From Clostridia bacterium (lineage in GTDB: Bacteria; Bacillota; DTU086), in contig JAAYIF010000032.1 of the NCBI GenBank assembly GCA_012523575.1, positions 1 through 64,000 of the forward strand: a stretch of DNA of 64,000 nucleotides, read 5' to 3'. Below, piece by piece: positions 1 through 64,000 of the stretch. Every line of letters starts with the position of its first letter. Positions within the stretch are counted from its first letter, which is position 1. Both the position numbers and the translations under genes were made by a program. The notes below the pieces were generated by a model. That model saw only the letters and a list, made by a program, of their open reading frames with translations. It was not told the origin of the DNA and searched no databases.

Positions 1-309
1 AAGCTTTTTTATAGCTTGCTGCAGAATGCCGTTAAAGCATCTTTTCTTACAAAGCTGGGCGGGTTTCTGCTCCTTTCCAGTTTTAAAGAAATGAAACGAA
101 AGATTGATTGGCAGGAATATGGAGGAGCTCCGCTCCTTGGGATAAAGGGTATAAGCATTATCTGCCACGGTAGTTCTAAATCCCTGGCTGTAAAAAATGC
201 CGTTGGAGTTGCTGTTAAATGTATAGAAGATAATTTTGTTCAAGTTTTGTCTGAAGCCGTTGATGGGCAGTATGCTTTTGAAAAAGAGAAGGTGAAGCGA
301 TGTCACTGA
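1..309 (+). CDS. plsX: Phosphate acyltransferase PlsX, C-terminal part (5' truncated)
   Basis: The reading frame is open from base 1, so the gene begins before the window and only about 102 C-terminal residues are present. The segment YGGAPLLGIKG followed by CHGSSK and a helix with KNAVGVAVK is the typical end of PlsX, which converts acyl-ACP to acyl-phosphate for phosphatidic acid synthesis at the membrane. It sits directly before fabH and overlaps it by 10 bases, which is the usual plsX-fabH linkage in Firmicutes and implies translational coupling. Confidence 0.93.
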   Translation, partial: KLFYSLLQNAVKASFLTKLGGFLLLSSFKEMKRKIDWQEYGGAPLLGIKGISIICHGSSKSLAVKNAVGVAVKCIEDNFVQVLSEAVDGQYAFEKEKVKRCH

Positions 310-1304
310 ATTTGAGATCCGTTGGGATTCTTGGAACGGGGATGTGTTTACCCGAAAAGGTTCTGACCAATATGGACCTGGAAAAAATGGTTGATACCTC
401 AGATGAGTGGATAAGAACCAGGACCGGCATAGTGGAAAGACGAATTGCCGATCCCCATACTCCCACCTCTGTTTTAGCTGAAAAAGCCGCCAGAATGGCC
501 TTGGAAAACGCCCGCATTAAAGCCCAAAATATCGGATTGATAATCGTTGCCACTGTGACACCGGATATGGTTTTTCCCGCAACGGCATGTTTGGTTCAGG
601 ACAGATTGGGAGCCACTTCTGCTGCTGCCTTTGACTTGGAAGCCGGTTGTTCGGGTTTTATTTACGCTTTGGCTAGCGGTGCACAGTTTGTGGCTTCAGG
701 GATCTATGATTATGTTCTGGTTATTGGTGCCGAAACCCTGAGCAGGATTGTAAATTGGGAAGATAGAAATACATGCGTTTTGTTCGGTGACGGTGCAGGG
801 GCAGTGGTCTTAGGCCCGGTGCCCGAAGGTTATGGGATATTGGGGATGGATCTTGGTTCAGACGGCGGAGGGGCAGATCTCCTTGACGTACCTGCCGGGG
901 GTTCCCTGAACCCTGCAAGTGAATATACGGTGAAAAATAAGTTGCATTTTTTGAGGATGAATGGAAATGAAGTTTTTAAATTTGCCGTTCGCATCATTGG
1001 GGATTCGGCATTAAGAGCCCTTTCATCCGCCGGTCTTGAAAAGGAAAATATTGATTTTTTGATACCTCATCAAGCAAACATAAGAATTATTCAATCCGCA
1101 CTGAAGCGCCTTAAAATATCGGAAGAAAAGGTTTATGTAAATCTTGACCGGTATGGAAATACTTCCGCTGCTTCTGTTCCCATTGCACTGCATGAAGCCT
1201 ACAGGGAAGGGTTGATTAAGAAGGACAATATAGTTGTCCTTGTTGCCTTTGGAGCAGGATTAACCTGGGGAGCTGCTGTAATTCGCTGGAGTGCGGATAT
1301 ATAA
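300..1304 (+). CDS. fabH: 3-oxoacyl-ACP synthase III (FabH)
   Basis: 334 residues, normal family length. FabH condenses acetyl-CoA or branched acyl-CoA with malonyl-ACP to start type II fatty-acid synthesis. The catalytic triad is visible: Cys117 in EAGCSGF, His257 in PHQANIRI and Asn287 in GNTSAAS. The ATG lies inside the end of plsX after the purine-rich stretch aaagagaaggtgaagcg. fabK follows after 24 bases, so it is the second visible gene of a long fab operon. Confidence 0.97.
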   Translation: MSLNLRSVGILGTGMCLPEKVLTNMDLEKMVDTSDEWIRTRTGIVERRIADPHTPTSVLAEKAARMALENARIKAQNIGLIIVATVTPDMVFPATACLVQDRLGATSAAAFDLEAGCSGFIYALASGAQFVASGIYDYVLVIGAETLSRIVNWEDRNTCVLFGDGAGAVVLGPVPEGYGILGMDLGSDGGGADLLDVPAGGSLNPASEYTVKNKLHFLRMNGNEVFKFAVRIIGDSALRALSSAGLEKENIDFLIPHQANIRIIQSALKRLKISEEKVYVNLDRYGNTSAASVPIALHEAYREGLIKKDNIVVLVAFGAGLTWGAAVIRWSADI

Positions 1305-1328
1305 TTGTGTTATTTTGGGGGTGAAGCA

Positions 1329-2270
1329 ATGATAAGAACGGAGCTTTGCCAATTGTTGGGAATAAAATATCCCATTTTTCAGGGAGGTATGGCCTGGGTA
1401 GCAACGGGGGAGCTAGCTGCAGCTGTGTCCAAAGCGGGAGCGTTGGGTATTATAGGTGCGGGTAACGCTCCTCCGGAAATCGTAAGAAAAGAAATAAAAA
1501 AAGTGAAGGATTCCACGGATAATCCCTTTGGGGTCAATGTATACTATATGTCCCCCTATGTTGATGAAATAATTTCTTTAATCATTGAAGAAAAAGTCCC
1601 GGTAATAACCACCGGGGGAGGCAATCCGGGAAAACATATAAATGCCTTAAAAAGTGCCGGTATAAAAGTTTTTCCGGTGGTTGCTTCCGTTGCCCTGGCC
1701 AAAAGGCTTGAAAGGTTGGGGGTTGACGGTTTAATTGCTGAAGGCATGGAATGCGGTGGGCATATTGGTGACATAGCTACCATGCCCTTGGTTCCTCAAA
1801 TTGTTAGGGCGGTGAATGTGCCGGTTATTGCTGCCGGGGGTATTGCCACAGGAGAAGGATTTGCAGCGGCCCTTGCCTTAGGAGCTGTTGGGATACAAAT
1901 GGGAACCAGGTTTATTTGTGCCTCGGAATGCACAGTACATAAGAATTATAAAGAAGCAATAATTAAGGCAAAGGATAGGGATACGGTGGTAACGGGATTT
2001 TCGGGTCATTATGTAAGGGTGCTGAAAAATAGACTGGCCAGGCAGTTTAAGGAGCTTGAGGAACGCGGGGCTTCCACGGAGGAGTTTGAAGCGCTCGGTG
2101 CCGGAGGCCTAAGGAAAGCCGTTGTGGACGGAGATATTGAATATGGCTCCGTTATGGCAGGGCAGATAGCTGCCCTTGTTGATGATGTAAAACCGGCAAA
2201 GGAAATAATTGAGGAAATCGTGGCAGAAGCTGAGGAGGTAATAATAAAAATTTCGCGATATTTAGATTAG
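1329..2270 (+). CDS. fabK: Enoyl-ACP reductase II (FabK, FMN-dependent)
   Basis: 313 residues from the ATG at 1329, preceded by GGGGGTGAAGCA. An in-frame TTG lies at 1305, abutting the fabH stop, but it has no ribosome-binding site and adds a tail not seen in the family. The start LGIKYPIFQGGMAW and the glycine-rich ITTGGGNPG and IAAGGIATGEG segments are those of the nitronate monooxygenase/FabK TIM-barrel flavoproteins. FabK reduces enoyl-ACP in the last step of the elongation cycle. Position inside the fab operon makes FabK much likelier than a nitronate monooxygenase; no fabI is present in the window. Confidence 0.94.
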   Translation: MIRTELCQLLGIKYPIFQGGMAWVATGELAAAVSKAGALGIIGAGNAPPEIVRKEIKKVKDSTDNPFGVNVYYMSPYVDEIISLIIEEKVPVITTGGGNPGKHINALKSAGIKVFPVVASVALAKRLERLGVDGLIAEGMECGGHIGDIATMPLVPQIVRAVNVPVIAAGGIATGEGFAAALALGAVGIQMGTRFICASECTVHKNYKEAIIKAKDRDTVVTGFSGHYVRVLKNRLARQFKELEERGASTEEFEALGAGGLRKAVVDGDIEYGSVMAGQIAALVDDVKPAKEIIEEIVAEAEEVIIKISRYLD

Positions 2271-2292
2271 GATTGGGGGTACTGGGGGCATT

Positions 2293-3228
2293 ATGCATAA
2301 AATAGCCTTTATATTTCCTGGACAGGGTTCCCAGTATGTGGGTATGGGCAAAGAACTGGCAGAAACCTTTAACACGGCCCGAAAGGTTTTTCTGAAGGCT
2401 GATGAATTTTTACAGTATAGCCTCTCCTCTTTATGTTTTGAAGGACCGGAGGAAAAATTAAGGGATACGGTCATTACCCAACCTGCCGTTTTAACCGTAA
2501 GCATGGCGGTGTTCGAACTCCTTAAAGAAAAAGGTATAGAGCCGGATTATGTTGCCGGTCACAGCTTAGGAGAATATACGGCTTTAGCAGCCTCAGGGGC
2601 TGTGAATTTTGAGGATGCTTTAAAATTAGTGGTTAAAAGGGCTCAGTGGATGTCTGAAGCCGTACCGCCTGGAGAGGGTACCATGGCAGCGGTTATTGGG
2701 CTTGAGGCAGAAAAGGTTGAGGAAATTTGTTCTGCGGCAAGCAGTGAGGGTTTGGTGGAACCTGCCAACTATAACTGCCCCGGACAGATAGTGATTTCCG
2801 GCCACACCGAGGCAGTTCACAGGGCTATGGAATTGGCCAAGGAGGAAGGGGCTAGACGCACCGTCCTTCTTGCGGTAAGCGGTCCATTTCATTCAAAATT
2901 GATGGAGCCTGTGGGGGATAAACTTAAAAAAGCTTTGGAAGAAATTGAAATAAAGGAGCCTAAATATGGGTTTTTTGCCAATGTATCCGGTACTTGCATT
3001 TCTTTTCCTAAAGAAATCAGGGAGCTCCTTGTTAAACAGGTGAGCAGTCCCGTTTTATGGCAGAAGATTATTGAAAATTTGATTGATTTAAATGTTAATG
3101 TGTTTGTGGAAGTTGGGCCTGGAAAGGTGCTCGGCGGGCTGGTGAAAAGGATAAACCGAAAGGCTAATATTTTCAATGTGGAAGATGGGAAGAGCTTCTC
3201 TGCGTTTATGGAATTTTTAAAGGGGTGA
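2293..3228 (+). CDS. fabD: Malonyl-CoA:ACP transacylase (FabD)
   Basis: 311 residues. FabD moves malonyl from CoA to ACP and so supplies the extender unit for FabH and FabF. The nucleophile Ser91 is in GHSLGEY, the partner His200 in GPFHSKLM, and Arg116 (KRAQWM) is the carboxylate-binding arginine. The N-terminal PGQGSQYVGMG motif is standard. The ATG at 2293 follows a GGGGGTACTGGGGG stretch, and the stop overlaps the GTG-containing ribosome-binding region of fabG. Confidence 0.97.
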   Translation: MHKIAFIFPGQGSQYVGMGKELAETFNTARKVFLKADEFLQYSLSSLCFEGPEEKLRDTVITQPAVLTVSMAVFELLKEKGIEPDYVAGHSLGEYTALAASGAVNFEDALKLVVKRAQWMSEAVPPGEGTMAAVIGLEAEKVEEICSAASSEGLVEPANYNCPGQIVISGHTEAVHRAMELAKEEGARRTVLLAVSGPFHSKLMEPVGDKLKKALEEIEIKEPKYGFFANVSGTCISFPKEIRELLVKQVSSPVLWQKIIENLIDLNVNVFVEVGPGKVLGGLVKRINRKANIFNVEDGKSFSAFMEFLKG

Positions 3229-3233
3229 GGAAA

Positions 3234-3977
3234 ATGCTTGAAGGGAAAGTGGCCCTTGTTACAGGGGCTTCAAGGGGTATTGGGCGGGCTGTTGCCTTAA
3301 AATTGGCTGAGCATGGGGCTAAAGTGGGGATTAATTATTTTAGCAATGATGAATCAGCGGAGGAAGTTAAAAAGGAGATAGAAAATTTGGGTGGGGATGC
3401 CCTTCTTCTTCGGGCGGATGTTTCAAATTACAAAGAGGTTGAAGAAATGATTAATTTAGTTACGGAGAAATACGGCGGCCTTAATATTCTCGTAAATAAT
3501 GCAGGTATTGTCAAAGATAATCTTCTGCTGCGAATGAAGCCTGAGGATTGGGGCAGGGTTTTGGAAGTGAACTTAACGGGAGTATATAACTGCACCAAAG
3601 CAGCCTTGAAGCCGCTGCTGAAATCAGAATATTCCGCCATCGTTAATATTACATCGATTATTGGGCAAGTAGGCAACGTTGGGCAGTGCAATTATGCTGC
3701 CTCTAAAGCCGGGGTAATTGGATTTACTAAATCCATTGCCCGGGAGTTGGCCGCTAGAAATATAAGGGTAAATGCCGTGGCTCCAGGTTATATAGAAACT
3801 GATATGACCTCGGCTCTGCCGGAAAAATTTAAGGACCAGTTTAAAGAGCAGATACCTTTAAAAAGGTTTGGCACTCCTGAGGAAGTGGCGGAAGTGGTAT
3901 TGTTTCTTTCGTCTCCCCAGGCATCCTACATAACAGGACAAATAATTAATGTAGATGGTGGCTTAGTTATGTTGTAA
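3234..3977 (+). CDS. fabG: 3-oxoacyl-ACP reductase (FabG)
   Basis: 247 residues from the ATG at 3234, with AAAGGGG eight bases upstream. An in-frame GTG at 3225 would overlap that ribosome-binding site. It is a short-chain dehydrogenase with the NADPH-binding TGASRGIG at residues 10-17, NNAG at 88-91 and a Ser141/Tyr154/Lys158 catalytic set (NITS, YAASK). It reduces 3-oxoacyl-ACP to 3-hydroxyacyl-ACP. The chain length and the C-terminal ITGQIINVDGG match true FabG enzymes rather than general SDRs. Confidence 0.97.
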   Translation: MLEGKVALVTGASRGIGRAVALKLAEHGAKVGINYFSNDESAEEVKKEIENLGGDALLLRADVSNYKEVEEMINLVTEKYGGLNILVNNAGIVKDNLLLRMKPEDWGRVLEVNLTGVYNCTKAALKPLLKSEYSAIVNITSIIGQVGNVGQCNYAASKAGVIGFTKSIARELAARNIRVNAVAPGYIETDMTSALPEKFKDQFKEQIPLKRFGTPEEVAEVVLFLSSPQASYITGQIINVDGGLVML

Positions 3978-4047
3978 AATGTGAAATGGTGGTATTAAAC
4001 ATTGAATGTAATGGTATAAAATATAGAATATGAGAGGGGGTGACACG

Positions 4048-4284
4048 GTGTCTGAGTTTGAAAAAATTAAGCGCATCGTTGCTGATCAGTTGGGGGTGGA
4101 AGAAGAGGAAATAAACGAAGCAACATCCTTTGAAGATTTAAATGCTGATTCCCTGGATATTGTGGAACTCATAATGGCCCTTGAGGAAGAGTTTGACATA
4201 GAAATTCCCGATGAGGATGCTGAAAAGTTGACCACTGTGGGAGCAGCGGTTGAATATGTAAAATCTAAACTCGAAGAAGAATAA
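4048..4284 (+). CDS. acpP: Acyl carrier protein
   Basis: 78 residues from the GTG at 4048, preceded by GAGAGGGGGTGACAC. An upstream in-frame ATG at 4030 would make this ribosome-binding sequence part of the coding region, so the GTG is preferred. The phosphopantetheine-accepting Ser35 lies in [11 protein letters not shown], followed by the acidic helix that docks with the Fab enzymes. The protein is strongly acidic and ends KSKLEEE, as ACPs do. A hairpin terminator separates it from fabF. Confidence 0.97.
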
Positions 4285-4327
4285 AAATTTTTATTCTCTA
4301 GCCATTTCTATATACTACTTTATAAAC

Positions 4328-4356
4328 ATCCCGTAGTATCTCCTACGGGATTTTCT
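4328..4356 (+). terminator. Intrinsic terminator between acpP and fabF
   Basis: The stem ATCCCGTAG (4328-4336) pairs perfectly with CTACGGGAT (4343-4351) around a 6-base loop and is followed by TTTCTT. It probably limits read-through into fabF, giving more acpP mRNA than downstream message; acpP is commonly over-expressed this way. Confidence 0.75.
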
Positions 4357-4393
4357 TAATAGAAGAGGCATGTTGTTGTAAGGGGGAAATTAT

Positions 4394-5653
4394 ATGAAAA
4401 AGAATCGGGTGGTTATTACGGGGATAGGAATTATTTCTCCTGTGGGTATAGGAAAAAATAAGTTTTGGGAAGCTTTGGTTGAGGGAAAAAGCGGGATAAC
4501 GAAAATAACCCGTTTTGATGTAAGGGATTATCCCACAAAGATTGCCGGTGAGGTCAAAGACTTTAGCCCCTTTGATTATATTGATAAAAAAGAAGCCAGA
4601 AGGATGGACCGTTTTGCTCAATTTGCGGTGGCTGCAGGAAAAATGGCCGTGGAAGATTCCGGCTTGGACCTTGAAAAAATTGATAAGGATAGGGTAGGAG
4701 TCATACTGGGCACAGGTATCGGCGGTACTGAAACCTTCGAAGAGCAGCATAGGGTACTGCTGAATAAAGGGCCCAATCGTGTAAGCCCTTTTTTCATACC
4801 CATGATGATTGGAAATATGGGTGCCGGGCAGATATCCATTCAACTGGGCCTAAAGGGGACAAATATTACTATCGTAAATGCCTGTGCTTCCGGAGCCATT
4901 GCCGTGGGGGAAGCTTTCAGGACTTTACAAAGAGGGGACGCCGATGTGATATTGAGCGGCGGTTCCGAGGCGGCATTAACTCCCATGTCCCTGGCCGGCT
5001 TTTGTACCATGAAAGCAATGACAACCCATAATGAAGAACCCCAGAAGGCAAGCAGGCCCTTTGATGCAAAAAGGGACGGTTTTGTCTTAAGCGAAGGAGC
5101 CGGTATTGTTGTCATGGAGACCCTTAACCATGCTTTATCAAGGGGAGCGCGGATTTATGCGGAGGTTATTGGATATGGCTGCACGGCGGATGCATATCAC
5201 ATTACAGCACCGGCTCCGGACGGAGAAGGGGCCGTTAAGGCCATGCAGAAAGCGTTGGATGATGCGGGGATAGAGCCCAAAGATGTAGAATATATTAACG
5301 CCCACGGTACTTCAACCCAGCTCAATGATAAATATGAAACCCTGGCCATTAAAAAGGTATTCGGTGATCATGCCTATTCTTTGGCTGTCAGCTCAAATAA
5401 ATCCATGATAGGACATTTGCTTGGGGCTGCCGGAGCAGTGGAGATTATAGCCACTGTGCTCACCATATATGAAGGTATTATCCCTCCCACCATAAATTAT
5501 GAAAATCCCGATCCTGAATGTGATTTGGATTATGTCCCTAATAAAAGCAGACGGGCTTCTGTCAATGCTGCCCTATCCAATTCCTTAGGTTTTGGAGGTC
5601 ATAACGCTACGGTGGTGGTTCAGAGATTTAAAAGCAACGGCGGTGAGAACTAA
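4394..5653 (+). CDS. fabF: 3-oxoacyl-ACP synthase II (FabF)
   Basis: 419 residues, full length. FabF carries out chain elongation by decarboxylative condensation of malonyl-ACP with acyl-ACP. The Cys-His-His triad is visible: Cys164 in NACASGA, His304 in [11 protein letters not shown] and His341 in SMIGHLLGA, with Lys336 beside the last. The ATG follows AAGGGGGAAATTAT. Its stop codon overlaps the rnc start (TAATG), so the two are translationally coupled. Confidence 0.97.
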
Positions 5654-6357
5654 TGAAGTTCTCTAAGGCGCTGGAATCCCTGCAGAGAAAAATAGGAGTT
5701 TGGTTTAATGATAAAAAAGTTTTGCAGACGGCTCTGACACATCCCACCTACGTTTTTGAGAAGAAAACTGTGCAGGAGCACAACCAGAGGCTTGAATTTT
5801 TGGGTGACGCCGTTTTGGGTATGATTGTTGCAGAATATCTTTATAGAACTTATCCCGATAAATCCGAAGGGGATCTGACCAAGTTAAGGGCCAGCCTTGT
5901 GTGTGAGAGCTCCCTTGCTAAAAACGCCCGGAGGATAAATTTGGGCGAGTATTTATTCATGGGTAAGGGCGAAGATATTTCCGGGGGGAGGCATCGCCAA
6001 TCCATACTGGCTGACAGTTATGAAGCCCTGGTGGGAGCCATTTATCTGGACAGAGGGCTTAATACGGTCCGGAATTTTGTGGTTCGAGATTTAGAGATAC
6101 TCCTTAGTGATGGGGTTGAAAGTACTTTTAGGGATTATAAAACCCTTCTTCAAGAATTTGTTCAAAAAAGGCATAATGAAAATGTTTCCTATGCAATTTT
6201 AGAAGAAAGCGGTCCGGACCATAATAAAAGTTTTGTGGCAGGAGTATTTTTAAAAGGGCAGCTTTTATCAAAGGGCAGCGGTAAAAGTAAAAAAGAGGCG
6301 GAACAGGAAGCGGCGAAATACGCATATAACAGTTTAATAAGTGATAATATGGAATAA
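5653..6357 (+). CDS. rnc: Ribonuclease III
   Basis: 234 residues. The RNase III signature NQRLEFLGDAVLG lies at about residues 43-55, and the second metal-binding patch DSYEALVGAIYLD at about 117-129. A double-stranded-RNA-binding domain fills roughly 155-230, ending GKSKKEAEQEAAKYAY. The enzyme processes rRNA precursors and other double-stranded RNAs. The acpP-fabF-rnc-smc order is characteristic of Firmicutes. The start overlaps the fabF stop. Confidence 0.97.
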   Translation: MKFSKALESLQRKIGVWFNDKKVLQTALTHPTYVFEKKTVQEHNQRLEFLGDAVLGMIVAEYLYRTYPDKSEGDLTKLRASLVCESSLAKNARRINLGEYLFMGKGEDISGGRHRQSILADSYEALVGAIYLDRGLNTVRNFVVRDLEILLSDGVESTFRDYKTLLQEFVQKRHNENVSYAILEESGPDHNKSFVAGVFLKGQLLSKGSGKSKKEAEQEAAKYAYNSLISDNME

Positions 6358-6383
6358 CTGCTCTGCAAAGGGCAGTTTTTTTA
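6356..6383 (+). terminator. Intrinsic terminator after rnc
   Basis: The stem AACTGCTC (6356-6363) pairs with GGGCAGTT (6370-6377), eight pairs including one G-U, with a 6-base loop and a run of T beginning within the 3' arm and continuing to 6382. It ends the fab-rnc transcript and overlaps the rnc stop codon. Confidence 0.85.
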
Positions 6384-6410
6384 TTGAATTAAAAATTTCA
6401 TAGGAAATCA

Positions 6411-6419
6411 TGTTAAAAT
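6411..6419 (+). promoter_or_regulatory. Possible extended -10 promoter for smc
   Basis: TGTTAAAAT has the TGn extension joined to a TAAAAT -10 box, 30 bases before the smc ATG and just after the rnc terminator. A TTGAAT at 6384-6389 is too far upstream to be a normal -35, so this rests on the extended -10 alone. Confidence 0.4.
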
Positions 6420-6448
6420 AGACTAAAAATACCTGGGCAGGTGTTCCA

Positions 6449-9400
6449 ATGCGCATTACAAAAATTGAGATTCAGGGATTTAAGTCTTTTCTAGACAGGG
6501 AAACCATGGAAGTCAGTCCCGGAATAAATGTAATAGTAGGCCCTAACGGCAGTGGAAAAAGCAATCTTATTGACGCTTTTAATTGGGTTCTAGGGGAACA
6601 GAGTATTAAAGCTCTCAGGGGAGAAAAGTCCGAGGATGTAATTTTTGCAGGGACAAGCTGCAGAAAACCCGTGGGCATGGCCCAGGTATCCATTTTTATT
6701 GATAATTCCGATGGTTTTTTGCCGTTGGATTACAGTGAAATAATGATCACTCGGAGGCTGTATCGCTCCGGGGAAAGCCAATTTTTTATAAATAAGGTAC
6801 CCTGCAGGCTTCGGGATATAAGGGAACTCTTTATGGGTACGGGTTCGGGAAAACCTGCCGTAACGGTAATAAACCAGGGGCAGGTGGATCGGGTTTTAAG
6901 TGCTAAGCCCCAGCAGAGAAGGGAGATTTTAGAAGAAGCATCGGGTATATCAAAATATCTTGTTAAGCTCAGGGAAACCAGGGCGTTTCTTGAGGAAGTA
7001 AAAAATAATAATGAAAAGCTTCAAAGCTTTTTTGAAAACATGGAAAAAAGCATGGGCTACCTTAAGATGGAGGCAGAAAAAGCCTTTAAATATATGGCAA
7101 TAAAAGAAAAACTGGATAATATAAACGCAGCCGCCGTCGCCTGGGAAGCAAAAAAAATACTTATAGAAATTTGCCGCTGCAGTAGAGAAAAAGAAGCAGC
7201 TTATCTCGCAAAGGAAAAATACGTTATGCAAAGGGATATTTTTGAAAAACTCCTATTTCGGAATAGGGATAACAAAGATAGGGTAGCACACCTAGGGGAA
7301 AAAATAACCAATAGGTTAAACGCAATTGGATTGAATAAAGAAAAGCTTGTTATAAGGTTAGAAGATTTGGAAAGGAAGATGAAGGAGCTTAATAATAGAT
7401 ATACAAGGATTTCCAACAATATGGAAAGTTTAAGGGCTGAAATTAATAATGCTGGGGAAAAGGCAAAAATTATGGAGAAAGAAAAAATAACGGCCCAAAA
7501 AAAGATAAAAGATTTAAAAATAAAAATTGAAGAATATGACAGTGAAATTCAAAATTTTAACGGTGAAATCGATAGGTATGAAGATAAAATCAACAGAATT
7601 CACAGCGGCATTGTAACCGTTTTGGAAAGGGCAGCGAAGATAAAGAATGAGCTGACTGCTGAGGAGAGGGAGCTTCAAAGCTTAAAAAATGAGCGGCAGC
7701 GGAATATAAATAGGCTTAGTTATTTGGATGGGGAGATTGAGAATTTACGGAAAAAAATAAATCCCATTATGCAGACAGTGGAAAATTTAACAAACAAGAA
7801 GAAGCATTTAGAAAGGGTAGAAGATACCTCTTACAAGGAAATTGATATCATTGATAAACGAATAAAAGAAATTGACGAAGTCCTTAAAAAAACTGAATAT
7901 GAGCTACAGCAAGTAATTTCCCGGCGGACCATGCTGGAGAAGATGGTTAAAAATTATGAAGGATATAAAAAAGAAATTTTTTTACTTTTGAACAGCGGGG
8001 AAGATTTTTTGAAAGGTTTTTACGGTGCCGTGGGGGAGTTGTTGAAGGTCCCTCTTCCCTATAGAGAAGCTGTGGAAGTATGCCTGGGCTCAAGGATTAA
8101 TAATGTGGTTGTGGAAAAGGCTGAAGATGCTAAAAAGGCAATTAAGTTTCTAAAGGAAAAGGATGCCGGGAGAGTAACTTTCTTACCCCTGGATACCATT
8201 GTGGGTACAAGGATTCCTTCAAAAATAATTGATAACCTTCCCCTCGAAGCCCTTATAGCTGCGGATGTGGTGGAAGCGAAAGAAGAACTCAAACCCGCGG
8301 TGGAGTATCTTTTGGGAAGAATACTCCTGGTGAACAACCTGAATGAAGCCTTGGAGGTTGCAAAAGCGGTAAAATATCGTTATACCATTGTTACAAAAAG
8401 CGGTGACGTTGTACATCCCGGCGGCGCCATGACCGGGGGAGGCAGGAGAAAAAATAAAAATACACCGGGCATTCTGGGGCGAAGGGAAGCGGTATATGAT
8501 TACCTTGAAAAAGAAAGGGCGCTCATAGAAAAAATTGGGAAACTGGCTAAAGAGAAAAAAGAATTGGAACATGGATACAACGAAGAAAAAGATAAATACC
8601 AAAGGGCTGCTTCAGAACTAGAGAAAATAAATACGCGTCTTAAAGAAGAACAAATATCCCTGGAGTATATAAGAAATCAAATTAAAACCATGGAAAGGGA
8701 AAAGCAGCTTTTGGTAAAAGAGACTGAACAGATTGATGCTTCAATGGGCGAACTGGAAAATAAAATAAAGCTGCTGGCAATTAAGCCAAAGAAAAAGGAA
8801 GAGGCGGTTGATAAATTAAAGGAAAGGTTAAAAAGGTATGAACAAGAAGTTTTTCGGTTAAAGGAAAAAAGAGAAAATCATCTTAGTTTGTTAAATTCAT
8901 ATAGAAATGACTTGTCAGAGGCTGAGGGTAGAAAATTGAGTATAGAAAAGGAGCTTTTTATTTTAAAGAGCTTTAAGGGCCGAAAAGAAGAAGATTTTTA
9001 TCAGAAAAAAGAGGAGCTAGAGGATTTAATCAGGCAGAAAAATACCCTTGAAAGGGATATCTTAAATTTAAAATGGGAAATTGATGGGTACAAAGCCAAG
9101 GAAAAAATTTTAGAGAAAAGATTGGATTCCGTTAATACAAGATTGGACTATCTTTCCCAAAGGGAGTCCCGATACTGTACCGTTATAGCTAAAATAAACA
9201 AGAAAGTGGAAAGATTATTGCACCTTGAACGGAAATTGGAAAACCGGCTGGCCTCCCTGGAACTTGCTTTTGAAAATCTAAAGGAAAAGATAAATTGTGC
9301 TGATCAGCGGTTGCTGGAAGGGTATTTTAGGGGAATAACAGGGGTAAATAAAAAAACCTTTGAACTGCAGCAGGAATTAAAAAACAGATTATTGAGTTTG

Positions 9401-10003
9401 GAGCCGGTAAATCTTTCTTCCATGGATGAATATAAAAAGTATCTCCTGGAAAGGGAACAAATAAAACTGCAGCTGGATGACTTATCCCAGGCTTATGGGC
9501 ATTTAAAGTATATGGAAAAGGTTTTAACGAAAAAAATAGAGAGGATCTATGTGGATTTTTTTGAAAGAATACGGCGTAGATTCAATGAAGTTTATTGTAA
9601 TTTGTTTGGTGGGGGTACGGCTGAGCTGACCATTATGAATAACGGTGGGGAGCCTTTAAATTCGGGAATCGAAATCACCGTTTCTCCTCCGGGGAAAAAG
9701 ACCAAGACCCTATCCCTCCTTTCAGGAGGGGAAAGGGCTTTGACGGCGCTGGCATTTCTTTTTGCAATTTTGAAGGAAAGAAAAAGTCCCTTTTGTATTT
9801 TGGATGAAGTGGATACTTCCCTTGACGAGACCAATGTTCAGAGGTTTGCCCGTTATTTGATGGAGTACTCCTCTATGACGCAGTTTATCATTGTTTCCCA
9901 CAGACAGGGGACAATGGAAATAGCTGATAACCTTTATGGAGTAACAATGCCGGAACACGGCGTATCAAAAATTGTATCCGTTAAACTTCGTAATGTGGGT
10001 TAA
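6449..10003 (+). CDS. smc: Chromosome segregation protein SMC
   Basis: 1184 residues, normal length. The N-terminal ATPase half has Walker A GPNGSGKSN at about 32-40. Two long charged coiled-coil arms (about 170-500 and 680-1000) flank a hinge around 510-670 that includes GAMTGGG. The C-terminal half carries the ABC signature LSGGERALTALAF and Walker B FCILDEVDTSLDETN. SMC dimers with ScpAB form the condensin that compacts and segregates the nucleoid. ftsY follows after 13 bases, the usual smc-ftsY pairing. Confidence 0.98.
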   Translation: MRITKIEIQGFKSFLDRETMEVSPGINVIVGPNGSGKSNLIDAFNWVLGEQSIKALRGEKSEDVIFAGTSCRKPVGMAQVSIFIDNSDGFLPLDYSEIMITRRLYRSGESQFFINKVPCRLRDIRELFMGTGSGKPAVTVINQGQVDRVLSAKPQQRREILEEASGISKYLVKLRETRAFLEEVKNNNEKLQSFFENMEKSMGYLKMEAEKAFKYMAIKEKLDNINAAAVAWEAKKILIEICRCSREKEAAYLAKEKYVMQRDIFEKLLFRNRDNKDRVAHLGEKITNRLNAIGLNKEKLVIRLEDLERKMKELNNRYTRISNNMESLRAEINNAGEKAKIMEKEKITAQKKIKDLKIKIEEYDSEIQNFNGEIDRYEDKINRIHSGIVTVLERAAKIKNELTAEERELQSLKNERQRNINRLSYLDGEIENLRKKINPIMQTVENLTNKKKHLERVEDTSYKEIDIIDKRIKEIDEVLKKTEYELQQVISRRTMLEKMVKNYEGYKKEIFLLLNSGEDFLKGFYGAVGELLKVPLPYREAVEVCLGSRINNVVVEKAEDAKKAIKFLKEKDAGRVTFLPLDTIVGTRIPSKIIDNLPLEALIAADVVEAKEELKPAVEYLLGRILLVNNLNEALEVAKAVKYRYTIVTKSGDVVHPGGAMTGGGRRKNKNTPGILGRREAVYDYLEKERALIEKIGKLAKEKKELEHGYNEEKDKYQRAASELEKINTRLKEEQISLEYIRNQIKTMEREKQLLVKETEQIDASMGELENKIKLLAIKPKKKEEAVDKLKERLKRYEQEVFRLKEKRENHLSLLNSYRNDLSEAEGRKLSIEKELFILKSFKGRKEEDFYQKKEELEDLIRQKNTLERDILNLKWEIDGYKAKEKILEKRLDSVNTRLDYLSQRESRYCTVIAKINKKVERLLHLERKLENRLASLELAFENLKEKINCADQRLLEGYFRGITGVNKKTFELQQELKNRLLSLEPVNLSSMDEYKKYLLEREQIKLQLDDLSQAYGHLKYMEKVLTKKIERIYVDFFERIRRRFNEVYCNLFGGGTAELTIMNNGGEPLNSGIEITVSPPGKKTKTLSLLSGGERALTALAFLFAILKERKSPFCILDEVDTSLDETNVQRFARYLMEYSSMTQFIIVSHRQGTMEIADNLYGVTMPEHGVSKIVSVKLRNVG

Positions 10004-10016
10004 AGGGGGTAATAAT

Positions 10017-10946
10017 ATGGCGGAAATTTTCGGTAAGCTGAAAGACAGGTTATCTAAAACAAGGACTGCATTATTTGGTGGGCTTAAGTCTCTGGTTGGA
10101 GGCCGGGCATTGGATGAAGAATTATTTGAAGAAATGGAAGAGATACTGATTCAAGGGGATTTGGGAATAAATACCGTTCTGGAATTAATAGATTCCCTTA
10201 GACAGGAAGTGAAAACCAAAGGGATTAAAGACAGCGAGGAGGTTATATCCCTTCTTAAACAAAAGATAGGGGATATTCTTCAGGAAAACAGTGAACCCCT
10301 TCGAATGGAAAAAGGGCAGCTTAATGTGTTAATGGTTGTGGGAGTTAACGGTGTGGGGAAAACCACTTCCATTGCAAAACTGGCTCATAAATTTAAAAAT
10401 GAGAATAAAAGGGTCCTTTTGGCAGCAGCGGACACCTTTAGGGCCGCTGCCGTTGAACAGCTGGAAGAATGGGCAGAACGCATTGGAGTGGAAGTAATCA
10501 AGCATCAGGAGGGCTCGGACCCTGCGGCTGTGGCCTTTGATGCCCTTAAGGCTGCCCAATCCAGGGGTGCGGATGTTTTGATTATTGATACCGCTGGACG
10601 GCTGCAGAGTAAAAAGAATTTAATGGAAGAAGTTAAAAAGATAAAAAGGGTCATCAGTAGGGAAATGGCCGATGCTCCCCATGAAGTTCTGTTGGTGCTG
10701 GATGCCACCACAGGGCAAAATGCCATTTCCCAGGCTAAGGTATTTAATGAGGCTCTGGAAATTACAGGAATCATTCTCACCAAGCTTGATGGCACGGCCA
10801 AGGGTGGAATTATCGTGCCCATAGCCAATGAACTTAATATCCCGGTGAAATTTATCGGGGTGGGAGAAGGCATTAATGATTTGCATGAATTTGATCCGGT
10901 TCAATTCAGTGAAGCTCTTTTTGATGCAGAAGGAGGTAAAAATTAA
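10017..10946 (+). CDS. ftsY: Signal recognition particle receptor FtsY
   Basis: 309 residues from the ATG at 10017, preceded by AAAGGGGGTAATAAT. Upstream in-frame codons overlap smc and the ribosome-binding site. It is the short Gram-positive form without a long acidic A domain: a helical N domain (1-90), then the GTPase with G1 VGVNGVGKTT at 108-117, DTAGRLQ and TKLDGTAKGG. It receives SRP-ribosome complexes at the membrane. The partner Ffh is encoded at 14590. mtnP starts on its stop codon (TAATG). Confidence 0.97.
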   Translation: MAEIFGKLKDRLSKTRTALFGGLKSLVGGRALDEELFEEMEEILIQGDLGINTVLELIDSLRQEVKTKGIKDSEEVISLLKQKIGDILQENSEPLRMEKGQLNVLMVVGVNGVGKTTSIAKLAHKFKNENKRVLLAAADTFRAAAVEQLEEWAERIGVEVIKHQEGSDPAAVAFDALKAAQSRGADVLIIDTAGRLQSKKNLMEEVKKIKRVISREMADAPHEVLLVLDATTGQNAISQAKVFNEALEITGIILTKLDGTAKGGIIVPIANELNIPVKFIGVGEGINDLHEFDPVQFSEALFDAEGGKN

Positions 10947-11746
10947 TGAATGCTGATATTGGAATTATCGGAGGTACGGGGCTGTATAATCCGGATATGC
11001 TGGAAGACGTAAGAGAATATACAATAAATACGGTATACGGTGATGCAGTGGTTCTACTGGGCCGTTTCGCCGGAAAGTCCATGGCTTTTTTGCCAAGACA
11101 TGGTGAGAAACATACGGTTCCTCCCCATCTAATTAACTATAGGGCCAACATAATGGCTCTTAAGGAAATAGGTGTTAAGAATATTATTGCAACGGCCTCC
11201 GTAGGTTCTTTAAATCTGGAAATGAAACCGGGGGATCTGGTTATTATCGACCAATTCATTGACTTTACCAAATACCGACCCCTTACTTTTTATGACGGGG
11301 GTGAAAATGGGGTGGTTCATACGGATATGACAGAACCCTACTGCCCGCGGTTAAGAAAAGTCCTCATTGCTTCTTCTGCGGATATGGGTGCCAATGTTCA
11401 CCCCCAGGGAGTATACGTTTGTACCGAAGGTCCCAGGTTTGAAACCCCTGCGGAAATAAGAATGTTTCAGAAACTTGGGGGGGACGTGGTAGGCATGACC
11501 AATGTCCCTGAAGTGGTGCTGGCCAGGGAAAAGGGAATCTGCTATGCAGCGGTGGCCGTGGTTACCAATTACGCAGCGGGCATTTCTCCAATCCCTTTAA
11601 CCCATGAAGAAGTTGTTCAGGTTATGAACAAAAATCTTAATCTTGTTAGGGATGTAATTTTTAAGGCAGCGGAAAAAATTATTAGCTCCGGTTATAATGA
11701 TGTCAGCTGCGGATGTCGGGCCGTCCCTGGACCCGTAGGTAACTAA
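10946..11746 (+). CDS. mtnP: Methylthioadenosine/methylthioinosine phosphorylase
   Basis: 266 residues, full length for the MTAP/PNP family 2. Phosphate-site and ribose-site motifs GGTGLY, PRHG, TASVGSLN and TEGPRFETPAE are intact. The purine site reads TNYAAG (Asn208-Tyr-Ala210), where true MTA phosphorylases have an Asp-x-Asp pair that reads the adenine amino group. From memory, Asn-x-Ala is the arrangement in the methylthioinosine phosphorylase of Pseudomonas aeruginosa. With an MTA deaminase in the same operon, I infer the substrate may be 5'-methylthioinosine rather than MTA. It overlaps ftsY by one base and precedes mtnA by 20. Confidence 0.88.
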   Translation: MNADIGIIGGTGLYNPDMLEDVREYTINTVYGDAVVLLGRFAGKSMAFLPRHGEKHTVPPHLINYRANIMALKEIGVKNIIATASVGSLNLEMKPGDLVIIDQFIDFTKYRPLTFYDGGENGVVHTDMTEPYCPRLRKVLIASSADMGANVHPQGVYVCTEGPRFETPAEIRMFQKLGGDVVGMTNVPEVVLAREKGICYAAVAVVTNYAAGISPIPLTHEEVVQVMNKNLNLVRDVIFKAAEKIISSGYNDVSCGCRAVPGPVGN

Positions 11747-11766
11747 AAATTTTTGGGGGTATAATT

Positions 11767-12825
11767 ATGCACTCATTGATCTGGAGGGATACCTATCTTG
11801 AATTAATTGATCAAACAAAGCTTCCCAACAGTGTTGAATATGTTTCCTGCCGAACTTATAAAGAAGTCGGTGAAGCCATAAAAACCATGAAAGTAAGGGG
11901 AGCACCGGCTATTGGTGCCGCTGCTGCCTTTGGAGTTGTGCTGGGCAGTTTTGAAGTAAAGGATGCTCCCCCTGAAAAAATAATAAATCATCTTAAAAAA
12001 GTGGGGGAGGAACTTCTTTCCACCCGGCCTACGGCCGTAAATCTAAAATGGGCTGTGGAAAGAATGCTTAAAAGGGCAGAAAGGACTGTTATTTCCAACT
12101 CCGATGTTGTGGAAGAGCTGATCAGTGAGGCAGTTTCCATATACAAGGAGGATTTGCATGTTAATAAAGCCATTGGTAAGCATGGGGAAAGAGTTGTACC
12201 CGACGGGGCAGTTGTTCTTACCCACTGTAACGCAGGTGCTTTGGCCACGGTGGGGTACGGTACTGCCCTGGGAGTAATTAGGGCGGCAAGGGAGGCGGGC
12301 AAAAAAATTTCCGTTATTGCCTGCGAAACCAGACCCAATTTTCAAGGTGCAAGATTAACTGTTTGGGAATTAATTAAGGAAGGATTTGATGTGAAACTAA
12401 TTGTGGATTCTGCCGCTGGATACATCATGCAGAGGGGTTTAATTGATCTAGTTGTTGTGGGGGCGGACAGAATAGCTTCCAATGGTGATACGGCCAATAA
12501 AATTGGCACTTACTCTTTGGCTGTTTTGGCAAAACACCATGGAATTCCCTTCTATGTAGCGGCTCCTTCTTCCACGTTTGATTTAAATTTAGCTGATGGT
12601 TCCCAGATTCCTGTAGAAGAAAGGGACCCCGAAGAGGTGCGCAAAGTGGGAACCACCCGTATAGCTCCCGCAGAAGTGGATGTAATTAATTATGTTTTTG
12701 ATATAACCCCGGGAAGCTTAATAACGGGAATTATTACTGAATATGGAATTATCGAAGAAGACAGGATCGGTGAGGCCGGAAAGTGGCTGGAAAAAATGAA
12801 ATCGGAGGTAGAAAAAGAAAAATGA
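11767..12825 (+). CDS. mtnA: S-methyl-5-thioribose-1-phosphate isomerase
   Basis: 352 residues. Catalytic Cys154 is in THCNAGALATVGYG and Asp234 in VVVGADRIASNGD, the two residues that define MtnA among the eIF2B-like proteins. It isomerises methylthioribose-1-phosphate, the product of the preceding phosphorylase, to the ribulose form. No mtnB, mtnC or mtnD follows, so the remaining steps are encoded elsewhere or use another route. Its stop overlaps the start of the deaminase gene (ATGA). Confidence 0.95.
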   Translation: MHSLIWRDTYLELIDQTKLPNSVEYVSCRTYKEVGEAIKTMKVRGAPAIGAAAAFGVVLGSFEVKDAPPEKIINHLKKVGEELLSTRPTAVNLKWAVERMLKRAERTVISNSDVVEELISEAVSIYKEDLHVNKAIGKHGERVVPDGAVVLTHCNAGALATVGYGTALGVIRAAREAGKKISVIACETRPNFQGARLTVWELIKEGFDVKLIVDSAAGYIMQRGLIDLVVVGADRIASNGDTANKIGTYSLAVLAKHHGIPFYVAAPSSTFDLNLADGSQIPVEERDPEEVRKVGTTRIAPAEVDVINYVFDITPGSLITGIITEYGIIEEDRIGEAGKWLEKMKSEVEKEK

Positions 12826-14108
12826 GCATTTTGATAAAAAATGTATCTATTTTGTTTTTTGACAGTGAAGAAGAATTAAGCTTTTCTGAGGGAGATGTTT
12901 TTGTAAAGGGGGATATTATTGAAAGTGTGGGCAAAAAATTGGATGTAGAAGCCGATGTGGTTATTGACGGAAGGGATAAAGTTGCCCTTCCCGGCTTTGT
13001 CAATGCCCATACCCATGCGGCTATGGCCCTTTTTAGGGGCTACGCCGATGATTTGCCCCTGGATATCTGGCTCAACGAAAAGATATGGCCCGTGGAGGCT
13101 AAATTGACTCCTGAGGATGTTTACTGGGGCGTGAAGCTTGCCCTTCTGGAAATGATCAAAGGTGGTATAACGGCCTATGGGGACATGTATTTCTTTATGG
13201 ATGAAGAAGCAGAGGCCGTAACGGAAGCCGGCATTAGGGCCAGTTTATCCGTGGGTCTTATTGCAGTCGCCGGCGATCCTTCCCAAAAATTAAGGGAAGC
13301 CGAGCACTTTGTTTCTCGCTGGAATGGGGAGGCGGAAGGCAGAATTACTGCAATGTTTGGTCCTCATGCTCCCTATACCTGTCCCCCGGGTTTTTTAAAG
13401 GAAGTGGTGAGTGCTGCAAAACAGTACGGCGTTGGCATACATACCCATTTGGCGGAAACAAAGAAAGAAGTTGAAGATATTTATAAACTTTACGGTAAAT
13501 CCCCTGTGGAAGTTTATGAAGAAGCGGGGGTTTTGGATCTCCATGTGCTGGCTGCCCACTGTGTTCATATGACTTCCAGGGACATGGAAATTCTTAAAAA
13601 TCATGGTGTTTTTGTTGTTCATAACCCCCAGAGCAATTTGAAACTGGGAAGCGGTATAGCTCCCGTTCCGGAAATGCTGAAAAAGGGAATTCCCGTGGCA
13701 TTGGGAACTGATGGTGCGGCAAGCAATAATAATCTTGACATATTTGAGGAAATGCGTACTGCCGCTCTGCTGCACAAAGGAGTTAACCTTAATCCCACAT
13801 TGGTCACTGCCTCAGAAGCTTTAAAAATGGCCACCATATGGGGTGCAGAGGCCCTAGGACTCAAGAATGTGGGCAAAATTGAGCCGGGGAAAAAGGCCGA
13901 CATAGTGCTGCTGGACTTTAATTCTCCCCATCTGCAGCCCAAAATTGATCATGTTGCCCATATAGTTTATTCCGCAGGATCCGCTGATGTGGATACGGTT
14001 ATAGTTGACGGGAAAATCATCATGAAAAACGGTAAAGTGCTGACCTTAGATGAAGAAAAGATTTACCAGGAAGTGCAGAAGCGGACACAGCGGCTTATTT
14101 CCAATTAG
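12822..14108 (+). CDS. mtaD: 5'-methylthioadenosine/S-adenosylhomocysteine deaminase
   Basis: 428 residues from the ATG at 12822, which overlaps the mtnA stop. The frame extends to 12783 but only inside mtnA. It is an amidohydrolase with metal ligands His63/His65 in NAHTHAAM, His209 in HTHLAE, His246 in LAAHCVH and Asp297 in LGTDGAASNNNLD. The DLPLDIWL segment is typical of the SAH/MTA deaminase group. It would convert MTA to methylthioinosine and possibly SAH to S-inosylhomocysteine. Its presence in one operon with mtnP and mtnA supports the deamination-first salvage route. GGAGG lies 13 bases before the start. Confidence 0.93.
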   Translation: MSILIKNVSILFFDSEEELSFSEGDVFVKGDIIESVGKKLDVEADVVIDGRDKVALPGFVNAHTHAAMALFRGYADDLPLDIWLNEKIWPVEAKLTPEDVYWGVKLALLEMIKGGITAYGDMYFFMDEEAEAVTEAGIRASLSVGLIAVAGDPSQKLREAEHFVSRWNGEAEGRITAMFGPHAPYTCPPGFLKEVVSAAKQYGVGIHTHLAETKKEVEDIYKLYGKSPVEVYEEAGVLDLHVLAAHCVHMTSRDMEILKNHGVFVVHNPQSNLKLGSGIAPVPEMLKKGIPVALGTDGAASNNNLDIFEEMRTAALLHKGVNLNPTLVTASEALKMATIWGAEALGLKNVGKIEPGKKADIVLLDFNSPHLQPKIDHVAHIVYSAGSADVDTVIVDGKIIMKNGKVLTLDEEKIYQEVQKRTQRLISN

Positions 14109-14110
14109 AC

Positions 14111-14139
14111 TTGACACCGGATTATATTTGCAATACAAT
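14111..14139 (+). promoter_or_regulatory. Sigma-A promoter for ylxM-ffh operon
   Basis: TTGACA (14111-14116) and TACAAT (14134-14139) are separated by 17 bases, a near-perfect vegetative promoter three bases after the mtaD stop. Transcription would start near 14146 and run into ylxM, ffh and the ribosomal protein genes. Confidence 0.85.
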
Positions 14140-14181
14140 ACTAGGGTGTTAAGTAAAGTAGCTTAACAGTGGTGAAAGCTT

Positions 14182-14541
14182 GTGCTGGAAAAGACGGACA
14201 GGATTAATGTTCTCTTTGATATATACGGATCCCTTTTAACGGATAAACAGAAGGAATTAATTATGATGTACTATTTTGAAGATCTATCCTTGGCAGAAAT
14301 AGCAGAAGAACTGGGAATCAGCAGGCAGGCTGTGTTTTTTGGCCTAAAGCGCTCTGAAGAGTTGTTGGAAAAATACGAAGACAGTTTAGGTCTGCTAAAA
14401 AAATTAAAGAGTTATGAGGAACAGATCGGTAGGGTATTGGGCCTGTTAAAGGATTTTCGTTCCACCGGTGAAAGGGATAAATTAGACGAAGCCATTGTTT
14501 CTCTGGAGGAAATGTCCAATTTTTGGCAGTTTATTAATTAA
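14182..14541 (+). CDS. ylxM: YlxM family putative helix-turn-helix protein of the SRP operon
   Basis: 119 residues from a GTG at 14182 with GGTGAAAG upstream. Residues about 20-60 form a sigma-70 region-4-like helix-turn-helix (LSLAEIAEELGISRQAVFF), followed by a helical tail. UPF0122/YlxM genes almost always precede ffh, as here, and the protein is thought to modulate SRP. Its molecular role is not settled. Confidence 0.92.
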   Translation: MLEKTDRINVLFDIYGSLLTDKQKELIMMYYFEDLSLAEIAEELGISRQAVFFGLKRSEELLEKYEDSLGLLKKLKSYEEQIGRVLGLLKDFRSTGERDKLDEAIVSLEEMSNFWQFIN

Positions 14542-14589
14542 AGTTAAGGTTAATGGGGTTTTCTGTTTTTAAAACGGGGAGGAAATTTA

Positions 14590-15939
14590 ATGGCGCTTTT
14601 ATCAAATCTTTCGGAAAAAATTCAGCAGACTTTTAAAAAGCTGAAGGGTAAAGGAAAATTAACTGAAAAGGATATTGAAGCAGCTTTAAGGGAGATAAGG
14701 CTTGCCCTTTTGGAAGCGGATGTAAACTATAAAGTTGTTAAGGATTTTATTAAAAGAATTAAAGAAAAGGCAATGGGGCATGAGGTTCTTGAAAGTTTAA
14801 CCCCTGCCCAGCAGGTTATAAAAATCGTTAACGATGAATTGACGGAGTTGATGGGTGGCAGTCAGAGCAAAATAGAGCTAGCGGTTTCGCCCCCCACCGT
14901 AATAATGCTGGTGGGTCTTCAGGGGTCCGGGAAAACAACCACTGCAGGGAAGCTGGCCCTTCATCTGAAAAAGTCTGGGCACAGGCCTCTGCTGGCTGCT
15001 GCCGACGTTTATCGTCCTGCTGCGGTTAAACAGCTTCATGTGGTTGGAGATAAGACGGGTGTATCGGTTTTTGATATGGGAACTGATGTAAGTCCTGTGG
15101 AGATTGCCCAAAGAAGTATTGAACACGCTAAGAACTCGGGTTTTGATGTTGTTTTAATTGACACCGCAGGAAGACTTCACATAGATGAGGAATTAATGGA
15201 AGAACTGGTGAGGATCAAAGAAGCCGTTCTGCCCAATGAAATATTACTGGTTGTGGATGCCATGACGGGACAGGATGCCGTCAATGTTGCCGAGGCTTTC
15301 CATAGCGAACTGGAAATTACCGGTGTGATCCTTTCAAAACTGGACGGAGATGCCAGAGGTGGAGCTGCCCTTTCCGTTAAAGCGGTTACGGGCTGCCCCA
15401 TAAAATTCGTAGGTGTTGGAGAAAAGCTGGATGCCTTGGAGCCTTTTCATCCTGACAGAATGGCCTCAAGGATTTTAGGCATGGGGGACGTTTTAACCCT
15501 CATAGAAAAAGCCCAACGGGCCATTGACCAGGATAAGGCAAAGGAACTGGAAAGAAAAATAAAGCAGCGTTCCTTTGATCTGGAGGATTTTTTAGAGCAG
15601 CTGAAAGAGTTCAGGAATATGGGCCCGATAGAAGAGATATTTGAAATGATCCCCGGGATGAATAAAATTAAAAATCTTCAGCTGGATGAAAAAGAGTTCA
15701 TAAAAGCCGAGGCCATAATACAGTCAATGACAAAGGAAGAGCGGGCAAACCCTGAAATTATTAATTCAAGCAGGAAAAGAAGAATAGCCATGGGCAGCGG
15801 CACAACGGTACAGGATGTCAACCAACTGCTCAAACAGTTTTCCCAGGTCCAGATGTTGATAAATAGAATGGGTGCCTTCACAGGTAAGAAAAAAGGTAAA
15901 AAACTGAAACTGCCCAACTGGGGTTTTCCACCCTTTTAA
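14590..15939 (+). CDS. ffh: Signal recognition particle protein Ffh (SRP54)
   Basis: 449 residues. N domain (1-90), GTPase G1 [11 protein letters not shown] at 108-118, DTAGRLH, and [10 protein letters not shown] for guanine recognition. The methionine-rich M domain (about 320-440), with the RRIAMGSG signature before the last helix, binds 4.5S RNA and signal sequences. It pairs with FtsY (10017) for co-translational targeting. The ATG at 14590 follows GGGGAGGAAATTTA. Confidence 0.97.
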
Positions 15940-15973
15940 ATATTAAACAATGAATATGTAGGAGGTGAAAAAG

Positions 15974-16246
15974 TTGGCAACAAAAATAAGGTTAAAGAGG
16001 ATGGGCAGCAAAAAAAGACCTTTTTACCGTATTGTGGTGGCTGACAGCCGTTCCCCGAGGGATGGAAGATTTATTGAGCAGATAGGCTCCTATGACCCCA
16101 TACACGGGCTGGAAAAGACAAAGATTGATGAGGAGAAAGCCATTGAATGGCTGAATAAAGGTGCCCAACCCACGGATACCGTAAAAAGCTTGTTTAAGAA
16201 AGCAGGTATTTGGGAAAAAATTAAAGGGCAAAAAGAAGTTCAGTAG
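15974..16246 (+). CDS. rpsP: 30S ribosomal protein bS16
   Basis: 90 residues starting at the TTG at 15974 ([20 protein letters not shown]). GGAGGTG ends eight bases before it. An in-frame GTG at 15965 lies inside that ribosome-binding site and is rejected. The sequence is the standard bS16, a primary rRNA-binding protein of the small subunit. The ffh-rpsP-khpA-rimM-trmD-rplS order is conserved in Firmicutes. Confidence 0.97.
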
Positions 16247-16275
16247 CCTGCTTTAAAGATAGGGGAGGTAAAATT

Positions 16276-16506
16276 ATGAAAGAACTAGTTGAGACTTTGG
16301 CCCGTGCCCTGGTGGATAATCCGGATCAGGTTGTGGTAAATGAAGTGGAGGGCGAAAAATCCGTAATTTTAGAGCTAAAGGTAGCAGATGAGGATATGGG
16401 TAAAGTTATTGGAAAACAGGGGCGAATCGCGAAAGCCATTAGGACCCTAGTAAGGGCTGCTGCTGCAAGGGAAGGAAAAAGGGTGGTTGTGGAAATACTG
16501 CAATAA
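16276..16506 (+). CDS. khpA: KH-domain RNA-binding protein KhpA (YlqC)
   Basis: 76 residues. A single type II KH domain with the GKVIGKQGRIAKAIRTLV loop at about residues 40-57, then a short strand ending VVVEILQ. KhpA acts with KhpB as an RNA-binding pair that affects cell elongation and division in several Firmicutes. The gene always sits between rpsP and rimM. ATG at 16276 after GGGGAGGTAAAATT. Confidence 0.94.
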   Translation: MKELVETLARALVDNPDQVVVNEVEGEKSVILELKVADEDMGKVIGKQGRIAKAIRTLVRAAAAREGKRVVVEILQ

Positions 16507-16521
16507 TGCCGGGGTGATTTT

Positions 16522-17052
16522 GTGAGCCCGAAAAAAGTGTTGCCGGAAAAGATAGCCGTTGCTAAAGTGATAAACACCCACGGTATTAAAGGAGAAGTTA
16601 AAGCAATACCCCTTTCCGATTTTAAGGACAGGTATTACCGGCTTAAGAAGGTTTATGTTAAAGAGCAAGAGGAATGCTACACTTTAAATTTAGAAAATGC
16701 GCGCTGGCACATGGATACCTTAATTTTAAAATTCAAAGAAATCAGCAACATCAGTGAAGCTGAGCCCCTGAAGGGAAGCTACCTTTTTATTAACCGCAGC
16801 GATGCTGTGGAACTACCCGAGGATACCTATTACATCTTTGAAATAGTAGGATTAGAAGTTTATAATGTGGAAGATTATGTTAAACTTGGAACAGTAACTG
16901 AAGTCCTCCAAACGGGTGCCAATGATGTTTACATTGTAAAGGATTCTTCCGGTGGAGAACTTTTAATACCCGCATTAAAAGAAGTTGTGGTGGAAGTTGA
17001 TTTAGAAAAAAACCGAATGCTGGTCAAACTGCCGGAAGGTCTCTTGGATTGA
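16522..17052 (+). CDS. rimM: 16S rRNA processing protein RimM
   Basis: 176 residues from a GTG at 16522 with GGGGTGA upstream. An N-terminal barrel (VAKVINTHGIKGEVKA) is followed by a PRC-barrel domain (YYIFEIVGLEVYN to EVDLEKNRMLVKLPEGLLD). RimM binds ribosomal protein uS19 and assists 30S head assembly. Adjacent to trmD, as usual. Confidence 0.95.
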   Translation: MSPKKVLPEKIAVAKVINTHGIKGEVKAIPLSDFKDRYYRLKKVYVKEQEECYTLNLENARWHMDTLILKFKEISNISEAEPLKGSYLFINRSDAVELPEDTYYIFEIVGLEVYNVEDYVKLGTVTEVLQTGANDVYIVKDSSGGELLIPALKEVVVEVDLEKNRMLVKLPEGLLD

Positions 17053-17070
17053 AAATGAGGGTTGATTTTA

Positions 17071-17814
17071 ATGAATATAGACATTGTAACCCTTTTCCCA
17101 GAAATCTTTGATAATTTTTTAAAAACCAGTATTTTGAAGCGGGCTCAGGATGAAAATAAAGTGAGAGTTAGACCTGTGAATCTACGCGATTACTCCACGG
17201 ATAAGCACAGGTCCGTTGATGAGCCGCCCTATGGTGGCGGAGGAGGAATGGTAATTGGGCCCCAGGCATTTTTCCATGCCGTATCTGCCTTAAGGGGTAA
17301 GGACACTAAAGTGGTGCTGCTTTCACCCCATGGGAGATTATTTACCCAAAAAGTTGCGGAAGAGCTGGCACAGTTGAAACACATAATTTTGCTCTGCGGC
17401 CATTACGAAGGAATTGACGAGAGGGTAAGACAGCAGTTGGCCGATGATGATATATCCATTGGAGATTATGTGCTCACCGGGGGTGAAACAGCGGCAATGG
17501 TAGTAATTGATGCTGTGGTGAGATTAATACCCGGTGTTCTTGGCAATGAGCTTTCAGCCAGTGAAGAATCCTTTACCATGGGGCTTCTTGAGTATCCTCA
17601 CTATACAAGGCCTAGGGATTATGAAGGTTTTAAAGTTCCTGAGGTTTTATTATCGGGAAATCACGGGGAAATAAACCGTTGGAGGAGAAAAGAAGCCTTA
17701 CGAAAAACTTTGAAACTGAGAGCCGATTTATTTGAAAGTTTGTCCTTTAACGAAGAGGATCTTATTCTTATTCGAGAAGTTGTGCAGGAAGAACTGGAAA
17801 GGCTAAACCTTTAA
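17071..17814 (+). CDS. trmD: tRNA (guanine-37-N1)-methyltransferase TrmD
   Basis: 247 residues from the ATG at 17071; a TTG at 17062 is also in frame but lies in the ribosome-binding stretch. The SPOUT-class knot appears as HYEGIDERVRQQ and SIGDYVLTGGE, and the N-terminus IDIVTLFPEIFDN and PYGGGGGMV are diagnostic. TrmD methylates G37 next to the anticodon and prevents +1 frameshifting. Confidence 0.97.
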   Translation: MNIDIVTLFPEIFDNFLKTSILKRAQDENKVRVRPVNLRDYSTDKHRSVDEPPYGGGGGMVIGPQAFFHAVSALRGKDTKVVLLSPHGRLFTQKVAEELAQLKHIILLCGHYEGIDERVRQQLADDDISIGDYVLTGGETAAMVVIDAVVRLIPGVLGNELSASEESFTMGLLEYPHYTRPRDYEGFKVPEVLLSGNHGEINRWRRKEALRKTLKLRADLFESLSFNEEDLILIREVVQEELERLNL

Positions 17815-17834
17815 GTTGAAGGGAGGTTTTTGAT

Positions 17835-18176
17835 TTGGATCTGATAAAGACAGTGGAGCAGGAATACATGAAAAAGGAGATCCCTGAATTCCGCGTAGGA
17901 GATACCGTTAGAGTTTATTTCAAAGTTATAGAAGGAAACAGGGAAAGGATACAGCCCTTTGAAGGTATAGTAATTAAGAGGCAGGGAAGTGGTGTTAGGG
18001 AAACATTTACAGTAAGAAGGGTATCTTACGGTGTTGCTGTGGAAAGAACCTTTCCCCTTCATTCACCACGGGTGGATAACATAAAAGTTATTAGAAAGGG
18101 TAAGGTAAGGAGAGCCAAACTCTATTATCTGCGCCAGCGTACCGGAAAGGCTGCGAGGGTAAAGAGCAGAACATGA
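17835..18176 (+). CDS. rplS: 50S ribosomal protein bL19
   Basis: 113 residues from a TTG at 17835 after GGGAGGTTTTTGAT. The body [20 protein letters not shown] and the C-terminal KLYYLR are the bL19 signature; the protein sits at the subunit interface. It ends the ribosomal transcript: a strong terminator overlaps the stop codon. Confidence 0.97.
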
Positions 18177-18204
18177 GCCAGGTAAATCCTGGCTTAACTT
18201 TTTT
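18176..18204 (+). terminator. Intrinsic terminator after rplS
   Basis: AGCCAGG (18176-18182) pairs with CCTGGCT (18188-18194) over a 5-base loop and leads into TAACTTTTTT. A related hairpin-plus-T-run recurs at about 18409-18440 on the far side of the palindromic repeat. Confidence 0.88.
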
Positions 18205-18213
18205 ACAATGAAG

Positions 18214-18404
18214 TATTTGTTGCGGTTTCCTCACTTCGAAACTCACGCCGCTTAAAACCGGGCCGCCCCAATTCGGCGCCCATGCGAGAGAATAGCTGGT
18301 GCTCATCTTCTGCTTGCGTTTCACGGTTTTAATCGGCGTTCGTTAAGTCGTTTCGCAAACTGCAGCAGATACCTCATGGGATATACTAAGATAATTTGTA
18401 TATA
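18214..18404 (+). repeat. Dispersed palindromic element, copy A
   Basis: One of five copies in the window. Outer arms TATTTGTTGCGGTTT and AAACTGCAGCAGATA pair imperfectly. A second stem is formed by CGCCGCTTAAAACCG and CGGTTTTAATCGGCG. The centre carries a small hairpin GCCGCCCCAATTCGGC. The conserved block TTCGTTAAGTCGTTTCGCAA lies on the right side. It lies between rplS and rnhB, and has no convincing open frame. Confidence 0.88.
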
Positions 18405-18408
18405 GGCG

Positions 18409-18440
18409 TAACTAGGTAAAACCTGGCTTATTTGTTTTTC
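18409..18440 (+). terminator. Second terminator-like hairpin flanking repeat copy A
   Basis: ACTAGGTAAAACCTGGCTTA followed by TTTGTTTTT resembles the rplS terminator AGCCAGGTAAATCCTGGCTTA. The stem is weaker because its left arm is degraded (CTAGG versus GCCAGG). It looks like a decayed duplicate of the rplS terminator on the other side of the repeat. Confidence 0.5.
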
Positions 18441-18485
18441 TTATATAGGAATTTATTGATTTACGTTGAAATTGTAAATAAAAAA

Positions 18486-19148
18486 ATGGGAGAGATCAGC
18501 TGCTTGTTGGAATATGAAAGGGAGCTCTGGGAGAAGGGTTATAATCTGGTTGCGGGAATAGATGAAGCAGGCCGAGGGTCCCTTGCGGGGGCTGTGGTGG
18601 CTGCTGCGGTCATTTTGCCTGTGGGGCTTGTTATTGAAGGAATTAAGGATTCAAAGGAGTTGTCCCCCGGGCAGAGGGAAAAGCTTTACTTTCAAATACT
18701 CAACAAAAGCATTGCTGTGGCTGTGGGTATAGTGGGAGAGAGGGAAATTGAAAGGATTAATATAAAGCAGGCATCGAGATTGGCTATGAAAAAGGCGGTA
18801 AATTCCCTGCGGATTTATCCCCAGTATCTGCTCATTGACGCCGAAACCATTGACAGCGGTCTGCCGCAGCTTAAGATAATTAAGGGGGATAAGTCGAGCC
18901 AAAGCATTGCTGCTGCTTCCATAGTGGCGAAAGTAACCCGGGATAGAATGTGTATCCAGTGGGATGCTTTATATCCCCAGTATGGTTTCAAAAAAAATAA
19001 AGGGTACTGTACTAGGGAACACCGTGAGGCGTTAAGGAAATATGGTGCTGCGCCGCTGCACAGAAGAAATTTTGTAAAAAATATTTTGTGCCAGGAAAAT
19101 GATAAATATGAGCAAATTAGTTTGTTCGGCGGAGTGAGCAATAAATGA
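18486..19148 (+). CDS. rnhB: Ribonuclease HII
   Basis: 220 residues from the ATG at 18486. The frame extends further upstream, and a TTG behind AGGAATTTA around 18455 is an alternative start. Catalytic acidic residues are in GIDEAGRG, and the downstream DSKELSPGQRE, IDAE, KGD and SIVAKVTRD motifs are intact. One oddity is GRGSLAG where most members have GRGPLAG. The enzyme removes ribonucleotides from DNA. It overlaps yraN by an ATGA. Confidence 0.93.
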   Translation: MGEISCLLEYERELWEKGYNLVAGIDEAGRGSLAGAVVAAAVILPVGLVIEGIKDSKELSPGQREKLYFQILNKSIAVAVGIVGEREIERINIKQASRLAMKKAVNSLRIYPQYLLIDAETIDSGLPQLKIIKGDKSSQSIAAASIVAKVTRDRMCIQWDALYPQYGFKKNKGYCTREHREALRKYGAAPLHRRNFVKNILCQENDKYEQISLFGGVSNK

Positions 19149-19507
19149 AGGAGAACAGAAGGAAGCTGGGTGAAATAGGAGAAAGGGCCGTGGCCCAATT
19201 TCTAAAACGTAAGGGTTATAAAGTTATTGAAAATAATTATCGTACAAGATACGGTGAAATAGATATTATTGCTTTAAAGGATGGTATCTTATCCTTTGTA
19301 GAGGTTAAAACAAGGACCACTTTACAATGTGGGACTCCGGAGGAAGCGGTGGATTGTAGAAAACAGAAAAAAATCCGCAGTATGGCAGTGGAGTTTTTAA
19401 CCAATTCTAAAATACGCTATAAAGCTCTGCGTTTTGATGTGGCCGCTGTTAAAGCTTCCAAAGACGGGACCATTGAAAATATAAAAATATATGAAGGGGC
19501 TTTTTGA
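19145..19507 (+). CDS. YraN/UPF0102 family nuclease-like protein
   Basis: 120 residues. A restriction-endonuclease-like fold with LGEIGERAVAQFLKRKGYKV, the active-site-like RYGEIDIIALKDGILSFVEVKTR (E-x-D, then E-x-K), as in the UPF0102 family. The function in the cell is not established; the gene commonly follows rnhB. ATG at 19145 overlaps the rnhB stop after GGAGTGAGCAAT. Confidence 0.93.
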   Translation: MKENRRKLGEIGERAVAQFLKRKGYKVIENNYRTRYGEIDIIALKDGILSFVEVKTRTTLQCGTPEEAVDCRKQKKIRSMAVEFLTNSKIRYKALRFDVAAVKASKDGTIENIKIYEGAF

Positions 19508-19519
19508 TTAAAAGCCCCT
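19495..19519. terminator. Bidirectional terminator between yraN and the DUF1015 gene
   Basis: AGGGGCTTTT (19495-19504) and AAAAGCCCCT (19510-19519) form a perfect 10-bp stem with a 5-base loop between two convergent genes. It overlaps the yraN stop codon. Confidence 0.82.
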
Positions 19520-19537
19520 CTTATATTCAAAAGCGTT

Positions 19538-20848
19538 CTAAACTAAGGAGTTTATTACCAACCCCGTAATAAGTTTGGGATAAAAGTATGTGGATTTTTG
19601 AGGCATTTTTTCACCATTTTTAGCAACGGCAATTACTTCTTCTATTTTAGTTGGATTGACCAAAAGGGCGGCCTGACAGATACCCTTTTGTACATCTGTC
19701 AGGGCTTCAACCTCATCCCGGACATATTTTAGAAAGCTTCCTTCCTTTCTTTCCTGTTCACCTATACTTAAGAATTTCTCCAGAACCATTTTTTGCAGCA
19801 CTGATACATCGAGGGAATTCCATTCCTGGGATTTTTGGGGATCCGCAGGCATATTACTGTTTTTGGGGATATTTATAAAATGAACATAATTTCCCCCAAG
19901 ATATGTTCCAAATCTGTGAAACTGATCGCTGTTTGCTTTCAGTTCCTTTCTTATTTTTTCCGCTGCTTGAGGTATTGTGCTTTTGTTATCCAGTTCGTCA
20001 AAAAGTACGGATTCTGTTTCATAATGCTGTTTTAGGTTGGCTAAAAATTTATCCGGTTCAAAATCTTTAAGGTTTTGTAAAAGCCTGTGGGTTGGGAAAA
20101 TGACAAGGCCGGAATCGTAAATATTTACAAGGGTTATCATTGCATGGTTGGCATTTTCCATACCCATTTCTTTGCTGAATTGAAGAGCGGTTTCATATCT
20201 GTGATGACCGTCTGCTATGAAAATTTGTTTATCCTCTAAAAGTGATTGAAACTTTTGTATTACGTCGGGATCGCTCACTGCCCAAACTTTGTGGCTCTGT
20301 CCGTTTTCATCAATAAAGTTTATATCTGCTTCAATGGTATTAAGCTTTTTAAAAATCTCTTCTTCATTTTTTTCTTTATCAATGTAAAGGCCGAAAACGG
20401 GACTAAAATTTGCAAGGCATTGACGCATTAAGTTTAAGCGGTCTTCCTTGGCCTTAGGAAGAGTCTCTTCATGGGGAAGTATGATATTTTTATTGTAATC
20501 CTCCAATTTTACTGCACAAAAAAATCCCCTTCTTATGTACTGTTTGCTGCCGCAGCTGAACCCTTGCTCGTAGAAGTAGATAGCAGGTTCCTTATCCCTT
20601 ATTAAAATATCTTCTTCCAGCCATTTGTTGAAATATTTCTTTGCCCGGGTGTATCGATTATTTTCATGGGTATCAGAGGGGCTGGTTTTTCCCAATTCCA
20701 GCCTTATGATGTTGTAGGGATGCCGGTTGTAGTATTTTTCTTGGGCTTGTGAATCAATTACGTCATAGGGCGGAGTTACCACATCCTCCAGTGATTTTAT
20801 TTTCTCAGTATTGTACCTAATACCTTTAAAGGGCTTTATTACTGCCAT
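19538..20848 (-). CDS. DUF1015 family protein
   Basis: 436 residues from the ATG at 20848, with GGAGGATTCATTG before it. The frame runs further upstream but past the promoter, so it is not coding there. The start MAVIKPFKGIRYN and DVVTPPYDVI are the family signature. IADGHHRYETALQF near residue 215 resembles the D-G-H-H-R motif of ParB-like kinases such as archaeal SerK; this is a motif resemblance only. Family function is unknown. It is transcribed alone, opposite to its neighbours. Confidence 0.9.
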   Translation of the reverse strand: MAVIKPFKGIRYNTEKIKSLEDVVTPPYDVIDSQAQEKYYNRHPYNIIRLELGKTSPSDTHENNRYTRAKKYFNKWLEEDILIRDKEPAIYFYEQGFSCGSKQYIRRGFFCAVKLEDYNKNIILPHEETLPKAKEDRLNLMRQCLANFSPVFGLYIDKEKNEEEIFKKLNTIEADINFIDENGQSHKVWAVSDPDVIQKFQSLLEDKQIFIADGHHRYETALQFSKEMGMENANHAMITLVNIYDSGLVIFPTHRLLQNLKDFEPDKFLANLKQHYETESVLFDELDNKSTIPQAAEKIRKELKANSDQFHRFGTYLGGNYVHFINIPKNSNMPADPQKSQEWNSLDVSVLQKMVLEKFLSIGEQERKEGSFLKYVRDEVEALTDVQKGICQAALLVNPTKIEEVIAVAKNGEKMPQKSTYFYPKLITGLVINSLV

Positions 20849-20875
20849 CAATGAATCCTCCAATTTTTTTCTCAA

Positions 20876-20904
20876 ATTGTACACCACAATCCGAAGCTTT
20901 TCAA
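20876..20904 (-). promoter_or_regulatory. Sigma-A promoter for the DUF1015 gene
   Basis: On the minus strand TTGAAA (20904-20899) and TACAAT (20881-20876) are 17 bases apart. The start site would be near 20869, about 20 bases before the ATG, which fixes the start codon at 20848. Confidence 0.82.
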
Positions 20905-21187
20905 GGGAGAAAAGTATATTCATAAAATAAGGCTTAATCCTTCCAATTTTTTTATTTCCCTTGCTTTGGGGCAAGTTATCCTGTAAAATTATGCTAAAGG
21001 GTGCTTTTTTTAAAATAACCCGTGGAAACATGGAGAATAATGACAGGAAAAGGGCAACTTTCGCCTAATTCATAAAATAAAGAAGAAAATTGAAGGGAAT
21101 AGTCGAGAAGAGAAAATCATATTTTTTCAAAAATTAAATCCCTAAAGTATGTAAGAGGTTTTTTTATCATTGGTTAAATCTGCCCAG
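20905..21187. other. Intergenic stretch with nothing recognised
   Basis: AT-rich region between the promoter of the DUF1015 gene and the riboswitch. I found no gene or structured RNA. A TAATAT at 21188-21193 could be the -10 of the riboswitch promoter, but no good -35 box lies 17 bases upstream. Confidence 0.4.
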
Positions 21188-21210
21188 TAATATTGAGCAG
21201 CAAATAAATA

Positions 21211-21296
21211 GCGATAAAGGCAAACCATCCGAAAGGGTGGGACGCAAAGCTATGGGTCTGTAGCCCCGTATTGGGTATGACTGCCAGGCTGCCGCA
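21211..21296 (+). promoter_or_regulatory. Cyclic di-GMP-I (GEMM) riboswitch aptamer
   Basis: The core matches the class I c-di-GMP consensus: AAAGGCAAACC, a P2 hairpin CCATCCGAAAGGGTGG with a GAAA loop, then GACGCAAAGC, a second helix around 21249-21280, and the closing TGCCAGGCTGCCG. GGCA near 21219 pairs with TGCC near 21290 to close P1. It lies 240 bases before the kinase/STAS/phosphatase/FapA operon, so c-di-GMP is expected to control those genes. Confidence 0.93.
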
Positions 21297-21406
21297 GTAA
21301 AAAGGATACTATAATATCATGATGGTATTAATAGAGTGATTTTTGTTTTTTTTAATTTAACAGTATCCTTCCTACGGCAGCTTAATTGGCTGTCGTAGTT
21401 GTTTGT
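21288..21406 (+). promoter_or_regulatory. Riboswitch expression platform with mutually exclusive stems
   Basis: GCTGCCG (21288-21294, part of aptamer P1) can pair with CGGCAGC (21375-21381), extended by AAGGATACT (21302-21310) with AGTATCCTT (21362-21370): an antiterminator. Alternatively CTACGGCAGC (21372-21381) pairs with GCTGTCGTAG (21389-21398), followed by TTGTTTGT: a terminator. Ligand binding should lock P1 and favour the terminator, which predicts an OFF switch. The U-tract is not ideal. Confidence 0.68.
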
Positions 21407-21533
21407 AAACAGAAAAGATAACGTTTAACAAAAAAGAATGTGGCCCGTTAAGTTGGTTGATCTAGAAAATTTGCTGATCTCTTATAAAACAAGTTTGGAC
21501 AGTAAGACCTGGTAGGTGGAAGGGTGGTGAAGT

Positions 21534-22805
21534 ATGAACAGGTGTCAAGAATGCGCAATAAAACATCCGGAACGTAAATGTGAGGAATGTAATAATTTTG
21601 TTCAGCCTAGTCCCCTTCGCAGGGTTCCTTCTCCACCTATAAAAGTAATTTTAGAGGACGAAAACGGAAAAAAATATCCGGCCAACATTTTGGTTTTAAA
21701 TACCACAGAATTTGGGATTGAAACAGAAGCCCCAGTTCCAGGCCGGTACACCATTAAACTTCAGGAAAATTTGTCGGTTGAAGTTGCAGGTGTACCCTTC
21801 AGAGGGAAAAATAACGTTCACGTTTTTGATATTCTGCGCGTGCAAAGGGAGCAGGAGGCTTCTTCACGGCTCAATAAAGAGGAATTTCAGCTGCTTACCG
21901 GGAACATGGGTGAGTTGGTTCAGGAGCTTTCCCACTACTTACCCAAGTACCTTCGAGAATCTGTAAAGAAAAAACTGCTTGCCGAAGTGGAAAAGTCCGA
22001 AATGCTCAAAGCTTTAAAAGTGGGTAGGGTAATGAAATATGAAGGAGGTCGTTTTCGCCATCTTTCTGGTCAGAATGATTTAGATATACCCATGGAGGAA
22101 GCAGAAAAACTCATGCGCCGGGTTATTCGAGGTGCCATGCATCAAAGAGAAGTGATCATCAGTGCCGATGGGAAAAAGGTTTTTGACTTTCACGGGATGC
22201 CCTTTGATCATAAAAGCGGTGGGCTACTGGCCTTTGATGTAACTGAGGTTATTGAAAAAGAGAGAAAAATGCACCAGCAGGAAATGCAGGCTTATAGGGA
22301 TGCCATAGCAGCAGTAACGGGAGGACGGATGCATTTACTCAGTAAGGAAAAAATAGAAAAATTAATTTCCGAAGGTGAAGAACTGGTCAAAGGTAGGGTT
22401 AGGGAGGCCCATGAGATTCCCCAAGCTCGCCAAGTAATCCGTGAAATACTAACTAATCTTGACGACCAGAAACGACACATGATTGAGCTGTGCTTATCAG
22501 AAGCCCTGACCAATGCCTTGAAGCATGCAGGAGGGGGCTATTGGCAGATAAGACAGTTAAAGGATGCTGTTAGGATTATTGTAAAAGATAAAGGTTCGGG
22601 CATAAAAACCAGTGAATTGGCCCGGGCAACGTTGATGCAGCATTATTCCACAAAGGATTCATTAGGCTGTGGATTTACCCTTATGCTCTATTATACAGAT
22701 TCCCTTTACCTATATACAGGAACTTCGGGCACGACTCTGGCAATGGATTTTGGGGTTACACAATCAAATTGCAATAATTTGGAAAAAGAATATTCAATGA
22801 AATAG
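21534..22805 (+). CDS. RsbW-like histidine-kinase-type ATPase with zinc-knuckle, PilZ-like and PAS-like N-terminus
   Basis: 423 residues. Residues 4-19 hold C-x2-C-x8-C-x2-C, a likely zinc knuckle. Residues 34-100 are mainly beta with N56-TTEFG, resembling the N-x-S/T-x-x-G motif of PilZ c-di-GMP receptors, though the first R-x-x-x-R motif is not clear. Residues about 165-250 look like a PAS-type sensor. Residues about 300-415 are a HATPase domain with N-box EALTNALKHA and G1 DKGSGI, as in RsbW/SpoIIAB anti-sigma kinases. I infer it phosphorylates the STAS proteins encoded next. ATG at 21534 after GGGTGGTGAAGT. Confidence 0.78.
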   Translation: MNRCQECAIKHPERKCEECNNFVQPSPLRRVPSPPIKVILEDENGKKYPANILVLNTTEFGIETEAPVPGRYTIKLQENLSVEVAGVPFRGKNNVHVFDILRVQREQEASSRLNKEEFQLLTGNMGELVQELSHYLPKYLRESVKKKLLAEVEKSEMLKALKVGRVMKYEGGRFRHLSGQNDLDIPMEEAEKLMRRVIRGAMHQREVIISADGKKVFDFHGMPFDHKSGGLLAFDVTEVIEKERKMHQQEMQAYRDAIAAVTGGRMHLLSKEKIEKLISEGEELVKGRVREAHEIPQARQVIREILTNLDDQKRHMIELCLSEALTNALKHAGGGYWQIRQLKDAVRIIVKDKGSGIKTSELARATLMQHYSTKDSLGCGFTLMLYYTDSLYLYTGTSGTTLAMDFGVTQSNCNNLEKEYSMK

Positions 22806-22818
22806 GGGTGAGGTAATT

Positions 22819-23157
22819 TTGCTCAAGGTGGATGGCCGCGACGTCCCGGAAGGGTACCGGATAGTTTTACAGGGTGAATTGGATGTTGAAACAGCACCGC
22901 AGTTAAAGGAGGTTGTTGGGGAGGTAGCAGCAAATATTCTTGAGATCGATCTATCAGGGGTTTCCTTTGTAGATTCTACGGGCTTAAAGAGTTTGCTGGA
23001 TATAAGCAATCAATGGGAACAGAGGGGTGGTAGAGTTTCTGTTTTAAACCCACAACCTGAAGTGGCAGAAGTAATGCAGCTGGTGGGCCTGGACAGGCTT
23101 CTTAGTATGAATAATGGAATGAGTAATGAATTGGATCTACGAAGAAAAACAAGGTGA
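22819..23157 (+). CDS. STAS-domain anti-sigma factor antagonist
   Basis: 112 residues from a TTG at 22819 after GGGGTGAGGTAATTT. A complete STAS fold: IVLQGELDVETAPQL, then IDLSGVSFVDSTGLKSL with the phosphorylatable serine in the D-S-T-G-L turn. It belongs to the SpoIIAA/RsbV group, which binds an anti-sigma kinase when unphosphorylated. It follows the kinase gene after 13 bases and precedes the phosphatase gene by 5. Confidence 0.93.
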   Translation: MLKVDGRDVPEGYRIVLQGELDVETAPQLKEVVGEVAANILEIDLSGVSFVDSTGLKSLLDISNQWEQRGGRVSVLNPQPEVAEVMQLVGLDRLLSMNNGMSNELDLRRKTR

Positions 23158-23162
23158 GATAA

Positions 23163-23879
23163 ATGATTGGTTATAACAGAAAAGCAATAAGGGTGGGTAA
23201 ACTGGAAGGGTGTGGAAGCAGTTTGCCTGCTGGGAAGGTTGGAGGGGATTTTTTTGAATTTTTTGTTCACAATAACAAGAATGTTGTTGCTGCCATAGGG
23301 GATGTGATGGGGAAAGGCTTCCCGGCAGCCTGTTTGATGAAAACAATACATACAATGCTTTGTGAATGTGTTAATATTACCCCCCACCCTCTGGAAGTGG
23401 TGCGCCGATTGAATAAAATAGGTGGAGATGAGCTGAGACGGCGGGGAGCTTTTGTTACTCTTTGCATTATATATTGCGATGGGGAAACCGGTCGTCTTTC
23501 CTGCGTCAATGCAGGACACCATCCCCCTATCATTGTGTCCAACGGTGAAGTGAAAGTAGTTCGGTGCCGGGGAGTGGCCTTGGGTCTACTGGAAGATTAC
23601 CTTGGCACAGGGGAGGAAGAAATCTATCTTTCCCCGGGGGATATGGTGGTTATGTATACTGACGGACTGGTGGAAGCCTTTGGTCCAGGGGAAAAAAGGT
23701 ATGGACTGGAACGATTAAAGAAAATAGTTCACCAACAACCCGATGCTGATGCGGCAAAAATGAAACGTTGTATTTTATCTGATTTAAAGAATTTTACCCG
23801 TGGTTATTCCCAAAGGGATGACATCACTTTACTTGTTTTGCGAGTTTTAAAAAAGGCGGGTGAAGGGTGTGGAGATTAG
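23163..23879 (+). CDS. PP2C-type SpoIIE/RsbU serine phosphatase
   Basis: 238 residues, a lone phosphatase domain without a sensor. VGGDFFEFF, AIGDVMGKGFPAA, NAGHHPP, VMYTDGLVEA and QRDDITLLVLR supply the metal-binding aspartates of the SpoIIE/RsbU family. It should dephosphorylate the STAS proteins and oppose the kinase. ATG at 23163 preceded by AAGGTGAGATAA. The end overlaps the start of the second STAS gene by 20 bases. Confidence 0.93.
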   Translation: MIGYNRKAIRVGKLEGCGSSLPAGKVGGDFFEFFVHNNKNVVAAIGDVMGKGFPAACLMKTIHTMLCECVNITPHPLEVVRRLNKIGGDELRRRGAFVTLCIIYCDGETGRLSCVNAGHHPPIIVSNGEVKVVRCRGVALGLLEDYLGTGEEEIYLSPGDMVVMYTDGLVEAFGPGEKRYGLERLKKIVHQQPDADAAKMKRCILSDLKNFTRGYSQRDDITLLVLRVLKKAGEGCGD

Positions 23880-24180
23880 GCTTCAGCATAGGGATGGAGT
23901 GGCGGTTATAAAGGTTTTGGGTGAACTGGACTACAGCAATGTGGAAAAGCTTGAATTTGAGATTAAGCGTCGGTGGGAAAAGGTTATAGAAATAGATTTT
24001 GGAAATATGCGATTCATTGATTCTTCAGGGGTGGGAATGCTTTTAAATCAGGCTAGACGGCTTCATAAGCAGGGTCGTACTCTGAGAATTGTCAATATAC
24101 CTGATTTTATTCGAGAAAACTTAGAAATAATAGGCTATTTCCAGGTTATGGAATGTTTAGAGAGAAATAAAAACATTTAG
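23860..24180 (+). CDS. Second STAS-domain protein
   Basis: 106 residues from the GTG at 23860; a second GTG at 23869 with GGGTGAAG before it is equally possible. The STAS core VAVIKVLGELDYSNVEKLEFE and IDFGNMRFIDSSGVGMLL keeps the serine site (D-S-S-G-V). It differs clearly from the first STAS protein, so the operon encodes two distinct antagonist-type proteins for one kinase and one phosphatase. Confidence 0.9.
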   Translation: MKGVEIRLQHRDGVAVIKVLGELDYSNVEKLEFEIKRRWEKVIEIDFGNMRFIDSSGVGMLLNQARRLHKQGRTLRIVNIPDFIRENLEIIGYFQVMECLERNKNI

Positions 24181-24196
24181 ATGGTGGTGAGCTCTT

Positions 24197-26056
24197 ATGA
24201 AAGGGAAGGATACCGGAGCATTTTATTTGCCCAATGCTGAAACTGAAAATAGAGCTTTTGGGGATAAAGATGCTGATGGTCCATATGCTATGGTAAAGGA
24301 CCAGCGCCTTATCGTTTGCCACCCAAAAGATGGTCCTTATCCCGTTGTGGTTCCTTGCCAAGAGGCGAAATTAATTGTTAACGGCAGGGAGTGTACAGAA
24401 ACCACCCCTGTTACCATAAAGGATACGGTGCGGATAGAAGTAGAAAAAGAAGAACGAAAGGAAGGAAAATGGTCCCTTTCTGTTTCCCCCGATGGGTTGT
24501 ATGCAGAGCTGCGGATACGTCCAACGGTTGTTATTCGCAGGGAGCTATCCTATCTTCCCCCTGCCAGGGTACTGCATTTGAAAGTAGTGGAGCGGGAAGA
24601 ACGCATTCCTCCTTTTACACTGGATGAACTCCTTGAGGAGTTATCCCGACTAGGGATAAATTATGGAATTGATTGGGAAGCGTGTTCCCGTGCCGCTGCA
24701 AGCTGTGATGAGGAAAGGGTAATTGTTGCCCGGGGGGTCCCTGCCCAACCGGGTCGAGATGCCTGGGTGGAATTGCATTTTTCCAATGATTCCAAAATAC
24801 CTGTACCAATAGGAAAAGATGAAATTGTAGTTGATTTAAGAGAACGTTTTATTTTTACTTCTGTGGAACCAGGAGATGTTTTGGCCGTAAAGCATCCCCC
24901 AGAGCAAGGCATTCCGGGAACCAGCGTAAAAGGTGACATCATTGTACCTCCCACACCCCAGGATTGCAGCCTAATTGTAGGTGAAGGTGCTTTTATTACC
25001 CAAGATGGTAAGCAGGCTGTAGCGACCCGCTCTGGACGCCCCATTGCCAAAATAGGGCGCAACAAAATTAAAATATGTGTATTGCCTGAATTGGTGCATC
25101 ACGGTGATGTTGATCTCGCTTCGGGCAACTTAATTTTTAAAGGGGATGTTTTGGTTTCAGGAAATGTTTTGGAAGGGATGACGGTGGAAGCAGGGGGACA
25201 TATTAGAGTAGCGGGATTTGTCTCCCATGCGAAGGTAAGGGCCAATGGTTCTATTTTGATAAAGGGTAATATCTTAGCTTCAGTGGTAGTTGCAGGAGGG
25301 AATAACGCCGTTGCACAAAAATTACAACCGCATATTAAAACATTGGCAACGGGATTACAGGAAATGTCTGCGGCAGTCCGGCAGTTACTGCAGCATCCTG
25401 CTTTTAAGCGGGACGACCTGAAGGGTGGAATTGGTCCTTTGATAAGGCTGCTGCTGGAAAGCAAGTTTTGCAGTCTCCCTTATGCAGTGGATAACCTAAA
25501 GAATATGGTTGAAAATCTTCAGTTTTCTTTATCAACGGAGGATATGAATAATTTTACAAAATTTATTAAAAAAGCCGAATTAGCCTTGATCCGATATCCT
25601 TTGACCGTTCGAAGCTTAGAAGAAATTGAAGCTCTAGCGCAGCAAGCTGCGGAATGGGAACAGGCTTTTTCATCCCTGCCTGCGGAAGAAAGTGATTTAG
25701 TAGTCAGCAGTATTCTCAATTCCAATGTTGTTGCCACCGGTGATATCAGGGTGATAGGAAGTGGCTGCTTCAACTCCAGTATTCATGCAGGTAAAGAAGT
25801 TACCATTTCCGGGGTATTTCGCGGTGGCGAAATACAGGCCGGGGGAAATGTGTATGTTCGGGAAATGGGATCAAAATGTGGAGCTGCTACCAAAATTGTA
25901 ACGGTTTCCACGGCCAAGGTAACCGTGGGATATGCCTTTGATAATGCTACGGTGGTTGTAGGGAAAAAAGTTTACAAATTTAATAGGGAAGAAGCCAATG
26001 TCTGTTTGTGGCTTGATAAAAAAGGAAACCTTAAAGCTAGAAAGATATCGGCATGA
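24197..26056 (+). CDS. FapA/DUF342 domain protein
   Basis: 619 residues. An N-terminal region of about 130 residues, then the DUF342 segment with GVPAQPGRDAWVEL near 186, and GDVLAVKHPPEQGIPGTSV. Two stretches of right-handed beta-helix type repeats follow (about 300-360 and 505-600, rich in G-x-V-x-x-x-G turns), separated by a helical region (about 370-500) that may form a coiled coil. DUF342 proteins are called FapA; in Vibrio a member influences polar landmarking, but the general function is unclear. It is the last gene of the c-di-GMP-riboswitch operon. ATG follows GGTGGTGAGCTCTT. Confidence 0.87.
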   Translation: MKGKDTGAFYLPNAETENRAFGDKDADGPYAMVKDQRLIVCHPKDGPYPVVVPCQEAKLIVNGRECTETTPVTIKDTVRIEVEKEERKEGKWSLSVSPDGLYAELRIRPTVVIRRELSYLPPARVLHLKVVEREERIPPFTLDELLEELSRLGINYGIDWEACSRAAASCDEERVIVARGVPAQPGRDAWVELHFSNDSKIPVPIGKDEIVVDLRERFIFTSVEPGDVLAVKHPPEQGIPGTSVKGDIIVPPTPQDCSLIVGEGAFITQDGKQAVATRSGRPIAKIGRNKIKICVLPELVHHGDVDLASGNLIFKGDVLVSGNVLEGMTVEAGGHIRVAGFVSHAKVRANGSILIKGNILASVVVAGGNNAVAQKLQPHIKTLATGLQEMSAAVRQLLQHPAFKRDDLKGGIGPLIRLLLESKFCSLPYAVDNLKNMVENLQFSLSTEDMNNFTKFIKKAELALIRYPLTVRSLEEIEALAQQAAEWEQAFSSLPAEESDLVVSSILNSNVVATGDIRVIGSGCFNSSIHAGKEVTISGVFRGGEIQAGGNVYVREMGSKCGAATKIVTVSTAKVTVGYAFDNATVVVGKKVYKFNREEANVCLWLDKKGNLKARKISA

Positions 26057-26100
26057 TAAAGATTGGCAAGGGCAGGAATAAATTTGTAATATTTGATAAC

Positions 26101-26132
26101 CACCCCGAATAGATTATATTCGGGGTGATTTT
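26101..26132 (+). promoter_or_regulatory. Hairpin covering the ribosome-binding site of the next gene
   Basis: CACCCCGAATA (26101-26111) pairs perfectly with TATTCGGGGTG (26117-26127) around GATTA. The 3' arm contains GGGGTG, the only Shine-Dalgarno sequence for the ATG at 26133, and is followed by ATTTT. It may act as a weak terminator for the preceding operon, a translational lock for the next gene, or both. Confidence 0.75.
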
Positions 26133-26921
26133 ATGGACAATACATTGGAGCAGCGGGTTTTGTTTTTAGCGGATGAATTTGTACAAATATTAATTGACTT
26201 ATATGATGCCGAACCGGAAAAGGAAAAAGAGTTAATTTTTAAAGGGGAAGAAATTTTCTTTGAATTGGCTCAGGAAGCGTTGAAAATTCTGCAGGGTAAA
26301 AGGGAATACCTTGAGACTATGCTTAAACAGCTGGTGGCTCAGAAGCTGCCGTCTCACATAATAATGGATAGTTTTGAGGGATTTGAGGAAAAAATGCAGT
26401 ACTTAATTCAAAGGAATTTAGATAAGATTCAGGAACAGCTCATGGCAAATATGGGGAATGATTTTGAAGATATAAATGACGAAGCTTCGGATATGACAGT
26501 TAAAGGACGCGCGGATATATTGGAAGATAATGAGCCCGATGAAGAAAGGGAAGAAGAAAAGTTCATCGAAAAAGATGATACAGTCTATGCTGAGAAAACC
26601 TGTGTGAAGAGTTCCATGGAAGACCTTATTAAAAAGTTGTTCCCCAAGGAAGAATTGGTAAAGGATTATAAAATAGATAATGTAATTTTAAAATATTATC
26701 TTCCCGGGTTAGGATTGGCCTTTTGGGGGAGCTCTAATATGCGCAAGGGTTATATTAATGTAATGGAAATGTGCTGTGAAAAGGAAGGAATTTTATTACT
26801 GAAGATAAATCCCCAAAAGGTTGAGAATTATAAAAGGTTGAAAAGGGAAATTAAACACATATTAGCCCAAAAAGATTCAGTAGATAAAAGGATTTTTGAT
26901 TTATCTAAAGAATATATTTAA
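26133..26921 (+). CDS. Hypothetical acidic protein
   Basis: 262 residues, family not recognised. Residues 1-110 are helical with heptad-like spacing. Residues 118-160 are very acidic and low in complexity (NEPDEEREEEKFIEK). Residues 185-262 look like a separate alpha/beta domain (YYLPGLGLAFWGSSNMRKGY, then a C-terminal helix). No signal peptide or membrane segment. Its start codon sits directly behind the hairpin at 26101-26127. Confidence 0.75.
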   Translation: MDNTLEQRVLFLADEFVQILIDLYDAEPEKEKELIFKGEEIFFELAQEALKILQGKREYLETMLKQLVAQKLPSHIIMDSFEGFEEKMQYLIQRNLDKIQEQLMANMGNDFEDINDEASDMTVKGRADILEDNEPDEEREEEKFIEKDDTVYAEKTCVKSSMEDLIKKLFPKEELVKDYKIDNVILKYYLPGLGLAFWGSSNMRKGYINVMEMCCEKEGILLLKINPQKVENYKRLKREIKHILAQKDSVDKRIFDLSKEYI

Positions 26922-26949
26922 AACTAATTATTTTATTTATGTTGAAAGT

Positions 26950-27210
26950 TTCGTGACGTTAAAAGCTGTGAAGGGGCCAAGCCGTAACTGTTTTTTACAG
27001 AGAGCCGTGTACGCTGAGAAACGGTAAAAACAGTTACTGCAAGCCATCCCGGAGCTGCTGGTGATTTAAGCCTTGCCGGTTGACCCCGTTATCGAGTCTT
27101 GTTTAGAGGGGGGCTGCCCGTTGGTGGTTTTATACTATACCTAAGGGGCAGTCAACTAGGGTGGTACCGCGAGAAAATTCTCGTCCCTTGGGGCGGGAAT
27201 TTTTATTTTA
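26950..27210 (+). promoter_or_regulatory. T-box leader, alanine specifier (GCC)
   Basis: Stem I is seen as GTAACTGTTTTT (26984-26995) pairing with AAAAACAGTTAC (27026-27037), enclosing AGAGAGCC. The specifier, aligned on the glyQS pattern (triplet then A-T/U-C-C), reads GCC at 27043-27045, an alanine codon. The T-box AGGGTGGTACCGCG is at 27158-27171; its UGGU bulge matches an A discriminator, as in tRNA-Ala. The terminator AAATTCTCGTCCC / GGGCGGGAATTT (27175-27202) plus TTATTTT completes it. Uncharged tRNA-Ala should allow transcription of the two genes downstream. Confidence 0.93.
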
Positions 27211-27233
27211 GGAGGGTGGAGGTGTAAGTTGTA

Positions 27234-27716
27234 ATGCGTAAGGAAATTTTGGAACTTTTAGAAACTGACAGCAAACTGACTCCTTATCAAATTGCAACAA
27301 TGCTAGGCATGGATAAGTCCAAGGTTGAGAAGGAAATAGAAACTATGGAAGAAGAAGGAATTATCCTTCAATACAGCACACTGATTAACTGGGAAAAAGT
27401 AGGTAATGAACAGGTTTCTGCATTAATAGATGTGAAGGTGATACCCCAGAGGGGGGTTGGTTTTGATGATATTGCGGAAAGGATATATCGATTCCCCGAG
27501 GTGCGTTCTGTAATGCTTATGTCAGGAAGCTATGATCTTTCCGTGGAGGTTACGGGAAGGAATATAAAAGAAGTGGCACAGTTCGTAGCCCAAAAATTAG
27601 CAACCCTAGAACATGTTCAGAGCACCGTGACCCATTTTGTTCTAAAAAGATACAAACAACATGGTGTTATTCTTGATAAAAAGGAAAAAGATCGCCGGCA
27701 GGTGATAAGTCCATGA
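27234..27716 (+). CDS. AsnC/Lrp family transcriptional regulator
   Basis: 160 residues. An N-terminal helix-turn-helix (LTPYQIATMLGMDKSKVEKEI) and a C-terminal RAM domain (about 70-145) with the effector-site region VMLMSGSYDLSVEV. Lrp-type proteins bind amino acids and regulate their metabolism. It is co-transcribed with the aminotransferase behind an alanine T-box and overlaps it by ATGA, so alanine or a related amino acid is a plausible effector (inference). ATG at 27234 after GGAGGTGTAAGTTGTA. Confidence 0.93.
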   Translation: MRKEILELLETDSKLTPYQIATMLGMDKSKVEKEIETMEEEGIILQYSTLINWEKVGNEQVSALIDVKVIPQRGVGFDDIAERIYRFPEVRSVMLMSGSYDLSVEVTGRNIKEVAQFVAQKLATLEHVQSTVTHFVLKRYKQHGVILDKKEKDRRQVISP

Positions 27717-28915
27717 ATGTGAAAAAGGCCAATAGAATTTCTCCTTTGGTGAAAAACCTTCCTCCTTCGGGAATTAGAAAATTTTTTGATTTGGTTGCCA
27801 ATACGAAAGGTGTTATATCTTTGGGGGTTGGAGAGCCAGATTTTGTTACACCCTGGCATATTCGCGAAGCCTGTTTTTATTCATTGGAGCAGGGCTATAC
27901 AATGTACACATCCAATTGGGGTTTGCCGGAATTAAGAAAGGAAATTTCAAAATTTTTGTATGAGCGATATGGCCTTGGATACAACCCCGAGAACGAAATT
28001 GTTGTTACGGTGGGGGCCAGTGAGGCTGTCGACCTGGCTCTACGCACAATTATTATGCCAGGAGATGAAGTAATTATACCGGAGCCAACTTATGTTTCTT
28101 ATAAACCCTGTGCCGTTTTGGCTGGAGCCGAGCCTGTAACGGTTCAGACATCTTATGAAAACGAATTTAAATTAAAGGAAGAGGATTTAAATGAAAAAAT
28201 AAATTCCAGAACTAAGGCATTAATTTTATGTTATCCCAACAACCCCACCGGGGCTATTATGGAAAAAGAGGATTTAGAAGGAATAGCCAGAATTGCAGTG
28301 CAGAACGATTTAATTGTAATTTCCGATGAGATATACAGCGAGTTGACTTATAAAGGCTCCCATGTTTCCATTGCATCTTTTCCTGGAATGAGGGAAAGGA
28401 CAATAGTAATAAACGGCTTTTCAAAGGCTTGGGCAATGACAGGTTGGAGAATAGGATTTGCTGCCGGGCCCCGGGATATTATCGAGGAAATGGTAAAAAT
28501 TCATCAGTACACAATTTTGTGTGCCCCGGTCATGGGCCAGATGGCGGCCCTTGAGGCATTAAAAAATGGCAGTGAAGAAGTTGAGAAGATGGTTACCCAA
28601 TACAATCAAAGAAGGCGCTTTGTGGTGAGCAAATTGAGGGAAATGGGGTTAGAATGTTTTGAACCCAAGGGAGCTTTCTATGTGTTTCCCTCTATAAAAA
28701 GTACGGGGATGTCATCGGAGGAATTTGCCGAGGAACTGCTGAAGAAGGAAAAGGTGGCAGTGGTACCTGGCAGTGCTTTTGGGAGATCAGGAGAGGGGCA
28801 CATACGCATTTCCTACGCTGCATCATTGAAAAACCTTACCAAAGCACTGGACAGGATGGCTAACTTTCTCGACAGCTTAAATAAAAATATAGTGGACAGG
28901 GTTATGGAGAACTAG
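27713..28915 (+). CDS. Class I/II PLP-dependent aminotransferase, probably alanine-forming
   Basis: 400 residues, fold type I. YPNNPTGA, SDEIYSELTY and the PLP-binding lysine in NGFSKAWAMTGWRIGF are intact, with an arginine near the C-terminus (HIRISYA) for the substrate carboxylate. The sequence alone places it among aspartate/alanine/aromatic aminotransferases. The alanine-specific T-box upstream suggests it makes alanine, which would make it an AlaA-type enzyme; that assignment is inferred from regulation. Confidence 0.9.
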   Translation: MNVKKANRISPLVKNLPPSGIRKFFDLVANTKGVISLGVGEPDFVTPWHIREACFYSLEQGYTMYTSNWGLPELRKEISKFLYERYGLGYNPENEIVVTVGASEAVDLALRTIIMPGDEVIIPEPTYVSYKPCAVLAGAEPVTVQTSYENEFKLKEEDLNEKINSRTKALILCYPNNPTGAIMEKEDLEGIARIAVQNDLIVISDEIYSELTYKGSHVSIASFPGMRERTIVINGFSKAWAMTGWRIGFAAGPRDIIEEMVKIHQYTILCAPVMGQMAALEALKNGSEEVEKMVTQYNQRRRFVVSKLREMGLECFEPKGAFYVFPSIKSTGMSSEEFAEELLKKEKVAVVPGSAFGRSGEGHIRISYAASLKNLTKALDRMANFLDSLNKNIVDRVMEN

Positions 28916-28927
28916 CTAGGCTTAAAG

Positions 28928-29752
28928 TTATTCCATGGCTATCTTTTTTACAAGAACGTTTATTTCAAGGACATAAAGATTGGTCATATGCCCTATGGCA
29001 TCTTTAACAGCTTCTTTAACCCTTTGAACAACTTTAGGATTGTAATAACCTTTTTTAACAGATAAGAGAAAGCTTATGTTTATACCTTCCGGGGTGGTTT
29101 TATTGCGAATTTGATAGATCCTATCTACACCTTCGATATTTTCAGCTGCAATGCTTATGATTTGATTTATGGCTGAATTGGCAATAAAAAAACTTCCATA
29201 ATAATTAAAAGTGGGCTGTACTACGGTTTGATCCACCATAAAATGTTTTTGTTTTTTACTTTCTGCTCTTCTTTTAAAAATTGTCGGCAACGGTTCTATC
29301 AACAGTCCTGAGAATCGCGATTTTACCTCCACCGTTGGAGCAGGTATTACGTGTTTTCCATGTTTTTGCCTTGTTCTTCTTGCTGCCTGAATTTCTTCTT
29401 CCGTTGCTATTTCGTTGATGTAAATGATTTCCGAGGGTTCGGGTAATTCCAGCCTTTGGCATATCTTGTTGATCATCCTTTTTGAAGTGCCAAGAATTAA
29501 TATTTTTGAAGGATTGATTTCTTTTATTTTATCCTTTACTTCTTGTGCATGTTGGTCATCGGTAAAAAATGCCGTTTTCATTGCTCCTATTTTTGTAGGT
29601 TGCCGTTTAGAAGAAATTCCGGCAATAATGTGATTGTCTTTAATGAGCAATCCATCATCAATTATCACGGAAATGGATTTTTCATTGGAAACCAGCAGAG
29701 CCCTGTGGCTTTTTCCGCTTCCCGGCGGGCCAACCAAAGCGATGGTTTGCAT
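28928..29752 (-). CDS. P-loop protein with C-terminal Asp23/Gls24-like domain
   Basis: 274 residues. Residues 8-15 are a Walker A loop (GPPGSGKS) and the first 120 residues look like an NTPase-type alpha/beta domain. Residues about 165-274 resemble Asp23/Gls24 (DUF322): FFIANSAINQIISIAAENIEGVDRI and VVQRVKEAVKDAIGHM. Asp23 proteins are envelope-stress-linked. The role of the fusion is not known. Convergent with the aminotransferase gene, 12 bases apart. Confidence 0.75.
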   Translation of the reverse strand: MQTIALVGPPGSGKSHRALLVSNEKSISVIIDDGLLIKDNHIIAGISSKRQPTKIGAMKTAFFTDDQHAQEVKDKIKEINPSKILILGTSKRMINKICQRLELPEPSEIIYINEIATEEEIQAARRTRQKHGKHVIPAPTVEVKSRFSGLLIEPLPTIFKRRAESKKQKHFMVDQTVVQPTFNYYGSFFIANSAINQIISIAAENIEGVDRIYQIRNKTTPEGINISFLLSVKKGYYNPKVVQRVKEAVKDAIGHMTNLYVLEINVLVKKIAME

Positions 29753-29854
29753 TTTCCTACCTCCAAAAGTATTCAGCTTTTAAATATTATAATCCAATTG
29801 AAGGGTTCCTTTAAAAAATCTTTAAAAGTAATTTGTCAGCTTGTTGACAAAAAT

Positions 29855-30048
29855 TATCTGCTGCGGTTTTCTCACTCCAGAAACTCACGCCGATTAAAAC
29901 CGGGCCGCCCCAATTCGGCGCCCATGCGAGAGAATGGCTGGTGCAAGCGTCCATGCTCGCGCCTCCCGACTTTAATCGACGTTCGTTAAGTCGTTTTGCA
30001 AACCGCGTCAGATACCCAATGAGATTTACTAAGATTATTTGTCTACAG
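29855..30048 (+). repeat. Dispersed palindromic element, copy B
   Basis: Outer arms TATCTGCTGCGGTTT and AAACCGCGTCAGATA; inner arms GCCGATTAAAACCGGG and CCCGACTTTAATCGAC; shared core GGGCCGCCCCAATTCGGC and right-side block CGTTCGTTAAGTCGTTTTGC. It lies in the divergent gap between the P-loop/Asp23 gene and the DnaD-like gene. Open frames crossing it are artefacts of the repeat. Confidence 0.88.
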
Positions 30049-30161
30049 CCTATTAAATGTAATTTATTTTTTATTCTTTGGAAAATACTGCAGGAAAAAA
30101 TTCAAAAATTGTCCAAATGTGTAAGTAAAGCTAATTAAAACTGTGAAGGGAGCTAGGTAAA

Positions 30162-30947
30162 ATGCAGCCAAGCAAAAGTAGTTTTTCAACATTATTTGCA
30201 ATGGAATTAATAAATGAGGGTGGTATTTGGCTCCCTAAAATTTTAATACAAAATTACATAAAAATGGGTCTTACGGATAGGGAAATGCTGCTGGTTATTC
30301 ATCTTTTAATATTAAAGTCAGAAAATAATGATTTGATAAGGCCGGAAGATATTTCCTGTTGCATGGAAATTGACGAGCAAGAAGTGGAGCTTTTAATTAA
30401 TTCCCTTGCCCAAAAGGGGATAGTAGATGTTGAATGCGGAGTAGACATACATACGGGGAAAAAAGTTATGCAGCTGTCAATGGAAGGTTTATACGATAAG
30501 CTCCTTGAGATATGGGGCTGTAATAAAGCTGTGGAGTATGAAAAAAAGAAAAATGTAAAAGATACGGATTTGGAAAAAGATGCTGATTTAAATTTAAATA
30601 AAAGTTACGAAGTTACAAGAATAGCTTCAAAGATATATCGCTGTTTTGAGAAAGAATTTGGTCGGCCCCTTTCCCCCATTGAAAGCAACCAAATACTAGA
30701 ATGGCTGCAAGGTGAAGGATATTCAGAAGAGCTGATTCTTGAGGCTTTAAAGAGAGCGGTGCTCAGGGGAGTTATAAATTTTAAGTATATTGACTCCATC
30801 TTAAGGGGCTGGGCAAAAAACAATCTTAGAACTGCAAAGGAAATTTCTGCATACGAAGAGAGCTTTTCCCAAAGGCATCAAGAAAAGAAGCTAAAGAAAA
30901 ATATGTCTAAACTGAAGAGTAAATATGAGGATATATACATAACTTAA
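30162..30947 (+). CDS. DnaD-like replication initiation protein
   Basis: 261 residues. An N-terminal winged-helix region (GIWLPKILIQNYIKMGLTDR, about 20-110), a charged linker, then a DnaB_2/DnaD C-terminal domain (about 165-235) with YRCFEKEFGRPLSP and FKYIDSILRGWAKNN. DnaD/DnaB proteins remodel DNA and help load the replicative helicase. The next gene encodes a DnaC/DnaI-like loader, which supports this role. Confidence 0.9.
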   Translation: MQPSKSSFSTLFAMELINEGGIWLPKILIQNYIKMGLTDREMLLVIHLLILKSENNDLIRPEDISCCMEIDEQEVELLINSLAQKGIVDVECGVDIHTGKKVMQLSMEGLYDKLLEIWGCNKAVEYEKKKNVKDTDLEKDADLNLNKSYEVTRIASKIYRCFEKEFGRPLSPIESNQILEWLQGEGYSEELILEALKRAVLRGVINFKYIDSILRGWAKNNLRTAKEISAYEESFSQRHQEKKLKKNMSKLKSKYEDIYIT

Positions 30948-30969
30948 TATTCCGGGGGGCGCTTTTGTT

Positions 30970-31698
30970 ATGATAAAGTGTAAAAAATGTGACGGTAATG
31001 GCATAGTTATAAAGGGAAATGTTGCATACCAATGCGGCTGTATTAAAAAGAGAATTATGGAGCTAAAGTATCAAGAATCCCGCCTGCCTTTAAAACTTCA
31101 ACGTTATACCTTTGAAAAATTTGATCTTAAATATTATCCCCAGGATGAATATCCTGCGGACAGTAAAAATGCCACCTATAGAGAAATTGCCCTGAATGCC
31201 CTTGAGGCTGCCAAAAAATTTGCTAAAAAAAATTCTGTGAGCGCTAGCGGGAAGGGATTGTTTTTTTGTGGAAATGTAGGCAGTGGTAAGACTTTTTTAT
31301 CCAGTGCCATTGCCAACTATCTATTGAGTAAAGGTCAGAGGGTTCTTTTTTTGGTGGTCCCGGATCTATTGGATGAAATTAGAGCCACGTACAATAAGGA
31401 ACCGGAAACTTCGGAATTAGAATTACTGCAGCATGCCAGAAATATTCCCGTACTAATCCTTGATGATTTGGGAGCGCACAATTACACCGACTGGACGCGG
31501 AATAAAATTTATTCCATTCTAAACAGCCGCCTCAATAATGAGCTGCCCACTGTGATTAACAGCAATTTGACCCTTGAAGAAATTGAGGAATACTTAGGTG
31601 AGAGAATAACATCGAGAATTGTTGAACTATGCGACATATATAGACTTTTTGTTCCCGTAGACATCAGACACATAAAAAATCTGGAGCGGAGAATGTAG
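30970..31698 (+). CDS. DnaC/DnaI-like helicase-loader ATPase
   Basis: 242 residues. An N-terminal cysteine cluster (CKKCDGNG then CGC) may bind zinc, as in DnaI. The AAA+ domain has Walker A GNVGSGKTFLSS at about 105-116, Walker B VLILDDLGAH at about 160, and the arginine-finger region ITSRIVELC. It should load the DnaB-type helicase with the DnaD-like protein 22 bases upstream. A terminator follows. ATG after CCGGGGGGCGCTTTTGTT. Confidence 0.92.
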   Translation: MIKCKKCDGNGIVIKGNVAYQCGCIKKRIMELKYQESRLPLKLQRYTFEKFDLKYYPQDEYPADSKNATYREIALNALEAAKKFAKKNSVSASGKGLFFCGNVGSGKTFLSSAIANYLLSKGQRVLFLVVPDLLDEIRATYNKEPETSELELLQHARNIPVLILDDLGAHNYTDWTRNKIYSILNSRLNNELPTVINSNLTLEEIEEYLGERITSRIVELCDIYRLFVPVDIRHIKNLERRM

Positions 31699-31719
31699 AA
31701 GATTAATGATTTTGCTTTT

Positions 31720-31767
31720 AAGAGCTTCGCAGGTAATTTAGAGGATTGTTGTTGAAGCTCTTTTTTT
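31720..31767 (+). terminator. Intrinsic terminator after the helicase-loader gene
   Basis: AAGAGCTTC (31720-31728) pairs with GAAGCTCTT (31754-31762) and leads into T7. The 25-base loop is long but the stem is perfect. Confidence 0.72.
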
Positions 31768-31792
31768 ATCCCTTTTAAAAAATTACAACTAT

Positions 31793-31820
31793 TTTACATT
31801 GTAATTATTTGTAATATGAT
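31793..31820 (+). promoter_or_regulatory. Sigma-A-type promoter for the SLC13 transporter
   Basis: TTTACA (31793-31798) and TATGAT (31815-31820) are 16 bases apart, 20 bases before the ATG and after a terminator. Confidence 0.6.
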
Positions 31821-31840
31821 AAAAAAAGAGGGGGGGTTAT

Positions 31841-33295
31841 ATGGGGGAAGGAAAAGAACCTACTTCTACTATTATAAGAATTAAAAGATTTAATAGGGAA
31901 TTAAACAATGCCTTATACACTATAGTTGCGGCTTTTTTGTGGGTTTTGTTTTTGCTTATTTTCCATGAAGTTGAATGGCCCATTAGGGTTACAACCGCTA
32001 CCACAGTAGCAGCAGTTTTCCTCTGGATATTTTCAAAGTTTTCCCTGGCTCTGGTATCTTTTATGGCAGTTACTGTTTTAATTATTACAAAAGCCATATC
32101 ATTAAATCTGGGATTAAGTGGCTTTGCTACGGGTTCCCTTTTTTTGATTTTAGCAGGGTTGATGATGGCTCAGGCCATTAACCATACTCAGTTCGCCCAG
32201 AGGACTGCCTATTTTGTATTGGGAAGATTTGGAGGAACCCCAAGGGGTGCTCTGGCAGGAATTTTTTTGATTTTACTTATTTTATCCTTTTTTGTTCCTT
32301 CCGCTGCCGTGCGGATAACTTTACTTTTGCCAACGGTTAAGGTAATGATAGAAAAGGCCGGGGAAAACTGCAATAAAAGAAACTTAACCTGTCTATTAAT
32401 AATAGGTCTTGCCTTTGGTGCCACGGTATCGGGTTCAGGGGTTCTCCCCGCAGCCTTGGCCAATGTAATGACGGCTGATCTTATTTACGATATAACCGGT
32501 GAGCGTATTACATATATTAAATGGTTTTTGTACTCTTTTCCCGTTAGTTTGGTTTTGCTTCCCATACTGTGGTTTATAATGGTTCATGTTTTTCCCACTG
32601 GAATGAAAGAATTTCCCGGTGGGGCGGAGGAATTCAGAAAAAGGTTGGCTATGATGGAGCCCTTTACGATAAAGGAAAAGAAATGCCTTGCCATTTTGGG
32701 GTTAGCAATGCTTTTATGGGTCACGGAGGGAATTCATGGACTGCACAGTGCGGTACCTGCCATGCTGGCCGTAATATTGTTTTGCATGCCGGGAATAGGT
32801 TTTATGGATTTTAAAAAAATGCTTTCCATTGATTGGAGTACCATTTTTCTGGTTGGCTTTACCCTTTCCTTAGGTGCTGCCTTAAATAATACAGGTACGG
32901 CAAACTTTCTGGCAGGACAGATTTTTAACAAATATTCCTTAGAAATACTGACTGTATCTCCAGCTCTAACGGTGTTTTTAGTAGCAACCTTTACTCAGAT
33001 TGTACACATTTTTCTTGGCAATGTTACTACCCTTGTGGTCACCCTAATCCCCTTAATTTCGCAAATAGCTTTTAAGCTCAACATTGATCCTGTTATGCTG
33101 GGATTGGTAACGGGGATAACGGGGTTACATGGTTTTTTGCTGCCTGTGGAAACCATTTCCAATATGGTGGTTTATGGCACAGGTTACCTACAGCCCTATG
33201 ATATGATTAAACCCGGTATTTTCATTACCCTGTTCAGTATAATTGCCCTTTCCCTGGCTGCATATCTCTGGTGGCCTATGGTAGGTTTAATATAA
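31841..33295 (+). CDS. SLC13/DASS-family anion transporter
   Basis: 484 residues with about 11-12 hydrophobic segments. The two-fold repeat shows SAAVRITLLLPTVKVMIEKAG and, in the second half, GNVTTLVVTLIPLISQIAF, the inverted re-entrant hairpins of the divalent anion:Na+ symporters. The substrate could be a dicarboxylate, sulfate or similar and cannot be told from this sequence. ATG at 31841 after a GAGGGGGGGTTAT ribosome-binding site. Monocistronic. Confidence 0.87.
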   Translation: MGEGKEPTSTIIRIKRFNRELNNALYTIVAAFLWVLFLLIFHEVEWPIRVTTATTVAAVFLWIFSKFSLALVSFMAVTVLIITKAISLNLGLSGFATGSLFLILAGLMMAQAINHTQFAQRTAYFVLGRFGGTPRGALAGIFLILLILSFFVPSAAVRITLLLPTVKVMIEKAGENCNKRNLTCLLIIGLAFGATVSGSGVLPAALANVMTADLIYDITGERITYIKWFLYSFPVSLVLLPILWFIMVHVFPTGMKEFPGGAEEFRKRLAMMEPFTIKEKKCLAILGLAMLLWVTEGIHGLHSAVPAMLAVILFCMPGIGFMDFKKMLSIDWSTIFLVGFTLSLGAALNNTGTANFLAGQIFNKYSLEILTVSPALTVFLVATFTQIVHIFLGNVTTLVVTLIPLISQIAFKLNIDPVMLGLVTGITGLHGFLLPVETISNMVVYGTGYLQPYDMIKPGIFITLFSIIALSLAAYLWWPMVGLI

Positions 33296-33419
33296 TTTGA
33301 TTTAAAAAAATATTTATTGAGCCCCATTTTTATGTAGACCTTGAAGTTTGATATTAATATAATTGTATTTACACAAAAGGTTATTTTGTTTAAAAAACTT
33401 CAAGGAGAGTTTAGCTTTA

Positions 33420-33638
33420 ATGAAAATTTTAAGAACTACCCATTATGGTTGGTGTAGTTGGTGCAAGATGAACATATTTATGACATGCTTTTTAACTGAC
33501 AGCGGAAGAAAACAAAACATTCAGGAAGAACCCATACACTGTCCAAAATGCAGGGAGTTTTTGGGACGATTAAACGTTAATGAAGGGTTTGAGGTTTTGT
33601 GTGTATTTTATGATTATTTAGGAAAACAGGCGCAATAA
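33420..33638 (+). CDS. Small cysteine-rich protein, possible zinc-binding
   Basis: 72 residues from the ATG at 33420; AAGGAGAG lies about 12 bases upstream. Cysteines occur as CSWC near residue 12, a single Cys, and CPKC near residue 42, suggesting a zinc ribbon. Family not recognised. A terminator at 33673-33698 follows. No membrane segment. Confidence 0.6.
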   Translation: MKILRTTHYGWCSWCKMNIFMTCFLTDSGRKQNIQEEPIHCPKCREFLGRLNVNEGFEVLCVFYDYLGKQAQ

Positions 33639-33672
33639 CTAATAAAGGAACAAAAGCAGTATTAAAGCAAGA

Positions 33673-33705
33673 AAGCAGCGATGGCTTTATCGCTGCTTCC
33701 CTTTT
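33673..33705. terminator. Bidirectional terminator
   Basis: AAGCAGCGAT (33673-33682) pairs perfectly with ATCGCTGCTT (33689-33698). CCCTTTTT follows on the plus strand. It lies between the small cysteine-rich gene and the 3' end of the minus-strand tRNA-Arg. Confidence 0.82.
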
Positions 33706-33719
33706 TAATGGATTCTTTT

Positions 33720-33796
33720 TGGCGCGCCCGGCAGGATTCGAACCTGCGGCCTCCGGACTCGGACTCCGTTACTCTATCCACCTGAGCTACGGGCGC
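33720..33796 (-). tRNA. tRNA-Arg (anticodon CCG)
   Basis: 77 nt including encoded CCA. Acceptor GCGCCCG/CGGGCGC with G discriminator, D arm GCTC..GAGT, anticodon loop GTCCGAG giving CCG (codon CGG), and T arm GCAGGTTCGAATCCTGC. The anticodon stem has one A-G mismatch at its outermost pair. Confidence 0.95.
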
Positions 33797-33897
33797 ATAC
33801 TGAATTTCAATGTTATTATACAGTAATAGGATATTCGCGTCAAACAAATGATTAAAGGTGATATCTATTAAAAAGTTTAGCTTTTTGATAAAAGGGA

Positions 33898-34088
33898 TAT
33901 GCTGCAGTTTTCTCACTCCTGAAACTCACGCCGATTAAAACCGGGCCGCCCCAATTCGGCGTCCATGCGAGAAAATGGCTGGTGCTTATCTTCTGCTTGC
34001 GCCTTCCGGTTTTAATCGATGTTCGTTAAGTCGTTTCGCAAACTGTATCAGAAACCTCATAAGATTTACTAAAGTAGTTTGTCGACAG
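33898..34088 (+). repeat. Dispersed palindromic element, copy C
   Basis: Same family as copies A, B, D and E: left arm TATGCTGCAGTTTTCTCACT, inner arms GCCGATTAAAACCGGG and CCGGTTTTAATCGATG, core GGGCCGCCCCAATTCGGC, right block GTTCGTTAAGTCGTTTCGCA. The outer right arm (AAACTGTATCAGAAA) is the most degraded. It lies between tRNA-Arg and a small gene. Confidence 0.87.
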
Positions 34089-34120
34089 TTTGACATTTAA
34101 AAATAAATACACTGATTCAT

Positions 34121-34149
34121 TTGTTTTTTTAGTTAATATGTGTTATACT
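34121..34149 (+). promoter_or_regulatory. Sigma-A promoter for the 40-codon gene
   Basis: TTGTTT (34121-34126) and TATACT (34144-34149) are 17 bases apart, with the extended TGT before the -10. Transcription would start near 34156. Confidence 0.75.
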
Positions 34150-34199
34150 GAAGATGACAAAAAATACTGTATACAAAAAACAAACAGGAGGTTCTTTGA

Positions 34200-34322
34200 T
34201 TGGATTACCTGGTGACGTGGATTGAGGGGGAAGAGGTAGCTTATCTGCTCGTGGACGAGAAGGATTTATGTCACCTGGGAGGTACCACAGAAAAAAACTG
34301 CATTATTACCCAGTTGAACTAA
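34200..34322 (+). CDS. Hypothetical 40-residue protein
   Basis: Starts at a TTG with AGGAGG eight bases upstream, an excellent spacing. The product begins MDYLVTWIEGEEVAYLLVDE and ends ITQLN; it is acidic, has two cysteines and no membrane segment. A promoter (34121-34149) and a terminator (34394-34421) make it a stand-alone transcription unit. I recognise no family. It could also be a leader peptide, but no regulated gene follows before the terminator. Confidence 0.6.
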   Translation: MDYLVTWIEGEEVAYLLVDEKDLCHLGGTTEKNCIITQLN

Positions 34323-34393
34323 AAAGGACTCATTGATTAATTATCCCTATTTGTCTGCTGTATAATTTTTCTACTGCATTCATACTTAATTTT

Positions 34394-34422
34394 AAAGCAC
34401 CGGTTCTGCCGGTGCTTTTTTG
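34394..34422 (+). terminator. Intrinsic terminator after the 40-codon gene
   Basis: AAAGCACCGG (34394-34403) and CCGGTGCTTT (34409-34418) form a perfect 10-bp stem with a 5-base loop, followed by further T residues. Confidence 0.9.
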
Positions 34423-34508
34423 TTTATTTTTCTTGCACCCATGGGAAAAATTAGATATGATCAGCTAGAATCAAAGAAAAATAAAAGATGGATGGTGTTT
34501 TTAACCCT

Positions 34509-35513
34509 ATGAAAGTATCAGACATTGGGGAGTTTGGTTTAATTGATTTAATAAAAGATGATACCATATATAATCCCGACGATGTAGTTGTTGGTATTGG
34601 TGATGATACTGCAGTCTTAAAGCACCCTCCTGGGAAATTATTATTGGCAACTACGGACATGATGATTGAGACTGTTCATTTTATTGTAGAGCCCGATAAC
34701 GGAGAGAAGATAGGTTACCGTGCAATGGCTGCCAATGTCAGCGATATTGCTTCCATGGGAGGCATCCCCACCCATGCCATGATTTCCATGGGTGTTAGAC
34801 CTGAAATGGAGGCTTCTTACATTGAACAGGTATACAATGGTTTAAAAAAATGTTCAAAATTATATGAATTTAATATAGTTGGCGGCGATACCGTTTCTTC
34901 TCCCCAAAACTTGGTTATAAATGTGGCTCTGATGGGTTGGGTTGAGCCGGATAAGTATTTACTGCGTTCGAGAGCCAGGCCTGGGGATTTGATTTTGGTG
35001 ACCGGAAATCTTGGGGATTCAAGGGCGGGTTTGGAGCTGATTACCAATAAAATTAAGGTTTCAGAAAAAGCTGAAGAATACCTGCTGGAAAGGCATTATT
35101 ATCCCACCCCCAGAGTTAAAGAAATAAGAGCGGCATTAGAAGCAGGGACTATAACCTCTGCCGATGATATCAGTGACGGTTTGGGAAATGAAATTCATGA
35201 GATTGCTTCTGCCAGTGAGGTGGGAGCAGTAATTTGGTTTGATGAACTGCCAATTTCCAATGCTGTAAAAGAAGTGGCAGAGATAACAAAAAAAGATTTG
35301 TTAGATTTCTGTTTATTTGGAGGCGAGGATTTTGAAGTTGTTATGACCGCACCTCCTCGGGAAGCCGAACTCATTGCCAGAGCCATTAAAAATGAAACAG
35401 GAACCGAAGCGACTATTATAGGAAAAATAGTGGATAAATCCCAGGGTATTATGTTGTTCAGAAATAACCAATATAAGAAGCTTTCTAAAAAAGGATATGT
35501 GCATTTTAATTAG
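34509..35513 (+). CDS. thiL: Thiamine-monophosphate kinase
   Basis: 334 residues from the ATG at 34509, which gives the family start MKVSDIGEFGLI; an in-frame ATG at 34488 adds seven residues. GIGDDTAVL, TTDMMIETVHF, NVSDIASMGG and GGDTV are the metal- and ATP-binding motifs of ThiL (PurM-like fold). It phosphorylates thiamine phosphate to the diphosphate cofactor. No other thi genes are nearby. ahcY follows after 21 bases. Confidence 0.95.
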   Translation: MKVSDIGEFGLIDLIKDDTIYNPDDVVVGIGDDTAVLKHPPGKLLLATTDMMIETVHFIVEPDNGEKIGYRAMAANVSDIASMGGIPTHAMISMGVRPEMEASYIEQVYNGLKKCSKLYEFNIVGGDTVSSPQNLVINVALMGWVEPDKYLLRSRARPGDLILVTGNLGDSRAGLELITNKIKVSEKAEEYLLERHYYPTPRVKEIRAALEAGTITSADDISDGLGNEIHEIASASEVGAVIWFDELPISNAVKEVAEITKKDLLDFCLFGGEDFEVVMTAPPREAELIARAIKNETGTEATIIGKIVDKSQGIMLFRNNQYKKLSKKGYVHFN

Positions 35514-35534
35514 GAAGGCTGGGAGGTTTTTAAG

Positions 35535-36779
35535 TTGTCCTTTTCTTATCGAATAAAGGATTTGGCTTTAGCCCCCGAAGGAGAGAGAAAAATAGAATGG
35601 GTAAGTGCTCATATGCCCGTTTTAAACAGACTTAAAGAGATATATGAAGATACAAAACCCCTAAAGGGTCATACCGTAGCCATGTGTCTTCATCTTGAAG
35701 CAAAAACAGCTTTTCTGGCGCGGGTTATACATTCCTGGGGTGCCAAAGTTGCCATGTGCGCCAGCAACCCCCTTTCTACCCAGGATGATGTGGTGGCAGC
35801 CCTTGTAAAGGGAGGAATAGGCGTTTTTGCCGTTCATGGGAGCAGCGAGGAGGATTACATAAATTACTTAAACATGGTGCTGGATGAGGAACCTGATCTA
35901 TTAATAGATGACGGAGGGGATTTGGTGGCACTGCTCCATGGGGAAAGGGTTGAACAAGCCGACCGGATTATTGGGGGATGTGAGGAAACCACCACAGGGA
36001 TTAGAAGGCTCTGTGCGCTGGAAAAGGAAGGTTTGCTAAAATTCCCCATGATTGCCGTTAACAATGCCCAGTGCAAATATTTATTTGATAATAGGTACGG
36101 GACAGGACAGTCTGTCTGGGATGCCATTAACAGCATAACGAATTTAGTTGTGGCCGGTAAAATTGTTGTGGTAATTGGTTACGGCTGGTGCGGTAAAGGG
36201 GTTGCTTTAAGGGCAAAGGGTCTTGGGGCTAGGGTGATTGTCTGTGAAGTTGATCCCATCAGGGCCAATGAAGCTCTAATGGATGGTTGTGAAGTAATGA
36301 AGCTTATAGATGCAGCGCCAAGGGGAGATATTTTTATTACGGTAACTGGTAACATAGGGGTAATCGGTGATGAGCATTTCAACAAAATGAAAAATGGTGC
36401 TATTTTGGCCAATGCAGGTCATTTTGATGTGGAGATTAGTAAACCTGACCTTGCCCGGATATCCACTTCCAAAAAAACCGTTAAGGATGGTATTGAAGAA
36501 TATACCCTTATGAACGGGAATAAAATTTATCTTTTGGGTGAGGGTAGGCTTGTTAATCTGGCATGCGGTATGGGGCATCCGGCGGAAATAATGGACATGA
36601 GTTTTGCATTGCAGGCTATGTGTGTTAAATTCCTTGCGGAAAATGGAAAGATTAAACCGGGGGTTCACCCGGTTCCCTACGAAATAGATAGGGAAGTGGC
36701 GGAGATCAGGCTTCAGGCTTTGGGTGTTGAAATTGACACCTTGGACAAAAAACAGAAGGATTATCTGGAAAGCTGGTAA
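35535..36779 (+). CDS. ahcY: Adenosylhomocysteinase, archaeal/Thermotoga-like type
   Basis: 414 residues from a TTG at 35535 behind GGGAGG. NAD-binding GYGWCGKG, the dinucleotide partner VCEVDP and the catalytic region NAQCK are present. The purine-site motif reads CLHLEAKTA (Glu55, Lys57) rather than the H-M-T-V-E-T of classical enzymes, and the C-terminus ends DYLESW without the K-P-x-x-Y-R-Y tail; both mark the shorter archaeal type. It splits S-adenosylhomocysteine, or possibly S-inosylhomocysteine given the deaminase at 12822, into homocysteine and a nucleoside. Confidence 0.92.
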   Translation: MSFSYRIKDLALAPEGERKIEWVSAHMPVLNRLKEIYEDTKPLKGHTVAMCLHLEAKTAFLARVIHSWGAKVAMCASNPLSTQDDVVAALVKGGIGVFAVHGSSEEDYINYLNMVLDEEPDLLIDDGGDLVALLHGERVEQADRIIGGCEETTTGIRRLCALEKEGLLKFPMIAVNNAQCKYLFDNRYGTGQSVWDAINSITNLVVAGKIVVVIGYGWCGKGVALRAKGLGARVIVCEVDPIRANEALMDGCEVMKLIDAAPRGDIFITVTGNIGVIGDEHFNKMKNGAILANAGHFDVEISKPDLARISTSKKTVKDGIEEYTLMNGNKIYLLGEGRLVNLACGMGHPAEIMDMSFALQAMCVKFLAENGKIKPGVHPVPYEIDREVAEIRLQALGVEIDTLDKKQKDYLESW

Positions 36780-36809
36780 CTTAAGCAACCCTAGGAGGGA
36801 GATTTTCCG

Positions 36810-38360
36810 GTGTCTGTGGACGAAAAAATAACAGAATTAATGAATAAATTAGATGAAGCAAAACGTGGCGGAGGAGAAAAACGTATTGCCAAACAGCATG
36901 ATTCCGGAAAATATACTGCAAGAGAACGTATAGAGATGCTCCTTGATCCCGGAAGCTTTACAGAACTTGGCACTTTCGTGGAGCACCGCTGTCAAGATTT
37001 TGGAATGGAAAAAAATAAATTTCCGGGAGATGGGGTTGTTACTGGATACGGGACCATTAATGGACGCAGGGTGTGTATTTTTGCCCAGGATTTTACCGTT
37101 TTTGGTGGAAGTTTGGGGGAAATGCATGCAAAAAAAATATGCAGCATTATGGATCTAGCTTTAAAGACCGGCGTTCCCATCATTGGTATTAACGATTCCG
37201 GAGGGGCTCGAATACAGGAAGGAATAGATTCGTTAAACGGATATGGGGAAATATTCAGAAGAAACACAATGGCTTCAGGGGTAATACCCCAGATTTCGGT
37301 TATTATGGGCCCCTGTGCCGGGGGAGCGGTTTATTCTCCGGGGCTAACGGACTTTATCTTTATGGTTGAGGAAACCAGTCAAATGTTTATAACCGGCCCT
37401 CAGGTTATAAAAGCGGCTACGGGAGAAGAGATCAGCTATGAAGAATTGGGAGGTGCCGCGGTACACAGCCGGGAAAGCGGGGTTGCCCATTTTAGGGCTG
37501 AAAATGAACAGAAATGTTTTGAACTCCTAAAAACCCTTTTGACTTATCTGCCGGATAACAATTCCGCTCTTCCGGAGCCGGTGGATTGTATCGATTTTAA
37601 GGAATCAGCACTGGAAAAATTAGACACAATTATTCCTACGGATTCCAATAAGAGTTATGATGTTAAGGAAATAATAAAAGCCGTTGTTGATACCAAAACT
37701 TTTTTTGAAATCCAAAATGAATTTGCCACTAATTTAGTCATAGGATTTGCCCGCATTAACGGCAGAGTGGTGGGTATAGTTGCCAATCAACCTAAAAAAC
37801 TGGCAGGATGTTTGGACATTGACAGTTCCGATAAAGGGGCAAGGTTTGTAAGATTCTGTGATGCCTTTAATATTCCCCTTTTAACCTTTGTTGATACTCC
37901 TGGCTTTCTACCGGGAACAAGACAGGAGCATGGCGGTATAATTAGGCATGGTGCAAAGCTTCTTTATGCCTACTGTGAAGCCACCGTGCCTAAAATAACG
38001 GTTATATTAAGGAAGGCTTACGGCGGAGCGTATCTGGCCATGTGTTCCAAATCCGTAGGGGCAGATCAGGTATTTGCCTGGCCCACTGCGGAAGTGGCGG
38101 TTATGGGACCCGAAGGGGCTGCAAACATTATTTTCAGAAAGGAAATTTCCCAGTCCAAGGACCCCGAAGGCACCAGAAAGGATAAAATTAAGCAGTATCG
38201 GGAAATCTTTGCCAATCCTTACATAGCCGCTGCCAGGGGCTATGTTGACCATATAATTGAGCCCCGGGATACAAGAACGGTTATCATAAGGGCCCTTGAA
38301 TCTCTGGCAACGAAAAAGGAATCAAGACTTTCAAAAAAACATGGGAATATCCCGTTATAA
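36810..38360 (+). CDS. Acyl-CoA carboxyltransferase (methylmalonyl/propionyl-CoA type)
   Basis: 516 residues, the usual length of MmdA/PccB. The two crotonase-like halves carry [11 protein letters not shown] with [11 protein letters not shown], and [13 protein letters not shown] with [12 protein letters not shown]. It transfers CO2 between biotin and a short acyl-CoA, either as the carboxylating subunit of propionyl-CoA carboxylase or in methylmalonyl-CoA decarboxylase. No biotin carrier or decarboxylase subunits are adjacent. Next to fumarase and malic enzyme it fits the methylmalonyl-CoA/C4-dicarboxylate pathway. GTG start at 36810 after AGGAGGGAG. Confidence 0.92.
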
Positions 38361-38373
38361 TTGGAGGATCAAT

Positions 38374-39216
38374 ATGCGTGAAGTGCATTGGGAAGAGATT
38401 TCCACGGCAGTTTCCGAACTTTGCAAAAATATTAATTATTATATAAATCAAGATGTTTTAGAAGCCTTTAAAAAGGGTATGGGTGTAGAAGAATCCCCCC
38501 TGGGGAAAAAAGTGTTCTGTCAGCTTATTGAAAATGCAGAAGCCGCAGCGGAGGAAGGGATTCCCCTGTGTCAGGATACAGGCCTTGCTGTGGTTTTTAT
38601 CAGCCTGGGACAGGAAGTTGTGATAAAAGGAAAAAGCCTTACCGATGCCGTCAATATAGGGGTTGCCAAAGGCTATGGTGAGGGATACTTACGAAAATCG
38701 GTGGTAAAAGATCCCCTGAACAGGGTGAACACAGGGGATAATACTCCGGCAATAATCCATACGGAAATTGTCCCGGGGGATAAAATAAAAATAACCGTGT
38801 CCGCAAAAGGAGGGGGCAGTGAAAACATGAGTGCCCTGTCTATGCTGCCCCCTTCAGCGGGGTCTGAAGGTATAATCGATTTTGTTGTGGATACGGTAAA
38901 GAAAGCGGGGCCGAATCCCTGTCCCCCGCTTCTTATTGGTGTTGGGGTTGGGGGTAATTTTGAACTGGCTCCTTTGCTTGCCAAAAGAGCACTGCTGAGA
39001 CCCTTGAGTGAAAAAAATAAAGATGAATTTTGGAGTAAAATGGAAGAAGCCATATTACAAAAAATCAACAATTTGGGAATAGGACCCCAGGGTTTTGGAG
39101 GACGTATTACCGCATTAAAAGTATCCATAGAAACCTTCCCCTGCCACATAGCTAGCCTTCCCGTTGCAGTAAATATTGACTGTCACTGCCACCGCCATAG
39201 TACCGTTGAAATATAA
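38374..39216 (+). CDS. Fumarate hydratase class I, alpha subunit
   Basis: 280 residues from the ATG at 38374 with GGAGGATCAAT upstream. IPLCQDTGLAVVF contains the first iron-sulfur cysteine. GGGSENMSAL and NPCPPLLIGVGVGGN give the second, and the third is among the C-terminal DCHCHRH cysteines. It forms a two-subunit [4Fe-4S] hydrolyase with the next gene product, interconverting fumarate and malate. Tartrate dehydratase is an alternative, but the neighbouring malic enzyme favours fumarase. Confidence 0.93.
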   Translation: MREVHWEEISTAVSELCKNINYYINQDVLEAFKKGMGVEESPLGKKVFCQLIENAEAAAEEGIPLCQDTGLAVVFISLGQEVVIKGKSLTDAVNIGVAKGYGEGYLRKSVVKDPLNRVNTGDNTPAIIHTEIVPGDKIKITVSAKGGGSENMSALSMLPPSAGSEGIIDFVVDTVKKAGPNPCPPLLIGVGVGGNFELAPLLAKRALLRPLSEKNKDEFWSKMEEAILQKINNLGIGPQGFGGRITALKVSIETFPCHIASLPVAVNIDCHCHRHSTVEI

Positions 39217-39242
39217 ATTCAAGGTGGTGTTTTATAAATGGG

Positions 39243-39806
39243 GTGAAAATTTTGGCTGCACCGGTGGATGAAAAACAGCTTTTGGACCTAAAGGCCGGTG
39301 ATGAAGTAATTATCAACGGCACCATTTACACAGCCCGGGATGCGGCACACAAAAGAATATGCGAAGTTATTAATAAGGGAGAAAAGATGCCCTTTGATCC
39401 GGAGGGGCAGATAATTTATTACGTTGGTCCCACTCCCCCTCCTCCAGGTAGAGTTATAGGTTCTGCAGGTCCAACCACCAGCTACAGAATGGATAAGCAC
39501 ACACCTTTTCTTCTGGCAAAGGGAATAAAAGCAGTTGTGGGCAAAGGAAAAAGGTCGGAAGAAGTAAAAAAGTCTTTTATGGAACATAGAGCGGTTTATT
39601 TAGTGACAGTGGGTGGTGCCGGCGCCCTTATCAGCAAATATATAAGAAAAGCAGAAATTGTTGCCTTTGAAGATTTAGGACCGGAAGCTGTGTACAGGTT
39701 AGAAGTGGAGGGTTTTCCGGCTTTTGTATGCTACGATCTACACGGCAATGATCTATATGAGGAGGGGCAAAAAAAGTATAGAAAGGATGAAAGCAGTGTC
39801 ACTTAA
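39243..39806 (+). CDS. Fumarate hydratase class I, beta subunit
   Basis: 187 residues from a GTG at 39243. LKAGDEVIINGTIYTARDAAH, YVGPTPPPPGRVIGSAGPTT and the lysine-containing VGKGKR site are the beta-subunit signature. It supplies the catalytic domain that closes over the iron-sulfur cluster of the alpha subunit. The end overlaps the start of the malic enzyme gene, so the three are one operon. Confidence 0.93.
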   Translation: MKILAAPVDEKQLLDLKAGDEVIINGTIYTARDAAHKRICEVINKGEKMPFDPEGQIIYYVGPTPPPPGRVIGSAGPTTSYRMDKHTPFLLAKGIKAVVGKGKRSEEVKKSFMEHRAVYLVTVGGAGALISKYIRKAEIVAFEDLGPEAVYRLEVEGFPAFVCYDLHGNDLYEEGQKKYRKDESSVT

Positions 39807-41010
39807 GGAAAGGGCTTTAAAACTACATAGGGACAATAAGGGTAAAATAGCTGTAAAAAGCAAGGTAGAATTAAAAACCATGGATGACCTTACCCTGGCA
39901 TATACCCCGGGGGTGGCCGAACCCTGCAGGGAAATATTCAGAACCCCCGAGAAAGTTTATGAATATACGGGAAAAGGAAATGCAGTGGCTGTGGTTTCCA
40001 ATGGAAGTGCGGTTTTGGGGCTGGGTGATATTGGGCCAAAGGCTTCCCTTCCCGTTATGGAAGGGAAATGTGTTCTCTTTAAAACCCTTGCGGATATAGA
40101 TGCCTATCCTATAATCCTTGATACAAAGGATGCAGAGGAGATTATTAAAACAGTAAAAATAATTTCTCCGGGTTTTGGCGGTATCAACCTGGAAGATATT
40201 AAGGCACCCTTATGTTTTGAAGTGGAAGAAAAATTAAAAACCCTCCTGGATATTCCCGTTTTTCATGATGATCAGCATGGAACGGCCATTGTGGTCCTTG
40301 CTGGCCTGATAAACGGCTTAAAAATTGTGGGCAAGGAGCTGCAAGACTGTAAAATAGTTATAAACGGAGCCGGAGCTGCGGGTTTGGCCGTTGCAAGACT
40401 GCTTTTAAACCTCAAAGTTAAAGAAATTAGAATATGCGATTTAGATGGAGTGCTGTACCCCGGCTGTTCCCAATGTACCCACCCTGTCAGGGCAGAAATA
40501 GCGAAAAGAACCAATCCTGGAAGGGAAAAAGGGAATTTAAAGGAAGTTTTACCGGGAGCTGATGTTTTCATAGGCCTTTCGGGACCCAATGTCCTTGATG
40601 CAAAAATGGTTTCCTCCATGGCTAAAGATCCCATTGTAATGGCATTGGCCAACCCCGAACCGGAAATAATGCCCGATGAAGCCCTAAGGGGCGGTGCAAA
40701 GGTCGTTTTTACAGGCCGTTCGGATTTCCCCAATCAAGTAAACAATGTATCTGCCTTTCCTGGGGTCTTTAGGGGTGCCCTGGATGTAAGGGCAAGGGAA
40801 ATAAACGAAGATATGAAAATTGCTGCGGCCTATGCGCTAGCGAATCTTGTTTCTCCTGAGGAATTAAGGGAGGATTTTGCTGTGGTAAATGTACTGGACC
40901 CCAGGGTTGTTCCGGCGGTAGCCAGGGCAGTGGCTAAGGCGGCACTGGAAACAAAGGTGGCGCGAGTAAACATAGATCCGGATAGTCTATATAAAAACAG
41001 CGGTTTTTAA
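39796..41010 (+). CDS. NAD(P)-dependent malic enzyme
   Basis: 404 residues from the GTG at 39796, with AAAGG nine bases before it; an in-frame ATG at 39787 lies in that site. [14 protein letters not shown] (catalytic Tyr), [11 protein letters not shown] (metal-binding Asp), [16 protein letters not shown] (NAD-binding) and the catalytic lysine segment [14 protein letters not shown] are intact. It decarboxylates malate to pyruvate. The gene overlaps fumarase beta by 11 bases, linking fumarate to pyruvate in one operon. Confidence 0.95.
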
Positions 41011-41110
41011 ATCAAAATATTACCAAAATTCATGTGGGGCAATAAATTCACCCCATCTAAAAATTTTAATAGAATAGTATGTAGCATTTATTATTTTAAG
41101 GGGTGAAGGT

Positions 41111-41179
41111 ATGCGGATATATTTTATTAAATTACCCGGGGTTATAAAGAACTTCCTTCGTAAAATATTGAGACAGTGA
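41111..41179 (+). CDS. spoVM: Stage V sporulation protein M
   Basis: Only 22 codons: MRIYFIKLP at the start, then a helix ending RKILRQ. The N-terminal M-[KR]-x-Y-x-I-K-L-P motif and the amphipathic helix with a conserved arginine match SpoVM (26 residues in Bacillus subtilis), a peptide that recognises the convex forespore membrane and anchors SpoIVA for coat assembly. AAGGGGTGAAGGT is an exact ribosome-binding site for the ATG at 41111, and a terminator follows directly. Confidence 0.9.
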   Translation: MRIYFIKLPGVIKNFLRKILRQ

Positions 41180-41180
41180 T

Positions 41181-41209
41181 AAGAGGGAGTAAAAACTCTC
41201 TCTTTTTTA
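41181..41209 (+). terminator. Intrinsic terminator after spoVM
   Basis: AAGAGGGAG (41181-41189) pairs with CTCTCTCTT (41196-41204), one G-U pair, and runs into T residues two bases after the spoVM stop. Confidence 0.85.
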
Positions 41210-41284
41210 TTGCATTTTGACATAAATAGAAGTTTATGAACCTAAAATTAGGTAAGGGGGTATTGGCGGCAGGGGGGCTATAGG

Positions 41285-42115
41285 TTGAAAGGAAGAAAGT
41301 ACTATTTTTATAGTATAATAATTATTTTTGCCGGAGTATTTGCTTTAATGTTATCCCATATGTTTTTAAATAATAACAATTACAGGGATGTACAGTCCGA
41401 TAACATAAAAGGCGATAGCTCCATTATTGAAGTTAAAATTGACACTCCCTTTGATACCGTTTTTCACTTTTTTAAAGCAGTGGAAAGCAATAATTGGGAA
41501 CTTGCAAGGGTTCTGGTAACTCCTTCTTTATGGGAGTACTTACAGAAAAATGGATTTGATAAAAAATGGGAAAGAATAAAGCGGGAAGATCCCAGTTTAA
41601 AATTTATACTATTTGTGGTGGGAAATCATTTTTTTGATGAAAAAAAGGGTGAAGGTTGGGTGATGGGGAAAGCGGACTGGAGCTCAGGAATTGGAAAGGA
41701 TTATGATTTTAACAGTACCATTTATTTAAAAAAAGTTGGGGACACCTGGAAGATAACCAGAATGCAAGGCATTTCATCCGTTAAAACCGTAGATGATTTT
41801 TACAAAGCCATAAACAACGGTGACTTTATGCGGGTACAGCAGCTGCTTACACGCAGATACTGGAGGAATTTAAAAGCTAGGGGTGTAATAGATGCACTGC
41901 AAAGGGAACAGTTTTCCTTTAGAAAAGGGGTTTATGTTGTGTTCCATGCCCATGACTTTGTGGAGAAAGAAAATGAAGCATGGGTGAAGGGAGACGTAAA
42001 TTGGAGGCCGTTAACAAAACAAGAAAAAGAAGTAAACGTCAATGTACATCTTCTTAAAGAAAATAACGCAAGGAAAATTGATAATATAATCGGGCATTGG
42101 GGTGAAGAAAAATAA
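41285..42115 (+). CDS. Membrane-anchored protein with two tandem NTF2-like domains
   Basis: 276 residues from a TTG at 41285 behind a G-rich site. One N-terminal membrane segment (about 6-27: YYFYSIIIIFAGVFALML) leaves the rest outside the cell. Two related domains of about 105 residues follow: PFDTVFHFFKAVESNNWELAR..WVMGKADW..TWKITRM and TVDDFYKAINNGDFMRVQ..WVKGDVNW..IDNIIGHW. The pattern suggests tandem duplicated NTF2-like/DUF4878-type folds. No function can be assigned. Confidence 0.7.
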   Translation: MKGRKYYFYSIIIIFAGVFALMLSHMFLNNNNYRDVQSDNIKGDSSIIEVKIDTPFDTVFHFFKAVESNNWELARVLVTPSLWEYLQKNGFDKKWERIKREDPSLKFILFVVGNHFFDEKKGEGWVMGKADWSSGIGKDYDFNSTIYLKKVGDTWKITRMQGISSVKTVDDFYKAINNGDFMRVQQLLTRRYWRNLKARGVIDALQREQFSFRKGVYVVFHAHDFVEKENEAWVKGDVNWRPLTKQEKEVNVNVHLLKENNARKIDNIIGHWGEEK

Positions 42116-42143
42116 ATAGTATTTTTTAGCCTGTTGCCCAAGG

Positions 42144-42362
42144 TATCTGCTGCGGTTTTCTTGACTTGCGAACTCACGCCGGACATCTCTAAGTAAAGAT
42201 AAAAGGAAAAGCCGGGCCGCCCCAATTCGGCTTCCATGCCTCAGACTGGGGCCGGAGCAAGAGACTATGCCCGCGCTTCCCGATTTTTAATCGGCGTTAG
42301 TTAAGTTGTTTCGCAAACCGCGGCAGATACCCAGTGAGATATACCAAGTTGTTTGTTTACAG
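42144..42362 (+). repeat. Dispersed palindromic element, copy D (with arm insertion)
   Basis: Outer arms TATCTGCTGCGGTTTTC and AAACCGCGGCAGATA pair well. The left inner arm is interrupted by about 25 extra bases (42183-42209, A-rich) before GCCGGGCCGCCCCAATTCGG. The central region is also altered (CTCAGACTGGGGCCGG). The right block GTTAGTTAAGTTGTTTCGCA is kept. It lies between convergent genes. Confidence 0.85.
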
Positions 42363-42381
42363 TATGAGTTATTTAAAGTTT

Positions 42382-42747
42382 CTATTTTAATGATATCCCA
42401 ATTATTCCTCCTAGACCTCCTGAGGTTATGCAGGCTACAAATTTTTTGATTGCACTGCCCAAGGTTAAAGGTTCAGGATGAAGGAAAGAAAGTAGAGTAA
42501 TTAGCACAAAAAAAGACAATCCCACTACTATACCGTTAACAAGCCCTCTGGATCCCGCAAAACTTGCCCCTACAAATCCTCCCACAAAAGTACTAAAAAC
42601 CACTGCCACAAGACTGGCGATGGATAAGTACAGTTCTGAAATTGGAGTGAAATGGAATATTAATGATATAATGAAGGAGAGAATTAATGCAGTTATAATG
42701 GACGCAAACAAACCTGATATTAACGGATTTCTTAAAATTCTGTTCAT
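42382..42747 (-). CDS. Small membrane protein, TIGR04086/DUF3792 type
   Basis: 121 residues with four predicted membrane segments (about 10-30, 40-63, 72-91, 100-120) rich in glycine and small residues (VGGFVGASFAGSRGLVNGIVVG). The layout matches the TIGR04086 membrane proteins of Clostridia. Function unknown. Single gene on the minus strand. Confidence 0.7.
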   Translation of the reverse strand: MNRILRNPLISGLFASIITALILSFIISLIFHFTPISELYLSIASLVAVVFSTFVGGFVGASFAGSRGLVNGIVVGLSFFVLITLLSFLHPEPLTLGSAIKKFVACITSGGLGGIIGISLK

Positions 42748-42887
42748 TTAAAAAACCCTTCCATAATAAAAAGTCTAATAAAATTTATGCTGATGGTTGT
42801 GAATTATTACTGTTCAAAGCTGTTTAAAAAGGTGCAGGAAGGTTGTAATTTCAAACTTTTTTAGAATTTTTCTTGAACTTTGCAAGG

Positions 42888-42916
42888 TTGCTGTCTTCGA
42901 AATAAAAAAATAAAAT
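42888..42916 (+). promoter_or_regulatory. Probable sigma-A promoter for the activase-like operon
   Basis: TTGCTG (42888-42893) and TAAAAT (42911-42916) are 17 bases apart, about 50 bases before the TTG start at 42967. Confidence 0.6.
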
Positions 42917-42966
42917 GGTAATGATAGTAAAGTTATTATTTTTTAAAAAATAGGGGAGGTGTTGAT

Positions 42967-43983
42967 TTGCCTCCAAAAATCGGGTTTCCCATGACCTTAA
43001 CCTATTTCACACAATTTCCCCTTTGGAAGACTTTTTTTACTGAGCTGGGATTTGAATTTGTTACTTCTCAGCCTACAAATAAGTTGATATTAAATAACGG
43101 TATTAAAGAAACCGTTACCGATGCATGCATTCCCATAAAATTATTCCATGGACATGTTATAGCTTTGAAAAACAAAGTGGACTACATTTTTATTCCTCGG
43201 ATGGTAAATATTGATAAAGAAAAGCATATAACCTTTTGTCCGAAGTTTTTAGGCCTACCAGATATGATCAGAGCCTCCATTTCTAATCTACCTCCCATAT
43301 TGGAAGTAAGTTTGGACAAAAAAAATCAAGGTAAGCTGTTTTTATACAAGGCATGCAGACTTTTGGGCAGACAGCTTGGAAAACCTTATAACAAGGTTTT
43401 CCAAGCTTATTTAAAAGCGGTAAGGTTTCAAAAAAAGTTTGAAGATTTTTTAGTTTCAAAAAAAATTACCCCCGTTGAAGCCATTGATTATTTTTTTAGA
43501 AACAAAGGTAATGGTATAAAAAAAGTAATTAATAGGGGCAACAGTTTAAAAAATGATGAAAATGATTTAAATATTGCAGTGGTGGGTTATCCATACCAAA
43601 TATATGATTCCTATGTTAGTGCTGATATTATTAATTTTCTTAGAAAGAGAAATGTTCGTGTCTGGACATTGGAGATGATTCCATCTTCATTGCTGAAAAG
43701 ATATGCTAGACGTCTTCCCAAAAAGCTTTTTTGGCATTTCAGCAACAAGGTGGTTTGGGCCAGTTACCACTTCATAGAACAGCCCTTTATCGATGGCATA
43801 ATTCATGTCTCAGCTTTTGGCTGTGGACCCGATGCCATGGTGGGCAAATTGGTTGAACTGGAGTGCAAGGAAAGGAAATTTCCTTTTTTAAACATTACCA
43901 TCGATGAACATACGGGCGAAGCAGGTATAGTTACCCGTATAGAAGCCTTTATTGATATGTTAAGGTATCGGAGGACAGCTTAA
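42967..43983 (+). CDS. HgdB/DUF2229-like protein 1 (2-hydroxyacyl-CoA dehydratase-activase related)
   Basis: 338 residues from a TTG at 42967 after GGGGAGGTG. Cysteines sit in motifs shared with the next gene product: DACIPIKLFHGH, FCPKFLGLP and FGCGPDAM, plus TIDEHTGEAG near the end. These resemble cluster-binding segments of the HgdB/D-component superfamily. It probably binds a [4Fe-4S] cluster and works with the ASKHA ATPase encoded at 45088. No true dehydratase subunits are in the window. It overlaps the next gene by one base. Confidence 0.82.
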   Translation: MPPKIGFPMTLTYFTQFPLWKTFFTELGFEFVTSQPTNKLILNNGIKETVTDACIPIKLFHGHVIALKNKVDYIFIPRMVNIDKEKHITFCPKFLGLPDMIRASISNLPPILEVSLDKKNQGKLFLYKACRLLGRQLGKPYNKVFQAYLKAVRFQKKFEDFLVSKKITPVEAIDYFFRNKGNGIKKVINRGNSLKNDENDLNIAVVGYPYQIYDSYVSADIINFLRKRNVRVWTLEMIPSSLLKRYARRLPKKLFWHFSNKVVWASYHFIEQPFIDGIIHVSAFGCGPDAMVGKLVELECKERKFPFLNITIDEHTGEAGIVTRIEAFIDMLRYRRTA

Positions 43984-45110
43984 TGAAGATTTCTTTTCCT
44001 CATATGGGTATTTCTTATATTGCTTTTAAGCATTTGTTAGAAGAATTGGGCTATGAGGTAATAGTGCCTCCCAATCCCACCAAAAGGACTCTAACATATG
44101 GAGTAAAGTATGCACCGGAATTTGCATGCATGCCCTTTAAGATACTCTTAGGCAATTACATAGAGGTGCTGGAAAAGGGAGCTGAAATTCTTATTACCTC
44201 TGGAGGCGTAGGCCCCTGTAGAGCAGGCCTTTATGGTGTGGTCCATGAAAAAATTTTAAAAGATATTGGATATGAATTTTCAATGATCGTGTTAGAACCG
44301 CCGCTGGAAAATTTTAGGGATTTTTCCAAGAGAGTACTGGTTTTAAAACAAAAAGGTATTCGCTGGACAAGTTTTTTGCATGAAGTAAAAAATGCATGGA
44401 TGAAGTTAAAGCTTTTGGATAAAGTGGAACAAACCGTAAATAAGGTTAGGGCAAGGGAATTAAACAAAGGTCAAACCACAAAGGTATTTAATGAAGTTCT
44501 TAAGATGATTGATGAAGCAAGGAGCCGTGAAGAAATTTTTAAGGTACAGAAAGAGGCAATTGATTTACTTAACTCAGTTCCCCAGGATTTTTCAAGGGAA
44601 CCCCTAAAGGTGGGTATAATCGGAGAAATTTATGTGGTCCTGGAACCCCATGTTAATTTTGATATTGAACGATTTTTAGGGGAAAGGGACGTATATGTAG
44701 ATCGCTCCATTTATATAACCGATTATGTCCGCTTTGCGGTATGGGATAAAAAAGGTGAAGATCATATCAAAAAAGCTGCCCAGCCATATCTAAAACAAAT
44801 GATTGGAGGGCACGGAATTCAGAGTGTGGGAGAGACGGTGCTTTATGCCCTTAATGGATATGATGGAGTAATTCAACTGGCGCCTTTTACATGCATACCG
44901 GAAATCGTTTCTAAGAGCATTCTAGCAAAAGTAAGCAGGGATTTAGATATTCCTGTTTTAACCATTAACATAGATGAACAAACAGGAGAGGCAGGAGTTC
45001 AAACCCGTCTGGAGGCATTTATTGATTTGATAAAACAAAAAAAATACGCAAAGGAGCATGCTAAGGAAAAGGAGAAAGGAAGGTTATATGAAAGCGTATA
45101 TGGGTATTGA
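43983..45110 (+). CDS. HgdB/DUF2229-like protein 2 (2-hydroxyacyl-CoA dehydratase-activase related)
   Basis: 375 residues, a paralogue of the preceding protein: FACMPFKILLGNY, GGVGPCRAGLYG, APFTCIPEI and NIDEQTGEAG align with its motifs. The GVGPC motif is absent from the first paralogue, so the two probably bind clusters in a heteromer rather than being redundant. It overlaps the upstream gene by a base and the downstream activase gene by about 20 bases. Confidence 0.82.
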   Translation: MKISFPHMGISYIAFKHLLEELGYEVIVPPNPTKRTLTYGVKYAPEFACMPFKILLGNYIEVLEKGAEILITSGGVGPCRAGLYGVVHEKILKDIGYEFSMIVLEPPLENFRDFSKRVLVLKQKGIRWTSFLHEVKNAWMKLKLLDKVEQTVNKVRARELNKGQTTKVFNEVLKMIDEARSREEIFKVQKEAIDLLNSVPQDFSREPLKVGIIGEIYVVLEPHVNFDIERFLGERDVYVDRSIYITDYVRFAVWDKKGEDHIKKAAQPYLKQMIGGHGIQSVGETVLYALNGYDGVIQLAPFTCIPEIVSKSILAKVSRDLDIPVLTINIDEQTGEAGVQTRLEAFIDLIKQKKYAKEHAKEKEKGRLYESVYGY

Positions 45111-46068
45111 TGTGGGTTCCGTTAGTACTGTTTTGGTTTTAATAGATGAGGACAATAATGTTTTGTCCAAGGTTTATATAAGGACAAGCGGGGAGCCCAT
45201 AAAAGCTGTACAGAGAGGATTAAAGCTTCTTGCAGAGGGAGTTGATATTGATAATATAGAAGTGGCCGGTGTAGGAACCACGGGCAGCGCCCGTTATTTA
45301 AGTGCCGTTATTGTCGGGGCGGATGTGGTGAAAAATGAAATTACGGCCCATGCCGTTGCGGCTTCCAATTTAGTTCCCGATGTTCAAACAATCATTGAAA
45401 TAGGAGGGCAGGATTCAAAACTAATTATTTTGAGGAATGGAATTGTTGTGGATTTTGCTATGAATACCGTCTGTGCTGCAGGAACAGGTTCCTTTCTTGA
45501 CCAGCAGGCTGCCCGGCTTAACATACCTATTGAGGAATTTGGTGCCTATGCACTGCGTTCAAAAAACCCCGTTCGAATCGCAGGCAGGTGTTCGGTATTT
45601 GCTGAAACAGATATGATACATAAACAGCAGATGGGGCATAAAATTGAAGATTTGATAGCAGGATTGTGCAGTGCCTTGGTAAGAAATTATATTAATAATG
45701 TGGGTAAGGGTAAGGAAATTCTGCCTCCTGTGGTTTTTCAAGGTGGCGTTGCCGCAAATATTGGAATTAAAAAGGCCTTTGAAGAGGAATTGGGTACGGA
45801 GGTTATTGTGCCTGAACACTATGCTTTAATGGGTGCCATTGGTGCGGCTATTATTGCAAAAAATGAATGCCGTTCGGGAAAAACTAATTTTAGAGGTTTT
45901 GCTGTAAGCGATATGAATTTTTCCGTTTCCAGCTTTGAATGTACAGAGTGTCCCAACTTGTGTGAGGTCATTAATATAATGAAAGAAGACAGCATTTTAT
46001 GCCGTTGGGGCGGAAAATGTGGAAAATGGGAGAACATTGAACATGATCTACAGGAGGTTCTCTTATAG
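45088..46068 (+). CDS. CoA-dehydratase-activase-type ASKHA ATPase (BadF/BadG/HgdC family)
   Basis: 326 residues from the ATG at 45088 (AAAGGAAGGTTAT upstream). The phosphate-1 motif MGIDVGSVSTV, the second VAGVGTTGSAR, IEIGGQDSK and NTVCAAGTGSFLDQQ (cluster cysteine) with AGRCSVFAETD (second cluster cysteine) are those of HgdC-type activators, which use ATP to inject an electron. An added C-terminal tail has four to five cysteines (CTECPNLCE, CRWGGKCGKW), suggesting a further metal or Fe-S site. Operon partner of the two preceding genes. Confidence 0.9.
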   Translation: MKAYMGIDVGSVSTVLVLIDEDNNVLSKVYIRTSGEPIKAVQRGLKLLAEGVDIDNIEVAGVGTTGSARYLSAVIVGADVVKNEITAHAVAASNLVPDVQTIIEIGGQDSKLIILRNGIVVDFAMNTVCAAGTGSFLDQQAARLNIPIEEFGAYALRSKNPVRIAGRCSVFAETDMIHKQQMGHKIEDLIAGLCSALVRNYINNVGKGKEILPPVVFQGGVAANIGIKKAFEEELGTEVIVPEHYALMGAIGAAIIAKNECRSGKTNFRGFAVSDMNFSVSSFECTECPNLCEVINIMKEDSILCRWGGKCGKWENIEHDLQEVLL

Positions 46069-46103
46069 TAGTATGGAGAACAACCGAAAGGTGTTGTTGT
46101 ATA

Positions 46104-46535
46104 TTGGTAGACAATTTTGATGCCATCTGCAGCAAATTAAAAGAGGAAAAATATAAAATTACACCCCAAAGGGAAATAATTATTAATATTTTGCTTGACA
46201 ACTTAAATAAACACTTAAGCGCCGAAGAAATATATGATATTGCCAAAGGGATAAATCCCGATTTGGGCATGACCACCATCTACCGCACTTTGGATTTACT
46301 GGTAGAACTGGGGGTTTTGCAAAAATTGGAGTTTGGGGATGGAAGAACACGTTATGAGCTCCAAGATGAAGATATGCACCATCATCACCATCTAATATGT
46401 CTTAAATGTGGAAAGGTTGAGGAATTTGAAATGGATTTACTTGAAGCACTGGAGCAAAAAATACTTGAAAAAAAAGGTTTTGAAGTAATGGATCATAAAC
46501 TTAAATTTTACGGTACATGCAGTGAGTGCAGATAG
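46104..46535 (+). CDS. Fur-family transcriptional regulator
   Basis: 143 residues from a TTG at 46104. A winged helix with ITPQREIIINILL and MTTIYRTLDLLVELGVL, then a histidine-rich metal site HHHHH and CLKCGKVEEF, with CSEC at the end forming the structural zinc site. Fur, PerR or Zur cannot be separated by eye. It follows the iron-sulfur activase operon by 36 bases, which fits iron or peroxide sensing (inference). Confidence 0.92.
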   Translation: MVDNFDAICSKLKEEKYKITPQREIIINILLDNLNKHLSAEEIYDIAKGINPDLGMTTIYRTLDLLVELGVLQKLEFGDGRTRYELQDEDMHHHHHLICLKCGKVEEFEMDLLEALEQKILEKKGFEVMDHKLKFYGTCSECR

Positions 46536-46550
46536 ATTTTTCTCTATTTT

Positions 46551-46582
46551 AACCCGTATTTTGCAAAATACGGGTTTTTTTG
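46551..46582 (+). terminator. Intrinsic terminator after the Fur-family gene
   Basis: AACCCGTATT pairs with AATACGGGTT (46551-46576) around TTGCAA, followed by T residues. Confidence 0.9.
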
Positions 46583-46664
46583 TTGATCTTTGCTGGAAAA
46601 AATTTGAAGGATTTCCCTGTTGGGCAAAAGAATAATATTGCAAAAAAATTTGAGGTGATCTAAG

Positions 46665-47375
46665 GTGAAGAGCCCGCAGGTTTTTTTCCCCATAAATATT
46701 TCTGAGCCTGGCAGTTTTATAAATAACGTTAAAAAAAATATAAAAAACTATTTTAAAATTTTTTTGGTTAAATATTTTTTTAGAAAGGGACTGGTGCTTA
46801 AGGATAAGGGGAACCTTTCGGGAGCCTTGTATTTTTTCAAGGAGGTTATTAAAATTGATGCCCGAAATGTTAATGCCTTAAATAATCTTGGGGTATGCTG
46901 CGCGGAAATGGGTATGCATAAAGAAGCTCTAAATTATTTTGGAAAGGCATGTGCAATAAGAAATGATGTAGATATAATAATTAATATGATAGTTAGTGCT
47001 GTCAAGGCAGGTAAAAAATCAATTACTAATTATTACTGCAATAAACTAGAAAATTACATTGAGGTATTGGATGTAGATACTTTATTTCATTTAGCCGGAG
47101 TAATGGTCCAGGGAAAAAATTATGAAAGAGCTATATATTATTATGAGCTTTGCCAAAGTCGGGATGATTTCTTTAAAATAATAGCAATACAACGGAAAGG
47201 AATATGTTATGCCAAGCTAGGCAGATACGAGGAAGCAAAGGCTTGTGCTGAATTGTTGTTTAGTGAAGAAAAGGGTAAAAAAATGGCGTGGGAGCTTATG
47301 GGATTTATCCTAGATCAGCTGAGCTGTTATGCAGAAGCAGTTGATTGTTATAACAAAGCCTATGGATTTGAATAA
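46665..47375 (+). CDS. Tetratricopeptide-repeat protein
   Basis: 236 residues from a GTG at 46665 behind GAGGTGATCTAAG. Several TPR-like helix pairs are visible, for example [50 protein letters not shown] and [12 protein letters not shown]. The first 40 residues are basic and aromatic. TPRs are protein-interaction scaffolds; the partner is unknown. Confidence 0.85.
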
Positions 47376-47440
47376 AAGGGAAACCGATACTTTTAGCGAA
47401 GGATAAACTATCAAAATTTTTATTTGGGGGTACAGGGAAG

Positions 47441-48013
47441 TTGGATATAAAAAAAATAGAAAACGGGGTTAAATTGATTTTGCAGGGCTTGAGCACAGAT
47501 GTGGAACTAGGGCAGGAGGTAATGGAAAATACCCCTAAAAGAGTGGCACGAATGTATGCAGAAATCTTCGGGGGGCTGAAGGAACAACCTGAAGAACTTT
47601 TGGAGGTCTTTAAAGAGGAACACGAAGAAATGGTTTTAATAAAAGACATCCCCCTTTATTCCATGTGCGAACACCATCTTCTACCTTTTTATGGGTTAGC
47701 CCACGTGGCTTATATCCCTTCAGAACAAAAGGTTACGGGTCTCAGTAAATTGGCACGAGTTGTGGACAGCTACTGTAAAAGGCCGCAGATTCAGGAGAGA
47801 TTAACCAGACAGATAGCTGATACCATTATGAAAGTTTTGACTCCTCAGGGGGTACTGGTTGTTATCGAAGCTGAACATATGTGTATGACCATGAGGGGGA
47901 TAAAAAAGCCGGGTTCCAAAACCGTTACCTCAGCAGTTAGGGGGATTTTTAGAACCAATCCTGCTACTAGGGCAGAGGCTTTTTCATTGATCAAGAATTC
48001 TTCCAATTATTAA
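47441..48013 (+). CDS. folE: GTP cyclohydrolase I
   Basis: 190 residues from a TTG at 47441 after a GGGGG stretch. [13 protein letters not shown], the zinc-binding MCEHHLLPF and [17 protein letters not shown] are the FolE signature. It converts GTP to dihydroneopterin triphosphate for folate or queuosine precursors. No other folate genes are in the window, so the pathway is scattered. Confidence 0.96.
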
Positions 48014-48088
48014 TATTGTCTTAAATCAGTTCTTTCTTTTTTGCAAAAATAATAATATATTTTACATTTTGAATGGGGAGAGTTTTTT

Positions 48089-48613
48089 ATGGGTCAATTT
48101 GGCAGAGCGGTTAAGGAAATTGTTACCACAGTACTTTTAGCTTTTATATTGGCATTATTAATTAGAAATTATATTGTTGATGCAAGGGTGATTCCCTCAG
48201 GTTCCATGCTACCCACCATACAACAAAGTGACAGGATTCTGGTAAATAAGCTGGCATATAATTTCAAAGAGCCCAAGAGAGGTGATATCATCGTTTTTGA
48301 ATCACCGGTCAGTGTGGGGGACAGCCAAGATTTTATTAAGAGGGTTATAGCACTGCCTGGTGAAAGGGTAGAAATAAGGAATGGCAAAGTTTACATTAAT
48401 GGTAAACCCCTTGAGGAAGATTATATTTTAGAAGCTCCCAATTATAATTTTGGACCTGTTATGGTTCCTGAAGACTGTTTGTTCGTTTTAGGAGATAACC
48501 GCAACTCCAGCTATGATAGTCACCTTTGGAATGTGTGGCTTCGAATTGATAAGGTTAAGGGAAAGGCCTTTCTGCGCTATTGGCCCCCAAATAGGATAGG
48601 ACTTATTGATTAA
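48089..48613 (+). CDS. lepB: Signal peptidase I
   Basis: 174 residues. One N-terminal membrane segment (about 9-27), catalytic Ser39 in IPSGSMLPT and Lys84 in DFIKRVIALPGE, and GDNRNSSYDSH near the C-terminus. It is the short Gram-positive form that cleaves signal peptides outside the membrane. ATG after GGGGAGAGTTTTTT. Confidence 0.96.
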   Translation: MGQFGRAVKEIVTTVLLAFILALLIRNYIVDARVIPSGSMLPTIQQSDRILVNKLAYNFKEPKRGDIIVFESPVSVGDSQDFIKRVIALPGERVEIRNGKVYINGKPLEEDYILEAPNYNFGPVMVPEDCLFVLGDNRNSSYDSHLWNVWLRIDKVKGKAFLRYWPPNRIGLID

Positions 48614-48632
48614 ATTAGTTTGGAGGAAGTAT

Positions 48633-49397
48633 ATGAAAATTTTGATCACCAATGATGATGGAATTCAAGCCTTGGGATTAATTACTTTGTATAAGCACCT
48701 TGTTGAATTGGGCACCGTCAATGTTGTTGCCCCTGAGAGGGAAAGAAGTGCCACAGGCCATGGTATTACCATGCATAAGCCTTTGAGGGTTTATGAATAT
48801 CCCGTAGGAGACACAGAAAAAACGGGATATGCTGTATCAGGAACGCCGGCAGATTGTGTAAAACTTGCTTTAGAAGCTCTTCTTCCTGAACCTCCAGACA
48901 TAATAATTTCAGGTATTAATTGGGGAGCTAATTTGGGGACCGATGTGCTATACTCAGGAACTGTTTCCGCTGCCATTGAAGGAACCATTAACGGTATAAA
49001 ATCCATTGCCGTATCCCTGGATGACAGGAGAAAGGTGCCCGATTTTTCTATTGCGGCAAAATTTGTTGCAGAGTTTTTAAAAATTTATTCCAAACATGAT
49101 GTGCCCAACGATACATTACTCAATATCAATATCCCGGATCTTCCTTGGAATGAAATAAAAGGAGTTAAAATCACCAAGCTTGGACGAAGAAGGTACATAG
49201 ACACTGTGGAACGCAGAAAAGATCCCCGGGGACGGGAATATTTCTGGCTTGCAGGCCGTGTTAATGATCAGGACATGGATCCCAATACTGATACCTATGC
49301 CGTTAGAGAAAATTATATAAGCATATGTCCTGTTCATTTTGACCTAACTAATTATGAAGCAATTGAAAAAATCAAAGCCTGGAACATTATAAAATGA
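48633..49397 (+). CDS. surE: 5'/3'-nucleotidase SurE
   Basis: 254 residues from the ATG at 48633, with TTGGAGGAAGTAT upstream; the frame runs back into lepB but the family start is MKILITNDDGI. NDDG supplies the metal-binding aspartates, VAPERERSATGH and SGINWGANLGTDVLYSGTVSAA the rest of the site. It dephosphorylates nucleoside monophosphates and short polyphosphates. The stop lies within the tail of the convergent spoVB gene (11-base overlap). Confidence 0.95.
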   Translation: MKILITNDDGIQALGLITLYKHLVELGTVNVVAPERERSATGHGITMHKPLRVYEYPVGDTEKTGYAVSGTPADCVKLALEALLPEPPDIIISGINWGANLGTDVLYSGTVSAAIEGTINGIKSIAVSLDDRRKVPDFSIAAKFVAEFLKIYSKHDVPNDTLLNINIPDLPWNEIKGVKITKLGRRRYIDTVERRKDPRGREYFWLAGRVNDQDMDPNTDTYAVRENYISICPVHFDLTNYEAIEKIKAWNIIK

Positions 49398-50976
49398 GTA
49401 GGCCATTAAAAAAGGAGCCTATTCCGGGGAATTTTGCCATATCTTCCTTGGTAATCATTCCCGAGATGAACAGGTAGATAACATAAATGCTTAATCCCAG
49501 TGTAATGGAACCCATTACCGCAAAAATATAATTACTGCTCAAATACCAAAATAAAGTATAAGCAGTGTAGGTGGCAGCTCCCATCACTGAGATCCCAAAG
49601 GCCGGTACGATAAATAGTTTAAAAAAGTTAAAGGAAATACCCAAATAGCTGAAAATTGAAACCATATTCAATAATGCCATTGTTATCCAGCCAATATTCA
49701 TTGACATGGCTGTCCCCATTATTCCCAATGTTGGCTGGGAAGTTAAATAATATATACCAATTAAATTTAATACAGCTCCCAATAGACTATTTTGCAGATA
49801 GGTTCTAACCTTTCCCAGCCCTTGAAGTATGCCACTGGATGTCTGCGCTATGTATAGAAAAATGCTTCCCAAGGCCATAACCTGCAGAAGTTTACCGGCT
49901 TGGGGCGTGTCGAATGTTATGCTGCAGAGCTGTACAGGGAACAGGAAAAAAAGAAGGGTTGCCGGAAGACCGGTGATCAAAGTAGTTTGTATCGCTTTAT
50001 AACATCTGTCCTGCATTAAACGGTAGTCCTTTCTAGCCCCTGCTTCAGATATTGCAGGCACAAGGGTTGTACCCAAGGAAAAGGTAATAATTGACGGAAT
50101 ACCCAGGAGCACCAGTGCTATTCCTGAAAATTGACCATAGAGTTCCGTTGCCTGTCTGAAAGTATAGCCCGCAGCTTGCAGCCTTTGGGGTATTAAGATT
50201 GCTTGTAAGGCTGCTAAAATACTGTTTGCCAGTCTCGTAAGGGTAACGGGGATGGAAAAGGAGAAAATTTTTTTCAATATAACAAAAGTATTAATTTTAG
50301 CGCCCTTGCCTTTAATGTCGTTACCTTGTTTTAACAAGGGTTTTTTTACGCAGGAATACATGAACATTAAAAAAATTAAGCCTATAAGTTCTCCCAAGAC
50401 ATTTCCTGCTGCAAGACCAGCCACTCCAAATTCAATACCGTAAAAAAGAAACTTCTTTGCTAAATAAATTCCGCTGAAAACCCGAACAGTTTGCTCAATA
50501 ATTTGACCTAAAGCAGGGGGCAGCATCTGCTGTAAACCTAAAAAATAACCCCTGAATGCAGAGGATATGGAAATAATGGAAACTGCAGGAATTAAGGTGA
50601 TTAAACACCAATAAACCCGGGGATCCGGAAAAGCCGTTCTCACTAAAAGGGGAGCCAGTAAAAATAGTAATATGGTAAAAACGAATCCGGCAATTATAAG
50701 GAATGACAGGGCTACATAGAAAATTTTTTTAGCCTGCCTATAATTACCCAATGAAATTTGTTCCGAAACCAATTTGGAAATTGCCGGAGGTACACCGGCA
50801 GTGGTAATTACCAATACCAGGGTATAAAAGGGAAAAATCATTTCAAACAAACCAACCCCTTCCGGACCAACGGTTCTTACGAAAAATATACGGTATATAA
50901 ATCCCAGAATTCTGTTTAAAAACCCAGCAAAAATTAATATAATTGCTCCTCTGACAAGGGATGTTTTTTTGTACAA
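49387..50976 (-). CDS. spoVB: SpoVB-like lipid/polysaccharide flippase (MOP superfamily)
   Basis: 529 residues from the TTG at 50976, which has GGGGG nine bases upstream; an ATG at 50997 is also in frame. About 14 membrane segments. SLVRGAIILIFAGFLNRILGFIYRI and FFVRTVGPEGVGLFEM are typical of SpoVB/MurJ-like exporters. SpoVB is needed for cortex synthesis in spores; YtgP-type relatives flip lipid II in growing cells. The possible sigma-E promoter upstream favours SpoVB. Confidence 0.87.
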   Translation of the reverse strand: MYKKTSLVRGAIILIFAGFLNRILGFIYRIFFVRTVGPEGVGLFEMIFPFYTLVLVITTAGVPPAISKLVSEQISLGNYRQAKKIFYVALSFLIIAGFVFTILLFLLAPLLVRTAFPDPRVYWCLITLIPAVSIISISSAFRGYFLGLQQMLPPALGQIIEQTVRVFSGIYLAKKFLFYGIEFGVAGLAAGNVLGELIGLIFLMFMYSCVKKPLLKQGNDIKGKGAKINTFVILKKIFSFSIPVTLTRLANSILAALQAILIPQRLQAAGYTFRQATELYGQFSGIALVLLGIPSIITFSLGTTLVPAISEAGARKDYRLMQDRCYKAIQTTLITGLPATLLFFLFPVQLCSITFDTPQAGKLLQVMALGSIFLYIAQTSSGILQGLGKVRTYLQNSLLGAVLNLIGIYYLTSQPTLGIMGTAMSMNIGWITMALLNMVSIFSYLGISFNFFKLFIVPAFGISVMGAATYTAYTLFWYLSSNYIFAVMGSITLGLSIYVIYLFISGMITKEDMAKFPGIGSFFNGLLIL

Positions 50977-51008
50977 TGTAATAAACCCCCATATCATGTC
51001 CTCAAGAA

Positions 51009-51037
51009 ATTTTATGCACCTTTACCATGATTTATAG
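51009..51037 (-). promoter_or_regulatory. Possible sigma-E promoter for spoVB
   Basis: On the minus strand CATAAAAT (51016-51009) matches the sigma-E -10, with CTATAAA (51037-51031) 14 bases upstream as a weak -35. Tentative, based on two short motifs. Confidence 0.4.
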
Positions 51038-51212
51038 CTATGGGTTTTTTCGGACTTTATTAAAAGGGTTAGAGTATATTCATGGATTTTATGGGTATTA
51101 CTAACAAGGAATAATTTACAAGTTGGGTTTAATGAAAAATTTTTTAACGAGGAGATAGAAATAAATCTTTTAACTTAAAAGGATTTTATTGTTACAGCAA
51201 CTAAATAGTATA

Positions 51213-51241
51213 TTGGATATGAAAAAAACTTGATGTAAGAT
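51213..51241 (+). promoter_or_regulatory. Probable sigma-A promoter for the EF-G paralogue
   Basis: TTGGAT (51213-51218) and TAAGAT (51236-51241) are 17 bases apart, about 70 bases before the ATG at 51310. Apart from this and the spoVB promoter, the 50977-51309 gap holds nothing I recognise. Confidence 0.55.
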
Positions 51242-51309
51242 ATTTATAGCTATTGTTTTAGGGAGTTTAATGAACAAAATGCAATATTTATAGTTAAAGG
51301 AGGAGACTT

Positions 51310-53352
51310 ATGAAAATTTATGACACTGAGCAGATAAGAAATATAGCCTTTGTTTCCCACGGAGGAGCCGGAAAAACAACCCTTACCGAGGCTATGCTTT
51401 TTAATACGGGAGCAATTAACCGCATGGGTAAAGTGGAAGATGGAAACACAGTGTCCGATTATGATCCAGAAGAAATTAAGAGGCAGATATCCATTAATTT
51501 AGCTATGATTCCTGTGGAGTGGAAGAATTGTAAAATAAATGTTATTGATACCCCAGGCTTTGCTGATTTTTCTTCTGAAGTGAGAAGCGCCGTAAGAGTA
51601 GCTGACGGTGTTGCAGTGCTTATATCAGCACCCGATGGAGTAGAGGTTTTAACGGAAGTTTATTGGAAATTGGCTGATAAGAGAAACCTTCCCAGGGTGC
51701 TTTTTGTCAATAAAATGGATAGGGAAAATGCAAATTTTGATGCGGCCTTTGCCGGTTTGAGAGAAACCTTTGGGAATAAAGTGGTGGCACTTCAAATTCC
51801 CATAGGCAAGGAAAAGGATTTTAAAGGTATTATCGATATCCTAAAGATGAAAGCATATTACGGAACGGAAGATGGAAAAATGAAGGAAGAAGAAATTCCC
51901 GAAGAGTTCATGGATATTGTTAATGAGCAAAGGGAAGTGTTAATTGAAGCAGTTGCAGAAGCAGATGATGAGCTTTTAATGAAATATCTTGAGGGCGAAG
52001 AGCTAACGGAAGAAGAAATTGAAAAGGGGTTAACAATCGGTATAAAGAATGCTTCCATTTTCCCTGTTTTGTGTGGATCTGCCGTGAATAATATAGGGAT
52101 TCAAAATCTAATGGACTTCTTTGTAACATACATGCCCAATCCGGCGGAAGCAGTACAAGAAAACGATCTTGCTGATAAGCCCTTTGCCGGAATAGTTTTC
52201 AAAACCTTAGCGGATCCCTATACGGGAAAAGTCAGTTATTTAAGACTTTTTCAGGGAGAATTAACCAATGAAAAGCCCCTTTATAATCCCAATAAGGGCG
52301 TGGAAGAAAAAGCAGGTCAGCTTCTGATAATGAGGGGGAAAAATCAAGAGCCTGTTACCACTTTGAAAGCGGGAGATATCTGCGCTATTCCCAAGCTTCA
52401 ACAAACCAGCACCGGAGATACATTGTGTGAAAAGGGATCGGATACAGTTCTGGAAGGTATCGAGTTTCCGGAACCAAACTTCTCAGTTGCCATTGCTCCT
52501 AAGAATAAAGGCGATGAAGATAAACTGGGAAGCGGTATGAGCAGAATTTTAAACGAAGATCCTGTTCTAATTATGGAGAAAAATGTAGAAACCAATGAAA
52601 CCATTCTTACAGGAATGGGAGAACTTCATCTCGATGTGGTAGTTTCTAAACTCAAGGAAAGATATGGCGTACAGGTAGAGATGAGCACTCCTAAAGTACC
52701 CTATAGGGAAACTATTCGCAAGTCAGTAAGCGGGGTCGAGGCTAAATACAAAAAGCAGACAGGTGGCCGAGGGCAATATGGTCATGTGTTTTTGGATGTA
52801 GCACCCCTGCCTGATAAGGAGTTTGAATTCCACGAAACGATTTTTGGTGGGGTAGTTCCAAAGCAGTACATCCCCGCTGTGGAAAAAGGCGTGGTTGAAG
52901 CAATGAAAGAAGGGGTTTTAGCAAAATATCCTGTAACCAATATTAAAGTCACTTTAGTGGACGGTTCTTATCACAGTGTGGATTCCTCAGAACACGCCTT
53001 TAAACTTGCAGGTTCAATGGCTCTAAAGAAGGCTTTAGAGCAGGCGGATCCGGTTCTTCTCGAACCCATTATGGAAGTTGAAGTAAGGGTTCCTGAAAAG
53101 TTTATGGGCGATATAATGGGTGACCTGAACAGCAAGAGGGGAAGAATTTTGGGAATGGATTCAGAAGGGGAAGAACAAGTGGTGCGCGCTATGGTTCCCC
53201 TTGCAGAAATGTATAGATATGCAATTGACCTAAAATCCATTACCCAGGGTAGGGGCAATTTCAAAATGAAGTTTTCTCATTATGAAGAAGTACCTCCCAA
53301 TATTGCCGAAAAAGTTATTCAAGAAGCTGCTTCGGAGGAAGAAGAAGAATAA
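51310..53352 (+). CDS. Elongation factor G-like protein (EF-G paralogue)
   Basis: 680 residues. G1 reads SHGGAGKTTL where canonical EF-G has A-H-V-D-A-G-K-T-T; DTPGFADF and NKMDREN are the other GTPase motifs. EF-G domains II-V follow, with RGRILGMD near the end. It stands alone, away from an rpsL-rpsG-fusA-tuf operon, and the G1 variant is typical of the second EF-G class. It may act in translocation, recycling or stress; I cannot decide which. ATG after AAAGGAGGAGACTT. Confidence 0.9.
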   Translation: MKIYDTEQIRNIAFVSHGGAGKTTLTEAMLFNTGAINRMGKVEDGNTVSDYDPEEIKRQISINLAMIPVEWKNCKINVIDTPGFADFSSEVRSAVRVADGVAVLISAPDGVEVLTEVYWKLADKRNLPRVLFVNKMDRENANFDAAFAGLRETFGNKVVALQIPIGKEKDFKGIIDILKMKAYYGTEDGKMKEEEIPEEFMDIVNEQREVLIEAVAEADDELLMKYLEGEELTEEEIEKGLTIGIKNASIFPVLCGSAVNNIGIQNLMDFFVTYMPNPAEAVQENDLADKPFAGIVFKTLADPYTGKVSYLRLFQGELTNEKPLYNPNKGVEEKAGQLLIMRGKNQEPVTTLKAGDICAIPKLQQTSTGDTLCEKGSDTVLEGIEFPEPNFSVAIAPKNKGDEDKLGSGMSRILNEDPVLIMEKNVETNETILTGMGELHLDVVVSKLKERYGVQVEMSTPKVPYRETIRKSVSGVEAKYKKQTGGRGQYGHVFLDVAPLPDKEFEFHETIFGGVVPKQYIPAVEKGVVEAMKEGVLAKYPVTNIKVTLVDGSYHSVDSSEHAFKLAGSMALKKALEQADPVLLEPIMEVEVRVPEKFMGDIMGDLNSKRGRILGMDSEGEEQVVRAMVPLAEMYRYAIDLKSITQGRGNFKMKFSHYEEVPPNIAEKVIQEAASEEEEE

Positions 53353-53364
53353 AGAAGAAATGCA

Positions 53365-53388
53365 AAGCGCCACCTAAGGGTGGCGCTT
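53365..53388 (+). terminator. Terminator after the EF-G paralogue
   Basis: AAGCGCCACC (53365-53374) and GGTGGCGCTT (53379-53388) form a perfect 10-bp stem with a short loop, 13 bases after the stop. The T-run after it is poor (CCATTT). Confidence 0.75.
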
Positions 53389-53459
53389 CCATTTAATGTA
53401 TATTAAACTATAACCAAAATTTTTTTTAATTTTTAATAAGATCAGTACAAATGAATTAA

Positions 53460-53488
53460 TTGACATTAACTGTGCCCTCAAATATGAT
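53460..53488 (+). promoter_or_regulatory. Sigma-A promoter before the GGDEF-EAL leader
   Basis: TTGACA (53460-53465) and TATGAT (53483-53488) are exactly 17 bases apart. Transcription would start near 53495, leaving a 160-base leader before the TTG at 53655. Confidence 0.88.
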
Positions 53489-53494
53489 TGCCTG

Positions 53495-53608
53495 GGCGGT
53501 TATTTTATCAAACAAGGTAATTATGGGGATGTAAGACTTTGTTTGTTAGAAAAAAATCATAATTAATAAATTTTAGAAGGTAATGGGGATATCCCCATGC
53601 TTTTTTGT
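53495..53608 (+). promoter_or_regulatory. Candidate attenuator/riboswitch-like leader ending in a terminator
   Basis: The terminator is ATGGGG-ATAT-CCCCAT (53583-53598) followed by GC and T6. An upstream copy of the same 8-mer ATGGGGAT (53523-53530) can pair with ATCCCCAT (53591-53598) and so disrupt the terminator. CAAACAA/TTGTTTG adds another stem around the upstream copy. No known riboswitch class is recognised; it could also be a roughly 110-nt small RNA. Confidence 0.5.
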
Positions 53609-53654
53609 GAGTCAAGGTTAAAAAGTAAAAAATAAAATTTGGAGTGTTTAGAGA

Positions 53655-54938
53655 TTGAAAAAAAAACATTTAGTCAGCTATTACAGCGATGTTACTTCTC
53701 TTCCCAACAGAAGAAACCTTTACCTTTATTTAAGGAATAAAAAGGAATTTTCCATTCTCCTTATTGATTTGGGCAGATTGAAAGGAGTAAATGAAACATA
53801 TGGTTTTATTTACGGCGATATGCTCTTAAATTTTGCCGCAAAGGAAATAGTACGCATTGTTGGGGTAGAGGGTAAGGTGTTCCATCTTCAGGGGGAAGAA
53901 TTTGCAATTTTTATCCGGGAAAGGGATCCTGAAAAAATTGTTGCATGGGTTGAAGATTTATGTGAGGAGTTTAAAAAGGCAACCATTTGGATAAATGGTA
54001 AAAAAAAGCGGATGCCCTTTAATTTAAAAATTGGAATATACATATCTTCAACGGATGTTCCTGAATCGCCGGATGATATTTTAAGAAAGGCTTATCTTGC
54101 GGTGATGAAAGCGAAGGAGCAGAAAAGCACAAATTATGCCTTTTATGATACCGAGCAGGATAAAAATATGAAGAAAAAAATGTTGCTAATTGAAAATTTG
54201 GAAAAGGGCATAAAGGGTAAAGAGTTTTATTTGTGCTATCAGCCTGTTCTGAATCTGCGAAGTGAAAAGATTGTGGGAGCTGAATCCCTCTTAAGATGGA
54301 ATTGTTTTTCCATAGGTGAAATCCCTCCTTCGGATTTTATTCCCATTGTTGAGGAGGAAAATTATATTAATGATCTAGGTAATTTTGTTTTTAAGCAATC
54401 TTGTAGATTTTTAAAGGAAGTTAAGAAGGTTATTCCCTCATTTAAAATTAATATAAATATTTCTCCCATTCAGCTGGAAAATCAATGTTTTCTGGATCAA
54501 GTGCAGGAAATTGTAGAAAAGGAAGGGGTAAATTTTAGTGACATTAAGTTTGAAATTACGGAAAACCAAATACTTAGGGACGAGGACTATAATAAGAAAA
54601 CATTGAAAAAATTATTAAATTTAGGGGCTTCTGTGGTACTGGATGATTTCGGGAGTGGATATTCTTCCATTAAAAATTTAGTTCTCTTTCCAGTGTCGGA
54701 AATAAAAATTGATTCCTTTCTGGCTAAGGAAATGATGACCGATAAGAAAGCTGAAATTTTGGTTAGTTCCATTATTTTTGCGGCAAAGGAATCAGGATAT
54801 CTTTTGACCCTGGAGGGGGTTGAAACTGAAGAGCAGTATTGTAAAGCAAAAGAGATGGGATTTCACATGGTACAGGGATATTATGTAAGCAAGCCGGTTT
54901 TGGAGGAAAATTTTATAGAGAAGTTCGTTGCCGATTAA
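53655..54938 (+). CDS. GGDEF-EAL protein, probable c-di-GMP phosphodiesterase
   Basis: 427 residues, no membrane segment or sensor domain. The GGDEF domain (about 10-160) has Q-G-E-E-F where G-G-D/E-E-F is needed for synthase activity, so it is probably inactive. The EAL domain (about 180-420) keeps E-S-L-L-R-W (E-x-L), NINISPIQL, FEITEN, VVLDDFGSGYSS, KID, EGVE and QGYYVSKP, all main catalytic residues. It should degrade the ligand of the riboswitch at 21211. TTG start at 53655 behind TTGGAG. Confidence 0.88.
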   Translation: MKKKHLVSYYSDVTSLPNRRNLYLYLRNKKEFSILLIDLGRLKGVNETYGFIYGDMLLNFAAKEIVRIVGVEGKVFHLQGEEFAIFIRERDPEKIVAWVEDLCEEFKKATIWINGKKKRMPFNLKIGIYISSTDVPESPDDILRKAYLAVMKAKEQKSTNYAFYDTEQDKNMKKKMLLIENLEKGIKGKEFYLCYQPVLNLRSEKIVGAESLLRWNCFSIGEIPPSDFIPIVEEENYINDLGNFVFKQSCRFLKEVKKVIPSFKININISPIQLENQCFLDQVQEIVEKEGVNFSDIKFEITENQILRDEDYNKKTLKKLLNLGASVVLDDFGSGYSSIKNLVLFPVSEIKIDSFLAKEMMTDKKAEILVSSIIFAAKESGYLLTLEGVETEEQYCKAKEMGFHMVQGYYVSKPVLEENFIEKFVAD

Positions 54939-54947
54939 AAGGGAGAA

Positions 54948-54976
54948 TTGCTTTTTTTAAGGATAAATGTTAAAAT
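54948..54976 (+). promoter_or_regulatory. Probable sigma-A promoter for the hemerythrin gene
   Basis: TTGCTT (54948-54953) and TAAAAT (54971-54976) are 17 bases apart; the start would be near 54983, 55 bases before the TTG at 55038. Confidence 0.5.
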
Positions 54977-55037
54977 GTTCTATATAATTAGGATAAGTTC
55001 TCAATAATAATTTTTGATACGTGGGGAGGGTTTTTTA

Positions 55038-55430
55038 TTGATAAGTTGGAGAGAAGAATTTGCTTTAGGCATTCCCCAATTAGATGAGCAGCATAAAAAG
55101 CTTTTTGACATTGCCGGAAGAATTTATGAACTTTTGAAGGATGAGTATGCCATTGATAAATACGACGGAATTGTTGAATTAATAGAGGAATTGAAGGATT
55201 ATACAATATATCATTTTAAAACAGAGGAAGAGTATATGGAAAGCATAGGATATAAAAAGTTTTTTACCCACAAGATGGAGCATGAAAAATTTGTGGATAG
55301 AATCACCAATGTTGATTTAAACCAAGTGGATGAGAATCATGATGCTTATTTATTAGAGACCCTTGATTTTGTTGTTAAATGGATTGAGAAACATATTCTA
55401 GAAAAGGATAAAATGATAGTTGCCGGTTAG
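55038..55430 (+). CDS. Bacteriohemerythrin
   Basis: 130 residues from the TTG at 55038, with GGGGAGGG seven bases upstream; codons further 5' overlap that site. The diiron ligands are in place: His19 in LDEQHKKLF, His in TIYHFKTEEEYM with its Glu, HKMEH, and EKHILEKDK. It binds O2 reversibly, probably for oxygen sensing or protection in an anaerobe. Confidence 0.95.
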   Translation: MISWREEFALGIPQLDEQHKKLFDIAGRIYELLKDEYAIDKYDGIVELIEELKDYTIYHFKTEEEYMESIGYKKFFTHKMEHEKFVDRITNVDLNQVDENHDAYLLETLDFVVKWIEKHILEKDKMIVAG

Positions 55431-55446
55431 CTTAACATTAGTAGAA

Positions 55447-55470
55447 AAGCCCCGAACTCGTGCGGGGCTT
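55447..55470. terminator. Bidirectional terminator between the hemerythrin gene and tRNA-Trp
   Basis: AAGCCCCG (55447-55454) and CGGGGCTT (55463-55470) form an 8-bp stem; ATTTCTTT follows on the plus strand and TTTT on the minus strand. Confidence 0.85.
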
Positions 55471-55477
55471 ATTTCTT

Positions 55478-55553
55478 TGGCAGGGGAGACAGGATTCGAA
55501 CCTGCGACCAACGGATTTGGAGTCCGCTACTCTACCAATTGAGCTACTCCCCT
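55478..55553 (-). tRNA. tRNA-Trp (anticodon CCA)
   Basis: 76 nt including encoded CCA. Acceptor AGGGGAG/CTCCCCT with G discriminator, D arm GCTC..GAGT, anticodon loop CTCCAAA giving CCA, and T arm GCAGGTTCGAATCCTGT. Confidence 0.96.
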
Positions 55554-55839
55554 ACAATATCTTGCAAAACCCATTATAAATTAATTAATTTAAACAGTCA
55601 ATACCTTGCGCCCATTTGATTTATGGAACGGCTAAAGTTTCGTATATAGGGTGATAGAATATTTTAATGCAACAAGTTTAAGCTGTATAATAATTCTACG
55701 GTATAATGAACCGAAGTTTAAACGGGCTTTAAAATAGAAATAATTGGAACTAAGAATAGGGCCAAAGGCTCTTCTATTTTTATAATTATTATCAGCATAA
55801 TAATTTTAAACAGGAATTTGGAGGGAGAGAAATAAAAAA
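55554..55839. other. AT-rich intergenic gap
   Basis: No gene or known RNA found. TATAAT near 55702 could be a -10 but has no clear -35 at the right distance. A weak hairpin around GGGCCAAAGGCTC near 55763 followed by T residues might be a terminator or attenuator. Confidence 0.35.
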
Positions 55840-57567
55840 ATGCAAAATAAAGAGCAGTTTAGAGAAAAATTATATTATATCAACGGACGCGGCTATAAAG
55901 CATATAAAGACCTGGCGGGAGAATATGATTTTGGAGAATTCATACTTTTTTTAGATCATGTACAGGGGGATCCCTTTGCAGCTCCTTCAAGAATTAGATT
56001 AAGGGTTGAACAAAGCAAATCACTTTTTCCTGAAAAGTTGTTTAGCAGCAAAACAAGGAAAATTGCCTTAGAGGACTACATAACCAGAAAAATAAGCTCA
56101 GCCATAAAAAAATATGTGCAGGGCAATAGGGGCACCGGAAAAAGCGGCTTAATAGAGATCGATATGTGCGGACAGCAGATATTGGAAAAAACCTCTGTTG
56201 TAATAAATGATAAATTTGTTGAAGCAAGGCTATCGGTGGGACTTCCTGCAAGGGGAAGGCAGATTATAAGCAAGCAGGCTGAAATAATGTTTTTTGATGA
56301 AATTTCCAAAATTGTGAGGGACAGCCTTTATGCCGGAAATATAGATCTTGCAGCAGCAGAAAAGCATGTGCTTTTAGCTGAGGATCAGGAATTTATTAGG
56401 GCCCATCTTAGGGAAAAGGGTTTAGTGGCATTCATTGGCGAGGGCTCAATTCTTCCCAGAAGAAGCGGGGTAAGCGATCTCCCCTTAACGGGGGGGAGGG
56501 TTATACCTTTTAAAATTCCTTCCAGCCTGCAGGTAAGCTTTGAGACGCCCAATAACGGTGTGGTTAAGGGAATGGGGATTCCCGAGGGAGTAACGCTTAT
56601 TGTTGGGGGAGGATATCATGGAAAGTCAACTCTTTTAAGGGCAATAGAAAAGGGTATTTATAATCACATACAGGGGGACGGAAGGGAGTGGGTTATTACC
56701 GTTCATGACGCTGTGAAAATCAGGGCTGAGGACGGCCGAAGGGTAGAAAAAGTTAATATTAGTCCTTTTATTAATAATTTACCCTACGGAGAGGATACCA
56801 AGTTTTTCAGTACTGACAATGCCAGTGGAAGCACTTCTCAGGCTGCAAACATTATTGAGGCTATGGAAATGGAGGCAAAACTTCTTTTATTGGATGAGGA
56901 TACCAGTGCCACCAACTTTATGATTAGGGATGTGAGAATGCAAAATTTAGTTGCCAAAGAAAAGGAACCTATCACTCCTTTTATAGATAAGGTCCGGCAG
57001 CTGTACGAAAATTACGGAATTTCAACAATACTTGTGGTGGGAGGTTCAGGTGATTATTTTGACGTTGCGGATACGGTAATTATGATGGAAGAATATATAC
57101 CAAAGGATGTTACTGAGAAAGCTAAAGAAATAGCTTCAACATTTAAAAACCTTAGAAAAAAAGAAGGTGGAGAAGAATTTGGTAGAATAACGAAAAGAAT
57201 TCCCTTAAGAAAATCCTTTAATCCGCAAAAGGGCAAAAAGGTAAAAATTGACGCTAAAGGGCTTCATAACATTATGTTTGGCCGTTCCATAATTGATCTA
57301 TCGGCGGTGGAGCAGCTGGTTCATTCAAGCCAAACCAGTGCGGTGGGATATGCTATATATTATGCCCTTAGAAAACAGTACATTGATGATAATTCATCAA
57401 TCTATGAGATTGTTAGAAAGGTTGAAAGGGATATAGATGAAAAGGGTTTGGATATTATTTCTCCTTTTTACGGGCAGCATCCGGGTAATTTCGCAAGACC
57501 CAGAAGATTTGAGATTGCCTCGGCCATTAACCGATTACGGACTTTAGAAACATTGGTGAGGGAATAG
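55840..57567 (+). CDS. ABC-class ATPase (COG3044 type)
   Basis: 575 residues, soluble. A unique N-terminal region of about 240 residues includes NRGTGKSG, then the ATPase core with VGGGYHGKSTLLRAI (Walker A, near 265), TDNASGSTSQAANIIEAM (signature-like) and KLLLLDEDTSATNFM (Walker B), and STILVVGGSGDYFDVAD. This is the predicted-ATPase-of-the-ABC-class family, found across bacteria and archaea with no settled function. ATG after GGAGGGAGAGAAATAAAAAA. Its end overlaps the convergent DUF523 gene by 24 bases. Confidence 0.88.
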   Translation: MQNKEQFREKLYYINGRGYKAYKDLAGEYDFGEFILFLDHVQGDPFAAPSRIRLRVEQSKSLFPEKLFSSKTRKIALEDYITRKISSAIKKYVQGNRGTGKSGLIEIDMCGQQILEKTSVVINDKFVEARLSVGLPARGRQIISKQAEIMFFDEISKIVRDSLYAGNIDLAAAEKHVLLAEDQEFIRAHLREKGLVAFIGEGSILPRRSGVSDLPLTGGRVIPFKIPSSLQVSFETPNNGVVKGMGIPEGVTLIVGGGYHGKSTLLRAIEKGIYNHIQGDGREWVITVHDAVKIRAEDGRRVEKVNISPFINNLPYGEDTKFFSTDNASGSTSQAANIIEAMEMEAKLLLLDEDTSATNFMIRDVRMQNLVAKEKEPITPFIDKVRQLYENYGISTILVVGGSGDYFDVADTVIMMEEYIPKDVTEKAKEIASTFKNLRKKEGGEEFGRITKRIPLRKSFNPQKGKKVKIDAKGLHNIMFGRSIIDLSAVEQLVHSSQTSAVGYAIYYALRKQYIDDNSSIYEIVRKVERDIDEKGLDIISPFYGQHPGNFARPRRFEIASAINRLRTLETLVRE

Positions 57568-57999
57568 ATCTTTTTCCGTTAAAACCTTTATCCCATTTTG
57601 TTCAAGAAGGGCTGTGGTAACACCGTCTCCCTTTTTTAACTTTCCTTTAAAGGAACCATCGTAGATAAGACCCTTCCCGCACGAGGGGCTGTTAGCCTTT
57701 AATATTGCCTCTTTGGCTTTACAAACTTGAGCAATTTTCAACACTTGTTCTGCTCCGAAAATGAAGTTTTCTGTAACGTCATCGCCCTTTATAGTTATAA
57801 CCTTTGCATTGCCTTCTAAAACATCTTTTCCGTCTCCTAAAATAATTTCCGCCGGTGGCCTGGGGGTCGGCAGGCCGCCCAATTGTTCAGGACAAATGGG
57901 CACGATGTTCTTTGGTATTTTGTCCAAAGAGGGCAAGGCATTGTTTTGGCCGTTGTAATTACAGTTTACACCAATAAGACAGGCACTGATTAGAATCAT
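57544..57999 (-). CDS. DUF523 (TudS-like) protein
   Basis: 151 residues. Conserved cysteines Cys7 (ISACLIG), Cys13, Cys36 (PICPEQLGGL) and Cys107 (NSPSCGKG) match DUF523. From memory, a member (TudS) is a [4Fe-4S] enzyme that removes sulfur from thiouracil; whether this one does so is inference. It is a single-domain form. Tail-to-tail with the ABC-class ATPase, sharing 24 bases. Confidence 0.88.
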   Translation of the reverse strand: MILISACLIGVNCNYNGQNNALPSLDKIPKNIVPICPEQLGGLPTPRPPAEIILGDGKDVLEGNAKVITIKGDDVTENFIFGAEQVLKIAQVCKAKEAILKANSPSCGKGLIYDGSFKGKLKKGDGVTTALLEQNGIKVLTEKDLFPHQCF

Positions 58000-58099
58000 T
58001 CACCATCACCTTTGGACTTATTTTTCTATACTCTTAAAGAAGTATTTACATTTTAATTTTAATTCTTTTTATTATAAACTTAAAAGAGGGTGAAAAATT

Positions 58100-58951
58100 T
58101 TGTGTCGTTTTGGTCCGGCAGGTAATTCTCCGGTTTTTTATAAAAGTGGGGGTAAATCATCCGTAGAAATACCTCAATGGCTACATCATCTTGATTTAAC
58201 TGCCTATGAATATCAGTGCGGAAGAGGAATAAAAATCGGTGAGGAAACTGCAAAATTAATCGGTAAAAATGCGAAAAAATACGGTATTGCCTTAAGTATT
58301 CATGCTCCCTATTATATAAACTTTTGTACCGAAGATAGGGATAAACTTGAAAAATCAAAAAATCACCTGCTGAAAACAATGCTGCTGGCAAAATGGATGG
58401 AAGCGGATATGGTGGTTTTTCACCCCGGCAGTATTGGTAATATGAGCCGGCAGCAAGCTTTCAAAAATGCAGCGGATGCGCTGGAAAAATTTTTATCAAA
58501 CGAAGTTTCTCGGTGGGGGGTAGAGGGTATTAAAATATCCCCTGAGACCATGGGGAAGAAAAGAAATTTGGGTACGCTGGATGAAGTTATTGAGTTGTGC
58601 AGTATTTTCAACCTTGAGCCAACTATCGATTTTGCTCATATCCATGCTGTGGGTCATGGGGCACTTAAGACCAAAGGTGATTTTGAGAGAGTACTTGAGA
58701 AGATTGAAAATAATCTCGGTTTTGATGTTTTGAAGAATTTGCATATACATTTTAGCCAAATAGAATTTACTGAAGCCGGCGAAAAAAGACATTGGTCAAT
58801 CCGGGAAGAAGGATTTGGTCCGGATTTTTCATTACTGGCTAAGTTATTGATTGAAAAGAATATGAAGGCTACCGTCATTTGTGAATCGGCGGATAGGCAG
58901 GTGGAAGATGCCCTGGTTTACAAGTCCATTTACGAGCATCTGCAGATGTAG
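58100..58951 (+). CDS. Endonuclease IV-like TIM-barrel protein
   Basis: 283 residues from a TTG at 58100 with GAGGGTGA upstream. Metal-ligand motifs of the Nfo/AP endonuclease 2 superfamily are present: SIHAPYYINF, VFHPG, ISPETMGK, TIDFAHIHA, HIHFSQ and VICES. It is likely an apurinic/apyrimidinic endonuclease, but divergent enough that another xylose-isomerase-like role is possible. Confidence 0.85.
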   Translation: MCRFGPAGNSPVFYKSGGKSSVEIPQWLHHLDLTAYEYQCGRGIKIGEETAKLIGKNAKKYGIALSIHAPYYINFCTEDRDKLEKSKNHLLKTMLLAKWMEADMVVFHPGSIGNMSRQQAFKNAADALEKFLSNEVSRWGVEGIKISPETMGKKRNLGTLDEVIELCSIFNLEPTIDFAHIHAVGHGALKTKGDFERVLEKIENNLGFDVLKNLHIHFSQIEFTEAGEKRHWSIREEGFGPDFSLLAKLLIEKNMKATVICESADRQVEDALVYKSIYEHLQM

Positions 58952-59024
58952 CAGATGTAAAAGTATTCTAAATATGATGCTACTATAATAAATGGTGCTT
59001 TAGCCTTTGAAAGGAAGTGTAGAA

Positions 59025-60683
59025 ATGTCTGCTAAATTGTCCATAATACCATTGGGTGGCTTAGGTGAAATAGGTAAAAATATGACCGTAATAAAATATG
59101 GAAATAATATCATCGTTGTTGATGCGGGCTTAAGTTTTCCCGAGGATGAAATGCTGGGTGTAGATGTAGTAATACCTGACATAACCTATCTTCTGGAGAA
59201 CAAACAGCTGGTAAGGGCAATAATCTTAACCCATGGGCACGAAGATCATATAGGAGCTTTACCATATATATTAAAGGATTTAAACGTGCCGGTTTATGGT
59301 ACCAGGCTGACCCTGAGCTTACTGGAACAGAAGTTAATGGAGGCATATATCTTAGATCAAGCCAAATTAGTGGAGATAAAAGCTGGGGATACCGTAAATA
59401 TAGGTCCCTTTGAAATTGAATTTATTAGGGTTAGCCACAGCATTCCCGATGTTGTTGCCCTTGGGATTAAAACTCCGGCGGGTACCATTGTTCATACGGC
59501 TGATTTTAAAATTGACCATACACCCATAGATGGTGAGGTTACGGATTTTCACAAATTTGCCCAGCTGGGGAAAGAAGGTGTCTTGGTTCTTCTTTCAGAT
59601 AGTACCAATGCGGAAAGAGAAGGTTACACAATGTCGGAAAAAAATGTGGGAGAAAACTTTGATGATATATTTAGTAATGCCAAGGGAAGAATAATTGTGG
59701 CCAGTTTTGCTTCCAATATACATCGTCTGCAGCAGATTTTCCTGACCGCCTACAAACACGGACGTAAAGTTGCTGTTTGTGGCAGAAGTATGCAGAATAC
59801 CGTGGAAGTTGCTTCTGAACTGGGATATTTGGATATTCCCCCAAATACATTGATAGATTTGGATTCCATATCCCAGCTTCCCAATAAACAAATAGTGGTA
59901 ATAAGTACGGGCAGCCAAGGTGAGCCCATGTCCGCTCTTTCTAGAATTGCAAAGGGTGAACACAAGAAAGTACAAATTGAACCCGGCGATACCATTGTCA
60001 TATCCGCCAATCCTATTCCGGGCAATGAAAAAATGATTGCTAAAACAATAGATCAGCTTTTCCAGCAGGGAGCGGAAGTAATTTATGAAGAAGTGTTTGG
60101 GGTGCATGTTTCGGGACATGCCAGTCAAGAAGAATTGAAGCTAATGATTAATTTAATAAGACCGAAATATTTTATGCCCATCCACGGTGAGTACCGCATG
60201 CTGGTAAAACATGCTCAGATTGCTGAGGAGCTGGGAATTCCTTCGAAAAATATTATTGTGGCTGAAAATGGACAGGTTATAGAGTTTGGAAAAAATGGTG
60301 CATGCATAAGCGGTAGGGTAACTACCGGGCAGGTTATGGTGGATGGGTTAGGAGTTGGGGATGTTGGAAATATTGTTTTAAGGGACAGACAGCAGCTGTC
60401 TCAATATGGTATATTGATTGTGGTTTTGACCCTAGAGGGAGAAACGGGAGAGGTATTGGCAGGTCCTGATATTATATCGCGCGGCTTTGTTTACGTAAGA
60501 GAATCCGAAGAACTTTTGGAGGAAGCGCGACAAAAGGTGGAAAAGGTTTTGGAAAAATGCAAGGAAGCAAATATCAAGGAATGGTCCGTTATTAAGGGTA
60601 ATATTAAGGATGTGCTAAGTAAATTCCTTTTTGAAAGAACGCACAGAAAGCCCATGATACTGCCCATTATAATGGAAGTATAG
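59025..60683 (+). CDS. rnj: Ribonuclease J
   Basis: 552 residues from the ATG at 59025 (TTGAAAGGAAGTGTAGAA upstream); an in-frame start at 59007 lies in the ribosome-binding site. The metallo-beta-lactamase motif THGHEDHIGALPY is followed by the beta-CASP region with SDSTNAEREGYT and the C-terminal VSGHASQEELK. RNase J is the main 5'-3' exonuclease of Firmicutes mRNA turnover. A terminator follows. Confidence 0.95.
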   Translation: MSAKLSIIPLGGLGEIGKNMTVIKYGNNIIVVDAGLSFPEDEMLGVDVVIPDITYLLENKQLVRAIILTHGHEDHIGALPYILKDLNVPVYGTRLTLSLLEQKLMEAYILDQAKLVEIKAGDTVNIGPFEIEFIRVSHSIPDVVALGIKTPAGTIVHTADFKIDHTPIDGEVTDFHKFAQLGKEGVLVLLSDSTNAEREGYTMSEKNVGENFDDIFSNAKGRIIVASFASNIHRLQQIFLTAYKHGRKVAVCGRSMQNTVEVASELGYLDIPPNTLIDLDSISQLPNKQIVVISTGSQGEPMSALSRIAKGEHKKVQIEPGDTIVISANPIPGNEKMIAKTIDQLFQQGAEVIYEEVFGVHVSGHASQEELKLMINLIRPKYFMPIHGEYRMLVKHAQIAEELGIPSKNIIVAENGQVIEFGKNGACISGRVTTGQVMVDGLGVGDVGNIVLRDRQQLSQYGILIVVLTLEGETGEVLAGPDIISRGFVYVRESEELLEEARQKVEKVLEKCKEANIKEWSVIKGNIKDVLSKFLFERTHRKPMILPIIMEV

Positions 60684-60729
60684 TAGTCAAAAAATGCCTT
60701 TAAAAGGCAAGGATGCGCGCATGTGCAAC

Positions 60730-60763
60730 AAAAGCCTGATCGGGATCGGTCAGGCTTTTCTTT
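60730..60763 (+). terminator. Intrinsic terminator after the RNase J gene
   Basis: AAAAGCCTGA (60730-60739) pairs with TCAGGCTTTT (60750-60759), followed by CTTT. A second hairpin TGCCTTT/AAGGCA lies just before it. Confidence 0.88.
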
Positions 60764-60792
60764 AATTACACTAGGTAATTCAAGATGCTGAC

Positions 60793-60821
60793 TTGTAAAA
60801 TTTATCATCAGTATGTAAAAT
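60793..60821 (+). promoter_or_regulatory. Probable sigma-A promoter for efp
   Basis: TTGTAA (60793-60798) and TAAAAT (60816-60821) are 17 bases apart, about 40 bases before the efp ATG. Confidence 0.6.
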
Positions 60822-60862
60822 GTTAATGTCATAAGGTTATAAAGGGATTGGAGGTTTTTGGT

Positions 60863-61426
60863 ATGATTTCTACCAATGATTTTAGAACAGGATTAACCAT
60901 TGAACTCGACGGACAGGTTTACTCGGTTGTTGAATTTATGCATGTTAAACCGGGCAAAGGATCAGCTTTTGTAAGGTCCAAACTAAAAAATATTGAAACG
61001 GGAGCTACCATTGAAAAAACCTTTAGAGCAGGAGAAAAAGTTCCCCGGGCTCATTTGGATAAGAGAAAAATGCAGTACCTATATTCCGATGGGGAAGCAT
61101 TATATTTTATGGATGAGGAGACCTTTGACCAGATGTCCCTTAGTGTAGAACAGTTGGGGGATGCAGTTAATTTCTTAAAGGAAAACATGGTTATAGATGT
61201 TTTGATGTACAAAGGAAGAACTATAGGGGTGGATCTGCCCAATTTTGTTGAACTTAAAGTAGTGGAAACGGAACCGGGGATTAAGGGAGATACGGCCACA
61301 GGGGCAACAAAAGGGGCAACCCTTGAGACTGGTGCCAAAGTGCAGGTACCTCTATTTATTGAAGCGGGGGACGTTATTCGGGTTGATACCCGTACCGGCG
61401 AATATATGGAAAGGGTTAGCAATTAA
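60863..61426 (+). CDS. efp: Elongation factor P
   Basis: 187 residues from the ATG at 60863 with GGAGGTTTTTGGT upstream; an earlier in-frame start overlaps this site. [17 protein letters not shown], the [12 protein letters not shown] loop whose tip lysine contacts the ribosomal P site, and the C-terminal [16 protein letters not shown] are standard. EF-P relieves stalling at polyproline. Confidence 0.97.
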
Positions 61427-61494
61427 CTGTTTAATTTTTCAGGTAGGCGGGAATAATATTTAAGCAGACACAAGCTTTAACGGAGGGACTTTTG

Positions 61495-61923
61495 GTGGAA
61501 ACTCTTAGGGAAAATGTTGCCTACCTGCAGGGTTTAATGGAAGGAATTGAATTTGAGAATGATTCCAAGGAAGGTAAAATAATTAAAGATATTGTTAATG
61601 TGCTTGGGAATGTTGCCGATGCCGTTAAGCAGTTGGATAGCAGGCAGTCGGAGCTGGAAGGGTACCTTAACACCATTGATGAAGAGCTGTTGGAGTTAGA
61701 AGATATAGTTTATGGAAATAATCATTTTGTTGAAGTGGAATGTCCCGAGTGCCATGAATTGGTATGCTTTGATGCTGATATTTTAGAAGGTGAAGATTTG
61801 ATTGAAGTAACATGTCCAAATTGTGATTCCGTTGTCTATGAAAGTGACGGAGAATTTGATTTTGATGAGGAAGAATTTGAATTTGGAGGCCATTACGACA
61901 CTAACCACGGTAATAATAATTAA
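61495..61923 (+). CDS. CD1247-type coiled-coil/zinc-ribbon protein
   Basis: 142 residues from the GTG at 61495 (GGAGGG seven bases upstream; a TTG at 61492 is adjacent). A helical, coiled-coil-like N-terminus (about 1-75) is followed by a zinc ribbon with CPECHELVCF and CPNCDSVVY, and an acidic tail (FDFDEEEFEFGG). This resembles the CD1247 N-terminal-domain proteins of Clostridia, function unknown. Confidence 0.78.
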   Translation: METLRENVAYLQGLMEGIEFENDSKEGKIIKDIVNVLGNVADAVKQLDSRQSELEGYLNTIDEELLELEDIVYGNNHFVEVECPECHELVCFDADILEGEDLIEVTCPNCDSVVYESDGEFDFDEEEFEFGGHYDTNHGNNN

Positions 61924-61951
61924 AAATGATTATTAAGTATTTTGAGAAGTA

Positions 61952-61985
61952 TGAGGGGGTATATCCCCCTCAATTGCTTTTTAAC
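61952..61985 (+). terminator. Intrinsic terminator left of repeat copy E
   Basis: TGAGGGGG (61952-61959) pairs perfectly with CCCCCTCA (61965-61972) around TATAT, followed by ATTGCTTTTT. A near copy occurs at 62212-62243. Confidence 0.85.
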
Positions 61986-61991
61986 CAAGGA

Positions 61992-62208
61992 TATCTGTTG
62001 CAGTTTTCTTGGCTTGCGAACTCACGCCGGTTAAAACCGGGCTGCCCCAATTCGGCGTCCAAACGAGAGAATAGCTGGCGCTCATCTTCAGCTTGCGCTT
62101 CCCGGTTTTGCCTTACGCTTTGCCAAGGGCTGTTAGCCGACGTTCGTTAAGTCGTTTCGCAAGCCGCAGCAAATACCCATGGAATTTAATAGGAAATTTT
62201 TTCTACGG
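61992..62208 (+). repeat. Dispersed palindromic element, copy E (with arm insertion)
   Basis: Outer arms TATCTGTTGCAGTTTTC and AAGCCGCAGCAAATA; inner left arm GCCGGTTAAAACCGGG, core GGGCTGCCCCAATTCGGC. The right inner arm is split by about 27 extra bases (62109-62136, GCCTTACGC..GCTGTTA) before CCGACGTTCGTTAAGTCG. It lies between the zinc-ribbon gene and spoIIIAA. Confidence 0.86.
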
Positions 62209-62211
62209 TCT

Positions 62212-62243
62212 AATGAGAGGGAATATCCCCCTCATTTTATTTT
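62212..62243 (+). terminator. Terminator-like hairpin right of repeat copy E
   Basis: AATGAGAGGG (62212-62221) pairs with CCCCCTCATT (62227-62236) with one mismatch, loop AATAT, then TTATTTT. It closely resembles the terminator at 61952. Confidence 0.75.
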
Positions 62244-62329
62244 GGAGGCAAAGGAAAACAACTTTGCCTCTTTTTTTTCATAATCTTACCAGCAGCGTAA
62301 TATCTATTAATAAGGCAGGTGGGACAAGA

Positions 62330-63403
62330 GTGGAACTGATATCAGCCCAAAAGGCAGGTGGGAATTTTAATAAAGGGATGCTGGACAGAAGAATATTAGA
62401 AATTTGCTCAACACCGCTTCGGAGGATATTAGAGCGACTTCCAGCTTCCATAATTAATAATTTTCAGGAATTAAGGCTGAGGCAGGAAAGGCCTTTATGT
62501 TTAAGGTGTGTACAGGATGAATTTTTTGTGACCATTGATGGTCGTGTGACCCGAAACCCAAGGGAAGCTTATTTTATCACTAAAAGTGATATTGAGAAAA
62601 TTTTTCTTAATTTAACCAGAAGCTCCGTATACACCCTGGATGAAGAGCTGCGCAGCGGGTTTATAACCATTTCCGGAGGACACCGTGTGGGTTTTACGGG
62701 TGAAGCTGTTCTTCAAAATGGCAGGGTAAAAAGTTTAAAAAATGTTACCTCCATAAACATAAGAATTTCCCGTGAAGTAGAGGGCTGCGCGGATCCGGTT
62801 ATGCCTTTGATTATTGATCCCGTTTTAAATACCGTCTACCATACCCTGATTATTTCTCCTCCCGGTTGTGGAAAGACAACATTGCTAAGGGACATAGTTC
62901 GGCAGATCAGTAATGGAATACCGTCAATGGGATTTAAGGGAGTTAATGTAGGCCTAGTTGATGAGCGATCAGAAATTGCAGCATGTTATAATGGCGTGCC
63001 TCAACATGATGTTGGTTTGCGCACCGATGTGTTGGATAGATGTCCCAAGGCTGAGGGGATGTATATGCTGGTTAGATCAATGGCTCCCCATGTAATAGCC
63101 ACGGATGAACTTGGCCGGGCAGAGGATATTGCGGCTGTGGAAGAGGTTTTGAATGCGGGAATAAAACTGATAACCACTGTGCATGGAGCTGATTTGGAAG
63201 ATATTAAGAAACGCCCGGTTATTGAACAGCTGCTTAAAAAAACATTGTTTCACAGAATTATTATCCTAAGCGGTACTAAAGCTGTGGGAACGGTGGAGGA
63301 TGTTGTGGATGGGTTAAAGGGCAGAAGCTTGCTTAAGAAAGTAAAAAGGGGTGGTGAAGATTGTAAAAGTTTTGGGAGGAATTATAACCGTTCTGGTCTG
63401 TAG
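62330..63403 (+). CDS. spoIIIAA: Stage III sporulation protein AA
   Basis: 357 residues from the GTG at 62330, with AGGTGGGACAAGA upstream; an ATG at 62378 is an alternative, and AAGGCAGGTGGGA occurs before both. The frame continues into repeat copy E, which is not coding. Walker A ISPPGCGKTTLLRD, and DERSEIAA and ATDELGRAED mark this secretion-type ATPase of the SpoIIIA-SpoIIQ channel between mother cell and forespore. It overlaps spoIIIAB. Confidence 0.95.
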   Translation: MELISAQKAGGNFNKGMLDRRILEICSTPLRRILERLPASIINNFQELRLRQERPLCLRCVQDEFFVTIDGRVTRNPREAYFITKSDIEKIFLNLTRSSVYTLDEELRSGFITISGGHRVGFTGEAVLQNGRVKSLKNVTSINIRISREVEGCADPVMPLIIDPVLNTVYHTLIISPPGCGKTTLLRDIVRQISNGIPSMGFKGVNVGLVDERSEIAACYNGVPQHDVGLRTDVLDRCPKAEGMYMLVRSMAPHVIATDELGRAEDIAAVEEVLNAGIKLITTVHGADLEDIKKRPVIEQLLKKTLFHRIIILSGTKAVGTVEDVVDGLKGRSLLKKVKRGGEDCKSFGRNYNRSGL

Positions 63404-63878
63404 TTTTATGGGCCTAATGGTTTCATATAGGTATGCAGTCAGACCTATGCAAATAAAGTGTTTGCGATCGGCTTTGCAGATGTTGGAGACGGAAATATAT
63501 TATTCCCTAACTCCCCTACCCGAAGCCCTGTATGGAGTGGGAAAAAGGTTTGAAAATGAAATTGGCCGGTTTTTTTTGTATACATCCCGGCTGATGACAG
63601 GAAAGGAGATGCTAACCGCCCAAGAAGCGTGGGAAAAGTCCCTAAACTGGCTTTGGGAGAACTCTTTTCTTACGAAGAGCGATATTGACATTCTTAAAAA
63701 TTTCGGTTTCAACCTAGGTTGTTCTGACAGAGAAGAACAGATAAAGCATTTTAAATTAGTACAGCAGCAGCTTTTACACCAGGAAGGTAATGCGGAAAAA
63801 GAAAGGGAGAAAAACGAACGAATGTGGCGTCATATGGGTTTTTGGAGTGGGCTTTTGATTGTGATTATTCTCAGTTAG
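63354..63878 (+). CDS. spoIIIAB: Stage III sporulation protein AB
   Basis: 174 residues from the GTG at 63354 (another GTG at 63351), with AAAAGGGG upstream. An N-terminal membrane segment (VLGGIITVLVCSFMGLMVSY), a soluble helical domain with a conserved LQMLETEIYYSLTPLPEAL, and a second membrane segment at the end (GFWSGLLIVIILS). It resembles type II secretion GspF-like proteins and is the usual second gene of the operon. Confidence 0.93.
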   Translation: MKIVKVLGGIITVLVCSFMGLMVSYRYAVRPMQIKCLRSALQMLETEIYYSLTPLPEALYGVGKRFENEIGRFFLYTSRLMTGKEMLTAQEAWEKSLNWLWENSFLTKSDIDILKNFGFNLGCSDREEQIKHFKLVQQQLLHQEGNAEKEREKNERMWRHMGFWSGLLIVIILS

Positions 63879-63890
63879 GAAGGTGGTTTC

Positions 63891-64000
63891 ATGGGGGTTG
63901 ACCTGGTATTTAAAATAGCAGGTATCGGCATTATAACAGCGGTGCTGCACAGCATTTTAAAACAGTTTGGAAAAGAGGAGCTGGCTCACTTGACAACATT
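63891..64000 (+). CDS. spoIIIAC: Stage III sporulation protein AC, 5' part
   Basis: Starts at the ATG at 63891 after GGAAGGTGGTTTC and runs off the window after 36 codons. MGVDLVFKIAGIGII and AVLHSILKQFGKEELA are the N-terminus and first membrane segments of SpoIIIAC, a small two-span protein of about 65 residues. Confidence 0.93.
   Translation, partial: MGVDLVFKIAGIGIITAVLHSILKQFGKEELAHLTT

Follow-up and report, generated by a model that had tools for sequence, protein, structure and literature searches.

The locus lies in a window of 64,000 nucleotides (the whole stretch of DNA analysed) and consists of a class I c-di-GMP riboswitch leader followed by five genes on the same strand, which encode a kinase, a STAS-domain protein, a PP2C phosphatase, a second STAS-domain protein and a FapA (DUF342) protein (Table 1). 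This arrangement had been proposed in the original prediction and is confirmed by five open reading frames and by the covariance model match of the aptamer, which is also matched by RF01051 (80 bits). The genes are tightly spaced, with successive intergenic gaps of 13, 5, -20 and 16 bases; the last 20 bases of the phosphatase gene are also the first 20 of the second STAS gene.

Table 1. Features of the riboswitch leader and the five-gene operon, with positions in the window.
Feature	Position	Strand	Evidence
c-di-GMP class I riboswitch aptamer (Rfam RF03167, c-di-GMP-I-GGC)	21210..21297	+	cmscan 74 bits vs gathering 59, E 1.1e-15
Putative antiterminator 5' strand: aptamer 3' end GCTGCCGCAG (21288-21297) and GGATACT (21304-21310)	21288..21310	+	complementary to 21372-21381 and 21362-21368; paired in free MFE fold
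Putative switching strand: AGTATCC (21362-21368) and CTACGGCAGC (21372-21381, doubles as terminator 5' arm)	21362..21381	+	0/60 shuffles match the observed geometry
Predicted leader intrinsic terminator: hairpin 21372-21398, T-rich tail TTGTTTGT	21372..21406	+	pattern scan; equivalent hairpin in 13/13 related leaders, window included
Kinase gene, 423 aa	21534..22805	+	Pfam HATPase_c_2 5.6e-11
STAS-domain antagonist 1, DSTG phosphosite	22819..23157	+	Pfam STAS 7.6e-18; alignment of 19
SpoIIE/RsbU-type PP2C phosphatase, catalytic domain alone	23163..23879	+	Pfam SpoIIE 2.3e-43
STAS-domain antagonist 2, DSSG phosphosite	23860..24180	+	Pfam STAS 9e-17; alignment
FapA (DUF342) protein of 619 aa, the module's own paralogue and proposed output	24197..26056	+	Pfam FapA_N 9.8e-36, FapA 2.2e-31
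Operon-end terminator-like hairpin, 11 pairs, T-rich tail	26101..26127	+	pattern scan

Judged by its catalytic motifs and phosphosites, the kinase, STAS and phosphatase genes form an intact partner-switching set, which agrees with the earlier claim of a complete Rsb/SpoII-type module under the riboswitch. AF2 models of the kinase suggest a zinc-ribbon-like N-terminus (CxxC-x8-CxxC), a PilZ-like beta barrel (residues ~36-111), a PAS-like region (~165-240, assigned from the strand/helix pattern alone) and a SpoIIAB/RsbW-type ATPase. Foldseek matches of the full kinase were mostly histidine kinases, SpoIIAB and RsbW, and the profile match to SpoIIAB (1til) reached 2.9e-12. The N, G1 and G2 boxes of GHKL serine kinases are present, with invariant E323, N327, H331, D352, G354, G356, G378 and G380. 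The DSTG motif of STAS1 and the DSSG motif of STAS2 keep a candidate phosphorylatable serine in the alignment, and the phosphatase carries the metal-binding acidic residues of PP2C enzymes together with the motifs GGDFF, GDVMGKG, YTDGL and RDDITL. Both domains of the FapA protein score above their curated cut-offs (FapA_N 123 vs 27 bits, FapA 110 vs 31 bits).

In the window and in 12 related leaders the 5' arm of the terminator is also complementary to the 3' strand of the aptamer. Since this arm can pair alternatively with the aptamer strand, c-di-GMP should switch the operon off, a polarity that the original prediction had left unstated. The free MFE fold is antiterminated, with the terminator 5' arm paired to the aptamer 3' strand, in 11 of these 13 leaders, and the terminator folds in all 13 once the aptamer strand is withheld; the folding energies are those of ligand-free RNA, co-transcriptional kinetics excluded. 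In the window by itself, complementarity between the aptamer 3' end and the leader is weak when a terminator is not required (reached by 104 of 2000 shuffles), and the case for an OFF switch thus rests on geometry and conservation. The T-rich tail of the leader terminator is short and interrupted. At the putative ligand-discriminating position (...AAAGGCAAACC; our own reading against Vc2 numbering) the aptamer has a G; an A at this position marks cGAMP variants. The window sequence upstream of the aptamer revealed no good promoter, and an alignment of upstream regions yielded no convincing conserved one.

The predicted behavior is that of the C. difficile riboswitch Cd1 (flgB), an experimentally studied OFF switch with the same strand logic, in which a class I aptamer is likewise coupled to a strand T that pairs with either A (antiterminator) or H (terminator) (PMC9262584, PMC6200980). 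Functional class I switches of C. difficile behave as off switches (PMC6200980). In contrast to Cd1, which controls a flagellar operon itself, the leader studied here is of the GGC subtype and precedes a partner-switching operon. Separate class I aptamers of this genome lie in front of the flgB-flgC-fliF-fliG operon and of MCP genes, in keeping with a motile-state role; their MFE folds by themselves gave no clear ON or OFF assignment.

The search of other genomes that the original prediction had suggested recovered the five-gene order in 16-17 further genomes, among them Desulfofundulus, Desulfoscipio, Desulfallas, Moorella (M. thermoacetica, L055), Thermosediminibacter and others. The aptamer precedes the operon in 14 of the 15 genomes with enough upstream sequence; in Thermosediminibacter (L046) the operon is present and no aptamer was detected. 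The recurrence of aptamer and gene order in so many genomes shows that the locus is no chance assembly. In Halanaerobia and Thermincola FapA and STAS genes still adjoin the kinase gene, while the phosphatase and the riboswitch differ. Many relatives carry, between aptamer and kinase and directly upstream of the latter, an HD-GYP-type phosphodiesterase gene, a feature not foreseen in the original prediction. In one relative (L063) REC, PAS, HD-GYP and kinase domains form a single fused protein; in four others (L040, L042, L043 and L051) the HD-GYP gene is a remnant or broken, and at the window locus it is absent. These loci provide a genomic tie between HD-GYP phosphodiesterases and SpoIIAB-type kinases that extends to single-protein fusions.

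The explanation that we consider, as a whole, somewhat probable is a regulatory operon of the motile state, expressed at low c-di-GMP, with FapA as the output of the partner switch. Going by the conserved leader anatomy, at high c-di-GMP the aptamer would fold around its ligand and keep its 3' strand, so that the terminator forms and the operon stays silent; at low c-di-GMP the aptamer 3' strand would pair with the terminator 5' arm and allow read-through. The switch appears to be made only in cells ready to swim. The intact active sites and phosphosites suggest that the kinase phosphorylates the serine in STAS1, in STAS2 or in both, and that the PP2C phosphatase removes the phosphate. One unphosphorylated STAS protein, most likely STAS2, may bind FapA and thereby gate flagellar assembly or polar placement. 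Many relatives would add a further arm, an HD-GYP-type phosphodiesterase made from the gene in front of the kinase or as part of the kinase protein, which is expected to bring c-di-GMP down still more and to fix the circuit in the ON state. At the window locus this arm is missing.

FapA had been named in the original prediction as a possible output, and the conserved neighborhood makes it the likeliest one, because the kinase gene still adjoins FapA and a STAS gene in distant relatives. The link between FapA and the STAS and kinase proteins is one of gene adjacency, from which STAS-FapA binding is inferred. The proposed flagellar role is drawn from Vibrio and from a different FapA paralogue that adjoins fliA (sigma-28) in ~20 of the 30 FapA loci examined, the biochemistry of FapA being poorly known. 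In Vibrio, FapA is bound by the dephosphorylated form of EIIA-Glc only (PMC6877527). The interaction proposed here resembles this case in that a small unphosphorylated partner binds FapA, but the Vibrio partner is a PTS protein and the one proposed here a STAS protein that is served by a dedicated kinase and phosphatase.

An ordinary anti-sigma switch, with the sigma factor encoded elsewhere (e.g. SigF or another factor of the sigma-70 family) and FapA as a co-transcribed passenger, would fit a kinase whose nearest relatives, SpoIIAB and RsbW, bind sigma factors, and this genome encodes both a canonical spoIIAA-spoIIAB-sigF operon and FliA. We nevertheless regard it as unlikely. As originally noted, the operon encodes no sigma factor, and none turned up in or beside the homologues that were sampled in relatives; the closest sigma/anti-sigma set located, the spoIIA operon (L097), is on this contig at a distance of ~80 kb, and SigF already has SpoIIAB as its partner. 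An anti-sigma role also leaves aside that FapA stays beside the kinase and STAS genes over distant lineages. Still less probable is that the output is c-di-GMP metabolism itself, with a STAS protein tuning a phosphodiesterase or cyclase as in HsbA-HsbD, BgrV-BgrR and SiaC-SiaD, and FapA as an accessory. Known partner switches do control cyclases (PMC8457831), and many relatives have HD-GYP genes or domains that lie next to the kinase or form part of it, but the kinase-FapA set is kept where the phosphodiesterase gene is missing, as in the window, or degraded, as in the four relatives mentioned above.

A second, direct action of c-di-GMP through binding to the PilZ-like barrel of the kinase, as the original prediction had envisaged, would be compatible with FapA as the output; we consider it very improbable. 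PilZ domains of Alg44, BcsA and MapZ are indeed among the top fold matches of the barrel, with Foldseek probabilities up to 0.99-1.00, but at E values of 0.05-0.5 and a TM score of ~0.5. Across 25 kinase homologues the RxxxR motif is absent, [DN]xSxxG is degenerate and Pfam PilZ has no match; a profile-profile comparison of the barrel with PilZ gave a probability of 1.5%, and a PilZ search of the genome itself found YcgR alone. With no c-di-GMP-binding motif in the barrel, a second direct input is not supported, and the PilZ similarity was reduced to a weak fold resemblance.

Compared with SpoIIAA/AB/E and RsbV/W/U, the FapA operon shares a SpoIIAB/RsbW-type kinase, DSxG STAS antagonists and a SpoIIE/RsbU-type PP2C phosphatase. 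It differs from them by the lack of a sigma factor, two STAS proteins, a terminal FapA gene, the c-di-GMP riboswitch, the zinc-ribbon-like and PilZ-like N-terminal parts of the kinase and a phosphatase without sensor domain. HsbR-HsbA-HsbD, BgrV-BgrR and SiaABCD are likewise partner switches connected with c-di-GMP and with swimming or biofilm formation (PMC8457831, PMC8256260). In those systems, however, the target of the STAS-type protein is a cyclase or FlgM, whereas here c-di-GMP is predicted to regulate transcription of the circuit, and the neighbor is FapA, joined by HD-GYP in relatives.

Partner switches are known chiefly for controlling sigma factors and c-di-GMP riboswitches chiefly for controlling end products; the conserved operon unites both and points to FapA, a protein of poorly known function, as an output with concrete candidate partners. 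No published account of it was found in the papers searched. It could well represent a circuit of Firmicutes, widespread and so far undescribed, that controls FapA directly through a STAS switch and without a sigma factor; a c-di-GMP OFF riboswitch would gate the whole circuit, and in many relatives adjacent or fused HD-GYP would wire it as a self-reinforcing motile-state switch. We hold this broader proposal more tentatively than the motile-state operon itself. All kinase-bearing relatives are positive for FliG, yet so are 102 of 120 relatives overall, and co-occurrence with flagella was therefore given little weight.

Packed tightly 3' of the aptamer are genes for a 423-aa kinase, a STAS protein, a SpoIIE/RsbU-type PP2C phosphatase, a second STAS protein and a 619-aa FapA protein. 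The riboswitch-plus-five-gene operon of the original prediction is borne out by the Rfam match of the aptamer (the 1.64-Mb genome has eight class I aptamers, this one included), the switch geometry, the conserved gene order and intact catalytic motifs. At the sequence level the partner-switching set is also complete, as had been claimed: the N, G1 and G2 boxes of the kinase are invariant in the alignment, both STAS proteins keep DSxG and the PP2C keeps its metal motifs. The circuit would operate by phosphorylation among these proteins. The operon looks self-contained because a terminator-like hairpin comes after FapA. Two neighbours are separate from it: a gene that the nearest relative (L039) has conserved in the same position, and an Lrp-like regulator/aminotransferase pair under T-box control.

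Features of the operon and of its surroundings in the window
Feature	Position	Details
c-di-GMP-I-GGC aptamer	21210-21297	Rfam match, 74 bits vs gathering score 59
Leader terminator hairpin	21372-21398	arms CTACGGCAGC-loop-GCTGTCGTAG, then TTGTTTGT
Terminator-like hairpin after FapA	26101-26127	
Gene just past the operon terminator	26133-26921	262-aa protein, unknown family
T-box leader	26959-27191	98 bits
Lrp/AsnC-type regulator and aminotransferase	27234-28915	
GGDEF-domain protein	53688-54128	428-aa frame

The 3' end of the aptamer, GCTGCCGCAG (21288-21297), complements the 5' arm of the leader terminator with one mismatch, and this pairing is lengthened by GGATACT/AGTATCC (21304-21310/21362-21368). 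Folded without constraint, the window leader (-67.1 kcal/mol, z -4.0) adopts the antiterminator pairing. Among 13 leaders of homologous operons, the window counted in, the aptamer strand antiterminates in the free fold of 11, and the terminator forms in all 13 when that strand is withheld. Both pairings plus a T-rich tail occurred in 0/60 shuffles of the window leader and in 0-6/60 of each other leader. The strand logic is that of Cd1, the C. difficile class I riboswitch before flgB, which is an OFF switch (PMC9262584); functional class I switches of C. difficile work as off switches (PMC6200980). From the folds, the shuffle control and these precedents we conclude that c-di-GMP, the probable ligand of the predicted aptamer, would turn the operon OFF in vivo, a polarity that sharpens the earlier riboswitch interpretation. 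The basis for the predicted switch is conserved complementarity and not proven covariation, because the pairing arms are nearly invariant.

Kinase homologues occur in 19 of the 120 genomes searched (own genome included) and also in named genomes. The order kinase-STAS-PP2C-STAS-FapA is kept in the homologous operons L039-L055, read in L041 only as far as the PP2C gene, inside which the contig ends. The combination of riboswitch and operon recurs in other genomes, with a class I aptamer in 14 of the 15 loci that have enough upstream sequence; none was detected upstream of the Thermosediminibacter operon (L046). In one genome (L017, G016:C1:309289-311961) the kinase gene is in pieces, the first of which is followed by a transposase-like frame; aptamer, phosphatase, STAS and FapA are kept. 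FapA and a STAS gene still adjoin the kinase in Halanaerobia, Thermincola and PH28_bin88, which differ in phosphatase, gene order and riboswitch. Because these two stay beside the kinase even there, FapA is probably the operon's output, one of the two possibilities raised earlier; a STAS protein may contact FapA, affecting flagella. Vibrio FapA, which binds only dephosphorylated EIIA-Glc, is a precedent for FapA control dependent on phosphorylation state (PMC6877527). Known c-di-GMP-linked partner switches, likewise precedents, act on cyclases or FlgM (PMC8457831, PMC8256260). The FapA of flagellar operons is a different paralogue, adjoining fliA (sigma-28) in about 20 of 30 FapA loci sampled. 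A second FapA paralogue of the window's genome (L096:6781-8610, G000:C43) does not lie beside fliA and is convergent with a Mrp/NBP35-type ATPase gene.

The kinase N-terminus carries a CxxC-CxxC set, invariant in 11 aligned homologues and incomplete in loci L060 and L061, followed by a beta barrel (pLDDT 90 when modelled alone). The original prediction had placed in the kinase a possible PilZ-like domain as a second c-di-GMP input. The best fold matches of the isolated barrel are indeed PilZ domains, but weak; since PilZ sequence tests fail and the c-di-GMP ligand motif of PilZ is missing from the barrel, a direct input of this kind is not supported. The original observation thus stands and its interpretation holds in part, refined by a predicted OFF switch, FapA as the probable output by conservation and a phosphodiesterase arm in relatives.

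Desulfoscipio, Desulfallas, Moorella, UBA2598 and others have, between aptamer and kinase, a gene for an HD_5 protein that carries HDxGK...HHERWDGKGYE and, in a Spo0E-like tail, SQWLD. DNA remnants of this gene are found in L040, L042 and L043 and a broken copy in L051, and other HD-GYP-type genes occupy the place in D. australicus (L050), Thermosediminibacter and PH28_bin88 (L056). At L063:6576-8585 the kinase itself is REC-PAS-HD-GYP-HATPase_c_2, directly before STAS-PP2C-STAS-FapA, and one protein would be both phosphodiesterase and partner-switch kinase. A c-di-GMP-I-type aptamer also precedes an HD_5-HATPase_c_2 fusion, with STAS genes nearby, in Desulfallas (L049:12856-16654, near a DUF5317 gene) and PH28_bin88 (L057:5546-8937, with a similar frame), which represents another riboswitch-associated partner-switch locus. 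On the kinase tree, at least three changes are required to explain where the arm is present. The window locus has no HD_5/HD-GYP phosphodiesterase gene; two HD_5 proteins are encoded elsewhere in its genome. The protein at L044:7244-7993 and its homologues in L041, L048, L052, L054 and L056 are HD-GYP-like (GYE or GYA variant) and have at the C-terminus a Spo0E-like domain with the SQWLD motif; they possibly link c-di-GMP to sporulation.

In the literature searched, which leaves out most subscription journals, no c-di-GMP riboswitch was described together with a partner switch or FapA/DUF342. Other class I aptamers of the window's genome precede flgB-flgC-fliF-fliG, chemoreceptors, a camelysin-like gene and a transglutaminase-like gene, and its seven GGDEF proteins make a c-di-GMP signal plausible. 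From these targets and proteins, the operon is best read as part of a low-c-di-GMP, swimming programme. The GGDEF protein within the window is a possible c-di-GMP source. At L071:7536-11611 (G000:C46) a class I aptamer, two camelysin-like genes and a sortase gene are followed by tandem class I aptamers before the transglutaminase-like gene. At L073:2010-3310 (G000:C47) two near-identical aptamers precede one chemoreceptor frame each, the second frame being a C-terminal fragment only, which points to recent duplication or to a join in the assembly.
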